The notes beneath the pieces are model-generated. The model searched no databases. It was given only the letters and a program-made list of their open reading frames with translations, and was not told where the DNA came from. The position numbers were made by a program, and so were the translations under genes. DNA of 64,000 nucleotides from Candidatus Melainabacteria bacterium (GTDB taxonomy: Bacteria > Cyanobacteriota > Vampirovibrionia > 2-02-FULL-35-15): positions 124,001 through 188,000 of the forward strand of contig JAHFBF010000001.1 of assembly GCA_023250195.1 (NCBI GenBank). Direction: 5' to 3'. This document shows, piece after piece, positions 1 through 64,000 of the stretch (within the stretch, counting starts at the first letter, position 1; each line of letters opens with the position of its first letter).

Positions 1-1
1 A

Positions 2-991
2 GCTGCTTTCCTTGGGCATAGTTATTTCACATCACTTTACGGTTTATTTATCAGATTACCTCAAACTATAATTACTTCTTCATTTTATGTCTGCAATGGG
101 ATTAACCATTTAAGAGGAGTTACTGGAAATCCTAACGATTCGAGATATCTTGACCCGATGAAAGTTAGAGACTCCCTATTTAATCCTAATAAAGGCTGGG
201 CAAAATCACTTTCCAGCTTTGCACAAAAACAAATGAACAAATTAACCGGTAAAACAACTTTATTTGATAGTTTTCATAAAGTAATGGCTGAACAAGAATG
301 TTATAGACCTTTAAGAGAAGAATTCTACAAGCGAGTTATGCAAACTCAATACACCTACATTGATGAAAATGGAGTAACTAAAGTAAAAGAAGCAGGGAAG
401 GAACCTCCAAATCTATTATTAAGCGAACTCTTAAAAGAGGAAAAACCTAAAATAATTGAAAAGGCAAAAGAAAGATTTAAGACTTATTTACATCAATCTT
501 CTCATTTTGATGATGCGACCATGGATGAGTTCTTTAACAGAACAGACATTTACAATAATATTGAAGCAGAACTTATAAAAATAATTGATGGGGAAATCAA
601 AGCCACATCTGGAATACAAGAGGCAGAAACCTCAACTAATTCATCTTCAAATAGTGGATATAAAAAACCTGAATTAAAATCAAAGAGCTTCTTTGATATG
701 TTATCTAATCCAACCGAATACTCTGGTGACATAAAAGAAGTATTTAAATTTAGAACAACATTAGCACAGTTTGTATTTTCTCCATTAAATGTATTAGACT
801 TTGTAAATATGCTGGAGCTTGGCAACAACAAGTATTCTTACCAAATAAATAAGTTCTTACTTGAAGAAAGTTCTATCAGGAAAGGAGATCTTGTAGCAGG
901 AGTTGTAGGAGAATTACCAACTGTTCTAATGCATGATCTACAAACCGCCGGCGATGCTCCTGCAACCATACGTTATGCAATGGCAGCTTGA
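2..991 (+). CDS. C-terminal part of an unrecognised large protein (5' end outside window)
   Basis: The frame is open from base 2 to the TGA at 989-991 (about 329 codons visible), so the first ATG in this frame (158) is probably internal and the gene starts upstream of the window. The visible part begins with a hydrophobic, aromatic-rich stretch, then a charged middle (many Lys/Glu, a Ser/Thr/Asn-rich linker near codons 200-215 of the visible part), then a hydrophobic C-terminus rich in Leu/Val/Phe. I recognise no domain. Its style (long, no signal peptide visible, amphipathic hydrophobic blocks) resembles the proteins at 44320-45933 and 50473-51441, so they may be members of one lineage-specific membrane-associated group; that is inference from composition only. 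Confidence 0.7.
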   Translation, partial: AAFLGHSYFTSLYGLFIRLPQTIITSSFYVCNGINHLRGVTGNPNDSRYLDPMKVRDSLFNPNKGWAKSLSSFAQKQMNKLTGKTTLFDSFHKVMAEQECYRPLREEFYKRVMQTQYTYIDENGVTKVKEAGKEPPNLLLSELLKEEKPKIIEKAKERFKTYLHQSSHFDDATMDEFFNRTDIYNNIEAELIKIIDGEIKATSGIQEAETSTNSSSNSGYKKPELKSKSFFDMLSNPTEYSGDIKEVFKFRTTLAQFVFSPLNVLDFVNMLELGNNKYSYQINKFLLEESSIRKGDLVAGVVGELPTVLMHDLQTAGDAPATIRYAMAA

Positions 992-1011
992 TTTATATAT
1001 AATTTAATCTT

Positions 1012-2337
1012 ATGAATAATTCTCAGCCTACCCTCCATCTCTCAGAAATAATAATCACAAACAACAGTGAACCTATCATTAATGGTGGTTTATTAATTGA
1101 AGATTCAAAAATAATTGCCGTTGGAAAGACAGAAGACTTCGGAGATTATAAAAACAAGAACATAAAAATCATTAATCATAAAGACTCTCTAATTTGTCCT
1201 GGTTTTATTAATCTGCACAGTCATTTGCTTTATTCAAAGACTGGCAAGATAAATAGTTCAGATGGGCTATTCCCATGGTTAGAACAATTAGTATCAAACA
1301 TGAAAGACTGGCAGGAAGATGCTTACATAAACTCAATTAATTTTGGGATAAATCAAGCACTTTCAACTGGAACAACCTTTCTTGTAGAAAATACTCCGAG
1401 TAATTTATCAGCTCAAGAGTTATCAAAAAGTCCTCTTAGAGCCTTGATTGGAATAGAAGTGTTTGGTTCTGATGAAAGTGAAACAGAAAACATATTGCAC
1501 AACACATTAGAACAAATGAGTAATTGTCATTCCCGCTTTTGCGAGAATGACATAAAAAGAATTGAATTAACATTTTCTCCTCATGCTCCCTATGATGTCT
1601 CAAAACCTTTATGGAAAAGGCTTTTACAATGGTCACAAGAGAACAGCAAACTACTTCTTACTCATCTTGAAGAATCTCCTGATGAAAAACTTTGGTGGCA
1701 AAACAAATCAGGCAAAGCCGTAAACTTTTGGAAGTCTATTAATAAGCTTGAACCAAAATTAAAATATTGGGAAAAATATAATTCAGGAATTGACTTCTTA
1801 AATAAGAACAACCTGCTCAGTAAAAATATTATTGGAACCCACCTTTGTCAGGCAAATAAAGATAACTTAACTGTGCTTAAAGAAAAAAATATTAATTTAG
1901 TTCACTGTCCAAGAAGTAATTATTATTTAAATAATGGCACTGCAAATTTAAAGCTTTGGAATGAACTTGGTATCCTTTGGGGAATTGGAACTGACAGTAT
2001 TGCAAGTAATGAAAATCTTGATCTTCTTCAGGAATTAAGATTCACCATAAATCAGCAAAATATTACATATGGCTTTAACATTCCAGCAAAAGGAGCATTT
2101 AAAGCAATAACCTCAAATGCAGCAAAAATAATTTCAAAAGACCATGAGTTAGGTTATCTAAAAGAAGGCTACTATGCTGACTTTTTAGTCTATGACATTA
2201 AGGATACCCCTGGCTATACATATCAAGATCCTTATAATTTAATTGTTTTTGATGTTGATAATGATAAAGATCTTAAAGAAGTCTGGATCAATGGTAGTAG
2301 GGCTTGGATGAAAGAGAGAATGTTAAATACAATATAA
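1012..2337 (+). CDS. Amidohydrolase of the TRZ/ATZ (MTA/SAH deaminase-like) family
   Basis: Metal-dependent deaminase/hydrolase of the COG0402 family, 441 residues, the usual length. Metal ligands can be read in order: HxH in PGFINLHSHL (near residue 67), a His in LLLTHLEES, a His in IIGTHLCQ, and the Asp of WGIGTDSIASNENLDL; the HAPYDVS and VHCPRSN blocks are also family hallmarks. Members deaminate methylthioadenosine/S-adenosylhomocysteine, guanine or other aminated heterocycles; the substrate cannot be fixed from sequence. It begins 20 nt after the upstream gene and is followed 2 nt later by a zinc dehydrogenase on the same strand, so the two are probably co-transcribed. A 28-nt palindrome is embedded in frame at 1525-1552 and adds about ten residues (CHSRFCEND) in a variable region. 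Confidence 0.88.
   Translation: MNNSQPTLHLSEIIITNNSEPIINGGLLIEDSKIIAVGKTEDFGDYKNKNIKIINHKDSLICPGFINLHSHLLYSKTGKINSSDGLFPWLEQLVSNMKDWQEDAYINSINFGINQALSTGTTFLVENTPSNLSAQELSKSPLRALIGIEVFGSDESETENILHNTLEQMSNCHSRFCENDIKRIELTFSPHAPYDVSKPLWKRLLQWSQENSKLLLTHLEESPDEKLWWQNKSGKAVNFWKSINKLEPKLKYWEKYNSGIDFLNKNNLLSKNIIGTHLCQANKDNLTVLKEKNINLVHCPRSNYYLNNGTANLKLWNELGILWGIGTDSIASNENLDLLQELRFTINQQNITYGFNIPAKGAFKAITSNAAKIISKDHELGYLKEGYYADFLVYDIKDTPGYTYQDPYNLIVFDVDNDKDLKEVWINGSRAWMKERMLNTI
1525..1552. repeat. Palindromic repeat inside the amidohydrolase gene
   Basis: TGTCATTCCCGC and GCGAGAATGACA form inverted arms around a TTTT loop, with one mismatch. The same arms bound the longer intergenic elements at 27548-27628 and 40525-40608. 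Here only the outer hairpin is present, in frame and without a stop codon. Confidence 0.85.
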
Positions 2338-2339
2338 GT

Positions 2340-3359
2340 ATGTTAAGTGTAATTTACGATAAAAAAGAAAAGCTAAAATTATCGGAAACTTCATTGCCAA
2401 AGATAAATGAAGACGAGGCCCTGGTTAAAGTAGATGTCTGTGGAGTCTGTGGTTCTGATCTTGTAAAAATAAAAAATAGTCTTGTTCCGGAAGGGACAGT
2501 TTTAGGTCACGAAATTGTCGGCACTATCATAGAAGTTGGAAGCCAGATTAAAAAATGGACACCTTCACAAAAAGTAGTAGTTGCTCATCATGTCCCCTGT
2601 TTAAATTGTTATTTTTGTAAAAGTAGCAACTTTTCAATGTGTTCACAGTTTAAAAGTACAAATATTACCCCGGGTGGTTTTTCAGAATATATAAAACTTT
2701 CAAAAGCTCACCTTGAGCAGACAGTATTTTTAGTACCAAAGAGCACTGTATCTGATCATGAAGTAGCTCTTACTGAGCCATTAGCATGCTGCTTAAGAGC
2801 AGTTCAAAGAACAGGGGTCACTTCAAGTAATTCAGTTCTAATCTGTGGACTTGGTTCCATCGGAATTATGCTTGGAAAACTTTGTATTGAAAAGGGAGCG
2901 TATACGTTTGGTACAGATTTACTTAAAGAAAGAATTGATTTTGCAAAAGAAATGTTAGCCATACATGACGGATATCCAGCCAACTCACAGGAAATGAAAA
3001 GTTGGATACTAAATAAAACTGACGGTCGAGGAGCAGATATAATTTTCCTTGCAAGCGGAAGCGAAAAAAGTCTTCTTACTTCATTAAGCTATGTAAGATC
3101 AGGCGGAAAAGTCGTAGTCTTTTCAAGTATTCCAAAGGAAGAAGGTTTTTTTAATAATGAGATCTATTATCGCGAGTTAACAATAATGGGCAGTTACTCT
3201 CCATCACCTCTGGCTCTAAAAGAAGCTTATCAAATGATTATTACAGAAAAAATAAAATTAAAAAAAATTATTACCGATATTGTGTCATTAAAAGAATTAC
3301 CAAAAGAAATTAATAAATGTTTTGGAAATAAATCAGTAAAAATGATAGTGGAGACATAG
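2340..3359 (+). CDS. Zinc-dependent medium-chain dehydrogenase (alcohol/sorbitol/threonine dehydrogenase-like)
   Basis: NAD(P)-dependent MDR-family dehydrogenase, 339 residues from the ATG at 2340. That start lies 2 nt after the upstream stop; an earlier in-frame ATG at 2304 lies inside the amidohydrolase and is not preferred. Visible features: catalytic zinc residues in the CGVCGSD and LGHEIVG blocks, a four-cysteine structural zinc site (C-x2-C-x2-C-x7-C in PCLNCYFCKSSNFSMC), and a Rossmann nucleotide fold with GLGSIGIMLGKL near residue 170. Substrate unknown; polyol, threonine and other alcohol dehydrogenases share this layout. Pairing with the deaminase upstream suggests one catabolic or salvage step, but which one cannot be said. 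Confidence 0.88.
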   Translation: MLSVIYDKKEKLKLSETSLPKINEDEALVKVDVCGVCGSDLVKIKNSLVPEGTVLGHEIVGTIIEVGSQIKKWTPSQKVVVAHHVPCLNCYFCKSSNFSMCSQFKSTNITPGGFSEYIKLSKAHLEQTVFLVPKSTVSDHEVALTEPLACCLRAVQRTGVTSSNSVLICGLGSIGIMLGKLCIEKGAYTFGTDLLKERIDFAKEMLAIHDGYPANSQEMKSWILNKTDGRGADIIFLASGSEKSLLTSLSYVRSGGKVVVFSSIPKEEGFFNNEIYYRELTIMGSYSPSPLALKEAYQMIITEKIKLKKIITDIVSLKELPKEINKCFGNKSVKMIVET

Positions 3360-3413
3360 CAATTTACTAATATTACAAGAGCCTCACACTATTGCTTAGG
3401 ATAACACTTCATG

Positions 3414-4871
3414 TCACTTATAAAGAATTAGCAATGCATTGCTAATTCTTCTCTCATGCCTCTCACTAAGTGTATTTATAATCCCGCCATCAGCTACAAG
3501 TGTACTAGAACCTCCACCATCCAGATTAATAGATTCTTTTAAGTCAAGTTTTTTTAAAATCTCAGCTAATTCTTTTAGATTTACTCCTACAGAATAATTC
3601 AACTTTCTGCCATCTACTGCGATAAGTAACAATTTCCCATTTTTATCAATTCCAATAGCACTGCGTGGCGCAAATGTTTCCCTGACAGCGAATTTGAAAC
3701 GTTGTTTTTCCTGATCCACATACACTTCTCCATCCATAATAAGATATGGACCACCACTTACTGCTTCTTTTATCTCTGACCAGTCAGGGCTGCTATTCCA
3801 TTCAATTTTTAGACGATCTTTTTTTCTTATAGAATCTAAAGAATCTTGAGTTCCTACAACAATATATCCATCTTCAGGAATTTCAACACTTTCATTTGTA
3901 ATTTCTTTCACCAAATCATTTCTTACCACAACAGCAATCTTACCTTTTGGCAAATCCATTTTTTCATCCCAGTTTCTTGTAAACAACCCTACTTTGTTAT
4001 ATAAATTCAGGGCTGTATTTAATCCATCAATTTCAATCATTGCCCGGGGTTTTCTTCTAAAGCCCCTATGTGCTGTAATATTACCCACAAGCATAACCTG
4101 ATCAATGGATACCATATTGTCATCTGAAAACCCAATAGCAACCCTGTCGTAAACAGGTCCTGTAATCCATGTACCATCTGTAATCAGCGTACCAATCGGA
4201 TTCCCAAGTTTTACATCAAAGTAGTTTGCATTTATTCCAGCAAAAGCCATCTCTTCTTTTACAATTTGTGTAAGTCTCTTCTTTGCTTTAATTTTTTTAT
4301 CATCAGGCATTCCTACCTTAAAAGAGACTCTTTTATTTGATAAATCAACCTCCAGTGCATGCAAAACTATTGGTCCACGATTATTTACCGTACGAACCAA
4401 ATGTTTTACAATTCCTGGTTTTAATTGAACTGACTCTTTTTGAAAATAATTCCTTGGAAACTCTACAATCAATGCCGGTGGATCTTCCTGTTTTAAAAAA
4501 TTAACAGGGGTATAATACTGTCTTTTTATTTCCAGGGTTGTTCCACTCTTATTTGGATATAATTGGACTTTATTTATAAAATCTTTTGAACTAATAACAT
4601 ATTCTTCATTAGTTAATTTATTTTCTTTTAATCGCCTTCTTTTTCTCTCCGGCAAAACTGCATTTAAGTCAAAACTTACTGTCTGCAAAGAAGCCATTAA
4701 ATCAGGGATTCTATCGACTGGCTCAGTAAGCCTTATTTCAATTTTTGAACTTTCTTTGTTTTGATAAAGCTTTACCTTAGCAATAATTGGTAAATCATTT
4801 GTATTTCCGGACAAAGGAAACAATAGGCAAAAAATAAAACAAAATAAAGAAAGAAAGCTATTTTTTTTCAT
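3414..4871 (-). CDS. Exported phosphodiester glycosidase (NAGPA) family protein
   Basis: 485 residues. A signal peptide (FLSLFCFIFCLLFPLSGNTN) is followed by an AMIN-like beta region (to about residue 140) and then a C-terminal NAGPA-type domain. The hallmark is the end block ESINLDGGGSSTLV followed by RRISNALLI, plus GINANYFD and GGPYLIMDG earlier. Homologues hydrolyse sugar-phosphodiester links or act on the cell surface or exopolysaccharide; in cyanobacteria-related genomes such proteins are exported. The ATG at 4871 overlaps the end of dihydroorotase by 14 nt, so the two are translationally linked, although the functions look unrelated. The last 11 codons coincide with a perfect 28-nt palindrome. 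Confidence 0.85.
   Translation of the reverse strand: MKKNSFLSLFCFIFCLLFPLSGNTNDLPIIAKVKLYQNKESSKIEIRLTEPVDRIPDLMASLQTVSFDLNAVLPERKRRRLKENKLTNEEYVISSKDFINKVQLYPNKSGTTLEIKRQYYTPVNFLKQEDPPALIVEFPRNYFQKESVQLKPGIVKHLVRTVNNRGPIVLHALEVDLSNKRVSFKVGMPDDKKIKAKKRLTQIVKEEMAFAGINANYFDVKLGNPIGTLITDGTWITGPVYDRVAIGFSDDNMVSIDQVMLVGNITAHRGFRRKPRAMIEIDGLNTALNLYNKVGLFTRNWDEKMDLPKGKIAVVVRNDLVKEITNESVEIPEDGYIVVGTQDSLDSIRKKDRLKIEWNSSPDWSEIKEAVSGGPYLIMDGEVYVDQEKQRFKFAVRETFAPRSAIGIDKNGKLLLIAVDGRKLNYSVGVNLKELAEILKKLDLKESINLDGGGSSTLVADGGIINTLSERHERRISNALLILYK
3423..3450. terminator. Perfect 28-nt palindrome between convergent genes, possible bidirectional terminator
   Basis: AAGAATTAGCAATG and its exact reverse complement run without a spacer and are followed on each side by A/T-rich sequence. 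It lies inside the final codons of the glycosidase-like gene and 64 nt past the dehydrogenase stop. A perfect palindrome without loop bases is not an ideal terminator, so the role is uncertain. Confidence 0.45.
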
Positions 4872-6156
4872 TAGTTTTTTCTTGAAAAACTACTTTACCA
4901 TTAACTATGGTGAATATGGCTTTCCCTTTAAGTCTGCGATTATGAAAAGGGGAATTCCTCGATTTGGAAGATGTAGTGCTTACATCATATACCCAATCAG
5001 CATTTGGATCGATAATCGTAATATCTGCAATATCTCCAACTGAAATAGATCCTCTTGGAATATTTAAAACAGATGCAGGGCTGACGGTAAACTTTTTTAC
5101 GAAATCAACAGGAGAAAGTTTTCCGGTATGAGAAAAAATTTCAAGATAAATTGGAAGTGCCGTTTCAAAACCAATAATTCCAAATGGTGCTTCTATAAGA
5201 GAGCGGGATTTTTCTTCAAATGTATGAGGAGCATGATCAGTAGCAAAAGTTCCAATTGTGCCATCTAAAACCCCTTTAATAAGAGCTTCCTGATCTTCTT
5301 TTGATCTCAGAGGCGGATTCATTTTTTTATTTGTGCTGAAGTCCTGAATGTCTTCATCCGTTAAAACCAGATGATGTGGCGTTACTTCTGCTGTAACTCT
5401 AAGTCCTTCATTCTGAGCTGATCGTATTAATTTAACTGCTTCTTTTGTACTTACATGTGCAAAGTGAAGTTTACCTTTTGTCTGCCTTACAAGTTCAATT
5501 TCCCTAGCTACACAGGCAGCTTCACTGGCTGAAGGAATCCCTGGAATGCCAAGTTTTATAGACCAATGCCCTTCATGAACAGCACCTCCACAACAAAGGC
5601 TGGAATCTTCCGCATGACTGACAATATTCATATCAAACATCTGTGCATATTCAAGAGCATGTCTAAGCAAACTTAAATTTTCTATTGGCTTCCCATCATC
5701 AGAAAAACCAATTGCACCTGCAGATTTTAATTCTTCAAATGGAGTCAGCTCTTCCTGCATTAAACCTTTACTTACAGCAGCAATCTGAAATATATTCACT
5801 GAACCAAATTTTTGATTTGTTTTATTAACGTATTCTACAAGTGCCGCTGTATCAATTGGTGGTTTTGTATTTGCCATTGGACAGATACTGGTAAAGCCCC
5901 CTCTTGCAGCTGACTTTGTCCCCGTTTCAATAGTTTCTTTTTCCGGCTGTCCTGGATCTCTAAGATGACAATGAATATCAATCAACCCCGGCAATACCCA
6001 GAGCTCTTTTGCATCAATAATTTGTGTAGAACCGTTTAAGTTAATTTCTTTTTTTAAATCTACAATCTTTCCATCTTGTACTAATACATCCAAGACTTCA
6101 TCAGTATTTGTTTTTGGATTTATATAGCGACCGTTTTTGATAAGGAGTTTAGTCAT
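4858..6156 (-). CDS. pyrC: Dihydroorotase (type I, multifunctional class)
   Basis: Catalyses the reversible cyclisation of carbamoyl aspartate to dihydroorotate in pyrimidine synthesis. 432 residues from the ATG at 6156; the reading frame extends upstream to 6252, but those codons lie in a heptamer-repeat region and are unlike the family. Motifs: metal-binding DIHCHLRDPGQPEKETI near residue 58, MANTKPPID, GFSDDGKP, a His in IVSHAED, FAHVSTKEAV, and the ATDHAPHTFEEK block with the catalytic Asp. Length and motif set match the bacterial type I enzyme. It is the first gene of a two-gene unit with the glycosidase-like gene. No other pyr gene lies in the window. Confidence 0.95.
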   Translation of the reverse strand: MTKLLIKNGRYINPKTNTDEVLDVLVQDGKIVDLKKEINLNGSTQIIDAKELWVLPGLIDIHCHLRDPGQPEKETIETGTKSAARGGFTSICPMANTKPPIDTAALVEYVNKTNQKFGSVNIFQIAAVSKGLMQEELTPFEELKSAGAIGFSDDGKPIENLSLLRHALEYAQMFDMNIVSHAEDSSLCCGGAVHEGHWSIKLGIPGIPSASEAACVAREIELVRQTKGKLHFAHVSTKEAVKLIRSAQNEGLRVTAEVTPHHLVLTDEDIQDFSTNKKMNPPLRSKEDQEALIKGVLDGTIGTFATDHAPHTFEEKSRSLIEAPFGIIGFETALPIYLEIFSHTGKLSPVDFVKKFTVSPASVLNIPRGSISVGDIADITIIDPNADWVYDVSTTSSKSRNSPFHNRRLKGKAIFTIVNGKVVFQEKTNEKK

Positions 6157-6186
6157 CTCAATGTAAAATGTTAACATGCTACGCAT

Positions 6187-7415
<1,229 letters not shown>

Positions 7416-7422
7416 GAAAGGA

Positions 7423-7443
7423 AGCGCAAACTCGTTTTGCGCT
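7423..7443. terminator. Hairpin between tgt and the amidase gene
   Basis: AGCGCAAA pairs with TTTGCGCT across a 5-nt loop and is followed by TATTAT. It lies 8 nt after the tgt stop and about 10 nt before the amidase start, so it is either a weak terminator or another dispersed palindrome. Confidence 0.45.
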
Positions 7444-7453
7444 ATTATAAATA

Positions 7454-8827
7454 ATGATGAAAAAAACTTTTATTTTACTTATCTTTATTCTTCTCTTCTG
7501 CAATAATTTTTCATTTGCTCAAACCGCAGAGAATCAAATAACATCAATAAATTGGGAAAACAATTCATTAATAATAAATACTACAAATAAAATTTCATAT
7601 ATTGAATCAAGGCTAAAAGAGCCGGAGAGATTAATAATAGATATTCTAAACTGTTCTTTGCAGGACAAAAATCTGTTAACCAGTTATAAGAGTGAGTCCG
7701 GTGAAGAAATCTCTGTTACTGAACAACCACCTAACAAAGTCAGGATAGTTTTTCTTGGTGAAGCTTCCATCAATCGAAAATCGTATCTTTCAAACAACGA
7801 CAGAATTTTAATAACAAGAATTGCACGAATTGAGACTGAAGTTCCAGATGAACTAAAAAATGAAGGGACTGAGAAGGATGAACGCCCTCCCGGGAAATTT
7901 AAAGATCTAACAATAGAAAGCGAAGAAGATGAAACCAGAGTTTTAGTTTCAGCAAGCAAATCAATTAAATATAATACCTATATTTTGAAAAATCCTGACA
8001 GATTTGCTATTGATTTATTAAATATTCTTCCCCCTGAAATCCCTCCTCCCAAATTTAGACCAACTGCTTTTGTCTCAGGAGTAAGAATCGGACGGGCTGC
8101 AAGCGGTATTGAAGCTACAAGAATTGTTTTTGATCTTTTAAAATCTGATTTAGACTGTAAGGTTGATTCAAACCTGCTTGGAAATAAATTAGAAATCAAA
8201 TTTAAAATAAACAAGGAAAGACATGAAGCACAAAAAAAATTAGGACTAAAAATAGTAGTTGATCCTGGGCATGGGGGATATGACACTGGAGCCAGTTATG
8301 GGGGCTTTGAAGAAAAAGATGTTAATCTTGTGATTTCAGAAAAGTTGAAAAAATCTCTGGAAGATGTTGGTATTAGTGTTTTTCTTACAAGGGATGATGA
8401 TAACTTTTTATCACTTGCTGAAAGAGTAGAAATTACAAACAGCATAAAACCAGATGTATTTATAAGTATCCATGGAAATGCACTTGTTTCATCAAGAGTT
8501 ATTAGAGGTGTAGAAACATATTACTGGACTTCACAAAGCCATAAACTTGCATATTTTATTCACAGAAGTATTTTAAGTCATATTAATATTCCAGATCATT
8601 ACATTAGGCGAGCTCAGTTTTATGTTATACGTCATGCCTCTGCTCCAGCGGTCCTGGCAGAACTGGGATTTTTAAGCAACCATGATGATCGTAAACTTCT
8701 CACAAATTCAACTACTCAAGACGAATATGCAAAAGCACTTACTGAAGCTATACTTAAGTTTTTGGACATAGAACAAAACAGAGATCAGAAATCAGAGATC
8801 AGAAATCAGAAAAATGGAAACCAATAA
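7454..8827 (+). CDS. N-acetylmuramoyl-L-alanine amidase with AMIN domains
   Basis: Periplasmic murein amidase of the AmiC type that cleaves the lactyl-peptide bond of peptidoglycan. An N-terminal signal peptide (ILLIFILLFCNNFSFAQ) is followed by two AMIN-like beta domains (about residues 25-125 and 150-250) and an Amidase_3 domain from about 265. Zinc and catalytic residues are visible: VVDPGHGGYDTG (His near 273), the Glu in GFEEKDVNL, ISIHGNA, and the catalytic Glu in VLAELGFLSN. The start may be the second ATG at 7457. The last 16 codons come from a heptamer array (8779-8813) and overlap the start of murI by 14 nt, which extends the protein beyond the usual end at the terminal helix. Confidence 0.93.
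   Translation: MMKKTFILLIFILLFCNNFSFAQTAENQITSINWENNSLIINTTNKISYIESRLKEPERLIIDILNCSLQDKNLLTSYKSESGEEISVTEQPPNKVRIVFLGEASINRKSYLSNNDRILITRIARIETEVPDELKNEGTEKDERPPGKFKDLTIESEEDETRVLVSASKSIKYNTYILKNPDRFAIDLLNILPPEIPPPKFRPTAFVSGVRIGRAASGIEATRIVFDLLKSDLDCKVDSNLLGNKLEIKFKINKERHEAQKKLGLKIVVDPGHGGYDTGASYGGFEEKDVNLVISEKLKKSLEDVGISVFLTRDDDNFLSLAERVEITNSIKPDVFISIHGNALVSSRVIRGVETYYWTSQSHKLAYFIHRSILSHINIPDHYIRRAQFYVIRHASAPAVLAELGFLSNHDDRKLLTNSTTQDEYAKALTEAILKFLDIEQNRDQKSEIRNQKNGNQ
8779..8813. repeat. Five heptamer units at the amidase/murI junction
   Basis: CAGAGAT, CAGAAAT, CAGAGAT, CAGAAAT, CAGAAAA occur in strict 7-nt register and end immediately before the murI ATG at 8814. They code for the amidase tail (Gln, Ser, Arg and Asn rich). 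Confidence 0.9.
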
Positions 8828-9638
8828 TAAACAAAACGAATCCATATGCCTCTTTGACTCCGGAATTGGTGGTCTAACAGTTTTAAAAAAACTTATCAAC
8901 AAGTTTCCAAATGAAAATTATATTTATTTAGCTGATCTTGCAAGAGTCCCCTTTGGAGACAAAACAAAGGAAGAAATTAAAAAAATCGTAGATGAAATAA
9001 TTGAATGGTTGGTAACATTTAAACCAAAAATCATTATCATGGCATGCAACACAAGCTCTGCACTGCTTAACCACCAGCTATCAGCCATCAGTCACCAGCT
9101 AAGTATTCCAATATATGGAATGATACAAAGCTGTGCAACAGAAATTACAAAGTCAAAACACAAAAAGATTTCAGTCTGGGCAACAAAATTTGTAGCAGAA
9201 AGTAATGTATACAAAAAAACGATACAAAATAACAACCCCGATATAACTGTAGAAGAAACAGCATGTCAAAAGCTGGTACCAATGATTGAAGGATTAAGCT
9301 TTACTCTTGAAGAAAGAAATAAAATTATAAATGAATATTTAAGTCAAACCTCAAAAGATTCAAATGCACTTATTCTTGGCTGTACTCATTACCCGTTAAT
9401 TTCAGAAGACCTTAAAAGACTGACTAACATAGAAATCATTGATCCTGCTGATTATTTAATTAATGATCTGTGTAGAGGATTGCTGCAGCAATCCTCTACA
9501 CCGCTGCATACCTCAACACAAATATCCCTATATACAACTGCACAGAAAGAAAAGCTGGAAAGATTTTCAAAGTTATATCTTCATCTCAAAGGAGATGTCA
9601 AAGTCAATCTGATTAATTTAAATAAGATTACCATTTAA
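8814..9638 (+). CDS. murI: Glutamate racemase
   Basis: Makes D-glutamate for peptidoglycan. 274 residues. Motifs: FDSGIGGLTVLKKL, YLADLARVPFGDK, the first catalytic Cys in MACNTSSA, the second in LGCTHYPLI, and the ETACQKLVP block. It overlaps the amidase gene by 14 nt, so both cell-wall genes are probably co-translated. Two repeats sit in frame inside it: a four-unit heptamer array at 9075-9102 directly after the first catalytic Cys motif (HQLSAISHQLS) and a perfect 30-nt palindrome at 9471-9500 (CRGLLQQSST). Both lie where surface loops are plausible; the catalytic residues are intact, so the enzyme is probably active. Confidence 0.94.
   Translation: METNNKQNESICLFDSGIGGLTVLKKLINKFPNENYIYLADLARVPFGDKTKEEIKKIVDEIIEWLVTFKPKIIIMACNTSSALLNHQLSAISHQLSIPIYGMIQSCATEITKSKHKKISVWATKFVAESNVYKKTIQNNNPDITVEETACQKLVPMIEGLSFTLEERNKIINEYLSQTSKDSNALILGCTHYPLISEDLKRLTNIEIIDPADYLINDLCRGLLQQSSTPLHTSTQISLYTTAQKEKLERFSKLYLHLKGDVKVNLINLNKITI
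9075..9102. repeat. Heptamer array inside murI
   Basis: CAGCTAT, CAGCCAT, CAGTCAC, CAGCTAA: four units with exact 7-nt spacing, translated in frame about 10 residues after the first catalytic cysteine. Confidence 0.85.
9471..9500. repeat. Perfect 30-nt palindrome inside murI
   Basis: TGTAGAGGATTGCTG is followed directly by its exact reverse complement. It has the GTAGAG...CTCTAC ends shared with 48191-48218, 49975-50004 and 58174-58210 but a different core. It equals ten codons and is read in frame. Confidence 0.92.
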
Positions 9639-9642
9639 GACA

Positions 9643-10404
9643 TTATTTATTTTCAATCAGCTGCATTGAGCTTATAAACCTCTTTAATCTTGATAAGGTA
9701 TTGTTCTTTGCCTGCATCAACCCCTTAACCAAAGCGCTTCCTACTACTACCCCATCAGCCCCATAAGAAATAACTTCTTTTCCCTGCTTTGAATTACTAA
9801 TTCCAAAGCCTACTACTACAGATTTTTTAGTCTGAGATTTTATTTCTTTTATTTTGTTTTTTAATTCTTTTGATAATTCTTTTCTTACACCTGTTACCCC
9901 AGCCACAGAAACCATATAAATAAAACCCCCTGATAATTTTGCTATCTTTTTTATTTTTTCTTTTTTTGTAGTAGGAGCGGCTAATAAAATTAAATTAAAT
10001 TTATATTTTCTAAATAATGATAAATATTTCTCTGCTTCTTCCAGAGGTAAATCAGGAATAATTAATCCGTAAAATAATGGCTTTGGTAAATCCTTTAATA
10101 ATTTCTCAAAACCATATTGCAGGATCGGGTTTAAATAGGAAAAGAGAATTAACGGTTTTATTTCCTGTGGAGATATGCCGCGGCATGTCTCTATAATCCA
10201 CTTTAAGGTAACCCTATTTTCTAACGCTATCTTTGATGCGTATTGAATTACAGGTCCATCTGCTAACGGATCTGAATGTGGTACACCAACCTCTATAAAA
10301 TCTGCACCATTTTCAGAAAGTATTTTTAAAATTGGTAAAAATAATTTTTTAGAGGGAAAGCCTGCCGGTATATATGGTATTAGAAGAGGTTTTCTGTTTT
10401 TCAT
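9643..10404 (-). CDS. trpA: Tryptophan synthase alpha chain
   Basis: Cleaves indole-3-glycerol phosphate to indole and glyceraldehyde-3-phosphate. About 253 residues from the ATG at 10404; a frame extension to 10428 is not supported by homology. Motifs: catalytic Glu in FIEVGVPHSDPLADGPVIQ, catalytic Asp in the same block, GLIIPDLPLEEA, LAAPTT, GFIYMVSVAGVTGVR, and VVVGFGISN with GADGVVVGSALV for phosphate binding. It lies alone, without trpB or other trp genes in the window, and converges on murI with a 4-nt gap. Scattered trp genes are common in cyanobacteria-related lineages. Confidence 0.94.
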   Translation of the reverse strand: MKNRKPLLIPYIPAGFPSKKLFLPILKILSENGADFIEVGVPHSDPLADGPVIQYASKIALENRVTLKWIIETCRGISPQEIKPLILFSYLNPILQYGFEKLLKDLPKPLFYGLIIPDLPLEEAEKYLSLFRKYKFNLILLAAPTTKKEKIKKIAKLSGGFIYMVSVAGVTGVRKELSKELKNKIKEIKSQTKKSVVVGFGISNSKQGKEVISYGADGVVVGSALVKGLMQAKNNTLSRLKRFISSMQLIENK

Positions 10405-10427
10405 GCAAGAAACATTATAACTAATCA

Positions 10428-10516
10428 CGTCATTGCGAGAAGCGAAAGCGACGAAGCAATCTTATAAACGTCAGGAGATTGCCGTGTCGGTGCTAACGCA
10501 CCTCCTCGCAATGACG
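10428..10516. repeat. 89-bp dispersed inverted-repeat element (copy 1)
   Basis: CGTCATTGCGAG at the left end and CTCGCAATGACG at the right form perfect 12-nt terminal inverted repeats. The inside carries CGACGAAGCAATC and GGAGATTGCC. Copies are at 12030-12138 (intergenic) and 61007-61095 (inside mnmG). No transposase is present, so it is a MITE/REP-like unit. Confidence 0.9.
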
Positions 10517-10565
10517 CATCACCCTCGAATTCTTTTTACACCCCATGTATAATATAAACTGAATT

Positions 10566-12020
10566 ATGTCGACAGCAATTGCAAAAACAAAATATGAAGT
10601 CGTTATCGGTCTTGAGGTCCATGCCCAATTAAAAACAAAGACAAAGATATTTTGTGGCTGTCCTGTTGATTTTGGTGCTGAGCCAAACACAAATGTCTGC
10701 CCTGTTTGCCTCGGAATGCCAGGAGTACTGCCTGTCCTAAATAAACAGGTTGTTGCCTTTGCTATTAAAACCGGATTAGCACTAGGTTGTGAAATTACAA
10801 AACACTGTAAGTTTGATAGAAAACAATATTTTTATCCTGACCTTCCAAAAAATTATCAAATATCCCAATACGACCAGCCTATATGTAAAGGCGGTCATCT
10901 TGAAGTCAATGGAAAAGTTATTGGGATTGAAAGAATTCATATGGAAGAAGATGCGGGAAAACTTGTGCATGCAGGCTCTGACAGGCTTCATGGCTCTGAT
11001 TACAGTCTGGTAGATTATAACCGCACTGGAACACCACTTATAGAAATAGTCAGCAAACCAGACTTAAGATCTGCGGAAGAAGCCAGGGATTATGCCCAAA
11101 CACTCCGAAGCATCCTTCGTTATTTAGAAGTCTGTGATGGGAATCTGGAAGAAGGTTCCATGCGCTGCGATGTAAACATAAGCTTAATGCCACAAGGAAG
11201 TAAGACTTATGGAACAAGAGCAGAAATTAAAAATGTAAACAGTTTTAAATCACTGGTAAGAGCAGTGGAAGTAGAGATAGAAAGACAAGGTGAAATCTTA
11301 GACAGCGGTGGTAAAGTAGTTCAGGAGACAAGGCTTTTTGAAGAAAACTCTGGGAAGACCATATCCATGAGAAGTAAAGAAGAAGCTCATGATTATAGAT
11401 ATTTCCCGGAACCTGATCTTGTACCTCTGGAAATCTCACAATCATGGATAAATGAAATTAAAGAAACTATACCTGAACTTCCTCACCAAAAGAAAATAAG
11501 ATACCCAAAAGATTATGGTTTAAGTGCTGACGATACAAAAGTTTTAACTGATGACAGAAACATGGCTGAATACTATGAAGCTGTTGTCAGACTGGGAGCA
11601 AATCCAAAAAAAGCGGCAAACTGGCTAATTGGTCCGGTTACTGCATATTTAAAAGAACATAAAACAGATATTATTAACTGCTGCATGACACCAGTACAAC
11701 TTGCAGATCTTTTAGGATTTATAGAAAAAGGAACGATAAACGATAATATTGCAAAGACAGAAATACTTGAAGAGCTTTTAGGCAAAGGCACAAATCCTGA
11801 AGAAATTATAAAAGAAAAAGGGCTAGCTCAAATTACAGATGAAGGGGCATTAAAATCTATCGTAAAAGAAATTTTAGATCAAAACCCGGAACAGTTAAAA
11901 CAGTTAAAAGAAGGAAAAGAAAAAGTAAAAGGATTTTTTGTAGGTCAGATAATGAAAAAATCCAATGGTAAAGCAAGCCCTGCTGTGGTAAATAAGTTAA
12001 TTGATGAGTTTTTGAAATAA
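10566..12020 (+). CDS. gatB: Aspartyl/glutamyl-tRNA(Asn/Gln) amidotransferase subunit B
   Basis: GatB of the GatCAB complex, which phosphorylates and amidates Glu-tRNA(Gln)/Asp-tRNA(Asn). 484 residues, standard length. Motifs: VIGLEVHAQLKTKTKIFCGC, the zinc-site cysteines with NVCPVCLGMPGVLPVLNK, FDRKQYFYPDLPKNYQISQ, EEDAGKLVH, DYNRTGTPLIEIVS, GSMRCDVNIS, SMRSKEEAHDYRYFPEPDL, and the C-terminal tRNA-binding tail ending in ASPAVVNKLIDEFL. The ATG at 10566 follows a copy of the 89-bp repeat. gatA and gatC are not in the window. Its presence suggests the organism makes Gln-tRNA and/or Asn-tRNA indirectly. Confidence 0.97.
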   Translation: MSTAIAKTKYEVVIGLEVHAQLKTKTKIFCGCPVDFGAEPNTNVCPVCLGMPGVLPVLNKQVVAFAIKTGLALGCEITKHCKFDRKQYFYPDLPKNYQISQYDQPICKGGHLEVNGKVIGIERIHMEEDAGKLVHAGSDRLHGSDYSLVDYNRTGTPLIEIVSKPDLRSAEEARDYAQTLRSILRYLEVCDGNLEEGSMRCDVNISLMPQGSKTYGTRAEIKNVNSFKSLVRAVEVEIERQGEILDSGGKVVQETRLFEENSGKTISMRSKEEAHDYRYFPEPDLVPLEISQSWINEIKETIPELPHQKKIRYPKDYGLSADDTKVLTDDRNMAEYYEAVVRLGANPKKAANWLIGPVTAYLKEHKTDIINCCMTPVQLADLLGFIEKGTINDNIAKTEILEELLGKGTNPEEIIKEKGLAQITDEGALKSIVKEILDQNPEQLKQLKEGKEKVKGFFVGQIMKKSNGKASPAVVNKLIDEFLK

Positions 12021-12029
12021 CAGATCCAC

Positions 12030-12138
12030 GTCATTGCGAGAAGCGAAGGCGACGAAGCAATCTCCTAACGTTATCAGATTGCCACGCTCGCCTCGCTCCG
12101 CCGGAGCGGGTCAGCTCTTCGAGGCTCCTCGCAATGAC
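12030..12138. repeat. Dispersed inverted-repeat element (copy 2, enlarged)
   Basis: GTCATTGCGAG and CTCGCAATGAC bound a 109-bp unit homologous to 10428-10516. The right half holds an extra GC-rich hairpin (CGCTCCGCCGGAGCG) absent from copy 1, as if a second small palindrome had entered the element. It separates gatB and gdhA, which converge on it. Confidence 0.9.
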
Positions 12139-12146
12139 ATGAAACG

Positions 12147-13430
12147 TTAAAACCCAGTTCCTCTAAGGATACAAGCCTGAGCTACTCTTTCCATGCCTAT
12201 TGTATAAGCTGCCTGTCTTAGAGAGATCTTATTTTTTCTGGATACATCTCTAACATTTTCATAAGCAGCAACAATGATTCTTTCGTGTTTTTTATTTACT
12301 TCATCACGAGTCCAGTAAAACTGTTGCAAGTTTTGTACCCATTCAAAGTAAGAAACTAAAACACCGCCGGCATTAGCCAAGATTCCTGGAGCTACCACTC
12401 TCTGCTTATCTATGAGTATCTCATTAGCTTCAGAAGTAATGGGACCATTTGCACCTTCAAGAATTACCTGCGCTTTTGTTTTATCAGCAACTCTTTTATC
12501 TATAGAGCCTTCAAGTGCTGATGGAATGAGGACATCACAATCAGCTGTTAAAAACTCTTCACAGGTCATGAAGTCAGCATTTGGAAAACCTTTTAAAGTT
12601 TTGTTCTTGGTATAGTATTTATGTGCTGCATCTACATCAATTCCGTTTGGATTATAAATCCCACCTTTTGATGAAGATACTCCTACTATCTTCCCATTCA
12701 ACTCATCTTTAATAAGTTTTGCTGCCCAGTAGCCTACATTACCAAAGCCCTCAACCAAAACTTTTGATTTTGATAAATCCATTTTGAGGTCTTTTGCAAT
12801 TTCACGAAGTGTATACATTACACCACGACCTGTAGCTTCTTCTCTTCCTTCAGATCCGCCAAGACCTACTGGCTTTCCAGTAACCACACCAAGCGCATTA
12901 ATCGTATGTGATTTTGCATACTCATCATAAAACCATGCCATAGTCTGACCACCAGTGTTTACATCAGGAGCAGGAATATCAGTATGTGGTCCGACATTAT
13001 CAGCCAGGTTATATGTATAAGCTCTGACTAATCTTTCCAGCTCTGTTTTAGTCAAAGTACTTGGATCAATTGCAATTCCACCTTTTGCACCGCCAAATGG
13101 AACATTTACAACTGCTGTTTTCCATGTCATCAGATTTGCAAGCATTCTGACTTCATCAAGATCTACTCTTTGATGAATACGAAAACCCCCTTTGTAAGGT
13201 CCTCTGGCATTATTGTGCTGAACCCTGTATGCCTTTACTGTAATCAAGGTCCCATTATCTTTTCGTAATGGGATTTCCATACAAATTTCTCTTCTAAAAC
13301 TATTCAAAACCTTTAACAGGTTTTCATCAATCATGCTGACTTTCTGTGCAACTGAAAGTAAAAAACAACTTTCTGCATCTAAACAAACTGGACCTTCAAT
13401 TTTTGGTATTGGTAAACTCATAGTTGGCAT
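12147..13430 (-). CDS. gdhA: Glutamate dehydrogenase (Glu/Leu/Phe/Val family)
   Basis: Reversible oxidative deamination of glutamate to 2-oxoglutarate and ammonia. 427 residues, the size of hexameric bacterial enzymes. Motifs: GPYKGGFRIHQRVDLDEVRMLANLMTWK, the catalytic Lys region VNVPFGGAKGGI, DIPAPDVNTG, GSEGREEATGRGV, the Rossmann motif VEGFGNVGYWAA, and EGANGPIT. An AAGGAG ribosome-binding site sits about 8 nt before the ATG at 13430. Coenzyme preference cannot be read with confidence. It stands alone and is divergent from the PBP2 gene across 203 bp. Confidence 0.95.
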   Translation of the reverse strand: MPTMSLPIPKIEGPVCLDAESCFLLSVAQKVSMIDENLLKVLNSFRREICMEIPLRKDNGTLITVKAYRVQHNNARGPYKGGFRIHQRVDLDEVRMLANLMTWKTAVVNVPFGGAKGGIAIDPSTLTKTELERLVRAYTYNLADNVGPHTDIPAPDVNTGGQTMAWFYDEYAKSHTINALGVVTGKPVGLGGSEGREEATGRGVMYTLREIAKDLKMDLSKSKVLVEGFGNVGYWAAKLIKDELNGKIVGVSSSKGGIYNPNGIDVDAAHKYYTKNKTLKGFPNADFMTCEEFLTADCDVLIPSALEGSIDKRVADKTKAQVILEGANGPITSEANEILIDKQRVVAPGILANAGGVLVSYFEWVQNLQQFYWTRDEVNKKHERIIVAAYENVRDVSRKNKISLRQAAYTIGMERVAQACILRGTGF

Positions 13431-13633
13431 AAAATTAACTCCTTTGTTAATTCTCTACTTTTTGTACTAGGCAACATACCTAGGCTTTTGTAATTATTCC
13501 ACAATTTTTCAAATGATAGTAAGGTCATAGAAAACTTTTATTTTTAAAATGTCTATTTACTTATTAGGAAACAAGTGAAAAATCCTTGCTTTCTTACCCC
13601 ATTACTTCCTTTCAGATAAAATGTAAATAAATT

Positions 13634-15397
13634 ATGATGACAAGTATTGAAAATATAAGAATAAAAGATTTTAAGATTAAAGTTCTTTTAGGGATAACAT
13701 TCTTTTTTACCTTAATACTAATTTTCAGATTATTTTATCTGCAGATTTTTAACTATAAAAGCATTGCTCAAAGAGCACAATATTCTACTTCAAGAATTTC
13801 AATATTAGTTGCTCCAAGAGGAATTATTTTTGACAGAAATGGGAAAATTCTTGCTACAAATAAACAATCAATCTCAGTAATTGTCTATCCAAATAAATTA
13901 AAAACACTAAAAGAGAAACTTGCTGCCTATAACAACCTTACAAAAATTCTAAAAACAAATGATACAAAATTAAGAAAAACTTTACTTAGGCTTCCTGCAA
14001 ACGCACCACTTCCAATTAGATTACAAAGCAATATAAGTATTAAAGAAGCTATTCAAATAGTAGAAAAACAAAACCTTCTACCAGGCATTAACATTCAGCA
14101 GGAGCCTATCCGTTATTATCCTTACGGCTCTTTAGCTGCACATGTAATTGGATATATTTCACAGATAAACAAACATGAGCTGGCAAAAAGACCTAACAGA
14201 AAATTAGGAGATCTCGTTGGGAAATATGGAATTGAAAATTTATTTGACGATATTCTGCGTGGAAAAGATGGGAAAATAATTGTTGAAGTAGATAGACTGG
14301 GAAAACCAATTGATCCGGATTACGAACATGCCGTTATTCATATAGAGCCAACTCTTGGAAAAAATATTTATTTAACACTTGATCTGGATCTTCAAAAAGC
14401 AACTGAAGAAGCACTAAAAAGCACCAATGTAAGCTCTGCAGCTATTGTAGTTAATCCAAATACAGGAGAAGTCTTAGCACTTGCAAGCTATCCAGCATTT
14501 GATCCAAATATTTTCACAAAGCCCCTGTCAACAAGCATCTGGAGAAACTTACTTGCACAAAAAGCATTTTTAAATCGCGCAATCTTAGGATATGTGCCGG
14601 GAAGCATCTGGAAGCCTATTACATTGATTACTGCACTTGATTCAATGGTGGTAAAACCAAACGAAAGATTACATGTAAGTGAAGCTATTTACCTTGGGAA
14701 TACACGATTTGGAGACTGGACATCAAAAGAAGGGATTTATTCTTTAGAGGAATGTCTTGCCTGGTCAAGAGATACTGCTTTTTACCAACTTGGAAGAAGA
14801 CTGACGCCTGAACAAATTAAAAAATGGGGAGTAAAACTTGGTGCTGGAAGAAAAACAGGAATTGAACTTCTTGGAGAAGAAAAGGGAATTGTGCCGGATG
14901 AAAAATGGAAGAAAGAGAAATTACATGAGCCATGGTACCCAGGGAATACACTACACTATGCAATCGGGCAAAGCTTTTTACTTGTTACACCTACACAAGT
15001 AGCAAGAATATATAGTGGGATTGCAACTGGATCAAAAATACCAAAACTTCAACTAATTAAGAAAATCTACAATCATGAAAAAAATCTACAGGTAGCAGAA
15101 ACTTTTCAAATAGATCAAAACTTACTTAAAGTAGTTAAAAAAGGACTTGAAATGTGTGTTGATAGTGGAACAGGTCAAGCAGCAAAACTAGAAAATATTA
15201 AAGTAGCCGGAAAAACCGGATCAGCAGAAATCCCGGGGGCTGGAAAAACTCATGGTTGGTTTGCCGCTTATGCCCCTGCAGAAAACCCAGAAGTAGTCGT
15301 AATCGCTATTACTGAAAAAGCAGGGCATGGTGGAACAGTTGCAGCACCTATAGTTAAAAAGATTTTGGAGAAGTATTTTAAGATTGAGAAATCTTAA
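13634..15397 (+). CDS. mrdA: Penicillin-binding protein 2 (class B, elongation transpeptidase)
   Basis: D,D-transpeptidase that crosslinks peptidoglycan during cell elongation. 587 residues: one N-terminal membrane anchor (VLLGITFFFTLILIFRLFYL), a PBP dimerisation domain beginning VAPRGIIFDRNGKILATN, and a C-terminal transpeptidase domain. Active-site motifs: SxxK as PGSIWKP (Ser near 324), the second motif as SRD (near 378) in place of SxN, and KTG in VAGKTGSAE (near 527). The Asp at the third place of the second motif is unusual relative to SxN but I believe is tolerated in PBP2 proteins. No rodA or mre genes are adjacent. FtsI is the alternative, but length and N-terminal organisation favour PBP2. 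Confidence 0.88.
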   Translation: MMTSIENIRIKDFKIKVLLGITFFFTLILIFRLFYLQIFNYKSIAQRAQYSTSRISILVAPRGIIFDRNGKILATNKQSISVIVYPNKLKTLKEKLAAYNNLTKILKTNDTKLRKTLLRLPANAPLPIRLQSNISIKEAIQIVEKQNLLPGINIQQEPIRYYPYGSLAAHVIGYISQINKHELAKRPNRKLGDLVGKYGIENLFDDILRGKDGKIIVEVDRLGKPIDPDYEHAVIHIEPTLGKNIYLTLDLDLQKATEEALKSTNVSSAAIVVNPNTGEVLALASYPAFDPNIFTKPLSTSIWRNLLAQKAFLNRAILGYVPGSIWKPITLITALDSMVVKPNERLHVSEAIYLGNTRFGDWTSKEGIYSLEECLAWSRDTAFYQLGRRLTPEQIKKWGVKLGAGRKTGIELLGEEKGIVPDEKWKKEKLHEPWYPGNTLHYAIGQSFLLVTPTQVARIYSGIATGSKIPKLQLIKKIYNHEKNLQVAETFQIDQNLLKVVKKGLEMCVDSGTGQAAKLENIKVAGKTGSAEIPGAGKTHGWFAAYAPAENPEVVVIAITEKAGHGGTVAAPIVKKILEKYFKIEKS

Positions 15398-15409
15398 GTG
15401 ATTTGCGTT

Positions 15410-17320
15410 CTACTTAGTCAGTTCTTTTACAGTGCTTTCTACCAGAATATTAGCCAGCTTAAAAGCCTGCTCTCTTATTTCAGGAACAGCAGTAGTTTCC
15501 CAAAGCTGTCCTTTAAGCGGTGGACCAAGAGTATATAAAATATTTGACTCATTACCATTTATATCTTTTAGTACCCCGGATGTAGTCGCATCCAGCCCAA
15601 GAGAAAGCTTGTCCGATGCTATTAAGCCCTGCTCAAGAAGAGTTACTATTAATGGATCTTGAATTTGACAAAAGTCAAACTCTGAACCTGTACAATTTAC
15701 AACTCTTGCAACTCTCAGGATGTCATTTTTATCTGAAGGTCTTTCACAAACAAGGATGTCTACATAATCACCCTGTTCTTTATACTCCATTATTCTTGCA
15801 CTTTTCACAACCAACTGTTTATTAGCAAGCATCTGCATTATCTTTTCGGAAATATCCGGCGGCATTCTGTGTCTATGAATATCCCACAAAGGGCGTAAAT
15901 GACGAAAGAATCTTTTTCTCTCTTCAATTGATAAGCTCTGCCAGATTTCCTGAACTTTAGATCTAAGTGAATCTATAACCTGTCTCCAGTCTCCTCCGGC
16001 AAGCATAATAGATTTCATCTTTTCCCTAATTGTTAAAAATATTTGCCTGATTGATTTTGCTTCCTGGAAATTGAAGTCTATTTTTAAGGGTTCCAATCCT
16101 GGTTTATGTTCTTTAGGTAAATATCCATGTCTTGAAATTGCATAGATTATACCTTTATGACCCTTATTAACAAGTTCAATAGCCTTATCAACCATGGTAA
16201 GTCCTGTCCCTATGAGAAGTACAGAATCATCAGGATTTAAAGAAAGCAGGGAATTTGATGACCATGGATCTCTAAAATATTTCTTACTCTTATAAAAAGA
16301 ATTTTCTTTTACGTATGGATTTCTGGGAGAATAATTTCCTACTGCCAGTACAACTTTATCAGCAAATAATTTTAAACCACTTTCCAGCTCAACTATAGCC
16401 GCTTCATTTTCATTATCCGGATTAATTGATATTGCTTCATCGTTCAGTCTATCAAATCTAACTTCGCTTGATTTATTAACATCAGCTTCATGTAAAATGG
16501 TCTCCAAATACTGACCATACAGCATCCTTGGAACAAATGTGTCAGATTGAATATTTGAATCTTTGGACTGTGTCCATTTTAAGAAATGCTCAGGCTCTTC
16601 AGGAAAGGCACTCATTTTACCTGCAGGAACATTCAACAAATGTTGTGAGCTGTTTGTAGAATAGGCAAATCCCCGAGCAAATCTAGGCGCTCTTTCAATT
16701 AATACAACTCTTGTAGGTTCAGCGGCTTTCCTCATAAGCTGAGTAGCAACAAGGGTTCCACTAAAACCACCACCTATGATTACTACTGTTTTACGCCTTG
16801 AAGAATCTTTTAGAACTATAGAATTTCTATCACGCTTATTTGAAGAATAGTTTTCTTCTTTTAAGGCTGCTTTTAAAAATTGTATTGTTTTTTCAGGAAG
16901 CTTAAGTTCGCTGAGTTCTATATTATTTGCATAAAGCAAGTCAGGATTACTTGAACAAACATCTAACGGTGGGGAATAAATATTTAGAGTTATAATTTTC
17001 TCATCAGTATTATTGGCTATTTTATGCTCTACATTAGCAGGGATATATTCAACATCTCCGGACTTTAAAACTCCTGATTCTTTAGAACCACCGGGGAAAT
17101 AATTAGTATATGAAAGCTTTCCTTCAAGGATAATAGTTACTCCATCTGATTTTCCATGATCATGTATAGGAGTATTTTGCCCTGGCATTAAACACAAAAG
17201 AATTATTTCAATGTTATCAGTTTTCAGAATAAGGTTTCTGGCATATTTGTTATCTAAAAAGTTTTTTAATTCTTGAATATTTGCAATATCAAGATGAATC
17301 CTATTAACCTTTTTTTCCAT
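15410..17320 (-). CDS. Cupin (cysteine-dioxygenase-like) fused to an FAD/NAD(P)-binding oxidoreductase
   Basis: 636 residues with two parts. Residues 1-150 form a small cupin: LLCLMPGQNTPIHDHGKSDG holds the H-x-H metal site with a downstream Glu, and VEHKIANNTDEKI the second His, as in cysteine dioxygenase-type enzymes. From about residue 175 an FAD-binding Rossmann fold starts (VVIIGGGFSGTLVA), with RFARGFAYSTNSSQHLLNVPAGKMSAFPEEPEHF typical of the NAD_binding_9/YdhS-like family, a second dinucleotide motif (DSVLLIGTGLTMVDKAI), and VVNCTGSEFDF near the end. An AGGGG site precedes the ATG at 17320. The fusion suggests one protein coupling a thiol or small-acid dioxygenase step to a flavin-dependent step; the substrate is unknown. 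Confidence 0.85.
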   Translation of the reverse strand: MEKKVNRIHLDIANIQELKNFLDNKYARNLILKTDNIEIILLCLMPGQNTPIHDHGKSDGVTIILEGKLSYTNYFPGGSKESGVLKSGDVEYIPANVEHKIANNTDEKIITLNIYSPPLDVCSSNPDLLYANNIELSELKLPEKTIQFLKAALKEENYSSNKRDRNSIVLKDSSRRKTVVIIGGGFSGTLVATQLMRKAAEPTRVVLIERAPRFARGFAYSTNSSQHLLNVPAGKMSAFPEEPEHFLKWTQSKDSNIQSDTFVPRMLYGQYLETILHEADVNKSSEVRFDRLNDEAISINPDNENEAAIVELESGLKLFADKVVLAVGNYSPRNPYVKENSFYKSKKYFRDPWSSNSLLSLNPDDSVLLIGTGLTMVDKAIELVNKGHKGIIYAISRHGYLPKEHKPGLEPLKIDFNFQEAKSIRQIFLTIREKMKSIMLAGGDWRQVIDSLRSKVQEIWQSLSIEERKRFFRHLRPLWDIHRHRMPPDISEKIMQMLANKQLVVKSARIMEYKEQGDYVDILVCERPSDKNDILRVARVVNCTGSEFDFCQIQDPLIVTLLEQGLIASDKLSLGLDATTSGVLKDINGNESNILYTLGPPLKGQLWETTAVPEIREQAFKLANILVESTVKELTK

Positions 17321-17400
17321 TTTTACCCCTCATCTGGAAATAATAATTGGTCTTATTATAAGGGGTAAGCTAATAAAAGTGAGTATTGTAAATTACATTC

Positions 17401-17596
17401 TTAGTTAACACATCCAGAATCTGTAAGATAGAGATTTTTTTATTTATAAAGCCCATGCTTGTCTTGGGCTTTCATCGATTATGCTCCATGTTTGATAGGC
17501 TTTACCAGCTAAACTGGACAAAGCCTATAATTGTGAGTGCATAAAAACTTGTTTATTGAACTTAGGATACCCGATTTCCTAGAAAAAGCTTCTTAA
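17401..17596 (+). pseudogene. Interrupted gene tail, left copy
   Basis: Codons 17401-17439 (LVNTSRICKIEIF) and 17561-17596 (LRIPDFLEKAS then TAA) match the intact tail at 18430-18516 (LVDAFGTCKVEIL, then LKIPDFLQKAT and TAA). The two pieces are out of frame with each other and separated by about 120 bp holding two hairpins. The parent gene is not recognised. Together with the right copy it flanks the HEPN/MNT pair. Confidence 0.6.
17440..17560. repeat. Insert with two hairpins splitting the left gene tail
   Basis: AAAGCCCA at 17448 pairs with TGGGCTTT ending at 17472. At 17495-17528, ATAGGCTTT and AAAGCCTAT enclose CCAG and CTGG arms around a short loop. Both hairpins use the same AGCC/GGCT letters. 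The block is absent from the right tail copy, so it looks inserted. Confidence 0.6.
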
Positions 17597-17624
17597 AAGA
17601 CCGTATTGTAGAATTAATTACTAT

Positions 17625-18005
17625 ATGAAACCAGAAACTGAAAATTGGTTAAAGATTGCAAGGTATGACTTAAAAGCTGCAAGAGGAAATTACCAAATAG
17701 AATTATATTTGAAAGTCTTTGAAAACTGTCATGCAGCCTTAGAGAAACTTTTAAAAGGAATAATTAACGAGAAAGAAGAGCCCCCAAAAATCCATAATCT
17801 ATTGAAACTATGCAGTAAAGCATTAATTGATGATTTACAAAAAGATGTTAAGAGCATATTAGACGAGTTAAATAATGTTTATATATCAACAAGATATCCA
17901 AAAAATTTTGATGAGCTAAATAGGTACCTGTCAAAAGAAAAAACTGAAGAAATACTTCAGCAAACCGAAAGGATTTTCAAATGGTTAGAAAAGAAAATAA
18001 TCTAG
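17625..18005 (+). CDS. HEPN domain protein (putative toxin of a HEPN/MNT pair)
   Basis: 126 residues, all-alpha, with the pattern of the HEPN family: NWLKIARYDLKAAR at the start, CHAALEKLLKGII in helix 2, KIHNLLKL, and TRYPKN near residue 98. HEPN proteins paired with minimal nucleotidyltransferases form toxin-antitoxin modules in which HEPN is usually a ribonuclease, or the target of NMPylation by its partner. The gene overlaps its partner by 25 nt. I see no strict R-x4-6-H motif, so ribonuclease activity is uncertain; this subgroup (with RYP) is often of unknown activity. The pair lies between two copies of a broken gene tail. Confidence 0.85.
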   Translation: MKPETENWLKIARYDLKAARGNYQIELYLKVFENCHAALEKLLKGIINEKEEPPKIHNLLKLCSKALIDDLQKDVKSILDELNNVYISTRYPKNFDELNRYLSKEKTEEILQQTERIFKWLEKKII

Positions 18006-18331
18006 ATTTAGAAAAAAAACTGAAATATTACATAGATGCATTAACAAGTGTAATCAAAGTAGATAAAATTATACTTTTTGGATCACAAGCTAAAGGGAAT
18101 CCACATGAATACAGTGATATTGATATTGCAGTAATATCACCTGAGCTCGATCCTAACGAACCAGAATTAAAACATTTACGTTATATAAAAGACAAAGCCG
18201 ATTTATTTGATCCTGATCTACAATTAGTAGCTTTCCCAACTAAAAAATTTGAAACTGAAACTGGTGTAGAAGAACGATTCATCCGTGAAATCAAAAAAAC
18301 AGGGAAAGTAATTTATCAAAAGCCTTCATAA
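17981..18331 (+). CDS. Minimal nucleotidyltransferase (MNT) domain protein, antitoxin-like
   Basis: 116 residues. The DNA polymerase beta-type nucleotidyltransferase motif is complete: LFGSQAKGNPHEYSDIDIAV gives GS...SDIDIAV with both metal-binding Asp residues. A third acidic residue may be in DPDLQLVAF. MNT antitoxins neutralise the partner HEPN protein, in known systems by adding AMP to it. Translation is probably coupled to the upstream gene through the 25-nt overlap; the start could be slightly later, as no strong ribosome-binding site is visible. Confidence 0.88.
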   Translation: MVRKENNLDLEKKLKYYIDALTSVIKVDKIILFGSQAKGNPHEYSDIDIAVISPELDPNEPELKHLRYIKDKADLFDPDLQLVAFPTKKFETETGVEERFIREIKKTGKVIYQKPS

Positions 18332-18341
18332 GGCTAGCCTT

Positions 18342-18428
18342 TAGCTATTGGCTTCTAGCTGTTAGCCGAATAACAGAATAAATTGGCTTATCTGAACTAA
18401 TAGCCAATGGCTAAAAGCTAACAGCTGA
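18342..18428. repeat. Inverted heptamer repeat after the HEPN/MNT pair
   Basis: TAGCTAT, TGGCTTC, TAGCTGT, TAGCCGA on the left; TAGCCAA, TGGCTAA, AAGCTAA, CAGCTGA on the right, each with 7-nt period and roughly inverted to each other, so the block can form a long imperfect hairpin. It may also act as a terminator for the toxin-antitoxin operon. Confidence 0.75.
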
Positions 18429-18429
18429 A

Positions 18430-18516
18430 AAATATCCCTTAGTTGACGCATTCGGAACCTGCAAGGTCGAGATTCTGCAATTAAAGATACCAGATTTCTT
18501 GCAGAAAGCTACTTAA
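18430..18516 (+). pseudogene. Orphan gene tail, right copy
   Basis: 29 codons in one frame end with LKIPDFLQKAT and TAA, preceded by KYPLVDAFGTCKVEILQ. The left copy at 17401-17596 is clearly related. No start codon belongs to it here and the upstream sequence is a heptamer repeat, so it is a remnant. Confidence 0.6.
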
Positions 18517-18522
18517 ATACTC

Positions 18523-19536
18523 TTATAAAACCTCATCTCGATGAACTATGCCTGCACGTTTTAGTTTACTTAGAACTTCTGTAGGATCTTCAATTTTTCC
18601 CCAGTCAAAACTATTTGTATAATCTTTAGGAATCCTGTCATAAAAAAAACTAAGGTATTCTTGAGGTAATCTATCCCCAGTAGCTAATGTCAAACTATAA
18701 GTCCTTACAAACTCTCCAACATCACTTTCAAAAAATGCTACACATCCGATTTTTCCTTCTCCTTTATTTATCGATGTTACAAGCCAGTCCTGCCCCAGAA
18801 CCCCTACGCTTCTCAATATGTGCCCTAAGTCATCACGTGAAGGTATCGTATGTGTGTATCCATGGGTATGAGCTGATGTGCTTGAAACTACCTCTAACTC
18901 AGTTCTATTTACCGTAGATGTATACCCTCGGTCGATACCATTAGTAATTAAAAGACAACCTGCTTGTCTGGTTTTATAAACATTAATTCCAGTTTCACTG
19001 CTATCGCTTGTTAAAAACTTATATTCACCAAATGACAGTTGAGGTAATAATAATAAAGGAGTTAATTCTCTTTTAAAATAGTCAGCGCTTATACTTCCTC
19101 TCCAATTTAAAATTGCAGATTGTATACTGGGCCTTATGCATCCTGGTTGAAAATTTCCAAAGCTAAATCTTTCAACAGAATCCCTAATAACTTCAGCAAC
19201 AACATTTCTTACGTCAGAAAGTTCATCTGCACTTATCTTCTGTACATGACTAAAAATTAAGTCTCTTATCGCTAATGAATCATCATGTCCTATTTTTGCT
19301 CCAAGCAATTTACCTACAAGTACTTTTAGAAATTCTTTTCTTAGATTAATATCTTCCCAAAACTTATTAGTTTCAATTTGATCTAATAGCTTTTTTAAAT
19401 CTTCATCATTGCATTGCTGAATAGCCATAAGAGCATTACTCTCTGTCAATTCAATTCCAGCATCTCCTGAGCCACTTAAAGGACTAAGGCCTATGACTCT
19501 TCCTGACTGGACAATATTAATCTTGCCTGGCTGCAT
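18523..19536 (-). CDS. Putative JAMM/MPN-type metal-binding protein
   Basis: 337 residues, no signal peptide or membrane segment. Residues 223-236 read HTHGYTHTIPSRDD, an exact match to the JAMM pattern H-x-H-x7-S-x2-D, with a Glu-containing strand (RTELEVV) just before it, as in JAB/MPN metalloproteases. The N-terminal half is helical and charged (LDQIETNKFWEDINLRKEFLKVLV...) and unrecognised. JAMM proteins remove ubiquitin-like modifiers or other adducts, or process peptides; a phage or defence role is possible given the accessory neighbourhood. The position of the needed upstream Glu is not certain, so this is a motif-based proposal. It converges on the HEPN/MNT region and lies beside a recombinase remnant. 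Confidence 0.6.
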   Translation of the reverse strand: MQPGKINIVQSGRVIGLSPLSGSGDAGIELTESNALMAIQQCNDEDLKKLLDQIETNKFWEDINLRKEFLKVLVGKLLGAKIGHDDSLAIRDLIFSHVQKISADELSDVRNVVAEVIRDSVERFSFGNFQPGCIRPSIQSAILNWRGSISADYFKRELTPLLLLPQLSFGEYKFLTSDSSETGINVYKTRQAGCLLITNGIDRGYTSTVNRTELEVVSSTSAHTHGYTHTIPSRDDLGHILRSVGVLGQDWLVTSINKGEGKIGCVAFFESDVGEFVRTYSLTLATGDRLPQEYLSFFYDRIPKDYTNSFDWGKIEDPTEVLSKLKRAGIVHRDEVL

Positions 19537-19637
19537 ATAATTTTCTATACTTTAATACAAAGTCAATAAATTAAGTAACTTGATAGAATGATTAAGATTG
19601 AGTTAAAAAATTGACGATTTTAGAAATCAACTAAATA

Positions 19638-19754
19638 GATGAAACCTATTACTTCCAAGCTAGCCAGCTACTTGACGTAGCAAGCAGAGTCCATGAAATA
19701 TTTAGAGGTTCAGAAATACCTGAAAAGCATGAGCTTATAGAATTTCATTTGTAA
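19638..19754 (+). pseudogene. C-terminal remnant of a serine site-specific recombinase (proposed)
   Basis: In one frame ending in TAA at 19752-19754 the codons read DETYYFQASQLLDVASRV followed by HEIFRGSEIPEKHELIEF. The pattern (aromatic, L-x-LA.., F..SE..EK..LI.F) is like the coiled C-terminal region of large serine recombinases. A stop lies six codons before the match and no other recombinase sequence is seen, so only a fragment remains. It lies about 155 bp from a tRNA-Leu gene. Confidence 0.5.
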
Positions 19755-19780
19755 TTTAGACTAACGCTTCAGTAACTATA

Positions 19781-19808
19781 GGATTTGTCCGATTTATTCG
19801 GCAAATCC
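19781..19808. repeat. Palindrome of the GATTT-CCGA family
   Basis: GGATTTG.CCGA and TCGG.CAAATCC arms around ATTTAT. Relatives are at 25924-25953 and 42175-42203. All three are intergenic. Confidence 0.75.
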
Positions 19809-19909
19809 GATCAAATGAGAATTTTGACTGAGAAAAAGCAAAGTAATTTTTTAACTTCAAAATTAGGTAAACTAAATGTTTAAAAAATTACGGAGCGTTT
19901 ATAAAGAAT

Positions 19910-19988
19910 TGTCCGAGAAGGGACTTGAACCCTTACGGTTGCCCATACGCCCCTTAAACGTACGCGTCTGCCATTCCGCCACTCGGAC
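19910..19988 (-). tRNA. tRNA-Leu, anticodon AAG by my folding
   Basis: On the minus strand GTCCGAG pairs with CTCGGAC as acceptor stem, with A as discriminator and no encoded CCA. The D arm (GCGGAATGGCAGACGC), the long class-II variable arm (TGGGCAACCGT) and the T arm (AAGGG TTCAAGT CCCTT) are all present. The anticodon arm is TACGT-TTAAGGG-GCGTA, which places AAG at positions 34-36 (codon CUU, or CUU/CUC/CUA if A34 is deaminated to inosine). Most bacteria use GAG here, so the A34 is unusual. Total 79 nt. Confidence 0.93.
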
Positions 19989-19994
19989 AATACT

Positions 19995-20031
19995 AGAGAA
20001 TCAGAGAACCAGATATCAGAGTATCAGAAAA
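19995..20031. repeat. Degenerate heptamer/octamer repeats upstream of cimA
   Basis: CAGAGAAC, CAGATAT, CAGAGTAT, CAGAAAA type units follow the tRNA-Leu gene on its 5' side, resembling the arrays at 8779-8813 and 54356-54392 but less regular. Confidence 0.55.
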
Positions 20032-20129
20032 GAACAAAAAAAATCAATCTAATATTTTATCAATGTTTAAAAGATTCTTATAGTCCTTTTAAAAGGCGTC
20101 ATAACGGTTTAAAATTATAGAATTAACTT

Positions 20130-21731
20130 ATGAGCCAACAAATGCAAATTTATGACACTACACTCCGTGACGGTTCACAAATGGAAGGGATTTCTTTATC
20201 TGTTGATGACAAATTAAAAATTACAAAATTACTGGATGAGCTTGGGGTTGATTTTGTAGAAGGCGGGTGGCCTGGGGCAAATCCAAAAGACAGTGAATTC
20301 TTTAAAAAAGTAAATGAACTTAATCTAAAACATACAAAAATAGTTGCCTTTGGAAGTACAAGAAGAGCAAACTCAAAAGCTCAAAGCGATGCTATCTTAA
20401 ATGCACTGATTCAGGCAAATACTGAATACATAACCATTGTCGGCAAAAGCTGGGATATGCATGTAGATATCGCTTTAAATGTCAGCAAAGAAGAAAACTT
20501 AAACATGATTCAGGAAAGCATTGAACATTTAAAGATAAAAAAGAAAAAAGTTTTTTTTGATGCAGAGCATTATTTTGATAGTTTCAAATCAAATTCTGAA
20601 TATGCACTGAGTGTCATTAAATGCGCTCACAATGCCGGTGCTGATGGAATTATTCTTTGTGACACAAATGGTGGTGCGCTGACAGAAGAAATCAAAGAAG
20701 GTGTTTTAAAAGCAAAAGAAACTCTTGGAGAAAAAGCGTTAATTGGTATTCATGCCCATAATGACTGTGAGTTAGCCGTTGCAAATTCCATTACTGCTTA
20801 TGAAGCCGGAGCCAGGCAAATACAGGGAACCATAAATGGAATTGGCGAGAGATGTGGGAATGCAAATCTTGTTTCAATCATTGCAAATCTCGAGCTCAAA
20901 TACAAACAGAAGATTCTCCCGGGAAATAACCTGACAAAATTAACTACAATTTCAAGGCAAATTTCGGATATTTTAAATTTAAATCCAAATGATCATCAGC
21001 CTTATGTAGGCTTTAATGCATTTGCCCATAAAGGCGGATTACATGCCAGTGCTGTAAAAAAAGATTCAAAAACTTATGAACATGTTAATCCTGAAGAAGT
21101 TGGAAATACAAACAGAATTGTAGTAAGTGAACAAGCAGGAGTTTCAAATGTTTTATCTGTAGCAGAAAAATGTGGAATAGATCTTGGCGCCAGTCCAAAA
21201 GAAACTGCAGCACAACTCTTAAAAAACATAAAAGAACTTGAACATAAAGGTTATCAGTTTGAAGGTGCAAGTGCCAGTTTTGTGCTTTTGCTTTTAGAGC
21301 TTTTAAATCAAAGACCAAAGTTTTTCGAGCTTGTTGATTATAGAGTTATTACCAGCTCAAAACAATTAGCTGAAGCAACAGTAAGAATAAAAGTAAAAGG
21401 CGAGGTAATTCACACTGCCAGCTTAGGAGTAGGTCCTGGGAATGCCATAGACAATGCCCTTAGAAAAGCATTAACTCATTATTACCCTGCATTAAAAGAG
21501 TTTCAACTAATTGATTTTAAAGTAAGAATTCTAGACAGTCACGACGGCTCAGCAGCAAAAACAAGAGTTCATGTAGAAAGCTCAGATGGGAATATTACAT
21601 GGGATACAGTGGGTGTCAGTGCAAATATTATTGATGCTACCTGGCTTGCAATTACAGATAGTATCGAGTATGGATTATGGGTTAAATCTAAAGAAAATAT
21701 AAAGACAGAAACCACATCAAAAATAATCTGA
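20130..21731 (+). CDS. cimA: (R)-citramalate synthase
   Basis: Condenses acetyl-CoA with pyruvate to citramalate, giving a threonine-independent route to 2-oxobutyrate and isoleucine. 533 residues. Motifs: YDTTLRDGSQMEGISLSVDDKLKI near the N-terminus, DFVEGGWPGANPKD (diagnostic for the CimA/TIM44-like class rather than LeuA), the metal-binding HAHNDCELAVANS, GTINGIGERCGNANL, HKGGLHASAV, and a C-terminal LeuA-dimer regulatory domain (about residues 400-520) that binds isoleucine in homologues. No strong ribosome-binding site is visible before the ATG. It supplies the same pathway as the acetolactate synthase at 48344-50164. Confidence 0.94.
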   Translation: MSQQMQIYDTTLRDGSQMEGISLSVDDKLKITKLLDELGVDFVEGGWPGANPKDSEFFKKVNELNLKHTKIVAFGSTRRANSKAQSDAILNALIQANTEYITIVGKSWDMHVDIALNVSKEENLNMIQESIEHLKIKKKKVFFDAEHYFDSFKSNSEYALSVIKCAHNAGADGIILCDTNGGALTEEIKEGVLKAKETLGEKALIGIHAHNDCELAVANSITAYEAGARQIQGTINGIGERCGNANLVSIIANLELKYKQKILPGNNLTKLTTISRQISDILNLNPNDHQPYVGFNAFAHKGGLHASAVKKDSKTYEHVNPEEVGNTNRIVVSEQAGVSNVLSVAEKCGIDLGASPKETAAQLLKNIKELEHKGYQFEGASASFVLLLLELLNQRPKFFELVDYRVITSSKQLAEATVRIKVKGEVIHTASLGVGPGNAIDNALRKALTHYYPALKEFQLIDFKVRILDSHDGSAAKTRVHVESSDGNITWDTVGVSANIIDATWLAITDSIEYGLWVKSKENIKTETTSKII

Positions 21732-21841
21732 ATCTAAATTATAAAAGTAAAATTAATTTTAGTATTATCAATTGAAATCAGCCCTATATTTGATTCTTGG
21801 ACTTAAGGTTTTAATAAGTAACATATTTAAGGAGTTCATAC

Positions 21842-22981
21842 ATGGTAGCAGTAGGAAGCACATTAATTGCTAACAGAGTTTTGGGTATAGATGGCGGTGG
21901 AACAAAGCTAACAGCCTATGTAGCAAGACCGGACGAAGTAGGAGGGGAACCCGTTCAAAGATTTTCATTTAGATGTGCTGACTATAGAAGCTTAGCAGAG
22001 ATTATCAGAGAAGTTAAACTAAAATCAGGTCACAAAATTACAGATGCATGCATTGCAATAGCTGGTCCTGTATCAAATGGCCGTGTAATAGTATCAAAAC
22101 TAGATTGGACTGAAATAACAGAAGGAGATTTAGCTGATCAACTCGGCATCGATAAAAGCAACGTAACACTTGTAAACGATATAGTAGGTCAAGGTGCATC
22201 ATTAAGCGTACTCCCTATGAGCCCTTCACATGTTTATCACTTTACCAGAACAGGGCCTTTTAATGGTTTTAGAAGCCAGGGTAAATGGAGTGTTATAGCT
22301 CCCGGAACAGGACTTGGAAAAAGTGATGTGTTTTTTGGCAATGATGGCAAAGTAAGAATTTCTGATTCAGAAGGTGGAGGTATTAGATTTGGCCCTGATC
22401 CTTCAGATGAAGATCAATTTAAATTACTTGCTTATATACTGCGAAAAAAGAGAGCAGAAGCTGCAACACAATCTAATGGACCAAGAAGGAAAAACCCAGA
22501 TTTCATTAGTCAGGATGATGTATTAAAAGGGGCTGCACTAAAAACTATGTATGATTTTTTTGTTTCAGAATATCCAGACGAAGGCGAGCCGTTATGGCTT
22601 TATGAAGCTTTCCAGAAAGAAGGAGATCCAAACTCAGTGATTACCAAAGCAGCACTAGGAGAATTTGAGGGAAAGACTAGCACTCACTGCACCCTAGCAT
22701 ACATGTTGTATTGTTCTATACTTGGTTCCGTTATAGGAGACGAAGCTGTAAGAGTTAAAGGTGGTGTTGCAATATGCGGCGGAATATTTCCTAAAATTGC
22801 AGGTGGTATAGAGAAAACACAATTTATGAAAGCATACCTAGGCCGAAATGAATTTAGTGTAGAAGAGTTAGTTTCAAAGAAGCCAGTAGTTGGGATTGTA
22901 ACTAGTGACGGTGGTGTTATTGGTGCTACTGAAATGGCTAAGCCAATAAATAAAGAGACATTTGAGGTAATAAGTTCATAG
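21842..22981 (+). CDS. glk: Glucokinase
   Basis: ATP-dependent glucose phosphorylation. 379 residues; a little longer than the usual 320-350. AAGGAG precedes the ATG at 21842. Motifs: phosphate-1 GIDGGGTKLTAYV, IAIAGPVSNGRV, the NDIVGQG substrate Asp region, APGTGLGKSDVFF, the SEGGGIRFGP block (family SEGGH replaced by SEGGG), and the C-terminal CGGIFPKIAGG. The GGG in place of GGH at the zinc-type His is normal for this non-ROK (PF02685-like) family. Extra residues around 205-225 (charged, RRKNPDF) form an insertion. It overlaps the end of dprA by 6 nt (convergent). Confidence 0.9.
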   Translation: MVAVGSTLIANRVLGIDGGGTKLTAYVARPDEVGGEPVQRFSFRCADYRSLAEIIREVKLKSGHKITDACIAIAGPVSNGRVIVSKLDWTEITEGDLADQLGIDKSNVTLVNDIVGQGASLSVLPMSPSHVYHFTRTGPFNGFRSQGKWSVIAPGTGLGKSDVFFGNDGKVRISDSEGGGIRFGPDPSDEDQFKLLAYILRKKRAEAATQSNGPRRKNPDFISQDDVLKGAALKTMYDFFVSEYPDEGEPLWLYEAFQKEGDPNSVITKAALGEFEGKTSTHCTLAYMLYCSILGSVIGDEAVRVKGGVAICGGIFPKIAGGIEKTQFMKAYLGRNEFSVEELVSKKPVVGIVTSDGGVIGATEMAKPINKETFEVISS

Positions 22982-24082
22982 CCTCAAATACTTGCCTTCC
23001 GAGCTTTTTTCAATAATGCTCTTTAGCTCAAGCATAGATAAAAGCTTTAGAAGATCTTGAATTTCCATCTCTAATTCATAAGATAATACATCAAAGTTTT
23101 TAGGTTCAGAGGATAAAGCTGAATAAACCTGTTTTTCTTTTTCACTTAAACCACTAACCTTTTCATTTTTATCCTCTAGATCAAATTTAATTTGCCTGCT
23201 CTCCCCAATTTTTTCTAAAATATCATCAACAGAAGTTAGTAGTTCAGCCACTTTTGACTTGATTAAAATATTTGGACCGTTTGACTGAATAGAATCAATT
23301 GGCCCTGGCAGTGCAAAAAGTGGTTTATCCTGCTTAATAGCAAAACGAGCAGTTATCATGGCTCCACTTTGTAAGTCTCCTTCTATAACTATTACTGCAT
23401 CACTTAAAGCACTAATAATCCTGTTACGCTGTGGGAAATTCCATGGTGAAGCCTGTGTTTCAGGAATATATTCAGATAAAATTAATCCTCCATTTGTAGT
23501 AATGTCATGGGCTAATGGTTTATTTTCAGATGGAAAAACATAATCTACCCCTGTCCCAACCACTGCAGCTGTTTTCCCGGATTTTACTGCTCCAAGGTGA
23601 GCACCAGTATCAATCCCCGATGCTAAGCCACTTACAATAACTATATTTTGCTCTGATAAAAGAGAAGATAGTTTTTTTGTAATATTAATTCCATAATTTG
23701 TAGCAGATCTGGTTCCAACAATTGCAATGTGTTTTAAACTGTTTAAATTTGACAAATTGCCTTTGTAAAATAATCCAAGTGGTGAATCTGAAATGTTTTT
23801 TAGTTTTTGCGGATATTCTTTTTCACAATAGGCAATGAATTTAGTTTCCTTTTCTTTTAAAGAGTTTTTAAGTTCATCTATAACTGTCCTTTTCACTTCA
23901 GTCTTTAATCTATTAATTTTTTCATGCTCTTCATCTGCAATTTGCGGTTTAAAATTATTTTTATTTGAAGTGAATATTTCTATAAAGTTTTCACAGGAAT
24001 TATAAAGCTTTTTTATCAAAGTCTTTTCAGGCTGAAACTTTACTGCAAATGTTAAAGCTAAAAACAAATCTTTTATATCCAT
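22976..24082 (-). CDS. dprA: DNA processing protein DprA
   Basis: Loads RecA on incoming single-stranded DNA in natural transformation. 368 residues: a divergent N-terminal part, a Rossmann-like DprA domain with HIAIVGTRSATNYG, VSGLASGIDTGAH, VVGTGVDYVFPSENK, SEYIPETQASPWNFPQRNRII and EGDLQSGAMITARFA, and a C-terminal winged-helix segment (from about 310). It is the last of three minus-strand genes after the sigma factor (82-nt gap). Presence of DprA suggests competence, but no com genes are in the window. Confidence 0.95.
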   Translation of the reverse strand: MDIKDLFLALTFAVKFQPEKTLIKKLYNSCENFIEIFTSNKNNFKPQIADEEHEKINRLKTEVKRTVIDELKNSLKEKETKFIAYCEKEYPQKLKNISDSPLGLFYKGNLSNLNSLKHIAIVGTRSATNYGINITKKLSSLLSEQNIVIVSGLASGIDTGAHLGAVKSGKTAAVVGTGVDYVFPSENKPLAHDITTNGGLILSEYIPETQASPWNFPQRNRIISALSDAVIVIEGDLQSGAMITARFAIKQDKPLFALPGPIDSIQSNGPNILIKSKVAELLTSVDDILEKIGESRQIKFDLEDKNEKVSGLSEKEKQVYSALSSEPKNFDVLSYELEMEIQDLLKLLSMLELKSIIEKSSEGKYLRL

Positions 24083-24117
24083 AGGTGGTAAATCTTAAAC
24101 TACACAGGTTAAAAACC

Positions 24118-24136
24118 ATGTAACCTACGGTTACAT
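24118..24136. repeat. ATGTAACC palindrome (copy 1)
   Basis: ATGTAACC-TAC-GGTTACAT lies between dprA and the sigma factor gene. An identical-arm copy with an AGA spacer is at 54397-54415. Confidence 0.8.
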
Positions 24137-24164
24137 CCATTACAAAATAAACGTTTTTTTACGC

Positions 24165-25025
24165 TTAATCTTTTAATAACTTTGACTTTAATAATGATAT
24201 TGCTCTTGCATGGACCTGGCTTGCTCTTGATTCAGAGAAATCCATAACATCTCCAATTTCTTTAAAAGTTAATCTCTTATAGTGATACAAACCAACAACT
24301 GATTTTTCTCTTTCAGGCAATGCATCTATAGCTTTTGCCAGACGAACCTTTAACTCATCTTCTTCCAACTCTTCAAGGAATGAAATTTTATTTGAAGAAA
24401 CACTATCTATAAGTGCCGTGTAATCCTCAGAATTGTGATCCTTTGGTTCATCTAAAGAAAATATCCCGATTTGTGCTTCTTGTTGAATAGCTCTTAATTC
24501 TTCAATAGAAAGAGACAGTTCCTGAGCAATTTCTTTATTTATAGGATATCTGCCAAGTTCATTTTCCAACTTTGCCACAGCCTTGTATAGATTTTTTACT
24601 TTTTTCCTTGAGCCTCTGGTTAACCAGTCTGCTGCTCTTAATTGATCATAAATAGAACCTCTGATTCTGGTTATTGCAAAAGATTCAAAATTTGAGCCTT
24701 TTACAGGATCAAACCTGTCAACTGCTTCTATTAATCCAATTGTTCCATAACCAACTAAATCTTCTCTATCAATTCCTTTTAAACTTATAAGAGGGAGTCT
24801 TCCAACAACCCAATTTACCAGATAAACATATTTTCTTATCAATTGATCTCTGTTAAGAGCTACAGTTGGAATATCTTTTTTAGTACAGACTTTTCTCTTA
24901 TTCTTTTCCTGTGCACGGAAAATATCAGAACTTTCTCTTTTGAATCGAAATTTATGTACGGTTTCACTTTTTATATTTTTTAAACTCATATTAAAAAAAT
25001 CTTTCTGTACTTTAATATTCTCCAT
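24165..25025 (-). CDS. Sigma-70 family factor of the FliA/WhiG/SigF class
   Basis: 286 residues. Region 2 reads YVYLVNWVVGRLPLISLKGID, EDLVGYGTIGLIEAVDRFDP and FESFAITRIRGSIYDQLRAADW; region 3 follows (LENELGRYPINKEIAQELSLS); region 4 ends with ALPEREKSVVGLYHYKRLTFKEIGDVMDFSESRASQVHARA, the FliA-type helix-turn-helix. In other bacteria this class drives flagellar, pilus or sporulation genes; cyanobacterial SigF controls pilus and motility genes. The first 40 residues are a basic extension of no clear role. It follows a two-TM protein gene by 35 nt, which may encode a regulator, and precedes dprA, which would fit a pilus/competence regulon (inference). Confidence 0.9.
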   Translation of the reverse strand: MENIKVQKDFFNMSLKNIKSETVHKFRFKRESSDIFRAQEKNKRKVCTKKDIPTVALNRDQLIRKYVYLVNWVVGRLPLISLKGIDREDLVGYGTIGLIEAVDRFDPVKGSNFESFAITRIRGSIYDQLRAADWLTRGSRKKVKNLYKAVAKLENELGRYPINKEIAQELSLSIEELRAIQQEAQIGIFSLDEPKDHNSEDYTALIDSVSSNKISFLEELEEDELKVRLAKAIDALPEREKSVVGLYHYKRLTFKEIGDVMDFSESRASQVHARAISLLKSKLLKD

Positions 25026-25060
25026 AATTTGTTTTTGTCACATCGACTATTTGTTCGAAG

Positions 25061-25540
25061 CTATGCCCCTTCGGGCTCTCCTCTATTGTTTTTATTAGAG
25101 ATAGCGTCATCTCGATAGTCAAAATGTACTTCTTTTTCAATTCCTTGAAAATCTTTTTTTAGCGAAAGAGAAGGGCAATCACTATCTATGATAGTTTCTT
25201 CTACTTGTTCAGGTGATAAAAAACCTGTTTTCATTAAAAGTTCATGTTTCTTTTTTATTTTATGTATTTTTAAGTACTCACCCTTGATATTATTCCTTAT
25301 TAACTTATTTTCATGATCTAATTTATCTTCTTCTTCTTCAGCCTTTTTAAATAAATCAACCCAAACAATTAAAAATAAAGTAATTAGAGACAATAAAACA
25401 GCAATAACAAAGCAAGCAATTAAGTGGGCTTTGATCATAGTTGAAGACACTAGGTATACTGCATTATAGACAGACAACAATATTATGAAGTCCTGCTTCT
25501 TAAAAGAATAAAATTTAATTTTATTCAGGCTATTATTCAA
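25061..25540 (-). CDS. Unrecognised membrane protein with a charged cytoplasmic tail
   Basis: 159 residues from a TTG start at 25540, preceded at about 7 nt by a GAGG site; no ATG lies nearby upstream. Two hydrophobic segments are visible (about residues 17-33 and 38-62: FIILLSVYNAVYLVSSTM and LIACFVIAVLLSLITLFL), then a Lys/Glu-rich segment likely to be a coiled coil, then an acidic tail. I know no family. It is 35 nt upstream of the FliA-type sigma factor on the same strand, so an anti-sigma or membrane regulator function is conceivable but unproven. Confidence 0.65.
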   Translation of the reverse strand: MNNSLNKIKFYSFKKQDFIILLSVYNAVYLVSSTMIKAHLIACFVIAVLLSLITLFLIVWVDLFKKAEEEEDKLDHENKLIRNNIKGEYLKIHKIKKKHELLMKTGFLSPEQVEETIIDSDCPSLSLKKDFQGIEKEVHFDYRDDAISNKNNRGEPEGA

Positions 25541-25923
25541 ACTTTATCCTCACCCATATAAATATAATTATTAAAATCAAGTAACCATACGGTTCTGCAC
25601 AGCAGCCTATATAGTCCTAAATAAAAATTACCCGTTCCATATTAAATGCAACATTAAATTATCTAAAACAAAAATAGCAATAGCCATATTAGCTAAAGAA
25701 GTGGTTATGAAGTAAATCAGGATTCAGTGCTGGCCCTCCTTTTCATGAATAATCTCCCATTAGTTGTAGTGAAGACCTAATAGATCTAATGTGCTGAACA
25801 ATTAGTTTGAAATAAAAATACCAAGGGGTAAACCTTTTGACTTGTGATAAACTGTTTCTGCAAGGAGAAAAAATGTTATTACCTGGCTAATGTAATCCTT
25901 CCAAGCAAACAACTTATAAGGTA

Positions 25924-25953
25924 AGATTTTATCCGATTTACTCGGTAAAATCT
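25924..25953. repeat. Palindrome of the GATTT-CCGA family
   Basis: AGATTTTAT.CCGA and TCGG.TAAAATCT arms flank TTTAC. Relatives are at 19781-19808 and 42175-42203. Confidence 0.75.
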
Positions 25954-25983
25954 GAATCGTGTTACAAGAGATAGTCCAGGTAC

Positions 25984-26027
25984 ACTTTGCAAAGCCCGAC
26001 AAGCGAAGAATGAGCAAGGAGGGCGGT
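25984..26027 (+). repeat. Dispersed repeat ending in an AAGGAGG ribosome-binding site before elbB
   Basis: ACTTTGCAAAGCCCGA, then AAGCGAAGAATGAGC, then AAGGAGGGCGGT. A longer inverted copy lies at 42079-42143. Its AAGGAGG end stands about 20 nt upstream of the elbB ATG, farther than usual for a ribosome-binding site. Confidence 0.8.
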
Positions 26028-26043
26028 AGGTAGAAACAAAAAA

Positions 26044-26736
26044 ATGTATAAGATTGGTGTTTTACTTAGTGGATGCGGGGTAATGGATGGTTCTGAAATT
26101 CATGAAGCCGTTATTACATTGCTGGCTCTAGATAAAGAAGGAATAGAATATATTTGTATTGCTCCAAATAAAGAACAGACGCAGGTAATAAATCATATTA
26201 CTAATCAGCCTCAAAATGAACAAAGGAACATGCTGGTTGAAGCTGCAAGAATTGCAAGGGGCAATATTAAAGATATAAAGAATATAAAAGCAAATGAAAT
26301 CGATGCACTTATAATGCCGGGTGGATTTGGTGCAGCATGTAATTTAAGCTCATTTGCAAAAGATGGTGTAAATGCTCAAATACTGCCTGAAGTAGAAGCC
26401 CTGTTAAAAGAATTACACAAACTTAAAAAACCAATTGGCGCAATCTGCATAGCACCAACTATTGTGGCAAAAGTTTTTGGAAATGAAAATGTTGAGATTA
26501 CCATAGGAACAGACAAAAACACTGCAGGTGCTCTCGAGCAAATGGGTGCTAAACATACAGATAAAAGTGTTAACGAAATAGTCATTGATCAAAAAAATCT
26601 TATTGTAACTACTCCTGCTTATATGCTTGGAAAAGGACCAAAAGAAATAGAAGCTGGAATCACAAAACTGGTTAAGGCTATTATTCAACTAGTTAAAGAA
26701 TTTAAAAAAGAGTCTGTTTTAGCAAATAAGCAATAA
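26044..26736 (+). CDS. elbB: ElbB-type DJ-1/PfpI superfamily glyoxalase-like protein
   Basis: 230 residues, the usual size. YKIGVLLSGCGVMDGSEIHEAV, MLVEAARIARG, DALIMPGGFGAACNLSSFA, and the nucleophile-elbow Cys in GAICIAPTIVAK are the ElbB signature; VTTPAYMLGKGPKEIEAGI closes it. ElbB (formerly sigma cross-reacting protein 27A) has glyoxalase activity in vitro and is linked to isoprenoid metabolism in E. coli; its biological role is unsettled. The upstream repeat supplies or disturbs the ribosome-binding region. It is followed 123 nt later by the DUF1802 gene on the same strand. Confidence 0.93.
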   Translation: MYKIGVLLSGCGVMDGSEIHEAVITLLALDKEGIEYICIAPNKEQTQVINHITNQPQNEQRNMLVEAARIARGNIKDIKNIKANEIDALIMPGGFGAACNLSSFAKDGVNAQILPEVEALLKELHKLKKPIGAICIAPTIVAKVFGNENVEITIGTDKNTAGALEQMGAKHTDKSVNEIVIDQKNLIVTTPAYMLGKGPKEIEAGITKLVKAIIQLVKEFKKESVLANKQ

Positions 26737-26859
26737 AGCATTAAATTCTAGACTTCCAACCTAATTAAAAGGATTTTTACTTTATTAAAAAAATTTAATG
26801 TCCCAGGATCCGAGATATAGTAATATATTTCTACAGGTTAGCTAGTTTAAGGTTTCATT

Positions 26860-27462
26860 ATGAGATATGCACTAAAAGAATGGAGTACAACAATTGAAGC
26901 CCTTGGGAAGGGACAGATTATTGCTATATGGAGAAAGGGCGGAATAGAAGATACTCCAAATATAAAAACCCCTTTTACAGGATTTAATATTGAACAAAAG
27001 CAATTTGTTTTATTCCCTACAGGCACTCACCAAAGCCTGGATAAAGTTAAACCAGAATGGTGGAGTTTAAATGATGAAAAAGCATCTCCAAACAAAGACA
27101 ATCAGATAAAAGTAAAATACTGGGCTGAAGTAGAAGAAGCAATTGAAATACAGGCATTTGAGCAATTACTAAGTATTTCAAGTCAGTTAATTAATACAAA
27201 TGAACATCTTTTTTCTTCCTGGGAGCTTTATCCTGATCACAAAGGAAAAGTTTTACTTCTCAGGGTTTACAAACTTAACGACCCAATATTAGTTCCATAC
27301 TCACAAAAATATAGTGGTTGTAAATCATGGATAGAATTAAAAATTGATATTCCTAAAATAGGAAGTTCACCTACACTTTCCTTTAAAGAATACAATTCAA
27401 AAGCAAGATTCATAAAAGCATTAATTCAAGACCCTGCTATACCAGAAAAATTACTAGCGTGA
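26860..27462 (+). CDS. DUF1802 family protein
   Basis: 200 residues. The N-terminal block (RYALKEWSTTIEALGKGQIIAIWRKGGIED), the FVLFPTGTHQ motif and the QAFEQLLSIS and VLLLRVYKL segments match the DUF1802 family, which is frequent in cyanobacteria and their relatives. Function unknown; the fold has been suggested to be related to restriction-type or nucleic-acid-binding folds, which I cannot check. Soluble, no signal peptide. Confidence 0.85.
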   Translation: MRYALKEWSTTIEALGKGQIIAIWRKGGIEDTPNIKTPFTGFNIEQKQFVLFPTGTHQSLDKVKPEWWSLNDEKASPNKDNQIKVKYWAEVEEAIEIQAFEQLLSISSQLINTNEHLFSSWELYPDHKGKVLLLRVYKLNDPILVPYSQKYSGCKSWIELKIDIPKIGSSPTLSFKEYNSKARFIKALIQDPAIPEKLLA

Positions 27463-27547
27463 GGGTTTCACGTTATTGGAGCTCATCTCAAAATTCTTAT
27501 AAGGTAAGTTTGCATTTTGTCACATAAATATTGATTGAAAAACAAAA

Positions 27548-27628
27548 TGTCATTCCGGGCTTGACCCGGAATCCAGACAGTTACACAATAGCGTACTTAT
27601 CTGGATTCCCATTTTCATGGGAATGACA
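27548..27628. repeat. Dispersed two-hairpin palindromic element
   Basis: TGTCATTCCGGG...CCCGGAATCCAG, a spacer, then CTGGATTCCC...GGGAATGACA. The outer ends are inverted to each other and each half is itself a hairpin. A close copy is at 40525-40608 and a minimal hairpin is inside the gene at 1012-2337. It separates DUF1802 and the Kelch gene. Confidence 0.9.
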
Positions 27629-27697
27629 ATTGACCTTATGTTGAAAAAATCAGTTAAGCTCATAGTAGGACTTTTGAGATAGCCTCCAACGACATCT

Positions 27698-30600
27698 CTA
27701 CGGAGAGACTCTGATAACCGTTAAATTGTTATTTACACCGCTTGAAAGTAAAAACGGTCCTGCCACAGCTAATTTATTTACATTTAATGGTTTTGTTAGG
27801 AAAGCTTCACTACCATTTGATTTTACAACTGTAAGTTTATTCTTTGTAAATGTAGTAATTACTGCCTGTTTATTATTATCGATTAAACTACCTGCACTTA
27901 GAGCTACAATGCCGCCTTCTCCAAGTGCCAGATAAGCTGTCCCATCAATCACTAAAAGATCTTCTATTTTATTTTTAATTTTCAAATCTTCATTCAGCGG
28001 TATATCAGTAAGATTATTCAAATCAAACAAGAAAACACTTCTCTCACCGGCACATATTAAAACATCAGTAGTTTTTCCGTTTACCGAGAACTTTCCCGCA
28101 TAATCAATCTTTGTAAACTTTGTACTGCCTGTATCAATTGTCTGAACCGGCTCATTTAGATTAACGAGATTTCTTATAGAAATTGTTTTTGCATCATAAG
28201 CTACTACAAAAGGACCTGTTTTATCTCCCAGCTTTTTAACCACCGTAATATGCTGAACATTTTTAGTCACGCTTGAATTTTCAACCCTTGGCTGAGCATC
28301 TGTAATCGGGAAAACAAGATCAACTCCATTTGTCCCAGTCGATACAACTGCTGCAGTCTGTCCATTTATCTGAGTTAATTCCAATTCAAAGCCCTCACCT
28401 GATAGACTTGCGGATGTTTCCACTTCACCGCTTTCAGAATCTAAAAGCAGTATCATTGCCCCTTTCAACACAACAATTTTTGTCTGCTTTGTTTCACCAC
28501 TGCCAAACTCAAAAAGTTTCAGATCTTTAATTCCAGAAGTACTGCTAATCATAGTCAGAGGTCCTGTTATATTTTTATTGTCTTCAGTAAAATTAACTGT
28601 TCTTACTCCGTCACTTGAAGCTAAAACAGCAATAGGATCTATTAATGGATCTCCTCCACTTGCAAATCCACCAATAGCAGCAGGTTCTACAGAAAGAGGA
28701 GATTTAAAATTAGCACCAGAATTATCTACAAAAGTCCGCGGTATTGCTGTTAACAAATCAACTCCGAATATTGGTCTTATTGTAAACAATCCAACCGAAG
28801 TACTGTTATCAATGGAGCTTTGTAAATTTATTGGGACGTAAATAGGAAAGAGCAGAGAACTTGATGAAAGCATAAGATCATCAAGCGACACAGTAAATGG
28901 ATCCTGTCTTATTGCTCCGGAAAGTTCCACGCCATTATTCAAAGACAGCCCTGCAAGTATTTCTGCATCAATTGGGGTATTAGAAAAAGTAGGAGTTCCA
29001 CTTATTTCAAGAGGAATTGAAACTCCTAGTATATTTGGAAAGTTGATTGAAAAATTTATATCTGTTTTACCCGGCTTAACTGCATTTATTTTAAATTGTG
29101 TAAGTAAATTCCCTGTTACTGAAGAAATTCCTGCCCCACCGAGGTTTGCAATGCTGGAATCTGAAATAGTTGCAGTAATCTGTGTATTACTTGGAACCGA
29201 AGAAAATTCAGTGGTACCATCCTGTGATAAAACTTTGACTTGCAATTGCTGCAAATTATTACCCTCTTCAGTGTTTAAAGAGATTCCCTGTGCAGGAACG
29301 GTAGATAAAAACGGCTTTGAACTATCGGAAACATTTACTTTAATTTTTGCCGGGATAAAATTTGCCGTACTTTCAGCAGGTAAAATATTTATTTCAAATT
29401 CTCCCTGTACAGTTGAATCTTTCCGGGTAACAGTTATATTTTCACCAACTTGAAATAAAGAAGGGCTTACAATTATTGATCCGTTTGAATCATTGACCTG
29501 CGCCTTTAATAAAACCACCTGATTGTTTGTAGATAGAACTTTTGTTGCTGCTATGAAATTATTTGAACTTGACAGATTAATCGTCTGAGGCTGAACCTGC
29601 AAAGAAGGAACAACACTAAACTTATCTATTCCAACTAAAAACTCACTTACATAACTGCCTTGAATTACTGCTTCCGGAGTTAATAGTATTTGTCTTCCTT
29701 CAATACCTGAATTTGACTCAATTTGAAGGAATTCGCTTATTTTGGATGGTAATTTTCCTGAACCATTTGTAAACCCTCCGGTTAAATAAATTGCTGAGTT
29801 TACAAATTTATTAGCATCTGAAGTAGACAGAAAGCCCTGCGTTTTATTTTTTGGCGTAACCAAAACTACTGTTGGCTGGATTCTACCTGTTGAAGTGTCA
29901 AGAACATTCTTCTGAGCAGCCTTTAAAACACTGCCCGTAGATGTTAAAAAATCAGGTGTAAAAATCTCAATTTTTGAAACTGGTGTATTTATAAAATTTT
30001 CAGTGTTTGCTCCCTTCTTAATATTCAAGCCGCCAATAACTGCTACATCACCATTTGGAAGAAGGATTGTCTGGAACAAAAACCGTGGTATCTGAAGTGT
30101 TAGATTTCCACCACTGGATTTGTCTGTAACTAAATTAAAAGATTCATTACTATTGTCATAATATTGAAGAGTAGCCAGAGATAATCCTCTGGCTGAACTA
30201 TCTGCTGTCCCTGCAAAAAGATCGGTATTTCCACCTGCAATCAAAACCTGTCCATTTGTTAAAAGAGTTGCACTATGTCCACCAGCAGCTTTATTTAATG
30301 CTCCAACCCCTTTTATGGTAAATGCTTTAGTATCAATAAGCTCTGCAGCATCAGTAGCAGGTCCAAGTCCAAATTCATTTGTTTTTTCATTTGTAAAACC
30401 TCCTGCAATTAAAATATTTCCGTTTTGCAGTGTTGTAGCCGTATGTAAAAGTCTTGAGGTAGAAAGAGAAATAGCAGAAGGAGAAACAGTTCTTGTAACT
30501 GGATCAAAAATTTCAATACTGTTTAAAGCACCAAGATTAGTTTTATTAATGCGACCCTGCCCACCTATAATTAATACTCTGCCGTCCGGCAGCAAATTTG

Positions 30601-31372
30601 CACTGTGAAAAATCCTTGCTTTTTTCAGTTTAGCTTTTTTACTGGTAAGTAAAGTACTTACTGTCTGATTTGTCCCAATACTAATTTCAACAATTTCAAT
30701 ACTATTTTCAAGCGAACCTCCGGCAGAAAACCCACCTGTAAGAAGGATTTGTTCAACAGGAGTTGAAATCATCCCGACAGAAGAATTACTTATTCCTAAA
30801 TATGTAGCCGTGTGCTGGCTCCTTGAAATCTGCAGCCTGGCTTTTTTCGAATTATCCGGTGTTTTTAAAAATTCGCTTTTTCCGGTTTCAGGATTAAATA
30901 CTTCAAGCGAACTTAATGGCTCATCTGCAAGCCCTTTGCTTCCACCAATCAGGACAACTCTTCCATCTGAAATTTTTGTTGCCGTATTCCCTGCTCTTGC
31001 CTCACGTAAGTCAGGCAGTAAAGAATTTCTCAAATTGCCATTCGGGGAAGATCTAAAACTTATTGTTTTTGAGATTGTGGTACTTCCAGCTCTAATTTGA
31101 ATCGTTTTTTCAGAGTTAGAAGCAGCCGGTGGAAATATTGCAATGGATTTTGTATTTGAATCTCTATATGATCTTGGTTGATCGGTAAATTCTCCAATAC
31201 TTACATCTATACCGGTAATTAAGTTTAGATCTGAAACATCTATAACTATTGGCTCGCCACTTGAATTTGGAACGATGAAATCTACCGCAAATGAGGAAGA
31301 AATAGAGAAATAAAGAAATAAAGAAGTAAGGAAAACTTTAATTAATAATTTTTTTATATTTGATAGGTTCAT
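27698..31372 (-). CDS. Large exported Kelch-repeat protein
   Basis: 1,224 residues with a signal peptide (LLIKVFLTSLFLYFSISSSFA). Residues about 120-560 hold seven Kelch-type blades; the diagnostic Gly-Gly appears in ISDGRVVLIGGSKG, QILLTGGFSAGG, LPDGRVLIIGGQGR, LQNGNILIAGGFTN, LTNGQVLIAGGNTD, LPNGDVAVIGGLN and YLTGGFTNGSG, so a complete seven-bladed propeller is likely. The middle (about 590-880) looks like Ig-like/BACON-type beta domains, and the C-terminal 300 residues contain further propeller-like repeats (VVLKGAMILLLDSESG, GTAYLALGEGGIVAL). No membrane anchor or sorting signal is visible at the end (LTVIRVSP). Probably secreted or periplasmic and protein- or sugar-binding; no catalytic site recognised. 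Confidence 0.85.
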   Translation of the reverse strand: MNLSNIKKLLIKVFLTSLFLYFSISSSFAVDFIVPNSSGEPIVIDVSDLNLITGIDVSIGEFTDQPRSYRDSNTKSIAIFPPAASNSEKTIQIRAGSTTISKTISFRSSPNGNLRNSLLPDLREARAGNTATKISDGRVVLIGGSKGLADEPLSSLEVFNPETGKSEFLKTPDNSKKARLQISRSQHTATYLGISNSSVGMISTPVEQILLTGGFSAGGSLENSIEIVEISIGTNQTVSTLLTSKKAKLKKARIFHSANLLPDGRVLIIGGQGRINKTNLGALNSIEIFDPVTRTVSPSAISLSTSRLLHTATTLQNGNILIAGGFTNEKTNEFGLGPATDAAELIDTKAFTIKGVGALNKAAGGHSATLLTNGQVLIAGGNTDLFAGTADSSARGLSLATLQYYDNSNESFNLVTDKSSGGNLTLQIPRFLFQTILLPNGDVAVIGGLNIKKGANTENFINTPVSKIEIFTPDFLTSTGSVLKAAQKNVLDTSTGRIQPTVVLVTPKNKTQGFLSTSDANKFVNSAIYLTGGFTNGSGKLPSKISEFLQIESNSGIEGRQILLTPEAVIQGSYVSEFLVGIDKFSVVPSLQVQPQTINLSSSNNFIAATKVLSTNNQVVLLKAQVNDSNGSIIVSPSLFQVGENITVTRKDSTVQGEFEINILPAESTANFIPAKIKVNVSDSSKPFLSTVPAQGISLNTEEGNNLQQLQVKVLSQDGTTEFSSVPSNTQITATISDSSIANLGGAGISSVTGNLLTQFKINAVKPGKTDINFSINFPNILGVSIPLEISGTPTFSNTPIDAEILAGLSLNNGVELSGAIRQDPFTVSLDDLMLSSSSLLFPIYVPINLQSSIDNSTSVGLFTIRPIFGVDLLTAIPRTFVDNSGANFKSPLSVEPAAIGGFASGGDPLIDPIAVLASSDGVRTVNFTEDNKNITGPLTMISSTSGIKDLKLFEFGSGETKQTKIVVLKGAMILLLDSESGEVETSASLSGEGFELELTQINGQTAAVVSTGTNGVDLVFPITDAQPRVENSSVTKNVQHITVVKKLGDKTGPFVVAYDAKTISIRNLVNLNEPVQTIDTGSTKFTKIDYAGKFSVNGKTTDVLICAGERSVFLFDLNNLTDIPLNEDLKIKNKIEDLLVIDGTAYLALGEGGIVALSAGSLIDNNKQAVITTFTKNKLTVVKSNGSEAFLTKPLNVNKLAVAGPFLLSSGVNNNLTVIRVSP

Positions 31373-31436
31373 TTTCTTAATCCAACAATATTTTTAGCAT
31401 TTTTTATTAGAATTTAAAGCGAAAATAACAGATACA

Positions 31437-31523
31437 TGTCATTCTGAAGGAGCAAAGCAACTGAAGAATCTCATAAAAGCACTATCAGTCAACAGAGATT
31501 CTTCGCTAATGCTCAGAATGACA
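31437..31523. repeat. Dispersed inverted repeat of the GAAGAATCTC type
   Basis: TGTCATTCTGA...GAAGAATCTC and GAGATTCTTCGC...TCAGAATGACA, about 87 bp, with well matched ends. This type is widespread in many bacteria as a non-coding mobile or REP-like unit. It lies in the divergent space between the Kelch gene and rlmN. Confidence 0.85.
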
Positions 31524-31580
31524 TTGATGTTTACTCTGGACGCTTAACACCTCTCATAATCACTACGCTAGAATAAACGT

Positions 31581-32726
31581 ATGCAAGAAGCATCTATCAA
31601 AAATAGAAGTCTGGAATATTTATCCGGCTTAACTGAAACCCAGTTAATTAGCCTTGTTACAAAGCTTCAATGGCCTTCTTTTAAAGCTCAGCAAATTCAC
31701 AGCTGGATTTACAAAAAGTGTATATCTTCAATTGACGAAATGACCGATTTAAGCGTAAAAGACAGGGATTTTTTAAATAAGAACTATAAACTAAGCCCAC
31801 TTGAACTTACACAAAAACAAATAAGCGAAGATAAAACAATTAAATACTTATGGAAACTAAATGGTGGCAATCAGGTTGAGTCAGTAAGAATGTTTCTTGA
31901 GGATCATGACTCCTATAGTGCCTGTATCAGCTCACAGGTAGGTTGTGCCGTTGGTTGCCCATTTTGTGCAACCGGTAAAATTGGTTTTAAAAGAAATTTA
32001 AAGGCTGCAGAAATTGTAGACCAAATCTTAGGAATCCAGAAAGACACAAAAGAAAGAATAAGCAATGTTGTTTTTATGGGACAGGGAGAACCATTATTAA
32101 ATTATGATGAAGTATTAACTGCAATGAATTTAATTAAGGATTCAGTAGGAATCGGTGCAAGGCATATAACCCTTTCAACCAGTGGAATAGTTCCAAATAT
32201 AAAAAAACTTGCTGATGAAAAGCTTCAAATTACACTTGCTATTTCTCTACATGCGCCGGATCAAAGAACAAGAGAAATCCTGGTTCCTATTTCAAAAAAA
32301 TATCCTATAAGTGAACTAATGGAAAGCCTGCATTATTACTACGAAAAAACAAAAAGAAGGATAACCATTGAGTATGTAATGCTTGATGGTATAAACGATC
32401 AAATTGAAAAAGCAAAAGAGCTTTCAGATCTTATTAAAGGATTGCACTGCCATATAAACTTAATCCCTTATAATCCAATAGAGCATTCAGAGATCAAAGG
32501 TCAGAGATCAGAGATCAGAATTCAAGACTCTCATCTCCCATCTCCCATCTCTGACCTCTGTTTAAAGCGGCCACCTCGTAAAAGAATATATAACTTTAAA
32601 GACGTATTAGAAAAAAGAAGTGGCAAAAAAGTAACGGTTAGAAAAGAACGTGGGGTTGATATAGCTGCAGCCTGTGGACAGTTAGCTAATATCTTCAATA
32701 AAAATTTAGAAAAAGGGCAGGAATAA
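31581..32726 (+). CDS. rlmN: Dual-specificity RNA methyltransferase RlmN
   Basis: Radical-SAM enzyme that methylates C2 of A2503 in 23S rRNA and A37 of some tRNAs. 381 residues. Motifs: the 4Fe-4S site CAVGCPFC (Cys ligands at about 118-125), GQGEPLLN, LSTSGIVP, LAISLHAPD, and the C-terminal catalytic Cys in DIAAACGQLA. A 70-nt heptamer array at 32488-32557 is read in frame and adds a 20-odd-residue segment (starting SEIKGQRSEIRIQD) between IPYNPIEH and KRPPRKRIYNF, where the family is short. The frame returns and the catalytic end is intact, so the enzyme is expected to be functional. Confidence 0.95.
   Translation: MQEASIKNRSLEYLSGLTETQLISLVTKLQWPSFKAQQIHSWIYKKCISSIDEMTDLSVKDRDFLNKNYKLSPLELTQKQISEDKTIKYLWKLNGGNQVESVRMFLEDHDSYSACISSQVGCAVGCPFCATGKIGFKRNLKAAEIVDQILGIQKDTKERISNVVFMGQGEPLLNYDEVLTAMNLIKDSVGIGARHITLSTSGIVPNIKKLADEKLQITLAISLHAPDQRTREILVPISKKYPISELMESLHYYYEKTKRRITIEYVMLDGINDQIEKAKELSDLIKGLHCHINLIPYNPIEHSEIKGQRSEIRIQDSHLPSPISDLCLKRPPRKRIYNFKDVLEKRSGKKVTVRKERGVDIAAACGQLANIFNKNLEKGQE
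32488..32557. repeat. Ten-unit heptamer array inside rlmN
   Basis: CAGAGAT, CAAAGGT, CAGAGAT, CAGAGAT, CAGAATT, CAAGACT, CTCATCT, CCCATCT, CCCATCT, CTGACCT in exact 7-nt register. The second half is the inverted form of the first, so RNA and DNA hairpins can form. No stop occurs in the gene frame. Confidence 0.92.
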
Positions 32727-32760
32727 ATCCTTTCCCTGCAATTATGTTTACCATTCTATA

Positions 32761-32781
32761 ACCTAATAACAATATTATTAG
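32761..32781. terminator. Weak hairpin after rlmN
   Basis: CCTAATAA and TTATTAGG arms flank a short loop about 35 nt after the rlmN stop and before the protease gene. No T-run follows, so terminator function is doubtful. Confidence 0.3.
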
Positions 32782-32864
32782 GGGAAAGCCTAATAACACT
32801 GAAAATCCGAATTTTGATATATTTATATTAGCTTTTTTTTATTTGGGGAAAATAGTCTTTAGAG

Positions 32865-34232
32865 ATGAAATTTAAGTTAACTACAAAAACACTGTTAAAA
32901 GCAAATTACTTATTGCTTGCAATATTTTGTATTGTATTTTTCTCAAACTTTGAAGTTAAAAATGCTAAAGCAGGCATTGAGATTACCAGCGCTGCTCAGG
33001 GCGAAGCAAATATTGGTCCGGATGAACTTTATCAGAAAGTCTGGGAGCTGATTAGAAAAGACTATGTAGATCAAACTTACAATGGGCAGGATTGGAACAT
33101 CTGGAAAGAGAGATATAAGGGAAATTTGCAAACCCTGGATGATGCACATAAAGCTATTGAAACAATGCTTGTAAGTCTGGGAGATCGATACACGAGATTT
33201 TTAAGTAAAAAAGATTTTGACGATGAAAAACAGGCAATTAATGCAAAGCTTACCGGCATTGGCATTCAGATAGGACTAGATAAAAGTCAGAGATTAATTG
33301 TTATTGCGCCCATTGAAGGAACACCAGCAGCTAAAGCTGGACTCATGCCCAGTGACGAAATTACTGAAATTAATGGTGAATCCACAAAAGGAATTTCTGT
33401 AGAAGAAGCAGCAACACAGATAAAAGGTCCAATAGGTACACAGGTAACCATTACAATTGCACGTGGCAATGATTCTTTTAAAAGAGTTATTACCAGAGCT
33501 GAAATTCCGATTAAAGCAATTGCCAAGGGTCATGCAAAAATTATAAAAAACAACATTGCTTATATAAGGCTAAATAGTTTTATTTCACAGGAAGCTACAA
33601 AAGAAATGAAAGAAGCTCTCAAACAGCTTGAAAAAGCTAATGGATTTATTATTGACCTTCGTGATAATCCAGGCGGACTGTTAACAAATGCAATTGAAAT
33701 CTCAGATCTGTTTTTAGACGGTGGTGTAATAGTCAGCACCGTTGACAGGGATGGTTATATACAGTCAGTAACAGCTGATGACAAAGTATCTTCCGAAAAA
33801 CCCATTGTAATTCTGGCAAATGAAAACAGTGCAAGTGCAAGTGAAATTTTTAGTGGTGCTCTAAAAGACAATCAAAGAGCGAAAATTGTCGGCAGCAAAA
33901 CTTTTGGCAAAGGGCTGGTACAGGGAATAAACAAACTTGATGATGGCTCAGGTGTAAACATTACAATTGCAAAATATTTAACCCCTGCAAAAGTAGATAT
34001 AAATCAGCTTGGAATAAAACCTGACTATGAAGTAAAACTTACTATTAATGATTACAAAGCAAGCAAAGGGCCGTGGTTTAGTGATCCAAATCAAATCCCC
34101 TCACACAGAAGCCCTGAAGATGGAAAAGATGCTCAACTTGCAAAAGGTATTGAAATTATAAAAGAAATGATGAAAGTTTCGGACAATTCTGGATCTAAAA
34201 AAACTACTGAAAAAGCAAAGGCATCGCTTTAA
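32865..34232 (+). CDS. ctpA: Carboxy-terminal processing protease (S41 family, CtpA-like)
   Basis: Periplasmic serine protease with PDZ domain that trims C-terminal ends of exported proteins. 455 residues: a signal/anchor (YLLLAIFCIVFFSNFEV), an N-terminal cap with the helical segment (DELYQKVWELIRKDYVD), a PDZ domain (about residues 125-210: GIGIQIGL...GLMPSDEITEINGE), and the S41 core. The catalytic Ser is in NENSASASEIFSG and the Lys in GSKTFGKGLVQ. It is convergent with the CCA enzyme gene, overlapping by 4 nt. Length and motifs are typical. Confidence 0.93.
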   Translation: MKFKLTTKTLLKANYLLLAIFCIVFFSNFEVKNAKAGIEITSAAQGEANIGPDELYQKVWELIRKDYVDQTYNGQDWNIWKERYKGNLQTLDDAHKAIETMLVSLGDRYTRFLSKKDFDDEKQAINAKLTGIGIQIGLDKSQRLIVIAPIEGTPAAKAGLMPSDEITEINGESTKGISVEEAATQIKGPIGTQVTITIARGNDSFKRVITRAEIPIKAIAKGHAKIIKNNIAYIRLNSFISQEATKEMKEALKQLEKANGFIIDLRDNPGGLLTNAIEISDLFLDGGVIVSTVDRDGYIQSVTADDKVSSEKPIVILANENSASASEIFSGALKDNQRAKIVGSKTFGKGLVQGINKLDDGSGVNITIAKYLTPAKVDINQLGIKPDYEVKLTINDYKASKGPWFSDPNQIPSHRSPEDGKDAQLAKGIEIIKEMMKVSDNSGSKKTTEKAKASL

Positions 34233-35695
34233 AAACTGACATTGTCAATTCTCAATTGTTTATTCACCCACTCTACAGCTTCTTCTTTTGTTTGGATTTC
34301 ACCAACTGCAATCACCTCATCTAACTCTTTAATTAGTTCTCCAAGCTTTGGCCCCGGCTTCAACCCAGTTAAACTCATAATTTGATTTCCATCCAGAAGC
34401 TTTGGCTTCTTTGCTTTCTCTATTTCACGACTTTCATGCTTTTTATATTCATCAAACAAAAACAAAAGTAATTTTTCACCATTTAAGACATCATCCCTGG
34501 TTATTTTCGGACCAAGGGTTGCATGAAGATCAGCAAATGCCAACATAAGTAAAAGCGGAGTATCATCTCCGACATCTCTAAAAAATCTATATAAAGCCCG
34601 CTCTGTAATTTGTGCATCACCCTGACTTAACTGAAACGGCCTTAAGTGATATCTAACCATTTTCGAAATAGTCTCTGTAATTAAATTACTAAACTTTAAC
34701 CTCTCGCTGATGTTTTTTGCAATTTCTGCTCCAGTCTTATCATGTCCATAAAATGTGTGTTTTTCTTCACCATTAATATTTTTAATTTCCCAGGTATCCG
34801 GCTTACCTGCATCGTGAAGAAGCGCTCCCAATTTTGCTATAGATTTTTTTGTAGGAGAAAGTGCATTAGAAAAAGGCTTATTTAATTCTTCTTTTGCCCA
34901 ATCAGGGATTTTATGAAAATTTTCTTCAAACGTCTTAATAAGCTCAAGCGAATGATCATAAAGCCAGAGGTGGTGATGGCTGTTTGGGGTAACTTTTCGC
35001 ATAGGGGTCAATTCCGGCAAAATCCTCTCTAGAAGCCCGGATTCTGATATTTGTTTTATATATTTGAAAGAATTATCACAATCAAAAATCTTCCATAACT
35101 CAGTAGAGATTCTTTCTACCGAAACAGAATTATTAAAATGACTTATTTTTTTTTGAATAAAAGAAATTATTTCCGATTCAATCTCTGCACCAAGCAATGC
35201 ACCAAATCTGAACGCTCTTAAAAATCTCAAAGGATCATCTAAAAGATTTTCAAGTTTTACAGCTTTAATCTTTTTTTCTTTTAAATCTTTTATGCCATCA
35301 AATTTATCTATAAAGCAATCAGGCTCTTTAAGATCTATTGCAATGGTGTTAACTGTAAAATCTCTTCTTTGAAAATCCTTTTCTAAATCAGCAGCAGAAA
35401 CCGGAGTAAAATCAAAAGTATAATTCTGACTTTCTTCATCTTTTAGTACAAATCTTGTAGTTTTAGTCTTTTCATCAAGAACAAAATAGTTTCCATGGAA
35501 TCTTTCTATTAGCTCTTCTCCTAAAGTATTTGTACTCTTATCAACGACAATAAAGTCCAGGTCAAAAGAAGACAACCCCAGAACCATATCCCTGACAAAG
35601 CCGCCAATAAGGTATACCCTCTCCTCAGACAACACTTTAATTAAGTCTTTAACCGCTTTTGGCAATGCAAGATCCAATAAATTGGGTAAATTCAT
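34229..35695 (-). CDS. cca: CCA-adding tRNA nucleotidyltransferase / poly(A) polymerase family
   Basis: Adds or repairs the tRNA CCA end. 488 residues from the ATG at 35695; the frame continues upstream to 35911 but those codons overlap the divergent acylase gene and are not homologous. Motifs: nucleotidyltransferase LIGGFVRDMVLGLSSFDLDF (with the Asp pair), RRDFTVNTIAID, DPLRFLRAFRFGA, plus an HD domain (LGALLHDAGKPDTWE, FYGHDKTGAEIA). The last residues (NKQLRIDNVSF) come from a CAATTCT/CAATTGT repeat at 34246-34259. Since both tRNA genes in the window lack an encoded CCA, an active enzyme is required. Confidence 0.9.
   Translation of the reverse strand: MNLPNLLDLALPKAVKDLIKVLSEERVYLIGGFVRDMVLGLSSFDLDFIVVDKSTNTLGEELIERFHGNYFVLDEKTKTTRFVLKDEESQNYTFDFTPVSAADLEKDFQRRDFTVNTIAIDLKEPDCFIDKFDGIKDLKEKKIKAVKLENLLDDPLRFLRAFRFGALLGAEIESEIISFIQKKISHFNNSVSVERISTELWKIFDCDNSFKYIKQISESGLLERILPELTPMRKVTPNSHHHLWLYDHSLELIKTFEENFHKIPDWAKEELNKPFSNALSPTKKSIAKLGALLHDAGKPDTWEIKNINGEEKHTFYGHDKTGAEIAKNISERLKFSNLITETISKMVRYHLRPFQLSQGDAQITERALYRFFRDVGDDTPLLLMLAFADLHATLGPKITRDDVLNGEKLLLFLFDEYKKHESREIEKAKKPKLLDGNQIMSLTGLKPGPKLGELIKELDEVIAVGEIQTKEEAVEWVNKQLRIDNVSF
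34246..34259. repeat. Two heptamer units at the 3' end of cca
   Basis: CAATTCT and CAATTGT, identical to the pair at 6243-6256. They supply the final codons of cca on the minus strand. Confidence 0.55.
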
Positions 35696-35762
35696 CTTAG
35701 AAGCTTTTAACAATTTCTTAGTCACTTTTGTATCCTTACAGACTAATATCTTAAACGAAAAA

Positions 35763-38246
35763 ATGAAATTAAATCTAAAAATACTTATTATTACGGCCCT
35801 TCTTTCAAGCATTTGTTTAATAACAGCGTTTACCCTTTTATACACACTATTCAGCCAGCCTAAAAGAAGTGGAATGGTCAATATAAGCGGTTTACATGAC
35901 AAAGTAAACATTTACTTTGATAAACACGGCAGAGCACATGTGTTTGCAAAAAACCTTCATGACCTTGTTTTTACACAGGGCTACTTAACAGCTCAGGATC
36001 GTTTATTTCAGATTGATATTACAAGACGTGCAGCAAAGGGTGAACTTGCGGAAATTCTTGGAAAAAAGGGATTAATCAGAGATAAGTTTGCAAGAACAAT
36101 CGGGCTATTATGCAGTGCTGAAAAAGAATTAAAAGGCTCAAGCAAAGCAAGCCATCAAATACTAAATTATTACAGCGAAGGTGTTACTGCATACATTAAA
36201 AAGCACAAATACAATCTTCCTCTTGAATTTAGAGTTTTAAACTACAGACCAAAACCATGGAAACCAGTTGACTCAATTTTAATTTTTAAACAAATTGCCG
36301 AGGTAACAGATACAAGCTGGCAGATTGATTTAATAAGACAGGAAATTTACAAGAGACTTCCACCTGAAAAAGCACAAGAGCTCTTTGAGCAAAGCTTTCC
36401 AGGCAATCCTATAATAAACTACAATGCAAAAAGATATCTTGTTTTTAATGATTATATTTTAAAGAAGCCAAACCTGCTTCAAAAATGGAAAAGTGTAAAA
36501 GAAAGGGTTACATTAAAAAAGATCCTGGAAGCACCCTATTTTAAAATCAAAAGAGCAATAATTGAAGCTGCAGATTTTCTAAGAAACGGAGCAGATCGCT
36601 GGGAAGGCTTTAACTGGGGCTCTAACTGCTGGGTCATTGGCACAGATAAAAACAGATCTCCAATCCTTTCAAATGATCCCCATATGGAACTGGCTAATCC
36701 AAGTTTCTGGTACCCTATTCATTTAGTAGACAAGAAAGATGGAATAAATTTTTTAGGACTTAGTATTCCTGGAATACCGGGAATATTAATTGGACACAAT
36801 GGAAAAGTGGCATGGGGAATAACCAGCTTATCTGCTGATGTTCAGGATGTTTTTATTGGAGAATTCAAGGATAAAAAATCATTGCTTTACAAAACCGGAA
36901 CCTCATGGGAAAAAGCAGCTGTAATTAAATCGAAAATTAAGATAAAAAATCATAGAGAACCATACATCCACAAAACAATTCTTACTAACTGCGGTCCAAT
37001 TCTTGATCGAGACGGTTCAAAAGCAATTGCACTCAAATGGAGTCTTGCTGATGCCGATAATAAAGATTCAGTAAGTGCCATCTGGGGGTTAAGTAAAGTT
37101 AGAAACTGGAATGAGTTTAGAAGTGACTTAAAAAAATATAATGCTTCTACTCTTAGTTTTCACTATGTCGATAAAGATGGAAATATTGGCTATCAGGCAA
37201 CAGGGGTAATCCCATACAGAAAAGACATTACAGGCAGTTTACCTGTTTCAGGGTTTAGCTGTAATGAGCACTGGTCAGGAAATATTCCTTTCGAAGAACT
37301 CCCTCATGCATACAACCCAAAGGTAAATTACATTGTAAGTGCAAATAATAAAGTTGTAAGTTCAGACTACAAGTACAACTTAGGAAATAATTTTCTATCT
37401 CCATTTAGAGCAGTCAGAATCAGCACAGTCCTTTCTCAAAAGAAAGATTTAAGCTTGGAATCAAATAAAGAAATTCAAAAAGATCTCTATAGCTGGGTTG
37501 CTAATTATTTAACAGTACAAATTTTAGAAGCATACTACAAATCAAAGATGTCAAATCAAGATTTGTTGCCGGCTATTCAGCTCTTGAATAAGTGGGATTT
37601 TAATTTAACAGCAGACAGCCCTCAGGCATTGATTTTTGAAAAGACTTATGAAAACCTACTTAAGAAGATTCTTTCAAACAAACTTGGCAGCGATCTCTCA
37701 AAAGACTATTTAAAAGAATGGAGAGCCGGAAGTCTTGCACTGATAAATATATTAATCAGCGGAGATAATTTCTGGCTGCCAGGCGGGATTAAAAGCTATG
37801 ATTCACTTTTATTAATTTCACTTTCCGATGCCATAAAAGAGATTAAAGCACTTACAAAAACAGATAATCCGGCAAATTGGAGCTGGGGAAAATATCATAC
37901 CCTGACCATAGAACACCCATTCAGTAAAGGCTTAGCAATTCTTAGCCCACTTACAAATGCCGGTCCCACAAGCGTAGGGGGGGACAGGGATACAATAAGT
38001 GCATTTGGAACAAATAATAATTTAAAAGTCGTCTGGGGACCCTCTGCAAGGGTAGTTATAGACTTAAAAGACTTAAACAAAGCTCATGTACAAATTCCCC
38101 TTGGAACCTCAGCACAGCTGGGTAGCCCATATTATAGAGATCAAACAAAAGGCTGGATTGAAAATAATGATGTCTCATTTGTTTATGACGATGCAGTGAT
38201 TACAAAAAGTGCTAGAGAGAGCCTGGTTCTAAAGCCTTTGTATTAA
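35763..38246 (+). CDS. Penicillin acylase family protein
   Basis: N-terminal nucleophile hydrolase, 827 residues from the ATG at 35763 (the frame opens further upstream into the cca region, unlikely to be coding). An N-terminal membrane segment (ILIITALLSSICLITAFTLLY) suggests export or anchoring. The maturation site is NWGSNCWVI: Ser after Gly would become the N-terminal nucleophile of the beta chain, preceded by the alpha chain and spacer. VSGFSCNEHW, YIVSANNKV and GPTSVGGDRDTI are family blocks. Members cleave amide bonds of acyl-homoserine lactones, penicillins or other N-acyl compounds; the substrate is unknown. It precedes yajQ by 10 nt. Confidence 0.92.
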   Translation: MKLNLKILIITALLSSICLITAFTLLYTLFSQPKRSGMVNISGLHDKVNIYFDKHGRAHVFAKNLHDLVFTQGYLTAQDRLFQIDITRRAAKGELAEILGKKGLIRDKFARTIGLLCSAEKELKGSSKASHQILNYYSEGVTAYIKKHKYNLPLEFRVLNYRPKPWKPVDSILIFKQIAEVTDTSWQIDLIRQEIYKRLPPEKAQELFEQSFPGNPIINYNAKRYLVFNDYILKKPNLLQKWKSVKERVTLKKILEAPYFKIKRAIIEAADFLRNGADRWEGFNWGSNCWVIGTDKNRSPILSNDPHMELANPSFWYPIHLVDKKDGINFLGLSIPGIPGILIGHNGKVAWGITSLSADVQDVFIGEFKDKKSLLYKTGTSWEKAAVIKSKIKIKNHREPYIHKTILTNCGPILDRDGSKAIALKWSLADADNKDSVSAIWGLSKVRNWNEFRSDLKKYNASTLSFHYVDKDGNIGYQATGVIPYRKDITGSLPVSGFSCNEHWSGNIPFEELPHAYNPKVNYIVSANNKVVSSDYKYNLGNNFLSPFRAVRISTVLSQKKDLSLESNKEIQKDLYSWVANYLTVQILEAYYKSKMSNQDLLPAIQLLNKWDFNLTADSPQALIFEKTYENLLKKILSNKLGSDLSKDYLKEWRAGSLALINILISGDNFWLPGGIKSYDSLLLISLSDAIKEIKALTKTDNPANWSWGKYHTLTIEHPFSKGLAILSPLTNAGPTSVGGDRDTISAFGTNNNLKVVWGPSARVVIDLKDLNKAHVQIPLGTSAQLGSPYYRDQTKGWIENNDVSFVYDDAVITKSARESLVLKPLY

Positions 38247-38256
38247 AATAAATATT

Positions 38257-38754
38257 ATGCCTGAAGAAAACTCCTTTGACCTTGTAAGTAAAGTCGATCT
38301 GCAGAATTTAGATAATGCAGTAAACAACGCTATGAAAGAAATTAAAAACAGATATGATTTAAAAAACACAAGCAGTTCAATTGAACTTGATAAAGGAGAA
38401 AATACTGTTAAATTAATTGCAGATGCAGATTTTCAGTTAGATCAAATAACCCAGGTTTTGTATCAAAAAATGGTAAAACTTGGAATTGATATTAAGGCTA
38501 TAAAATCAAAAGGACGCGAAAAAGCAGGTGGAGACAAGGTTTGTGAAGTGTTTACACCTATAAACGGAATCGAGCAGGAAATTGCAAAAAAAATTGTAAA
38601 GGATATAAAAGATTCAAAGCTTAAAGTACAAATTACTATTCAAGGAGAGCAAATTAGAATTTCAGGAAAATCAAGAGATGAGCTTCAAGCAGTAATTTCA
38701 AATGTCAGACAAAAAGATTATGGTATTGCTCTGCAGTTTGGGAACTATCGTTAA
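38257..38754 (+). CDS. yajQ: YajQ family nucleotide-binding protein
   Basis: 165 residues, the usual size. FDLVSKVDLQNLDNAVNNAMKEI, NRYDLKNT, KSKGREKAGGDKV and ISGKSRDELQAVI with the end GIALQFGNYR are the family signature. The protein has two ferredoxin-like folds; YajQ binds cyclic di-GMP in Xanthomonas and other nucleotides or tRNA in E. coli. It is 10 nt downstream of the acylase gene and overlaps a convergent membrane gene by 4 nt. Confidence 0.96.
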   Translation: MPEENSFDLVSKVDLQNLDNAVNNAMKEIKNRYDLKNTSSSIELDKGENTVKLIADADFQLDQITQVLYQKMVKLGIDIKAIKSKGREKAGGDKVCEVFTPINGIEQEIAKKIVKDIKDSKLKVQITIQGEQIRISGKSRDELQAVISNVRQKDYGIALQFGNYR

Positions 38755-39320
38755 ATCCTATTATTTACAAGCTTGTTTTTTATAAAAAATCCGATCGACA
38801 CAACTATAGCCAGTACAATAGCAACCAATAAAACAGTTTTTTCAAACTGAACTCTTAACTGTTCACCTATAAAGCTTGCTGTATTTGCTACTAAAATATA
38901 TCTTAAGCTTCTAACCGGAAAACTAACACATGCAAATAAAATCGGATTAAATCTCATTAAACCACTTCCAAGAGTAAGCGCCTTATACGGAATTGGGGTA
39001 AAGGCATCAATTACAATTGCCCAGACACCAAACTTTTGAAAAAGTATTTCACCTTTTTCTATAACAGAGAATTTGGGGAAAATCTTATCTACAATTTTTC
39101 TTCCACCAAACCTGCCCACACAATAACCTATACACCCACCAATTACAGAGCCAACACTACAAATTAATGCAAGTATCGTAGGATTTGAAATGTTCTGTAT
39201 TGCAAGGGTAGATAATAAAAAATCCGGTGGTAACGGTAAAATAAATCCATCAAAAAATGCATTAAAAAATAAACCAGTGGTACCATATTGTTTAAAGAAT
39301 TCTTTTATAGTGTCTAACAT
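38751..39320 (-). CDS. DedA/YqaA family membrane protein
   Basis: 189 residues with four or more hydrophobic helices (TGLFFNAFFDGFILPLPPDF, ILALICSVGSVIGGCIGYCVG, VWAIVIDAFTPIPYKALTLG, TVLLVAIVLAIVVSIGFFI). PLPPDFLL, IGYCVGRFGGRKI and FTPIPYKALTLGSG correspond to the VTT (SNARE-associated) domain, here the YqaA variant with TPIPYK replacing PxPG. Relatives are proposed lipid (e.g. C55-P or phosphatidylserine) flippases or transporters. Length fits. Convergent with yajQ. Confidence 0.88.
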   Translation of the reverse strand: MLDTIKEFFKQYGTTGLFFNAFFDGFILPLPPDFLLSTLAIQNISNPTILALICSVGSVIGGCIGYCVGRFGGRKIVDKIFPKFSVIEKGEILFQKFGVWAIVIDAFTPIPYKALTLGSGLMRFNPILFACVSFPVRSLRYILVANTASFIGEQLRVQFEKTVLLVAIVLAIVVSIGFFIKNKLVNNRI

Positions 39321-39365
39321 AAATTAAAAAATTAAATGCAAATTAGTCAGTATAACATTTCAAAG

Positions 39366-39402
39366 CGAGCTATTTATAGCGAAGAGTGAGCAAGGAAGAT
39401 GG
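39366..39402 (+). repeat. Repeat-derived sequence before hisC
   Basis: GCGAAGAGTGAGCAAGGAAG resembles GCGAAGAATGAGCAAGGAGG of 25984-26027. It places an AAGGA site 11-16 nt before the ATG at 39410 and contains an earlier in-frame GTG at 39386. Confidence 0.5.
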
Positions 39403-39409
39403 CAAAAAA

Positions 39410-40516
39410 ATGCGAAAAAAAAATTACGCTGTAAAGAATCTACGCTCTATAATACTTAACCTGCATCAGTATACAGCAGGCAAGTCAATTGGTGAAATAG
39501 CAAATAAATACAAACTTAATCCAAGTCAAATCTTAAAACTTGGTAGTAATGAAAATGTATTAGGCTCTTCACTAAAAGCAAAAATTGCAGCAACTTTTGC
39601 ACTGGAAAAAGTAAATATTTATCCTGAAGTAGTTTCCACAGAACTGTCAAATAAAATTAAAAAAAAATATAGACTAAAAGATGTCGAGGTTGTAGTAGGC
39701 AATGGCATGGACCAAATCCTGGAAATGCTAGTCCGGTTATTTCTTAATAACGGAGATGAAACTATAATCTCCGTACCCACATTTACTCCATACGAATTAT
39801 CAACCCTCTGGGCTGGTGCAAAACCAAGATTGATACCGCTTTTAAAAAACACTTACCAGATGGATGTAGAAAAGATTCTTGGAACAATAAATAAAAAAAC
39901 AAAAATAATATATATTTGTTCACCAAACAATCCAACAGGAAATTCAATGAAAGAGGAAGATATTAAAAAAATCATTGAGTCTACGGATAAAATTGTCTTT
40001 CTGGATGAAGCCTATATAGAGTTTGCCGGAAAATCACTTTTAAAATGGGTTGAAAAGTATCCCAACTTAATTATTGGAAGGACTTTTTCAAAGGTATATG
40101 GATTAGCCGGTTACAGAGTTGGATATGCATTTATTCATAAAAGTCTTATAAATTATTATTTAAATTCAATTACACCATTTGTGGTCTCCCGTCCGGGTCA
40201 AGCTGCAGCACTTGCAGCACTTGATGATCATGATTTCTTTAATAGAAGCATACAAATGGTAAAAGAAGGAAAAGAATTCTATTATAAAGAGCTATCAAAC
40301 ATTGGAGTCAAATTTCTTCCTACTAATTCAAACTTTATTGCTCTAAACACTTATCCTAAGAAATCAAAACTAATTGCCACTAATCTTTTAGAGAGAGGAA
40401 TCATAACAAGAGAATGTACTTCATTTGGTTATGGTGGAGAGTATTTACTTAGAATTACAATTGGAACAAGAGAACAGAATAAAAGGGTTTTGGAAACACT
40501 AAAAGAAGCCCTATAG
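39410..40516 (+). CDS. hisC: Histidinol-phosphate aminotransferase
   Basis: PLP-dependent transamination of imidazole acetol phosphate in histidine synthesis, also often acting on phenylalanine/tyrosine. 368 residues from the ATG at 39410; a GTG at 39386 is possible. Motifs: KLGSNENVLGSS, VVVGNGMDQILE, the CSPNNPTGN Asn, LDEAYIEFAG, the PLP Lys in TFSKVYGLAGYRVGYAF, and the C-terminal Arg in LLRITIGTREQN. No his operon neighbours; a lone hisC is common. Upstream is a repeat-derived ribosome-binding region. Confidence 0.93.
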   Translation: MRKKNYAVKNLRSIILNLHQYTAGKSIGEIANKYKLNPSQILKLGSNENVLGSSLKAKIAATFALEKVNIYPEVVSTELSNKIKKKYRLKDVEVVVGNGMDQILEMLVRLFLNNGDETIISVPTFTPYELSTLWAGAKPRLIPLLKNTYQMDVEKILGTINKKTKIIYICSPNNPTGNSMKEEDIKKIIESTDKIVFLDEAYIEFAGKSLLKWVEKYPNLIIGRTFSKVYGLAGYRVGYAFIHKSLINYYLNSITPFVVSRPGQAAALAALDDHDFFNRSIQMVKEGKEFYYKELSNIGVKFLPTNSNFIALNTYPKKSKLIATNLLERGIITRECTSFGYGGEYLLRITIGTREQNKRVLETLKEAL

Positions 40517-40524
40517 TAACGTAA

Positions 40525-40608
40525 TGTCATTCTCCGGCTTGACCGGAGAATCCAGATATTAACCCGATAGCTTCAATCTTCTGGATTCCCGCTTTCGCGG
40601 GAATGACA
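40525..40608. repeat. Dispersed two-hairpin palindromic element (copy)
   Basis: TGTCATTCTCCGG...CCGGAGAATCCAG, spacer, CTGGATTCCCGC...GCGGGAATGACA. Same layout and ends as 27548-27628. It fills the gap between the convergent hisC and glycosyltransferase genes. Confidence 0.92.
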
Positions 40609-40615
40609 TCAAGAA

Positions 40616-41917
40616 TTAATACGCCTGCACTCTCGTAGAATAATCTCTGATGATTCGTGCTGCTTCTTCGTCAGGCAGATAGTCTCTTGCAATTTTGCTC
40701 ATCTTCTTCGAAGCATCTGAAAATGCCTGTTCATTTAGCATATATCGAACCTGAACTAAAAGAGTTTCTACATTTAAATCTCTATATGAAAGCATTGAAG
40801 CTAAACCAAGTTCGCATAATCTTTTTGCATTTGACTCCTGCTCTACCTGACCAGAGTCAGGCACTACAAGCATTGGCACACCAAGTGTAATTAGCTCCAT
40901 CGCTGTACTGTGTCCTGCCTGAGTAATAACCAGATCTGAACTTAAATAAAATTCTTCAGGATTATCCACAAAACCAGCAAGATATAAATTTGGCAGAACA
41001 ATATCAGACTTAAAGTCACCTAAAACAACAAACAAAACATCAGGCATTTGTTTAGCAAGCAATGGAATTACATCAAATAGCGGCTTTCTATATCTATGCC
41101 CACCCAAAGTACAAACAATTTTCTTTGTAAATCTCTGAAAACCAGAAGGAAGAAAATCTTTATGATCAGAACGAATAAGCATTTTCCAGCTCCAGGGCAA
41201 TAGTGGTCCAAGAAACCTTTGTTTCTTTTTTACAAAATTTTCATTGCATAAAAGCGGCAGACACAAAGAATATGGAGGCGGCAAATCAGGAATAAATATC
41301 TCATCAGTAGCTTTAAGCCAGTCTTTTACTACTTTTAAGAAGAATGGCTCAGCTGCATTTGTTAAAACTGCTTTAGTTCCTGCCCTAAGCCATTCTCTAA
41401 GTGACTTTTCTATGAGACTGTCTTCTAAATTATTTAATTCGGCTTCAAAAAATGGAGCAAATGTAGTCTGGTTTGTAAGTAAAATACAGGGTATTCCAAG
41501 TTTATGAGCAGCAAAAACTGATGCACTTCTTGAATCAGAGACTACACAGGTTACTCCATAATTTTGGATTATTTTTATTTCTTCCCTTATTAACTGATTA
41601 ATAGCTACAGGCCATGAACTGTTTTTCAAAATAGTTAAACTAATATCAAAACTTCCATCTTTACCTACAAAACTTATCTCAGGACATATTTCTACCGTTG
41701 TAAAAGCCATATTTTCAAATCTTTTTAAGACATATCCATAACTACCTAAAATAACTTCTTCAGGATTTAACTGTCTTGCTATTGCAAGAACTCTGCTTGA
41801 GTGCCCATATCCTTCACCATTTACTGAAAAATAAATTTTATGCTTAATCTCTTTTCTTCCTGTTACATTTGAAGAAAGCAGATTAATGGAATCTTTTTGT
41901 AATATCTGATTTTTCAT
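40616..41917 (-). CDS. MurG-like (GT28/GT1-type) glycosyltransferase
   Basis: About 433 residues from the ATG at 41917; a TTG three codons upstream (41926) could also serve. GT-B fold: an N-terminal KIYFSVNGEGYGHSSRVLAIAR block with the acceptor-side GxGH, a Rossmann domain with VVSDSRSASVFAAHKLGIPCIL, and a C-terminal nucleotide-sugar site (VCTLGGHRYRKPL, LYLAGFVDNPEEFYLSSDLVITQAGHSTAMELITLGVPMLVVP). The GHSTAMEL/GVPML block is like MurG and UDP-glycosyltransferases. It probably builds a surface or lipid-linked glycan; donor and acceptor are unknown. No ribosome-binding site is clear. Confidence 0.88.
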   Translation of the reverse strand: MKNQILQKDSINLLSSNVTGRKEIKHKIYFSVNGEGYGHSSRVLAIARQLNPEEVILGSYGYVLKRFENMAFTTVEICPEISFVGKDGSFDISLTILKNSSWPVAINQLIREEIKIIQNYGVTCVVSDSRSASVFAAHKLGIPCILLTNQTTFAPFFEAELNNLEDSLIEKSLREWLRAGTKAVLTNAAEPFFLKVVKDWLKATDEIFIPDLPPPYSLCLPLLCNENFVKKKQRFLGPLLPWSWKMLIRSDHKDFLPSGFQRFTKKIVCTLGGHRYRKPLFDVIPLLAKQMPDVLFVVLGDFKSDIVLPNLYLAGFVDNPEEFYLSSDLVITQAGHSTAMELITLGVPMLVVPDSGQVEQESNAKRLCELGLASMLSYRDLNVETLLVQVRYMLNEQAFSDASKKMSKIARDYLPDEEAARIIRDYSTRVQAY

Positions 41918-42078
41918 AAAAGACAAGCCTGGTTAAATTTTATTACCGGTTATTATAAGCTATTACAATCTTTATATTTTATTATGAATTAAGGCTAAGA
42001 TAAGGCAGAAAAAGGCAGAAGTGTGATTAATCGCACCCCTACCTTCAATATGTTAAAATCCTTTGTGTTTTGTTATTC

Positions 42079-42143
42079 ACCGCCCTCCTTGCTCATTCTT
42101 CGCTTGCTCGCTTCGCGGGCGAAGGGGTCGGGCTTTGCAAAGT
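42079..42143 (-). repeat. Longer inverted copy of the 25984-26027 repeat
   Basis: Read on the minus strand: ACTTTGCAAAGCCCGA, about 21 nt of extra GC-rich sequence (CCTTCGCCCGCGAAG), then AAGCGAAGAATGAGC and AAGGAGGGCGGT. The extra block is itself a hairpin and is missing from the other copy. Confidence 0.85.
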
Positions 42144-42174
42144 ATTTATGGTCTACTGTTTTATTACACTGTAC

Positions 42175-42203
42175 AGATTTTGCCGAATGAATCGACAAAA
42201 TCT
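42175..42203. repeat. Palindrome of the GATTT-CCGA family
   Basis: AGATTTTG.CCGA and TCGA.CAAAATCT arms. Relatives are at 19781-19808 and 25924-25953. Confidence 0.75.
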
Positions 42204-42266
42204 TTCTTCGTTGACTGGTTATTGGTAAACTATTGTGGTACCTGAATAATAATTTTAACCTAATTT

Positions 42267-43055
42267 ATGGCCGTTAAAACTGCAACACAACCTGTAATAA
42301 AGCTAGAAGACGTTTCCTGCTACTATAACGATTTTTTAGCAGTTAAAGGCGTTAATTTAGAAATTGAAGCAAATAAAATTACTGCACTGATTGGACCATC
42401 AGGATGTGGTAAATCAACTGTTCTTAGAGCACTAAATAGAATGAATGACACAGTCCCAGGTTCAAGAATCACAGGATCAATATTAATCCACAACGAAAAT
42501 ATTTATCAAAATGCTATTGATTTAATTGAACTTAGAAGAAAGATTGGAATGGTTTTCCAGAGGCCCTATCCGTTTCCTATGAGTATATATGACAATGTTG
42601 CTTATGGACCAAGAATGCATGGAATAAAAGATAAAAAGATTCTTGATGAAATTATTACCCATAGTTTAGAACAGGCAGCTCTCTGGGGTGAGGTAAACGA
42701 TAAATTATTAGAAAATGCATATGAACTTTCCGGCGGTCAGCAGCAAAGATTATGCATTGCAAGAGCCCTTGCTGTTGAACCAGAGATACTGCTTTTAGAT
42801 GAACCATGTTCAGCTCTTGATCCTATTGCTACTTTGAAAATTGAAGACTTATTAAATGAGCTTAAAAAAGAATTAACCATTGTTATTGTTACTCACAATA
42901 TGCAACAGGCAAGTAGAATCTCGGATAATACTGCTTTTTTCTGGACCACAGAGGAAAGAACAGGATTTTTAGTCGAGTATGATTCTACTGCACAAATATT
43001 CAGCAGCCCACACGATAAGAGAACTGAAGATTATATAACAGGAAGATTTGGTTAA
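42267..43055 (+). CDS. pstB: Phosphate ABC transporter ATP-binding protein
   Basis: ATPase of the Pst high-affinity phosphate importer. 262 residues. Walker [10 protein letters not shown], the PstB hallmark [14 protein letters not shown]-loop [19 protein letters not shown], signature LSGGQQQR, Walker [16 protein letters not shown], and H-loop [13 protein letters not shown]. The membrane and binding subunits (pstSCA) are not adjacent. The stop overlaps the ATG of rfaE2 by one base (TAATG), so the two are coupled although their functions differ. Confidence 0.96.
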
Positions 43056-43525
43056 TGGCAGAAATCGTATCAATAGAGGACCTAAAAAACAAAATTGAAT
43101 TCTTGCGCTCAACAAAACTAGATTTAAAGGTAGTTGCTACAAATGGTTGCTTTGATATCCTGCATATTGGACATATCAGATCACTTCAAAAAGCAAAATC
43201 TCTTGGAAATATTTTAGTAGTTGGATTGAACAGCGATGCTTCAGTAAAGAAATTAAAAGGAAAAGATAGACCAATAAACAATGAAAAAGATCGTGCTGAA
43301 ATTCTGGCTGCATTGTCCTGCATTGATTATGTAAGTATTTTTAATGAAGATACAGCCGAAAAGTTCCTGGAAATTCTTAAACCAAACATTTATGTTAAGG
43401 GAGGAGAATATAGTGTAGATATACTCCCCGAAGCAAAAGTAGTTAAAAAGTACGGGGGAGAAATCTTTTTAGTTCCAATGCTCCCGGATTTATCAACTAC
43501 CAAAATCATAGAGAAATTAACTTAA
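43055..43525 (+). CDS. rfaE2: D-glycero-beta-D-manno-heptose 1-phosphate adenylyltransferase
   Basis: Activates heptose-1-phosphate to ADP-heptose (HldE C-terminal activity as a stand-alone protein). 156 residues. Cytidylyltransferase-fold motifs NGCFDILHIGHIRSLQKAKSLG, LNSDASVKKLKGKDRP and the end LVPMLPDLSTTKIIEKL are complete. It implies an ADP-heptose pathway, hence LPS-like heptose or glycoprotein heptose, and so a diderm envelope. The kinase half (RfaE1) and GmhA/GmhB are not in the window. Confidence 0.95.
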   Translation: MAEIVSIEDLKNKIEFLRSTKLDLKVVATNGCFDILHIGHIRSLQKAKSLGNILVVGLNSDASVKKLKGKDRPINNEKDRAEILAALSCIDYVSIFNEDTAEKFLEILKPNIYVKGGEYSVDILPEAKVVKKYGGEIFLVPMLPDLSTTKIIEKLT

Positions 43526-43587
43526 GTAAAAACCCCTTAAATGACCCAAACAAATTAAAAAAAATTAAGGTGTTCCCCTCTATCTTT

Positions 43588-43615
43588 TTGAAAACAATAT
43601 TTGCTAATATAAAAT
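43588..43615 (+). promoter_or_regulatory. Possible sigma-70-type promoter before the 68-residue gene
   Basis: TTGAAA and TAAAAT are separated by 16 nt, about 60 nt before the ATG at 43673. Consensus-like but in A/T-rich DNA, so weak support. Confidence 0.35.
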
Positions 43616-43672
43616 TAAGAAACTATTAAGGAACCAATTACTTAATCAAACAACTTTATTTAAGGAGCATTT

Positions 43673-43879
43673 ATGGCAAAATACACTCAAAAATGGCAAA
43701 TAGCCTATGTGGCAAAGAAACTAAGACAAGAAAAGAAAGTTACGTTAACCTGCCTACAAAGCGAAACATCCTTAATAATTGAAATGTTACGTGCTTTTAG
43801 TAACTCAAATCCTATTTTGAGACAGTCCGTATGCACACCAAACTCACAAGAAGTACTTTTAGAAATTGTTAACCCATAG
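43673..43879 (+). CDS. Small unrecognised protein (68 residues)
   Basis: Short, basic (YTQKWQIAYVAKKLRQEKKV), with two Cys far apart and no signal peptide. A good AAGGAG site lies 7 nt before the ATG, which argues for a real gene. No family recognised. A heptamer array follows directly and may terminate transcription. Confidence 0.65.
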   Translation: MAKYTQKWQIAYVAKKLRQEKKVTLTCLQSETSLIIEMLRAFSNSNPILRQSVCTPNSQEVLLEIVNP

Positions 43880-43882
43880 AAC

Positions 43883-43938
43883 AAAAGTCAAAAGTTAAAA
43901 CTTAAAGCTCAAAACTTTTAACTTTTAACCTTTAACTT
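43883..43938. repeat. Eight-unit A/T-rich heptamer array with inverted halves
   Basis: AAAAGTC, AAAAGTT, AAAACTT, AAAGCTC, AAAACTT, TTAACTT, TTAACCT, TTAACTT, followed by TT, with strict 7-nt period. The two halves are inverted, so it forms a long hairpin ending in T-rich sequence and can act as a bidirectional terminator between convergent genes. Confidence 0.88.
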
Positions 43939-43939
43939 T

Positions 43940-44122
43940 TTAGCTATCCACAGAATCATCTGTTATTTTTTCTTCTAAATTATCTACGAATTCAAGCATC
44001 ATTCCTAATTTCCTTAATTTATCCTCTTTAAAAATAATATCTTTAGCCAGCTCTTTTCTATGCTGATAAAGCTCACTAAGACCTTTAGCTAACGTTCTAA
44101 ATTCTTCTGTTATTGTTGTCAT
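43940..44122 (-). CDS. Small unrecognised protein (60 residues), predicted helical
   Basis: Charged, helix-rich sequence (EEFRTLAKGLSELYQHRKEL, LRKLGMMLEFVDNLEEKI) with an ATG at 44122; no clear ribosome-binding site. Amphipathic spacing suggests a coiled coil. It is downstream, on the same strand, of the 537-residue unknown gene (198-nt gap). Real coding is likely but not certain. Confidence 0.5.
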   Translation of the reverse strand: MTTITEEFRTLAKGLSELYQHRKELAKDIIFKEDKLRKLGMMLEFVDNLEEKITDDSVDS

Positions 44123-44319
44123 ATTAATATCTATCTTGTTTTCAAAATTAACTAGTTTTAAGTTTCGGCAAATACAACTTAAACAAAAGACTTAAACAGG
44201 GATAGCCTGTAGTGATTATCAAATTATTACAAATCCTTTTAAATTACTTATCTGGCTTATCCGGCAAATCCAGGCTCATATAAAGGATCAGCTAAAGAAA
44301 AAATAAACCGGGGTTACTA

Positions 44320-45933
44320 CTAAGGAACAACTGGTTTTGGAGAAGAGCTTCTATTAGCAAATCCCTTAATTGAAGTATATAAATAGTTAAAGCTGGTAGT
44401 CAAAGCTTCATATACAGATTTTACTTCTACTTTCTTGAATAATTGTGCAACTGATTTATTATTATCAGTTTCCTTCTGAATATCCAATATTTCTTTCCTG
44501 AAATTTGCAAAATGATCAAATACAAGCTCATTTACAATTGGGAAAACTTTAAGTAAGCTATGGGTAACAAAACCTAGGAAGCCCTTATCAAAGACTTTTG
44601 CAAGTAATGGCATTGTTAAATTTAAAGGTACAAAAATAGCACCAAACGTATTTGAATATTCTTTTACCCATTTAGGAGTTACCGACACTGCTCCGCTTGT
44701 AATACCCCAGACTGTCTGTGCTACCAAGTGCTCTGTTGTACCTTTTCCAAATTCTTCTTCCAGTGCTTTACCATCTGGATTTGCAGCATTCTTTTTCAAA
44801 CCTTCATAGAGTTTTTTAATGAACTCATCTTCATAAGTAAATTTCTTTGCAAATGCTTTAAAGCCATCATAATCATAGGACTTCAATATTTTAGTTGCAA
44901 TTATTGAAGATACTGTACTTTCTTTCCCTACTACTCTGTCAAATCCATTGGTTATATTTTTCATTATTTTTTGCAGTGAAAACTCTTCAAAGCTAAGAGA
45001 AGTAAGATTTACTTCACTCAACACTTTTTCTTTATTTTTATCTTTTTCACTATAGCAATCTTGGATTTCTTTAATTTCACCAGCATAGTTACCTAAATTT
45101 TCACTCACTAAATCATAAATCCATGGATTTATAGTAACCATAAAATCAAAAAGTTTTATCTTTGGACATAACCACTTTAAAAATGGCATAGCCATATTTT
45201 GAATACAGAAAATCTTTGGAAATGTTTGCACAAAGCCCATATTCAGCTTGTTATAGTTATCTATTAAAAACGATGCTGTTTTTACCAGCTTCTGCTTTGC
45301 TTCAGGAGTTACTTTGTCATCTTCAGTTTTCTTTTTAAACGCCGTAGTTAAATAGGTTTCTGCACTTGATTTATCTTCCTGAGCAAGCCTTCTATACTCT
45401 GTAAAAACCTGAGCAAAATCAGCTTCTTTCAAAACAGTTGCCATTGTTCCAAAATCATCATTTTTTAAACCAAAAGACTGAAAAACAAAATATGAAATCC
45501 ATGAAGTCAGCGTAGTACGTCTGTTATAAGTTCTATCTAAAAGTTCAGAAAGAACCCTGAGAGAAGCATGAGATTTTTCTTCTTCTGAAGTTAATTCAAG
45601 AGGAGTTTCATCCTTAGCTTCAGCATTGCCATTTATTACAGCTCCTTCAGAATCATAGAGTTTATCTCCAGCAGCTTGCTTTAAATCCAACTCACTTCTT
45701 AATGCTTCAATAACATCCAACCTTGTCCTTGCAATTCTTAAAACATAATTCTTATCATCAAACACATAGTCTTTATCTCCAAGCTCACCTCCAACAACCT
45801 TTATACTTTTTATTTTTTTTAATTCCTCATCCGGAATGTCAGTATCAGTAATAGACAATTTGCTTCTCAATACAGCGATAGCAGGATCTATTCCTGAATT
45901 CAAAACAGTAAAATTTGGTTTTATTATTGTCAT
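44320..45933 (-). CDS. Unrecognised 537-residue protein
   Basis: No known domain. Residues 1-90 contain hydrophilic beta-like sequence (IKSIKVVGGELGDKDYVFDDKNYVLRIART), the middle is charged and helical, and hydrophobic segments occur near 250-280 (FVQTFPKIFCIQNMAMPFLKWLCP, IKLFDFMVTINPWIYDL) and 420-460 (FGAIFVPLNLTMPLLAKVF, LGFVTHSLLKVFPIVNELVF). No signal peptide is visible. Ends with SSSPKPVVP. The hydrophobic blocks with interspersed charges suggest a membrane-associated or pore-like protein; compare 2-991 and 50473-51441. Function unknown. Confidence 0.75.
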   Translation of the reverse strand: MTIIKPNFTVLNSGIDPAIAVLRSKLSITDTDIPDEELKKIKSIKVVGGELGDKDYVFDDKNYVLRIARTRLDVIEALRSELDLKQAAGDKLYDSEGAVINGNAEAKDETPLELTSEEEKSHASLRVLSELLDRTYNRRTTLTSWISYFVFQSFGLKNDDFGTMATVLKEADFAQVFTEYRRLAQEDKSSAETYLTTAFKKKTEDDKVTPEAKQKLVKTASFLIDNYNKLNMGFVQTFPKIFCIQNMAMPFLKWLCPKIKLFDFMVTINPWIYDLVSENLGNYAGEIKEIQDCYSEKDKNKEKVLSEVNLTSLSFEEFSLQKIMKNITNGFDRVVGKESTVSSIIATKILKSYDYDGFKAFAKKFTYEDEFIKKLYEGLKKNAANPDGKALEEEFGKGTTEHLVAQTVWGITSGAVSVTPKWVKEYSNTFGAIFVPLNLTMPLLAKVFDKGFLGFVTHSLLKVFPIVNELVFDHFANFRKEILDIQKETDNNKSVAQLFKKVEVKSVYEALTTSFNYLYTSIKGFANRSSSPKPVVP

Positions 45934-46395
45934 ATATACAAATTAAAAACAGCTGAACAATTTTTACTGGCCATTTTTAATCTCCAATAAAAACTATAGT
46001 TGTTCTTAAATATTTTAAAAAAAGCTAATCCTTTAATAAAGCTAGCTTTTAAAGCGATTTTATCAATTCTTAACCTGTAAATGGAACCTTTTCTTAACCT
46101 ACGCGTTCACTGTCAGCTCACTCTTTATTTATAAATTTGGGCTTCGCCGGCTCTGCATAGCACTTTCTAGTAAATCAAATCCGACATTTTCAGGTTTTGT
46201 CGATTCTTTTTTATATTTTGGAGACAAACCCTTTCTTTTGTAAAAATTTTTATTTATTATCTTTTAATTATTTGATTATAGTAATTTCAAGAAATCCTCT
46301 AAAAAGCTTAACCATTTTAATCCTATAAAGGGTATAAAAACAGAAGCATGCTGTAAGGGTAAATCTACGTGTTTGCCCATATGTAAGGAGACTTT
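45934..46395. other. 462-bp intergenic region
   Basis: Divergent space upstream of the dehydrogenase homologue. It contains a hairpin at 46023-46050 (AAAGCTA...TAGCTTT), a degenerate palindrome near 46178-46206 (AATCCGACA...TTGTCGATT), and GGAG 7 nt before the 46396 ATG. Reading frames are short; I see no gene. Confidence 0.5.
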
Positions 46396-47658
46396 ATGAG
46401 CAAAGTAGTTGTTATTGGTGGGTGTGGAAGATTAGGCCTGAGGATTTCACTCATTGCTGCAAACAAAGGACACAATGTTACAAGTGTAGACATTGATGAA
46501 GAAAAAATAAATGAAATAAAATATGGTTCTCTGCCATTTGTAGAAGATGGAGCAGGAATTTATTTAGAACAGGCTTTAAAAAATAAAACTTTAAAATTAA
46601 GTTTGGAATATGACATCATTTCACAGGCAGATGTTGTAATAATTACAATTGGGACTCCTGTAGATTCGAATTTAAATCCAAGTCTTGAACCTGTTGCTGG
46701 AGCTATTTTTGACATCTCAGGTTATTTAAAAAGAGACCAGTTAATAATCTTCAGAAACACATTGTCACCAACAATTTTAAACAGAATTAAAACTTTAATT
46801 GAAGATAAAACCGGCTTCAAAATTGGAAAAGATATTTATCTTGCATTTGCTCCTGAACTCATGGATGAACATGGAAACATCCATAATCTTTTAACCAATG
46901 TTCAGCCAATAGGAGCCTTTGAAAAAGAGAGTTTCAAGACTGCAGAAAAGTTTTTCAAAACAATAACAAAGGGGAAAATAAGTTGGTTGACACCGGAAGA
47001 AGTATTGCTTGCAAAACTTATGAAAAATATGAGTTCTTATATCCAGGCTGCATGGGCAAATGAGTCATATTTAATCGCAGAAAGTTTTGGTGCCAATATC
47101 CACAAAATTGCAGATGCTGTATCAGAAAACAGAGAGCAGAAATTAGAAATCAGAAATCCGAATCCAAATAATGGTGGACCTGGCATGCACAAGGAAGGAT
47201 GGTTTTTAGTAGACAGAATTCCTTTCAATGAGTTAATAACAAGTGCATTTAAAATCAATGAATCAATGCCATCTCAAATAATTAAGAAACTGCAAAGCCA
47301 CAAGATAAATAAAATAGCAATCCTGGGCATGACAAATAAAGCTGATTCTGACGATGCAAGAGCATCCCTCAGCTACAAACTAAGAAAAGCTCTTTTTTAT
47401 CAGGATTACAATGTAGCCTGTTACGATCCATACCTTCCGGAATATTCCGACTCTTCTGTTTTGCAAAATTCAGATGCTGTAATTCTTATGACTCCACATA
47501 AAGAATTTAAAAATCTGACTGATGTTTTGAAACTTGTAAAAAATCCTAACTGTCTAATAATAGACCTGCAGGGATTCTGGAATGAAACTAGAGAAAATGG
47601 AAATAACGGGATACTACAAATCAATACTGCAAAAGCTACAGTGAAAGGAAAGAAATGA
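46396..47658 (+). CDS. Nucleotide-sugar (UDP-glucose/GDP-mannose) dehydrogenase homologue lacking the catalytic Cys
   Basis: 420 residues with the family architecture: N-terminal NAD Rossmann VVIGGCGRLGLRISLIAANKGH, DVVIITIGTPVDSNLNPSL, central LAFAPELMDEHGN and LLAKLMKNMSSYIQAAWANES, and a C-terminal UDP-binding domain (IAILGMTNKADSDDARASLS...). In active enzymes a G-G-x-C motif starts the catalytic loop; here it reads NNGGPGMHKEGWFL with no Cys near. A heptamer array at 47123-47157 lies immediately before this loop (SENREQKLEIRN). So it may be inactive as an oxidase or act differently (e.g. epimerase or binding protein). GGAG precedes the ATG. The stop overlaps the next gene by 4 nt. Confidence 0.85.
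   Translation: MSKVVVIGGCGRLGLRISLIAANKGHNVTSVDIDEEKINEIKYGSLPFVEDGAGIYLEQALKNKTLKLSLEYDIISQADVVIITIGTPVDSNLNPSLEPVAGAIFDISGYLKRDQLIIFRNTLSPTILNRIKTLIEDKTGFKIGKDIYLAFAPELMDEHGNIHNLLTNVQPIGAFEKESFKTAEKFFKTITKGKISWLTPEEVLLAKLMKNMSSYIQAAWANESYLIAESFGANIHKIADAVSENREQKLEIRNPNPNNGGPGMHKEGWFLVDRIPFNELITSAFKINESMPSQIIKKLQSHKINKIAILGMTNKADSDDARASLSYKLRKALFYQDYNVACYDPYLPEYSDSSVLQNSDAVILMTPHKEFKNLTDVLKLVKNPNCLIIDLQGFWNETRENGNNGILQINTAKATVKGKK
47123..47157. repeat. Five heptamer units inside the dehydrogenase homologue
   Basis: CAGAAAA, CAGAGAG, CAGAAAT, TAGAAAT, CAGAAAT in exact 7-nt register, in frame, just before the loop that would carry the catalytic Cys. Confidence 0.88.
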
Positions 47659-47987
47659 AAAGAGGGTTTTTTACAATATTTCTAATATCAATATTACTTG
47701 TTAATTTTTGCCTGCCATCATATGCAGCAAAATCAATTAAAAATCAATGGACAAAGTTTGCATCAGAGATTTGCAAGACCGAAACACGTACTTGTTCAGG
47801 CAATATTTTAGAAACAGGAAACACTGAGCAGACCCAATCTTGTATAAAATGCTGCACTGAAGGTATAGAATCTGCTCTTGCAGAAGAGAAGTGTTTCAAT
47901 TACTGTACCTGTGAATGTGCTCTAAGTTCAAATCCTAAAGGTCCAGCCACCACTAAACTTTGTTCAGCCAGAAAAAAGAAAAAATAG
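47655..47987 (+). CDS. Small secreted cysteine-rich protein
   Basis: 110 residues. A signal peptide (GFFTIFLISILLVNFCLPSYAA) is followed by a mature part with about ten Cys (ICKTETRTCSGN, CIKCC, CFNYCTCEC, LCSARKKKK) and a basic tail. The cysteines suggest disulfides or metal binding. Its ATG overlaps the dehydrogenase stop by 4 nt (ATGA), so it is translationally coupled. No family recognised. Confidence 0.7.
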   Translation: MKRGFFTIFLISILLVNFCLPSYAAKSIKNQWTKFASEICKTETRTCSGNILETGNTEQTQSCIKCCTEGIESALAEEKCFNYCTCECALSSNPKGPATTKLCSARKKKK

Positions 47988-47988
47988 C

Positions 47989-48264
47989 TTAGATTAATCT
48001 TTTCCTACAAATTGCACAAAAAACTTTAAGTCCCCCCTTCTTATAAAATCTAAAGTCAGAATGATTTCTATTTCTTGCTGCATGAAGTTTTCCATCAGCA
48101 AGACCACGAACAAAGATATGGACTGTTTCTTTGTGACAGAATTTGAAATCTTCGGGGATTTGAAATTCTTCAATACCAGATTCCCCTGATGTAGAGGCGT
48201 AGCGCGCTACGCCTCTACTTAATACTTTTGCCCAGTTAATAAGGGCTTTCAGATAATTTGCCAT
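47989..48264 (-). CDS. Small putative zinc-binding protein (91 residues)
   Basis: ATG at 48264. The C-terminal half has FCHKETVHIFVRGLADGKLH...NHSDFRFY and ends KVFCAICRKRLI, with Cys/His spacing like a small zinc ribbon or HNH-like fold. The perfect 28-nt palindrome at 48191-48218 lies in frame in the N-terminal third (RGVARYAST). It is convergent with the Cys-rich gene, 1 nt apart. Whether it is a real gene rests on the composition and in-frame Cys pair. Confidence 0.55.
   Translation of the reverse strand: MANYLKALINWAKVLSRGVARYASTSGESGIEEFQIPEDFKFCHKETVHIFVRGLADGKLHAARNRNHSDFRFYKKGGLKVFCAICRKRLI
48191..48218. repeat. Perfect 28-nt palindrome, GTAGAG type
   Basis: GTAGAGGCGTAGCG is followed by its exact reverse complement. 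Same ends as 9471-9500, 49975-50004 and 58174-58210; core differs. Confidence 0.92.
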
Positions 48265-48343
48265 AGCTGAATGAAATTTTATTGTCTTTTAATATTTAAA
48301 CGTACCTATTTAATGATACCTCTTGTATTATAGATAGATACAA

Positions 48344-50164
48344 ATGTCAGACGAAAAACCCAACAAACAAACCACAAAAATAAAAGGCTCCGAAGCTCTT
48401 TTAAATTGCCTTGTCAGAAATGAAGGTGTAAAAACAATCTTTGGTTATCCGGGTGGAGCAGTTCTAGGACTTTATGATGAGCTTTATAAAAGGGATGACA
48501 TAAATCATATTCTTGTTCGTCATGAACAATGTGCCGGTTTTATGGCAGACGGTTATGCAAGAATAACTGGAAAGCCTGGAGTTGTTTTAGCTACAAGTGG
48601 TCCCGGCGCTACAAATATTGTCACAGGGCTGTGCAGCTCTCATATGGATTCAATCCCAGTAGTTGCACTGACAGGACAAGTACCCACTTACGGCATTGGA
48701 AAAGACTTCTTTCAGGAAGCAGATATTACCGGAATAACAATGCCCGTAGTAAAGCACAGTTACCTGGTTCTTGACCCGGCACAAATTCCAAAAACAATAA
48801 GAAAAGCATTTTTAATTTCATCTACCGGAAGGCCGGGACCTACACTTATCGATCTTCCAAAAGATGTTTTAAATGGAACCTTTGACTATTACGAAGGTAT
48901 GGAAAATAAATTTACTCTACCTGGTTATAAGCCAACAATAAAAGGAAATGCCAGACAAATTCATGCAGCAAGCAAAGCAATCTTAGCCAGCAAAAAACCA
49001 ATGCTCTATATTGGTGGTGGAATAATATCGAGTAATGCATCCGAAGAATTAATTAAGCTGGCTGAAACCTCTTCAATACCTGTAGCTTATACCGTTATGG
49101 GTAAAGGTGCACTTCCAGACAATCATATTTTAAATTATGGAATGCTTGGCATGCATGGAACAGCCTATGCAAACTATGCCATCCACGAATGCGATCTTTT
49201 AATAGCAATTGGTGTTCGATTTGATGACAGGGTTACCGGAAAAATTGAAACTTTTGCACCAAACGCTTATGTAATTCATATAGATGTTGATCCTGCTGAA
49301 ATTGGAAAAAATAGAAAAATGCGGGATGTTGTGGATATTCCAATCGTAGGGGATGCAAAATCTGTTTTATGTGAGCTGAATGAAACAATGAATGGTAAAA
49401 AATGTGACACCACTGAGTGGATTTCACAGATTGAAGGATGGAAAAAGCAATACCCTCTTGATCTGCCAAAAGACAAAACACAAATTTCACCACAGCAAAT
49501 ATTGTTAGCATTAAATAAATATCTTAAAGATGCCATTTACACAGTAGATGTAGGTCAACATCAGATGTGGGCAGCTCAATATCTTGAAATTAATAAACCG
49601 CGCAGATGGTGCAGCTCAAGCGGTTTAGGTGCTATGGGATATGGCTTCCCTGCTGCACTTGGAGCTAAAGCCGCAGTAAAAGATCTGGGACTTGATATTC
49701 CTGTTGTAGCAATTACCGGCGATGGCGGTTTCCAGATGAATTTTCAGGAGCTTGGCACAATGGTTGCTCATGATCTTCCTGTAATTATTGTTTTGTTTAA
49801 TAACAATAATCTTGGCATGGTCCGTCAGTGGCAGGAACTCTTTTACGATAAGCATTACAGCTACATTGACTGGGGTTCTGGAAGTCCTGACTATGTAAAA
49901 CTTGTAGAAGCATTTGGTGTTAAAGGAATTAAAATTACAGATCCAAAGGACGTTGATAGCGCTATTAAAACCGCTGTAGAGACTTGCCATGGTAAGTCTC
50001 TACAAAAACCTATATTGTTAGAATTTGAACTGCAATACGAAGCAAACGTCTGGCCGATAGTCCCTCCTGGTGGAAGCAGTCATGAAATGATGGGGATAGA
50101 TTCAGATACTATTCCATCAAAACCTACTACTAAGAGTGAGTTGGAAAAAATTATTAAGAGGTAG
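48344..50164 (+). CDS. ilvB: Acetolactate synthase large (catalytic) subunit
   Basis: Thiamine-diphosphate enzyme that makes acetolactate or acetohydroxybutyrate for valine, leucine and isoleucine. 606 residues. Motifs: FGYPGGAVLGLYDELYK, the catalytic Glu in RHEQCAGFMADGYARITGKPG, TSGPGATNIVTGL, DRVTGKIETFAP, and the ThDP site ITGDGGFQMNFQELGT...NNNNLGMVRQWQ. The small regulatory subunit IlvN is not adjacent. A 30-nt palindrome at 49975-50004 lies in frame near residue 550 (VETCHGKSLQKP) in the C-terminal variable region. Works with cimA at 20130-21731 for isoleucine. Confidence 0.96.
   Translation: MSDEKPNKQTTKIKGSEALLNCLVRNEGVKTIFGYPGGAVLGLYDELYKRDDINHILVRHEQCAGFMADGYARITGKPGVVLATSGPGATNIVTGLCSSHMDSIPVVALTGQVPTYGIGKDFFQEADITGITMPVVKHSYLVLDPAQIPKTIRKAFLISSTGRPGPTLIDLPKDVLNGTFDYYEGMENKFTLPGYKPTIKGNARQIHAASKAILASKKPMLYIGGGIISSNASEELIKLAETSSIPVAYTVMGKGALPDNHILNYGMLGMHGTAYANYAIHECDLLIAIGVRFDDRVTGKIETFAPNAYVIHIDVDPAEIGKNRKMRDVVDIPIVGDAKSVLCELNETMNGKKCDTTEWISQIEGWKKQYPLDLPKDKTQISPQQILLALNKYLKDAIYTVDVGQHQMWAAQYLEINKPRRWCSSSGLGAMGYGFPAALGAKAAVKDLGLDIPVVAITGDGGFQMNFQELGTMVAHDLPVIIVLFNNNNLGMVRQWQELFYDKHYSYIDWGSGSPDYVKLVEAFGVKGIKITDPKDVDSAIKTAVETCHGKSLQKPILLEFELQYEANVWPIVPPGGSSHEMMGIDSDTIPSKPTTKSELEKIIKR
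49975..50004. repeat. Near-perfect 30-nt palindrome inside ilvB
   Basis: TGTAGAGACTTGCC...GTAAGTCTCTACA, one mismatched pair, GTAGAG type. Ten codons long and in frame. Confidence 0.9.
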
Positions 50165-50472
50165 AAGGTTAAAGGATCTTACAAGGTTTTTTAATATTTA
50201 CTTAATATTGTTCTTAGAAATCAAACAAAAAAAAGGTTTTAATAAAAACTCAGTTTAACGAAACTCAATAAATCAGATTTTCAATTTTAAATTGTATATA
50301 ATATTACAAAATCTATTAAAGAAGATTTTGAAAATCATCTATGCATAAATTTTTATAACAAGCGAAGGTTTACTCTAAATGTAAACCTGAGCACCTAAGA
50401 AAGGCTGCATAGAAATAGCAAAATAATCTGTGTGAGCAGTTATTTTGCGTTATATAAAAAAGTATTTAAGAA
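50165..50472 (+). promoter_or_regulatory. Structured leader region before the 322-residue gene
   Basis: A TATAAT box (50297-50302) lacks a good -35. Downstream are two perfect hairpins: AGGTTTAC with GTAAACCT (50366-50388) and GCAAAATAA with TTATTTTGC (50419-50448), separated by GAGCACCTAAGAAAGGCTGC. The arrangement ends 24 nt before the ATG. It could be an attenuator or unknown riboswitch-like leader; I do not match it to a known class. Confidence 0.4.
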
Positions 50473-51441
50473 ATGGGAATACCAATAGATACTGCTGTAC
50501 AGCACCGAGATGTGGCTAAAATACCCACATCTGGATCACTTTCCGGTAATAACAAAAATCTAAATTATTACTTTCAAGAATTTCACAAAACAATAAATGA
50601 CAATAAAGATGGAATTAATACTTCTTTTAATCTCACTTCTGGAATAGTAAACTTCTTAGGATTTTTAAATGGCAATTTCAACTTTGTCAGTATGGATGAA
50701 GAAACAGTAGAAAAGACATGTAACTTTTTTGCTAAGTTAGGTACTGCTTCCAGGGGAATAACCGGTGCTGCAGACTGTTGGGCAAAAAACAATTTAATTC
50801 CTCTCGTTGGTTCTATACTTGAAGTACCAATTGCATTATTTACCAATGGATATGATCTGTGGCTAGGAAGAGGATTGGCACAATCAGTTCGTCAGGTTCA
50901 AGCCACAATTAAACGAAGAGGAATGAAAATAACAACCTCTGACAAAAAAGAAATTACTTTATCCACAAAGGATGGAGACGATTTTGCAAAATATGGCATA
51001 GGAATGTGGGATGGATTTATTTACTCAATAAAAGAATTTGGAAAAGTATTTAAAGAAATTTTTACAAATCCATTTGCTAAAGATGGTCAAACATTTGGAC
51101 GTGCAGTTACGTTTTGCTCTGTATTTCAAGGTGGCGGGCCTATTATTGCCCTATTAGGTTTAGATAAAATTGGAGCTTTCTTAAGAGATTTAGCTGGCGG
51201 CTTAATTGATATTGCTTACATGATGGATAAAAGAGAACCAGGGAAACACTCATATTTTCCTGCCGGATTACTCTGGTTAGGTTCAGCAGCTATAGACTTT
51301 GAAAAACGAGTTGATCTGCTTCTTCCCGGCTGGAATAATCGTACTCAGTTATCCCTAGCTTTAGATCCACTTGCTGCCATATATGAAAGCAGAGCAAATT
51401 ATGACACAGGCTCAGAAGCACAGCATGCACAAGCAACATAA
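50473..51441 (+). CDS. Unrecognised 322-residue protein, possibly membrane-associated
   Basis: No signal peptide. Residues 55-130 hold hydrophobic, Gly-rich helices (TSGIVNFLGFLNGNFNF, FFAKLGTASRGITGAADCWA, LIPLVGSILEVPIALFTNGY), then a charged part, then another Gly/Ala-rich run (VTFCSVFQGGGPIIALLGLDK, LRDLAGGLIDIAYMM, YFPAGLLWLGSAAIDF). The pattern suggests hairpin membrane helices or an amphipathic lipid-binding protein. I know no family. It has a long structured leader and resembles in style the products at 2-991 and 44320-45933. Confidence 0.75.
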   Translation: MGIPIDTAVQHRDVAKIPTSGSLSGNNKNLNYYFQEFHKTINDNKDGINTSFNLTSGIVNFLGFLNGNFNFVSMDEETVEKTCNFFAKLGTASRGITGAADCWAKNNLIPLVGSILEVPIALFTNGYDLWLGRGLAQSVRQVQATIKRRGMKITTSDKKEITLSTKDGDDFAKYGIGMWDGFIYSIKEFGKVFKEIFTNPFAKDGQTFGRAVTFCSVFQGGGPIIALLGLDKIGAFLRDLAGGLIDIAYMMDKREPGKHSYFPAGLLWLGSAAIDFEKRVDLLLPGWNNRTQLSLALDPLAAIYESRANYDTGSEAQHAQAT

Positions 51442-51494
51442 TAGATAAGCTCTAATTTAAAATCAAATAACAAACTGGTGTAAAATTATCCTGC

Positions 51495-54341
51495 ATGCCT
51501 AGTCCTAACAACACAATAATTTTAATCGATGCTCCAAACCTTGCATTTAGAATGTTTTTTGCTATGGAACGTACAAACATGCGCACTCTGGGTGGAATCC
51601 CCACATGGGCAACTTACGGTTTTTTTAAAGCGATTTTTGATCTTATAGATAAAACAAAACCAAAAGCAATTGCAGCAGCATATGACTGTAAAGAACCTAC
51701 ATTCAGACATAAAGAGTACGAAGAATACAAAGCAAACAGACCGGAAGAAATGCCTGAAGAACTTTCAGCCCAGTGGCCTTATATAAGAGAAGGACTTGAA
51801 AGTTTTGAAATCCCCATTTATGAGCTGCCTGGGTATGAAGCAGATGATGTCATAGGAACACTTGCAAAAAAAGCAGCAAAAGATGGTTTAAATGTTTTAA
51901 TTCTTACCGGTGATAGAGATGCTTTTCAGTTAATTAATGACAAAATTAAAGTTCTTGTTCCATCTAAAGGTGAGTTGAAAGAATATGGTCGTCAGGAGGT
52001 TTTTGATTACTGGGGAATATGGCCTGAACAGGTTATTGATTTTAAAAGCTTATCTGGAGATGCCTCTGACAATATCCCCGGAATTAAAGGGATCGGTGAA
52101 AAGACTGCAGAGAAATTACTAACAGAATTTGGGACACTGGATAACATTCTTAAAAATGCAAAAACAATCTCTAAAAAAGGACTTCAGGAAAAAATAATTA
52201 ATGGCGAAAAAAGTGCTTACCTTTCAAAAAGGCTTGCCACAATTGACACAGATGTACCGATAGATATTGATTTAAAAGATGCTCACTTAAATTTGCCCAA
52301 CATGGATAAGCTTGTTGGATTTTTACAGAAATTTGAATTTAACAGCTTTATAAAAAGACTTCCAAGTGTTCTGGCTTTGTTCGACAAAGCAGTAGTGGCA
52401 GGTTTGAAACCTGTCACTACTGTACAAAGCCACGGTCAAATGAAATTAGACATTAATACTTCAAATGGAATAACAGACGATCCTCTTGAAGATTTAGAAA
52501 TCCCTGATTTAAAAGTAGATATTATTGATACTGAAAAAGAATTAGAAAAAATTACTTCAGAGCTTAAGAATAAAAAATATATTTGCATAGATTTGGAGAC
52601 CACTTCTGTTAACAGTAATACCTGTGACATTGTAGGCATAAGTCTTGCATACTTTAAAGATGAAAAAGCAAAGCTAGAAGAATCTGAAGACATAAAGGCT
52701 TGTTATATACCTGTTGGTCATGAAATAGGCAAGCAGTTAAATATAGAACATGTTTTAAAAGCTTTAAAGCCAATTTTAGAAGAAGAAGGAAAAACAAAAA
52801 TAGCTCAAAATTGTAAATTTGAATACAAAATCTTAAAAAGATATGGAATAAATCTTGGTGAAAATATTTATGACACAATGCTTGCCAGTTATGTGGCAAA
52901 TCCTGATGAAAAGCATGGCTTAAAAGATCAAGCTGCAAGAATTCTGGGAATTAGAATGCAAAAGATTGATGAGTTAATTGGCGGAGGAAAGAAGCAGCTT
53001 TCCATGGCACAGATTGAAATTGAAAAAGTTGCTCCATATGCCATAAGTGATGCCACTTATACTTTACAGCTTGCAAAATACTACAAATCAACTCTTGAAA
53101 AGTCTTTAGAAAATGTGCTTGAAACTATTGAAAATCCACTTGTCCCTGTTTTATCAGGAATAGAATTAAATGGTGTACGAATAGATACAAAAATATTAAA
53201 AGATTTATCAAAGACAATCACAAAAAGACTGCAGGAGCTGGAAGAAAACATATTTAAAACAGCAGGTGAACCTTTTAATATAAACTCATCTCAACAACTC
53301 GGGAAAATACTTTTTCAAAAACTTGGAATCGAAAATGAAGGAAAATTTACAAAATCAGGACAACCATCTACAGATGCCAGAACACTGGAAGCACTTGCTC
53401 AAGATGATAAAACAGGAATTATAGAAAATATTTTAGAGTATCGCCAGTTAAGCAAACTAATTTCTACTTATACAGACTCACTTCCTGAACAAATCAATAA
53501 AAAGACGAGTAACATTCACTGCGATTTTAACCAGACGATTACCTCTACAGGAAGACTTAGTTCAAGCAATCCAAACCTTCAAAACATTCCAATCAGATCA
53601 GAACTCGGGAGAAAAATAAGAAAAGCATTTATCTCAAGTTTCGATGATGGTGTACTTTTAAGTGCCGATTATTCACAGATAGAACTTAGGGTTTTAGCTC
53701 ATATGTCTGAAGATCCTGTATTGATTGAAGCATTTAAAGCCGGTGAAGATATTCATAAAAGAACAGCTATGGAAATTTATGGTGTCAGCGAAAAAGAAGT
53801 CACATCAGAAATGCGGGGACATGGTAAAACATTAAACTTTGCATTGATTTACCAACAAGGGCCTTATGCTACAGCCAGACAATTAAATATTACTCAGAAA
53901 GAAGCACAAGAATTTATAAGCAAATACTTCGAAAAATTTAAAAAAGTAAAACCCTTTTTTGAGAATCTTTTAAACTTTGCCAGAGAACATGGCTATGGTG
54001 AAACCATCTATGGAAGAAGGAGATATTTCAAAAATCTAAATATGAAAAACAAGGCTATTCAAAGAGAAGATGAAAGAGCAGCCTGCAATGCCCCTTTACA
54101 GGGCACTGCCGCAGATATTATGAAACTTGCAATGATAAAAGTTCACAAAGATATTAAAGAAAAAAAATACAAATCAAAACTAATTTTGCAGGTACATGAC
54201 GAACTTGTATTAGATGTTCATCCGTATGAAAAAGAAAAAATTAAAATATTAGTAGAAGAAGGAATGGAATTAGAGCAACCGTTACATGTCCCGCTATTAG
54301 TAAACCTTTCATGGGGAAAAGATTGGTATGAGTGTGGGTAA
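51495..54341 (+). CDS. polA: DNA polymerase I
   Basis: Repair and Okazaki-fragment processing polymerase, 948 residues. Residues 1-295: 5' nuclease (IILIDAPNLAFRMFFAMERT, YELPGYEADDVIGTLA, SGDASDNIPGIKGIGEKTAEKLL). About 355-540: 3'-5' exonuclease with Asp and Glu of exo I present (CIDLETTS), so proofreading is probable. 550-948: polymerase with motif A SADYSQIELRVLAHMSED, the O-helix RGHGKTLNFALIYQQGP and motif C VHDELVLDV. The O-helix has Ala and Gln where NFGxxYG is usual. A 31-nt palindrome at 52391-52421 sits in frame in the linker between nuclease and exonuclease domains (VVAGLKPVTTVQS). Confidence 0.97.
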   Translation: MPSPNNTIILIDAPNLAFRMFFAMERTNMRTLGGIPTWATYGFFKAIFDLIDKTKPKAIAAAYDCKEPTFRHKEYEEYKANRPEEMPEELSAQWPYIREGLESFEIPIYELPGYEADDVIGTLAKKAAKDGLNVLILTGDRDAFQLINDKIKVLVPSKGELKEYGRQEVFDYWGIWPEQVIDFKSLSGDASDNIPGIKGIGEKTAEKLLTEFGTLDNILKNAKTISKKGLQEKIINGEKSAYLSKRLATIDTDVPIDIDLKDAHLNLPNMDKLVGFLQKFEFNSFIKRLPSVLALFDKAVVAGLKPVTTVQSHGQMKLDINTSNGITDDPLEDLEIPDLKVDIIDTEKELEKITSELKNKKYICIDLETTSVNSNTCDIVGISLAYFKDEKAKLEESEDIKACYIPVGHEIGKQLNIEHVLKALKPILEEEGKTKIAQNCKFEYKILKRYGINLGENIYDTMLASYVANPDEKHGLKDQAARILGIRMQKIDELIGGGKKQLSMAQIEIEKVAPYAISDATYTLQLAKYYKSTLEKSLENVLETIENPLVPVLSGIELNGVRIDTKILKDLSKTITKRLQELEENIFKTAGEPFNINSSQQLGKILFQKLGIENEGKFTKSGQPSTDARTLEALAQDDKTGIIENILEYRQLSKLISTYTDSLPEQINKKTSNIHCDFNQTITSTGRLSSSNPNLQNIPIRSELGRKIRKAFISSFDDGVLLSADYSQIELRVLAHMSEDPVLIEAFKAGEDIHKRTAMEIYGVSEKEVTSEMRGHGKTLNFALIYQQGPYATARQLNITQKEAQEFISKYFEKFKKVKPFFENLLNFAREHGYGETIYGRRRYFKNLNMKNKAIQREDERAACNAPLQGTAADIMKLAMIKVHKDIKEKKYKSKLILQVHDELVLDVHPYEKEKIKILVEEGMELEQPLHVPLLVNLSWGKDWYECG
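52391..52421. repeat. 31-nt palindrome inside the polA linker
   Basis: AGTAGTGGCAGGTTT, a central G, AAACCTGTCACTACT; one mismatched pair. A GTAGTG variant of the GTAGAG palindromes. It lies between folded domains, in frame. Confidence 0.88.
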
Positions 54342-54355
54342 TTCTAGAGAACCAG

Positions 54356-54392
54356 TGGACAGAAATCAGAGAATCAGAAACTAGAAGTTAGA
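54356..54392. repeat. Degenerate heptamer array after polA
   Basis: CAGAAAT, CAGAGAAT, CAGAAAC, TAGAAGT, TAGAAAA units at 7-8 nt spacing, next to an ATGTAACC palindrome. Confidence 0.65.
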
Positions 54393-54396
54393 AAAA

Positions 54397-54415
54397 ATGT
54401 AACCAGAGGTTACAT
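54397..54415. repeat. ATGTAACC palindrome (copy 2)
   Basis: ATGTAACC-AGA-GGTTACAT, the arms identical to 24118-24136. Confidence 0.8.
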
Positions 54416-54474
54416 GCAAATACAGAAGATACATTGTAGAAAGTTAAGAAAAGCATTTTGTATACTTTAAGTCT

Positions 54475-54699
54475 ATGACCACCTATGATGAATATAGAGT
54501 TGAGACATTCAGAATATTTGGACTGGCATTTATGACTCCATTTGGTAAATTAGTCCTTGATTTCCCAAACTTGAAATTAGAAGGAATTAATCTTCTTTCT
54601 ATACTTTATTTTGTGTTTAGTTTAATACTTGCTTATATTGGTATAATTTTGGTGTTAAAAGGATTTGAAATTTTAGACAATAAGGAATGCAGGAGATAA
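54475..54699 (+). CDS. Small two-helix membrane protein (74 residues)
   Basis: Two hydrophobic segments: a weaker one (IFGLAFMTPFGKLVLDF) and a strong one (LLSILYFVFSLILAYIGIILVL), then a short charged tail (EILDNKECRR). No ribosome-binding site of note. Followed at once by a 39-residue membrane peptide, thiL and ppx, all on the same strand. No family recognised. Confidence 0.6.
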   Translation: MTTYDEYRVETFRIFGLAFMTPFGKLVLDFPNLKLEGINLLSILYFVFSLILAYIGIILVLKGFEILDNKECRR

Positions 54700-54701
54700 A
54701 A

Positions 54702-54821
54702 ATGGACGATCCAAGAATAATTGTACTGTTAATAATGTTTGGTGTTATTTTATCAGGAACAGGCTACTTATATTTAGGTTTAATGAATAAATTACCTTGG
54801 CAAAAGAAAAACAAATCATAG
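54702..54821 (+). CDS. 39-residue single-helix membrane peptide
   Basis: ATG at 54702 with a GGAG site 7 nt upstream; sequence MDDPRIIVLLIMFGVILSG then a short tail ending LPWQKKNKS. One membrane helix. It starts 2 nt after the preceding gene's stop and ends 3 nt before the thiL GTG, so it is likely translated in the operon. Confidence 0.6.
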   Translation: MDDPRIIVLLIMFGVILSGTGYLYLGLMNKLPWQKKNKS

Positions 54822-54824
54822 ATT

Positions 54825-55736
54825 GTGCCAACTGAACAAGAAATTTTAGAAACAATAAGAAAGATTATTCCAAATTCAAAAAATTATTTATTTGACGATG
54901 CAGCAATTATTGAAAAGAATTTGATTGTTACTACTGACACATTAGTTGAAAATACACACTTTACTTTAAAAACTTACACCCCTGAAGAAATTGGATGGAA
55001 AGCTCTAGCTGTTAACTTAAGCGATATTGCAGCTATGGGTGGAAAGCCTCTTTATGCACTGGTCTCACTATCACTTCCTAAACATATAAAAATAAAATGG
55101 ATTGAAAGATTTTACAAAGAATTAGTAACTTGTGCAAAAAGATATAAGACAAAAATTATCGGTGGAAATCTGGCAAAGTCCAGAGAGATTAACATCACAA
55201 TAACCGTGATCGGCAAAGCAGTTGTAAAGACGCCCCGCCGGGGCGTTTCAACGAGATCAAATGCAAAATCTGGTGATCTTGTTTTCACAACTGGTACATT
55301 TGGTGATGCAGCTGCTCAAAACTATAAAACCAAAACACTTCCACAAATAGAACTTGGTCAAAAGATTGTAAGAGCATGTTTTAAACATCCCCCTGCATTA
55401 ATGGATGCAAGTGATGGGCTTGCTGACTGTTTAATTCAAATTGCAAAGCAAAGTAATGTAAAAATTATTATCGATAGAGATAAAATCCCTATTTCACAAA
55501 ACACTAAAAAAGCTGTTGAAATGTTAAATAAAGAGCTTTTAAATTTAGCCTTGTATGGCGGTGAAGATTATCAATTAGTAGGGACAGCTAGCAGGATTGA
55601 TTGTAAAAAATTAGAAAATCTCAAAGGAATCAAAATAATCGGAAAAGTAATAAAAGGTAATGGCGCATTTTTAAAACAAAACAATAACAAGCTTGTTAAA
55701 CTTGATCTGCAAAAGACTTATGAACACTTTAAATGA
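54825..55736 (+). CDS. thiL: Thiamine-monophosphate kinase
   Basis: Phosphorylates thiamine monophosphate to the active diphosphate. 303 residues from a GTG start at 54825, chosen because it follows the small gene by 3 nt. Motifs: YLFDDAAIIEKNLIVTTDTLVENTHF, AVNLSDIAAMGGKPLYALVSLSLP, IIGGNLAKS, DASDGLADCLIQIAK and LYGGEDYQLV. A GC-rich 17-nt palindrome (55230-55246, inside the 55229-55250 repeat) is read in frame (TPRRGVST) between the conserved Ile-Gly-Lys segment and FTTGTFGDAA, where the family has a turn. It overlaps ppx by 17 nt. Confidence 0.95.
   Translation: MPTEQEILETIRKIIPNSKNYLFDDAAIIEKNLIVTTDTLVENTHFTLKTYTPEEIGWKALAVNLSDIAAMGGKPLYALVSLSLPKHIKIKWIERFYKELVTCAKRYKTKIIGGNLAKSREINITITVIGKAVVKTPRRGVSTRSNAKSGDLVFTTGTFGDAAAQNYKTKTLPQIELGQKIVRACFKHPPALMDASDGLADCLIQIAKQSNVKIIIDRDKIPISQNTKKAVEMLNKELLNLALYGGEDYQLVGTASRIDCKKLENLKGIKIIGKVIKGNGAFLKQNNNKLVKLDLQKTYEHFK
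55229..55250. repeat. GC-rich palindrome inside thiL
   Basis: ACGCCCCG-C-CGGGGCGT is perfect, with partial AAAGAC/TTTC flanks like the GTAGAG family. Eight consecutive G/C bases on each arm stand out from the A/T-rich gene. Confidence 0.8.
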
Positions 55737-57318
55737 ACGCATCGCAGCCATAGACATAGGATCAAATTCTTTTCATATTGTTGTTGTTGAAATAAATCCT
55801 GAATCTCAGTCATTCAGAGTTCTTGACAGACTTAGAGAAACTGTACGTCTTGGTACATTTCATGAACCAAAAAATGAGTTAAGTACAAATGATATGAAAA
55901 GAGGATTTGAGACCCTCAAAAGGTTTAAAAAACTTGCCGAGGGACATCATGTAACTGAAATATTTGCATCTGCCACAAGTGCTGTCAGAGAAGCCATAAA
56001 CGGGAAAGAATGGCTACAAAAAACAAGAGATGAGCTTGGTATTGATGCACATGTAATTGCAGGCATTGAAGAAGCCCGGTTAATTTACCTTGGAGTCCTT
56101 TCTGCTACTGAGCTACATGGAAAAAGAATTGGAATTATTGACATTGGTGGTGGAAGTACGGAATTAATACTTGCAGATGAACAATTTATTTATCACTTAT
56201 CAAGCACAAAAGTAGGAGCTCTGAGACTTACAGAAAAAGATTTACAGGATGAATCAAATCTTTTACAAAAAATTGAGTTTACGGAAAAACATATTGAAGG
56301 ACTTATCCTGACAAAACTTCAGCAAATTGAAGAAACAGGAGGATTTGATTTTTTGGTTGGTACATCCGGGACTATACAAACAATTGCAAGAATTGACTAT
56401 AGAATGCATAATTTTGTGGATTCTGAAAGTACTCCAAATTTAAATCAGTACAAAATCACTTACTCTTCTCTCTGCACAATAATTGAAAAGATGATTGCAA
56501 CTCCAAAAGAAAAGCGCACAAGTGCTTTTGATATAAGCAAAAACAGGGCTGAAATTATTTTAGCCGGGGCAATTATTTTAAAAGTACTAATGAGAAATTT
56601 AAATGCAGATGAAATTGTTTACTGCGACAGGGCTTTAAGAGAAGGGTTAATTGTAGATAAACTATTACAAAAAGGAATTATAAAAGACAGACTTCAATAC
56701 CAACAATCAATAAGAGAAAGAAGTGTCTTTGAACTGGCAAACAAGTATAAATTTATGAAAGAGCATGCAGAGCATGTGAAAAATCTAAGTTCTAAAATAT
56801 TTGATCAAACTAAAGGAACACTTCATAACTACAATGAAAAAGAAAAAGAACTTCTTCAGGCAGCTGCAATCTTGCATGATATTGGCTCTCTGGTAACGCA
56901 TAATGATCATCACAAACATTCCTATTACCTAATAAGGCATAGTGGTTTATTAGGTTTTAATGATGAAGAGGTAGAGCTTATAGCAAACATTGCCAGGTAT
57001 CATAGGCAAAGTAATCCTAAGGACAATCATCCTAATTTCCAGAATCTGCCAAGAGAACACAAAAAACTGGTAAAAGAGCTAAGTTCAATTCTTAGGATTG
57101 CTGAGGGTTTGGACAAAGGACATAAATGTGCTATAAAGGATATTGATATTAGCCCTAATTTAGTTAAAAAGAAGCTAAAATGTAAGCTCATCAGTAATAT
57201 AAAAGGATATGATTGTGCACTGGAGAAATGGTCAGCAATCGGAAAAAGCAAAGAGTTTAAGAAAGAATTTGGAGTAGACATTGATTTTGTTCTGCAAAAA
57301 CGGGTAAATCATGAGTAA
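55720..57318 (+). CDS. ppx: Exopolyphosphatase / guanosine-pentaphosphatase (Ppx/GppA)
   Basis: Degrades polyphosphate and/or pppGpp. 532 residues from the ATG at 55720; upstream codons to 55693 lie within thiL. ASKHA fold: AAIDIGSNSFHIVVVEI, SATSAVREAINGKEWL, IDIGGGSTELILA, LVGTSGTIQTIARI. A C-terminal HD domain (from about 355) contains AAILHDIGSLVTHNDHHKHSYYLI and IARYHR, as in GppA-like proteins. ThiL overlaps it by 17 nt, so translation is probably coupled. Confidence 0.93.
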   Translation: MNTLNERIAAIDIGSNSFHIVVVEINPESQSFRVLDRLRETVRLGTFHEPKNELSTNDMKRGFETLKRFKKLAEGHHVTEIFASATSAVREAINGKEWLQKTRDELGIDAHVIAGIEEARLIYLGVLSATELHGKRIGIIDIGGGSTELILADEQFIYHLSSTKVGALRLTEKDLQDESNLLQKIEFTEKHIEGLILTKLQQIEETGGFDFLVGTSGTIQTIARIDYRMHNFVDSESTPNLNQYKITYSSLCTIIEKMIATPKEKRTSAFDISKNRAEIILAGAIILKVLMRNLNADEIVYCDRALREGLIVDKLLQKGIIKDRLQYQQSIRERSVFELANKYKFMKEHAEHVKNLSSKIFDQTKGTLHNYNEKEKELLQAAAILHDIGSLVTHNDHHKHSYYLIRHSGLLGFNDEEVELIANIARYHRQSNPKDNHPNFQNLPREHKKLVKELSSILRIAEGLDKGHKCAIKDIDISPNLVKKKLKCKLISNIKGYDCALEKWSAIGKSKEFKKEFGVDIDFVLQKRVNHE

Positions 57319-57400
57319 GCAAGTTTAAATGAATTTTTCAATTATTTCAAAAAAATTAAATTAATGATGATGAGATTATTTTTAAATCTATCGTCGTTTA

Positions 57401-57463
57401 AGAGATCAGAGATCAGAGATCAGAGATCAGAATTCTCACCTCTCACCTCCCACCTCTCATCTC
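57401..57463. repeat. Nine-unit heptamer array upstream of tRNA-Leu
   Basis: AGAGATC four times, AGAATTC, then TCACCTC, TCACCTC, CCACCTC, TCATCTC in exact 7-nt steps. The last four are inverted relative to the first. It stands 11 nt before the tRNA gene, in the place of its promoter. Confidence 0.92.
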
Positions 57464-57474
57464 TATTCTTAAAC

Positions 57475-57558
57475 GCCGAAGTGGTGAAATTGGCAAACAC
57501 GCTACGTTCAGGGCGTAGTGGGCGAAAGTCCTTGCGGGTTCAACTCCCGCCTTCGGCA
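57475..57558 (+). tRNA. tRNA-Leu (CAG)
   Basis: Acceptor GCCGAAG with CTTCGGC and discriminator A; D arm GTGAAATTGGCAAACAC; anticodon arm CTACG-TTCAGGG-CGTAG giving CAG (codon CUG); long variable arm TGGGCGAAAGTCCTT; T arm GCGGG TTCAACT CCCGC. No CCA encoded. 84 nt. Confidence 0.96.
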
Positions 57559-57565
57559 AATTCAG

Positions 57566-57600
57566 GAAATCAGAGGATCAGAAGTCAGTGGTCAGAAAAA
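57566..57600. repeat. Degenerate heptamer repeats between tRNA-Leu and infC
   Basis: CAGGAAAT, CAGAGGAT, CAGAAGT, CAGTGGT, CAGAAAA units just before the infC ribosome-binding site. Confidence 0.6.
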
Positions 57601-57613
57601 AGGAGGATATGCT

Positions 57614-58177
57614 TTGAGATTTGAAAGATTTGAGAGGAGGCCTTATAGGGAGCTTCCAAACATAAATGAAAGGATCCGCGCAAGAGAGGTTAGATTAATA
57701 TCTGAAACTGGAGAAATGCTTGGTGTAATGCCTACAATGCAGGCAGTAAAAATTGCAAAGGATAGAGGCTACGATCTTGTTTTAGTAAGCAACCAGGATC
57801 AACAAACTCCTGTTGCAAAAGTAATGAACTACGGAAAATACAAATTTGAAACTGAAAAGAAAGCTAGGGATGCAAAGAAAAAGCAACATGTAGTAGATGT
57901 AAAAGAAATAAAAATGAGTTACAAGATTGAAAAACATGATTACCTGGTACATGTTAAAAAAGCTGAAAAGTTTTTAAGCCATGACGGAGATAAAGTTAAA
58001 GTAACAGTCCAACTTCGCGGTAGAGAGATGGAACATAAAAATTTAGCCATAGATCTTCTAAAACGATTTGTGGATGATACTGCGAAGTGGGGAATCCCTG
58101 AAAAATCCGTTAAGATGGAAGGGAAAACTGCACTGGTAATATTAGTTCCTCTGCCACATACACATAAGAAATCGTAG
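57614..58177 (+). CDS. infC: Translation initiation factor IF-3 (TTG start)
   Basis: Prevents premature 70S joining and checks the initiator codon. 187 residues. Start chosen as TTG at 57614, because a full AGGAGG lies 7 nt upstream, there is no ATG in frame nearby, and the family's conserved N-terminus (PNINERIRAREVRLI) follows after about 15 codons. Other blocks: PVAKVMNYGKYKFE and the KEIKMSYKIEKHDYLVHVKKAEKFL. A rare start codon is the rule in infC (AUU in E. coli) and allows IF-3 to control its own translation. The TAG stop is within a palindromic repeat at 58174-58210. Confidence 0.94.
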   Translation: MRFERFERRPYRELPNINERIRAREVRLISETGEMLGVMPTMQAVKIAKDRGYDLVLVSNQDQQTPVAKVMNYGKYKFETEKKARDAKKKQHVVDVKEIKMSYKIEKHDYLVHVKKAEKFLSHDGDKVKVTVQLRGREMEHKNLAIDLLKRFVDDTAKWGIPEKSVKMEGKTALVILVPLPHTHKKS

Positions 58178-58210
58178 AGTCATGCCGTGGCATGACTACA
58201 GCGTCTCTAC
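58174..58210. repeat. GTAGAG-type palindrome overlapping the infC stop
   Basis: GTAGAG at the left, CTCTAC at the right, with the inner hairpin GTCATGCC-gt-GGCATGAC. The infC TAG stop (58175-58177) is the TAG of GTAGAG. It lies between infC and rpmI, in the operon. Confidence 0.88.
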
Positions 58211-58261
58211 ACGTTCCTACTAAAACGACATTGTATAATGTAATTTCGTCGTTATAAAACA

Positions 58262-58474
58262 ATGCCAAAATTACATACAAATCACGCAGCAAAAAAGCGC
58301 TTCAGAGTAACGAAGAATGGTAAAGTTTTGGCCAAAGGTGCAGGTAAACAGCACATAAATACCCACATGTCTGCAAAGAAAAAAAGACATATAAGAACAC
58401 CAAAGTTTCAAGTACATGAGACATTGGTTGATCATGTCATCAGACAGTTACCATATGCACAATATGCAAGATAA
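58262..58474 (+). CDS. rpmI: 50S ribosomal protein L35
   Basis: 70 residues, basic. MPKLHTNHAAKKRFRVTKNG and KKKRHIRTP are the family signature. It follows infC by 84 nt, containing a palindrome, and is followed by rplT after 55 nt, the classical infC-rpmI-rplT arrangement. Confidence 0.96.
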   Translation: MPKLHTNHAAKKRFRVTKNGKVLAKGAGKQHINTHMSAKKKRHIRTPKFQVHETLVDHVIRQLPYAQYAR

Positions 58475-58529
58475 AGACAATTTATGAATTGCCGTACAAA
58501 AAGCATTCAAGAAAAGAGAAATAAGAATT

Positions 58530-58877
58530 ATGCGAGTCAAACGAGGAAGAGCAACCAGAAAAAGACATAAAAAAGTTTTAAAAGCTGCAAAAGGCTTTGT
58601 AGGCTCAAAGAGCAAGCTTTTTAAATCTGCAAATCAGGCAGTAATGAAAGCCTGGAAATATGCTTACAGACACAGAAGACAAAAGAAAAGAGATTTTAGA
58701 AGACTCTGGATTACCCGAATTAATGCTGCCTGCAGAGAGCTTGGTTTAACTTACAGTAAGTTTATAAATGCATTGGGCAAATCAAACATACAATTAGACC
58801 GCAAAATGTTAGCTGACTTAGCAGTAACTGATAAAGAAGCTTTCAAGCAAATAGTTTCACAAGTTAAAGCTGCGTAG
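58530..58877 (+). CDS. rplT: 50S ribosomal protein L20
   Basis: 115 residues. [38 protein letters not shown] and [22 protein letters not shown] are diagnostic. L20 is an early assembly protein and in E. coli and Bacillus represses its own operon. Overlaps prfB by 14 nt, convergent. Confidence 0.97.
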
Positions 58878-59980
58878 AAACCACTGCCTTCAAGTATTCC
58901 TGTATAAAGTCATCCAGATCTCCATCTAAAACCTTTTGAACATCACGAGTTTCATATTTTGTTCTGGCATCTTTTACACGACCTTCATCTAAAACATAAG
59001 ATCTAATTGCATTTCCAAAAGTAGCTGAAATCGTTTCACCTTTTAGTTTTTGAAGTTTTGCTTCATGCTCTTCCTGAAGTTTAGCAAATAACTTACTGCG
59101 TAAAATTTCCATAGCTCTTTCTTTATTTTGAAGCTGACTGCGTTCCTGATCACAGCGAACTACTATTCCGCTTGGAATGTGTCTTATTCTTACTGCAGTT
59201 TCTACTTTGTTTACGTTTTGACCACCGGCACCACCGGAACGCATCGTATCTATTTCAAGTTCTTCAGGTTTTATTTCCACTTTGGCTTCAAGCTCAGGAA
59301 TTACAGGTGTTACTTCAAGTCCTGCAAAGCTTGTCTGACGGCTGTCTTTACCGGATTTATAAGGTGATTTTCTGACCAGTCTATGAACTCCTTTTTCTGC
59401 ACTTAAATAACCATAAGCATAAGGACCACTAATTTTAAATGTGGCGCTTTTAATTCCAGCCTGTTCACCATCAGATCTTTCCAAGATTTCAAATTTAAAC
59501 CTGTGAAACATTTCTGCCCATCTCTGATACATTCTAAGAATCATCTCCGCCCAATCCTGAGCATCAGTACCACCAGCACCTGCATTAATCGAAACCATTG
59601 CATCAGAAATATCATATTCACCGGATAGAAGCTGTTCTATTCTATGTAAGTTAAGTTCTTTTTCTGATTTTAAAATATCAACTTCAAGTTCAGCTAAGAC
59701 CTTTTCATCATCTTCTTTCAATGCAATATCATAAAGTTCGTTTATCTCATTAATTTTATTTGTCCAGTTGAAAAATTTTTCTTTTTTGTTTTTTAAAAAG
59801 CTGAAATCACTGCTAAGTTTTGCTGCTGTTTGTGGATTATCCCAGATATCCGGCTTTGCCAGTTCTTCTTCTAATTTTTTTATTTCAGAATCAATTTTAC
59901 TTAAATCAAAGCAACCCCCTGATAGAGTTCCATAGGTCATTTAAGCTTGTCAGTTTATTTTGTAATTCCAATGTGTCCAT
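58864..59980 (-). CDS. prfB: Peptide chain release factor 2, with programmed +1 frameshift
   Basis: Recognises UAA/UGA stops. Complete protein about 371 residues made from two frames. From the ATG at 59980 a 24-codon frame ([20 protein letters not shown], then RGLL) reaches TGA at 59906-59908; +1 shift on CTT-T continues in [18 protein letters not shown]. The slip site and an AGGGGG Shine-Dalgarno-like stimulator 3 nt before CTT are both present. GGQ motif: [18 protein letters not shown]. The recognition tripeptide reads SPY in [16 protein letters not shown] where SPF is usual. RF2 abundance thus regulates its own synthesis. It is convergent with rplT. Confidence 0.95.
59906..59920 (-). promoter_or_regulatory. 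prfB frameshift site
   Basis: On the minus strand AGGGGG-TTG-CTT-TGA: the internal Shine-Dalgarno-like hexamer is 3 nt before the CTT slip codon, and TGA is the in-frame stop, the standard RF2 autoregulatory arrangement. Confidence 0.95.
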
Positions 59981-60003
59981 TACAATTAAGAATATATCAT
60001 AAA

Positions 60004-60309
60004 TTAGTTATCAGAAAAAGGCTTTGCTTTTCTTACTTCTTTTTCAAGGACATCACACCATTGATATTTACTCAAACCAGAAAAGTAAGAGTGTCTCTGA
60101 GCGTTCCCTGAATAAGTGTTAGCTCTACTTAGAATTTGAATTATACCTTCTAATCCTTTTCCCTTGAAAAGAAAGTCAAAACATGGTGGAGAAGGAATCT
60201 TTTCTCTAATTCTTTTAATTTCGGGCCCATTTAAAGATCTCTCCGGTAAGTGAACTCTTTGCTTACCTTGAAAATCTACTGGAATTATATTTCTTATATC
60301 CACTATCAA
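60004..60309 (-). CDS. Unrecognised small protein (about 101 residues)
   Basis: Starts TTG at 60309 or GTG at 60303; neither has a clear ribosome-binding site. It holds PVDFQGKQRVHLPERSLNG, IKRIREKIPSPPCFDFLF and ILSRANTYSGNAQRHSYF. The composition is protein-like and the same strand as prfB, upstream of it by 23 nt, so it may share its transcript. No family recognised. Confidence in coding is moderate. Confidence 0.5.
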   Translation of the reverse strand: MIVDIRNIIPVDFQGKQRVHLPERSLNGPEIKRIREKIPSPPCFDFLFKGKGLEGIIQILSRANTYSGNAQRHSYFSGLSKYQWCDVLEKEVRKAKPFSDN

Positions 60310-60491
60310 TATTAAATATCAGTTTTAGATAGCTTTTTTCAAGTTAAATCCTAAGAATCTAACAAATCTGCAAATGGTTAAAACCTCTAAGCAAAATTCT
60401 CTTAACCAAATCAGAGACTTTACCGGATTATTTTATTTTTAAATATTATGTACTATAGAACCCAAGTAAACAATTTAAAAAGGAGAGACAT

Positions 60492-60713
60492 ATGAGTTTA
60501 ACAACTGCCGGTGTTTTACCTACAGGAGCCTTAAAAGGGCAAGGCGCTCATCCCGAGAGACTTAAAACAGCTGAACAATGGATTGAAGCTGCTGAAAGTG
60601 GAAGAGTTGGCTATTCAACTGTAATGGCTAATGAAAAATCTTTAACTAGGCGCTTTGGGGAAGATCATTTTGACTTAATCCTAGTAGCATGCAAAGACTT
60701 ACCAGGATTCTAA
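60492..60713 (+). CDS. Small unrecognised protein (73 residues)
   Basis: A strong AAGGAGAG site lies about 5 nt before the ATG. The sequence has a Gly/Pro-rich start (TTAGVLPTGALKGQGAHPER) and an amphipathic helical middle (LKTAEQWIEAAESGRVGYS). No signal peptide, no known family. It is convergent with mnmG with no gap. Likely real. Confidence 0.65.
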   Translation: MSLTTAGVLPTGALKGQGAHPERLKTAEQWIEAAESGRVGYSTVMANEKSLTRRFGEDHFDLILVACKDLPGF

Positions 60714-62681
60714 CTATACTTTAAGTCCTGCTAATTGAAGCTGTTTAATATTCGATAATAAAACAGCAATATCAGCGGGTGAAACTCCCCCTATTCTAGA
60801 TGCCTGACCTATCGTGATTGGTTTGATTTTATCAAGCTTTTCCCGGGCTTCATTTGACAAGTGAATAAGACTTTTAAAATCTATGCTTAATGGGATTTTA
60901 ATCTTTTCAATTTTGTCCTGCTGGGATATTTGAGAAAGTTGTCTGTTTATATATCCTTCATATTTTACTTCGGTTTCTATTTCAAATTCGGGAATATTAC
61001 TCACCACATCATTGCGAGGAGGGACAAAGTCCTGACGTGGCAATCTCTCTAACGTTTTGGAGATTGCTTCGTCGCTCATGCTCCTCGCAATGACGCCTTG
61101 CGAAAGCTCTTTAATACACTCATATGTAATACCAGGTCTTTTTAAAAGCTCTAACAAACTCATTGGTTCTTCAATTTGTGAATCATATTTTGCAAGAATA
61201 TTATTTACTTCAGCTATTGGTGTTACTTTTGTTTTTTCAAGTCTTAATTTTTCATTTTTCATTTTTTCCATTTTTTCATTGAATATCTTCCACCTGAAAT
61301 CATCCACAAGCCCAATCTCGCGTCCAAGCAGGGTCAATCTCTGATCTGCATTATCCTGTCTTAGAAGTAATCTGTACTCAGAACGAGACGTAAGCATTCT
61401 ATAAGGCTCATCCATCTCCTTTGTAACTAGATCATCAATCAATGTCCCTATATAACTTGAATTGCGTTCAAAAATTAATGGTTCTAAATCCTTTACATCC
61501 CTGCCTGCATTTATACCAGCCACAATTCCCTGTGCAGCAGCTTCTTCATAACCACTTGTACCAAGCACCTGACCAGCTATAAAAAGTCCTTTCACATTTT
61601 TTGACATAAGTGCATGATTAAACTGTGTGCCGGGAAAATAATCATATTCAACAGCATAAGCTGGTCTTATAATTAACGCATTCTCAAGCCCTGGAAGCGA
61701 GCGAACTATTTCCCATTGAACTTCAATAGGCAGGCTTGTTGAACATCCCTGCAAATAAATTTCATTTGTATGTCGGCCTTCCGGCTCTAGAAACAAATGA
61801 TGGGAAAGTTTATCTTTAAACCTGACTACTTTATCTTCAATTGATGGACAATATCTGGGTCCAACACATTCTATAATCCCGGCATAAATAGGCGACTTAT
61901 CTAAATTAGCTCTGATTATTTCATGTGTTTTTTCATTTGTTCTTGTCAAATAACACGGTATTTGTTTACGAATTGGTCTGTCCGGTAAAAAAGAAAAGAA
62001 CGATGGATTTTCATCACCCCAATGTTCTTCTAAAATTGAAAAATTTATTGCTCTGCCATCAAGCCTTGGCGGTGTCCCTGTTTTAAGTCTCTTTGATTTA
62101 AAGCCCAAAGAAACAAGAGAATCAGTTAAACCATAAGCTGCAAATTCTCCTGCCCTGCCGGCAGAATTTGACTTCAAACCAACGTGAACTTTTCCGGAAA
62201 GGAAAGTCCCTGTTGTTATTATGACCGTCTTTCCATATACCTTTTCACCAAGAGATGTTTCTACACCTTTAATTCTCTTTGATTGTGAAGTTTCTTCAAC
62301 AATTAGCCCGGTTATCATTGCTTGATATATATCCAAACCGGGTATATTTTCTAGGTAATTCTTAACCCACATTGAATACTCTTTTTTATCAGATTGAGCT
62401 CTAAGAGACCTTACAGCCGGGCCCTTGCTGGCATTTAATGTTTTAAGCTGCAGGTAAGTAGCATCAGCAGCAATCCCCATAAGGCCGCCAAGAGCATCAA
62501 TTTCTTTGACAAGATGAGATTTTGCCGGACCACCAACAGCAGGATTACAAGGCATTAAAGCAATGGTGTCAAGATTTAAGGCAAGGAGTAAAGTTTTTGC
62601 ACCAAGTTTTGCACTGGCATGTGCAGCTTCACAACCAGAATGACCGGCACCAACTACAATGACATCATAAAATCTATCCAT
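60714..62681 (-). CDS. mnmG: tRNA uridine-5-carboxymethylaminomethyl modification enzyme MnmG (GidA)
   Basis: FAD-dependent partner of MnmE that modifies U34 of tRNAs. 655 residues, longer than the usual 620-630. Motifs: VIVVGAGHSGCEAAHASAKLG, MPCNPAVGGPAKSHLVKEIDALGG, TGTFLSGKVHVG, RAGEFAAYGL, RLKTGTPPR, IEDKVVRF, HLFLEPEGRHTNEIYLQG, ITYECIKEL and the C-terminal tail (VKYEGYINRQLSQI and HLSNEAREKL) that binds MnmE/tRNA. Between YECIKEL and EFEIETEVKYEGYI an extra segment of about 30 residues (GVIARSMSDEAISKTLERL...) is encoded by a copy of the 89-bp intergenic repeat (61007-61095), in frame. Confidence 0.96.
   Translation of the reverse strand: MDRFYDVIVVGAGHSGCEAAHASAKLGAKTLLLALNLDTIALMPCNPAVGGPAKSHLVKEIDALGGLMGIAADATYLQLKTLNASKGPAVRSLRAQSDKKEYSMWVKNYLENIPGLDIYQAMITGLIVEETSQSKRIKGVETSLGEKVYGKTVIITTGTFLSGKVHVGLKSNSAGRAGEFAAYGLTDSLVSLGFKSKRLKTGTPPRLDGRAINFSILEEHWGDENPSFFSFLPDRPIRKQIPCYLTRTNEKTHEIIRANLDKSPIYAGIIECVGPRYCPSIEDKVVRFKDKLSHHLFLEPEGRHTNEIYLQGCSTSLPIEVQWEIVRSLPGLENALIIRPAYAVEYDYFPGTQFNHALMSKNVKGLFIAGQVLGTSGYEEAAAQGIVAGINAGRDVKDLEPLIFERNSSYIGTLIDDLVTKEMDEPYRMLTSRSEYRLLLRQDNADQRLTLLGREIGLVDDFRWKIFNEKMEKMKNEKLRLEKTKVTPIAEVNNILAKYDSQIEEPMSLLELLKRPGITYECIKELSQGVIARSMSDEAISKTLERLPRQDFVPPRNDVVSNIPEFEIETEVKYEGYINRQLSQISQQDKIEKIKIPLSIDFKSLIHLSNEAREKLDKIKPITIGQASRIGGVSPADIAVLLSNIKQLQLAGLKV
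61007..61095. repeat. Dispersed inverted-repeat element inside mnmG (copy 3)
   Basis: TCATTGCGAGGAG at the left and CTCCTCGCAATGACG at the right, with GACGTGGCAATCTC and GAGATTGCTTCGTCG inside, match 10428-10516. Read on the minus strand it has no stop in the mnmG frame. Confidence 0.92.
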
Positions 62682-62728
62682 ATGATTAAATTAAACTCGA
62701 GGCCTCAAACTATTGTACAAGAAGAAAC
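62682..62728. other. Divergent intergenic space between mnmG and the HD gene
   Basis: 47 bp, A/T-rich, presumably containing both promoters or parts of them; no consensus box is clear. Confidence 0.4.
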
Positions 62729-64000
62729 ATGAAAGATAAAAAAGACAATTTAAATAGTATTTCCATAGTTAAAAGAAATGGAAACACCGATAATAAATAC
62801 ACAAATCCAGATACAAAGCCCACAAACGTAGAAGGTCATTATCCCCGCTTTATGCTTCATGGAGCAATTAATTTACTTCAGGAAGACTTGCGGGAATTAA
62901 GCATAATACTGGAAAGTTTTGTACCTTACCTGGATAAAATCGGGATTCAGTTAAACCAGACGAACTCTCTTATTAAAGAAATAATTACAGGAACAGAAAT
63001 TTTTAGAAGATTAAAGGGAATAAGCCAGGTAGAACTTTTACCATTTGCTTTTAAACAGGTCCCCTGGTTTACAAGATACACACACTCATGTTTGACATAT
63101 GTTTTTGGGGAATATGTTGTTAATAAACTTCATAAAAGTTTGAGCTTTAATGAAACAGATTTTGAAGCTGTAAAACTTTGTTTTTTAATCCATGATCTCG
63201 GACATGGTCCATTCAGCCATCTTACTGAAAGAGCTTTTAGAACACCAAGAGGCAGGGGTGGAAAAATCCCAAAAGAATATGATCATGAATACTGGACAAA
63301 GATTCTTTTAAATGAATTAAAAGAACAACTATTTGATGCAAATGACAATCCTTACTTAAACAAGAAATTAACCAAAGAAGAAAAAGATAGATTGAATATT
63401 TTTTCAAAAGCTATTGAAATCATTTCCAAAGAAAAAATAAATCTTTGCACCCAGCTGCTTTCAAGCCAGGTAGACTTAGACAGACTTGCAAACTATCTTG
63501 GTGACAGGCTTGTAGTCAATGTCATCCTTGAAGAAGCTGATGTCAAAAGCGAAAGCATGGTGAAGCATTTAAGTTCTTTAAGCGAAGTTGTAGATAATAT
63601 CAAAAGAATAATGAATGGCTTTGTAGTACTGGAAAAAGATACTGCTGGTAATAAATGTGAGCCTTATTTAGCTATTCATGAAGATGCTGTTAACCCTATT
63701 ATTCATTACCTTTTAGACAGACACATAATCCGTTACTATCTCTTAAAGCACTATAGGCGTGAAGCTTCTAACAATTTACTGGAAAAGATTCTCCTCCGTT
63801 CTAAACACCTGGTCAGAAATAACCAACTGGATTCACTTGGAAAGACTGACTTACTGGTTCAGACATGGCTATTTGGAAATCATACTGAAGCTGAATTTGT
63901 AGAAATGGATGATCAGCTTGTATTTAACCAGATAAGGAAATGGATGAAAAACACAAAAGATGAAATACTTAAAGATCTAACTTTTAGATTTACTGCTCAT
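62729..64000 (+). CDS. HD-domain phosphohydrolase (SAMHD1/dGTPase-like), 3' end outside window
   Basis: Open from ATG at 62729 to the window end (424 codons visible). Pattern of the HD phosphohydrolase superfamily: LKGISQVELLPFAFKQ then RYTHSCLTYVFGEYVVNKL (first His), CFLIHDLGHGPFSHLTERAF (HD pair), and SSQVDLDRLANYLGDRL (last Asp), the order seen in SAMHD1-like dNTP triphosphohydrolases and relatives. The first 40 residues are hydrophilic and unlike the core. Substrate (dNTP, or other nucleotide) unknown. Divergent from mnmG. Confidence 0.85.
   Translation, partial: MKDKKDNLNSISIVKRNGNTDNKYTNPDTKPTNVEGHYPRFMLHGAINLLQEDLRELSIILESFVPYLDKIGIQLNQTNSLIKEIITGTEIFRRLKGISQVELLPFAFKQVPWFTRYTHSCLTYVFGEYVVNKLHKSLSFNETDFEAVKLCFLIHDLGHGPFSHLTERAFRTPRGRGGKIPKEYDHEYWTKILLNELKEQLFDANDNPYLNKKLTKEEKDRLNIFSKAIEIISKEKINLCTQLLSSQVDLDRLANYLGDRLVVNVILEEADVKSESMVKHLSSLSEVVDNIKRIMNGFVVLEKDTAGNKCEPYLAIHEDAVNPIIHYLLDRHIIRYYLLKHYRREASNNLLEKILLRSKHLVRNNQLDSLGKTDLLVQTWLFGNHTEAEFVEMDDQLVFNQIRKWMKNTKDEILKDLTFRFTAH

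Follow-up and report, generated by a model that had tools for sequence, protein, structure and literature searches.

The window analysed here, a 64,000-nucleotide stretch of a Candidatus Melainabacteria genome, encodes a tRNA-Leu with an AAG anticodon (Table 1). We think it likely that this is a functional tRNA-Leu whose A34 arose by a change in place, and that TadA makes I34 from it, giving a single tRNA that reads both CUU and CUC. Such a tRNA-Leu(IAG) is known from Lactobacillales. The additions here are the lineage, which is probably a non-photosynthetic relative of cyanobacteria, the repeated in-place switching of the anticodon, and the absence of the codon recoding reported for Lactobacillales.

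Table 1. Positions in the window of the tRNA-Leu genes, the anticodon and the two synteny markers
Feature	Position	Strand	Evidence
tRNA-Leu(AAG) gene, 79 nt	19910-19988	minus	Rfam RF00005; ARAGORN: 19909-19989 (tRNA-Leu, anticodon aag)
Anticodon A34 A35 G36	19953-19955	minus	sequence and covariance alignment
Citramalate synthase CimA, head-to-head with tRNA-Leu(AAG), synteny marker	20130-21731	plus	TIGR00977, 696 bits
DprA, second synteny marker	22976-24082	minus	profile match and synteny across the family
tRNA-Leu(CAG), other Leu isoacceptor of the window genome	57475-57558	plus	ARAGORN and cmscan

The initial annotation had proposed this gene without naming a strand; ARAGORN and RF00005 agree on its identity and place it on the minus strand. 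The RF00005 match scores 47.2 bits in E-value mode (E 2.7e-9, gathering score 29) and the locus again scores 47.2 bits in a search of the whole genome. A fast cmscan of the entire window in gathering mode listed tRNA-Leu(CAG) as the sole tRNA. The tRNA-Leu(AAG) gene is absent from that scan and was therefore dropped by its filters.

The sequence and alignment give a cloverleaf with paired stems, A14, G18G19 and the extended variable arm, here 11 nt, that is typical of bacterial tRNA-Leu of the CUN box. The sequence also has A73, as bacterial tRNA-Leu do, a discriminator with a role in leucine identity; CCA is not encoded. The anticodon loop reads U32 U33 A34 A35 G36 G37 G38 (UUAAGGG) above a U31-G39 wobble pair in the anticodon stem, which is common to most G34 relatives among the matches listed. 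The covariance model leaves the anticodon in place, so that A34, first deduced from the TTAAGGG loop, stands and a displaced anticodon does not account for it. An encoded AAG anticodon is a mark of a tRNA-Leu(IAG) of the Lactobacillales type.

The genome of the window comprises 2,213,197 bases in 7 contigs and is 98.93% complete. Scoring 150 of the 198 first-look candidates (48 unscored) gave 42 RF00005 matches above the cut-off. On these loci ARAGORN finds the Leu isoacceptors AAG, UAG, CAG, UAA and CAA, and A34 only in Arg(ACG) and Leu(AAG). A DNA search with the tRNA returned its own locus and one other, which is the Leu(UAG) gene. Leu(GAG) was undetected by the RF00005 and ARAGORN inventory, by the DNA search and by a G34 pattern. 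A GAG tRNA in addition to a defunct AAG locus, the situation that the initial annotation had named as fatal to its reading, is thus not what these genome searches found. The inventory has at least one gap, since no tRNA-Asn gene was found among the 42 tRNAs; perhaps it fell into an assembly gap or is one of the 48 unscored candidates. We also noted a tRNA-Arg(UCG) about 2 kb from tRNA-Arg(ACG) (contig C5, 97426-97498 and 99330-99404). As Arg(CCG) was not found in the inventory, CGN decoding in this genome is also unusual.

Across 146 sampled genomes of the class (Vampirovibrionia), pattern searches, which can miss divergent genes, assigned the A34 form to 11, the G34 form to 95, neither to 40 and both to none. 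Leu(AAG) therefore takes the place of Leu(GAG), as in Lactobacillales, with no genome carrying both by pattern. The A34 form is spread over eight genera in four families. Genomes matching neither pattern may have no CUY-specific Leu tRNA of such form, or a diverged one; many of the 40 belong to a single genus (g12 of family f5) and are 99% complete. Among 386 genomes sampled across the phylum, three match the A34 pattern, which may miss divergent genes; all three are from the window's family, and the sample does not contain the A34 members of the remaining three families.

The two forms alternate among close relatives. The window's genus contributes three genomes to the sample, two of them A34 and the third G34, and another genus (g5) contributes one of each. 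A PolA tree of 38 genomes, including 9 of the 11 with A34, requires seven changes between the A34 and G34 labels. Its well-supported branches taken by themselves still demand six or more changes of the A34 label; the tree comes from a short search, and 9 of its 35 inner branches have weak support. The A34 label is hardly clustered on this tree: as few changes occur in 80 of 500 shuffles. Some of the changes may be reversals, and we infer that the anticodon changed from G to A.

In the window's family, the tRNA is head to head with cimA and close to dprA in all nine other genomes where it was found (3 A34, 6 G34), although the CimA match of one of them (G003) is short (63 residues); a tenth genome matched neither pattern. 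Because A34 and G34 genes both lie beside cimA, the anticodon changed in place. The G34 genes of G001 and G010 share 99% identity with the window gene; the mismatches are position 34 and, in G001, also the last base.

Elsewhere in the window, two small overlapping ORFs lie at 17625-18331, the second of which (17981-18331) resembles the MntA antitoxin of a type VII toxin-antitoxin system below the cut-off (42 of 60 bits). For a 1224-residue ORF on the minus strand (27698-31372), NCBIfam gives no more than a partial match over a short stretch, to a radical copper oxidase.

The A34 form extends well beyond this class. A wide scan of one genome per species (84,980 species) with a narrower A34 pattern matched at least 118 stretches, two of which share one genome, and ARAGORN called tRNA-Leu(AAG) in 117 of 118 among the matches listed. 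By record titles, these include at least 86 Clostridia, at least 17 Caldisericota or Cryosericota, at least 5 Melainabacteria and at least 1 Cyanobacteriota, and among the matches listed also at least 5 other Bacillota (2 Bacilli), 3 unplaced records and 1 doubted Myxococcota. Part of the anticodon stem is fixed in this pattern, which may therefore exclude Lactobacillales. The accessible text of one paper (PMC13249217) places almost all bacterial Leu(AAG) genes in Bacilli and also names Mycoplasma and Prochlorococcus. Our Clostridia and Caldisericota records suggest that this Bacilli-centred view understates the spread. A search of titles and abstracts, with subscription literature mostly outside reach, found none on tRNA-Leu(AAG) in Melainabacteria, Clostridia or Caldisericota. 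With Leu(AAG) genes in several groups, the initial premise that bacteria keep A34 for tRNA-Arg goes too far.

In the family of Clostridium homopropionicum, 91 of 146 sampled genomes match, 26 with A34, 65 with G34 and none with both. The two forms alternate inside this one family, and TadA differs at many sites between the two groups.

A looser phylum-wide pattern, TTAAGG...GGTTCRANTCC, matched at least 369 of the 386 genomes and is useless as a test. At 19 of its loci, in 10 genomes of a family (f37) that we guess to be Prochlorococcus/Synechococcus, ARAGORN called no Leu (10 tRNA-His and 7 tRNA-Ser). These 10 genomes lend no support to the Leu(AAG) published for Prochlorococcus in the accessible text (PMC13249217), with a pattern that may miss the gene.

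The candidate enzyme is encoded. As the initial annotation had recommended, we inspected TadA: the gene (contig C1, 69678-70115) specifies 151 residues with intact active-site motifs HAE and PC..C of the deaminase. Its best solved relative is E. coli TadA (1z3a, E 2.8e-32) and Pfam places it in deaminase families. It scores 139.1 bits, below the curated cut-off of 150 bits of NCBIfam NF008113, a cut-off that is strict for the TadA family, since it is reached in only 4 of the 146 class genomes and in 5 of 14 controls. TadA model matches occur in 143 of the 146 class genomes (E up to 0.001, a few of them weak).

Next to the motif W-R-L we found a possible correlate of specificity. Compared with the 10 other family members, the window genome's TadA has a one-residue deletion directly after W-R-L. 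Just before W-R-L, at residue 70 (window numbering), Asp is present in 5 of 10 A34 genomes of the class and in 0 of 38 others, including 0 of 25 with the G34 pattern; 16 of 300 label shuffles equal this association over all columns (50 loci compared, those of G064 and G049 yielding no protein). Among 28 TadA proteins from genomes behind 30 of the at least 118 wide-scan loci, all A34 and without G34 controls, Asp precedes W-R-L in 17 by script and in 18 with one read by eye. In the Clostridium homopropionicum family the counts are 6 of 26 A34 versus 2 of 52 G34 genomes (p = 0.015, uncorrected for kinship). Many other TadA columns in this family are far more associated with A34; the reason, we think, is that about twelve of the 26 genomes with A34 seem, from their tRNA, to form a single clade. 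Tests of the Asp site on independent pairs had few supported pairs, and the window genome itself has Asn at this position, not Asp. We keep this Asp as no more than a lead, a putative correlate of TadA specificity.

We compared leucine codon use in frames of at least 150 codons from the window and from 60 stretches of 24 other genomes (25 genomes in all, each represented by a sample, in a simple comparison). CUC makes up 67 of 1760 Leu codons in the window (3.8%) and 59 of 1776 in its G34 congener G001 (3.3%). In a second pair of one genus, CUC is 3.0% with A34 (G006) and 3.9% with G34 (G010). CUU and CUC together make up 33.9% versus 32.1% in the first pair and 27.7% versus 27.1% in the second, and UUA is much alike. 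Over the window's family, CUC is equally frequent with A34 (3.0-4.4%, four genomes) and with G34 (3.3-5.2%, six genomes).

Other families differ in level and direction. In family f2, CUC reaches 9.2% in G035 and 16.1% in G122, both with A34, and ranges over 5.4-21.0% in the four G34 genomes compared; UUA is lowest in G122 (7.7%), whose GC3 is high. Family f6 runs opposite to the direction in Lactobacillales: CUC is lower in its two A34 genomes (2.3-2.4%) than in the three with G34 (2.7-7.5%), CUU is below that of each of the three, and UUA is higher (55-59% versus 37-54%). A further family, f8, has no G34 genome for comparison. The shift from UUA to CUU, CUC and UUG reported with the Lactobacillales tRNA-Leu(IAG) was not seen in the 25 genomes sampled.

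Given a real A34, an undetectable GAG gene and an encoded TadA, the alternative framed by the initial annotation, that TadA edits this tRNA or A34 stays unmodified, is the correct one, and the sequence evidence leans to deamination. Editing is favoured because the A34 and G34 forms are mutually exclusive, the TadA motifs are intact and CUC use in the family is unchanged. TadA, the maker of I34 in tRNA-Arg(ACG), would also deaminate A34 of tRNA-Leu, and the resulting tRNA-Leu(IAG) would read CUU and CUC and be able to read CUA, a codon served by Leu(UAG) as well. We infer that the tRNA is transcribed, charged with leucine and deaminated. Were A34 to stay unmodified, the tRNA would read CUU, and CUC would be left to Leu(UAG) with an unmodified or permissive U34. 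The Leu(UAG) gene is present, and having TadA does not guarantee editing of Leu(AAG), because, in excerpts of PMC11472039, the TadA of S. pyogenes edits both tRNA-Leu(AAG) and tRNA-Arg and that of E. coli edits tRNA-Arg only, sparing the S. pyogenes tRNA-Leu(AAG). In addition, the part of PMC8266599 available describes I34 on bacterial Leu(AAG) as rare and certain further bacterial A34 tRNAs as not modified to I34, and in family f6 CUC is less common with A34 than with G34. Two features of the window genome may also weigh against editing: the one-residue deletion in its TadA, and Leu and Arg loops that differ at more positions than in S. pyogenes. Nonetheless, CUC is no less used with A34 in the window's family, the CUC levels of G035 and G122 would, we think, be hard to sustain with unmodified A34, and the tRNA is edited in the bacteria where the accessible accounts examined it (PMC11472039, PMC13249217). 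We therefore regard an unmodified A34 as rather unlikely.

That the locus is a pseudogene, or its A34 a one-base assembly or sequencing error, is very improbable. The covariance score is moderate, the assembly is in 7 contigs and the fast scan missed the gene; against this, the fold is intact, no GAG copy was found that would make the gene dispensable, 10 other class assemblies have the A34 form and so, by the ARAGORN calls, do nearly all wide-scan stretches among the matches listed. Transfer of an A34 gene from elsewhere, for example from Clostridia, where records of this form are frequent, has an even slighter chance of being the origin, because A34 and G34 members share one locus beside cimA and dprA and their genes can differ at little more than position 34. 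Synteny and the recurrence of the A34 form led us to set both of these readings aside.

The tRNA-Leu(IAG) that we favour has known counterparts. I34 on the same tRNA is shown in Streptococcus and reported in Oenococcus oeni, and AAG and GAG genes are exclusive by family in Lactobacillales (PMC11472039 and PMC13249217, as excerpted), which bears out the earlier remark that a few bacteria have expanded their use of inosine. As in the Lactobacillales system (Streptococcus, Lactobacillaceae, Oenococcus), an A34 Leu tRNA stands in for the GAG form without the two being found together, TadA is encoded and the remaining Leu isoacceptors are kept. Unlike there, the phylum is another one and A34 and G34 alternate at one locus among close relatives. 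The leucine recoding proposed for Lactobacillales in the available text (PMC13249217), a rise of CUU and CUC and a fall of UUA, is not seen here.

The substrate comparison also differs. The Leu and Arg anticodon loops of S. pyogenes differ at positions 35 and 37 according to the excerpts of PMC11472039, whereas Leu(AAG) and Arg(ACG) of the window genome differ at four positions (32, 35, 37 and 38). As with the tRNA-Arg(ICG) and TadA of most bacteria, A34 is gene-encoded and TadA is the candidate deaminase, but the anticodon is not that of tRNA-Arg(ICG) and TadA must therefore tolerate A35. The anticodon logic and the codons are those of eukaryotic tRNA-Leu(IAG), which is made by ADAT2/3, a heterodimer with broad substrates (PMC8266599 and PMC11472039, in the parts accessible); the candidate here is a bacterial TadA.

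The window genome and G001, as well as G006 and G010, differ at the wobble base of one gene and are therefore a natural experiment. Such sister pairs can show what TadA needs in order to accept a second substrate. They can also tell whether I34 in tRNA-Leu is near-neutral or is the driver of leucine recoding that it was proposed to be in Lactobacillales. We tentatively put forward, as a possibility on which we would not yet rely, that flips between G34 and A34 are recurrent, occur in place in several phyla and proceed without recoding, and that many TadAs not of the E. coli type accept the AAG arm or readily evolve to accept it. If so, inosine expansion would be frequent and near-neutral instead of driving codon evolution, and in some lineages the specificity gained would be marked by changes in TadA, of which Asp before W-R-L is an example.
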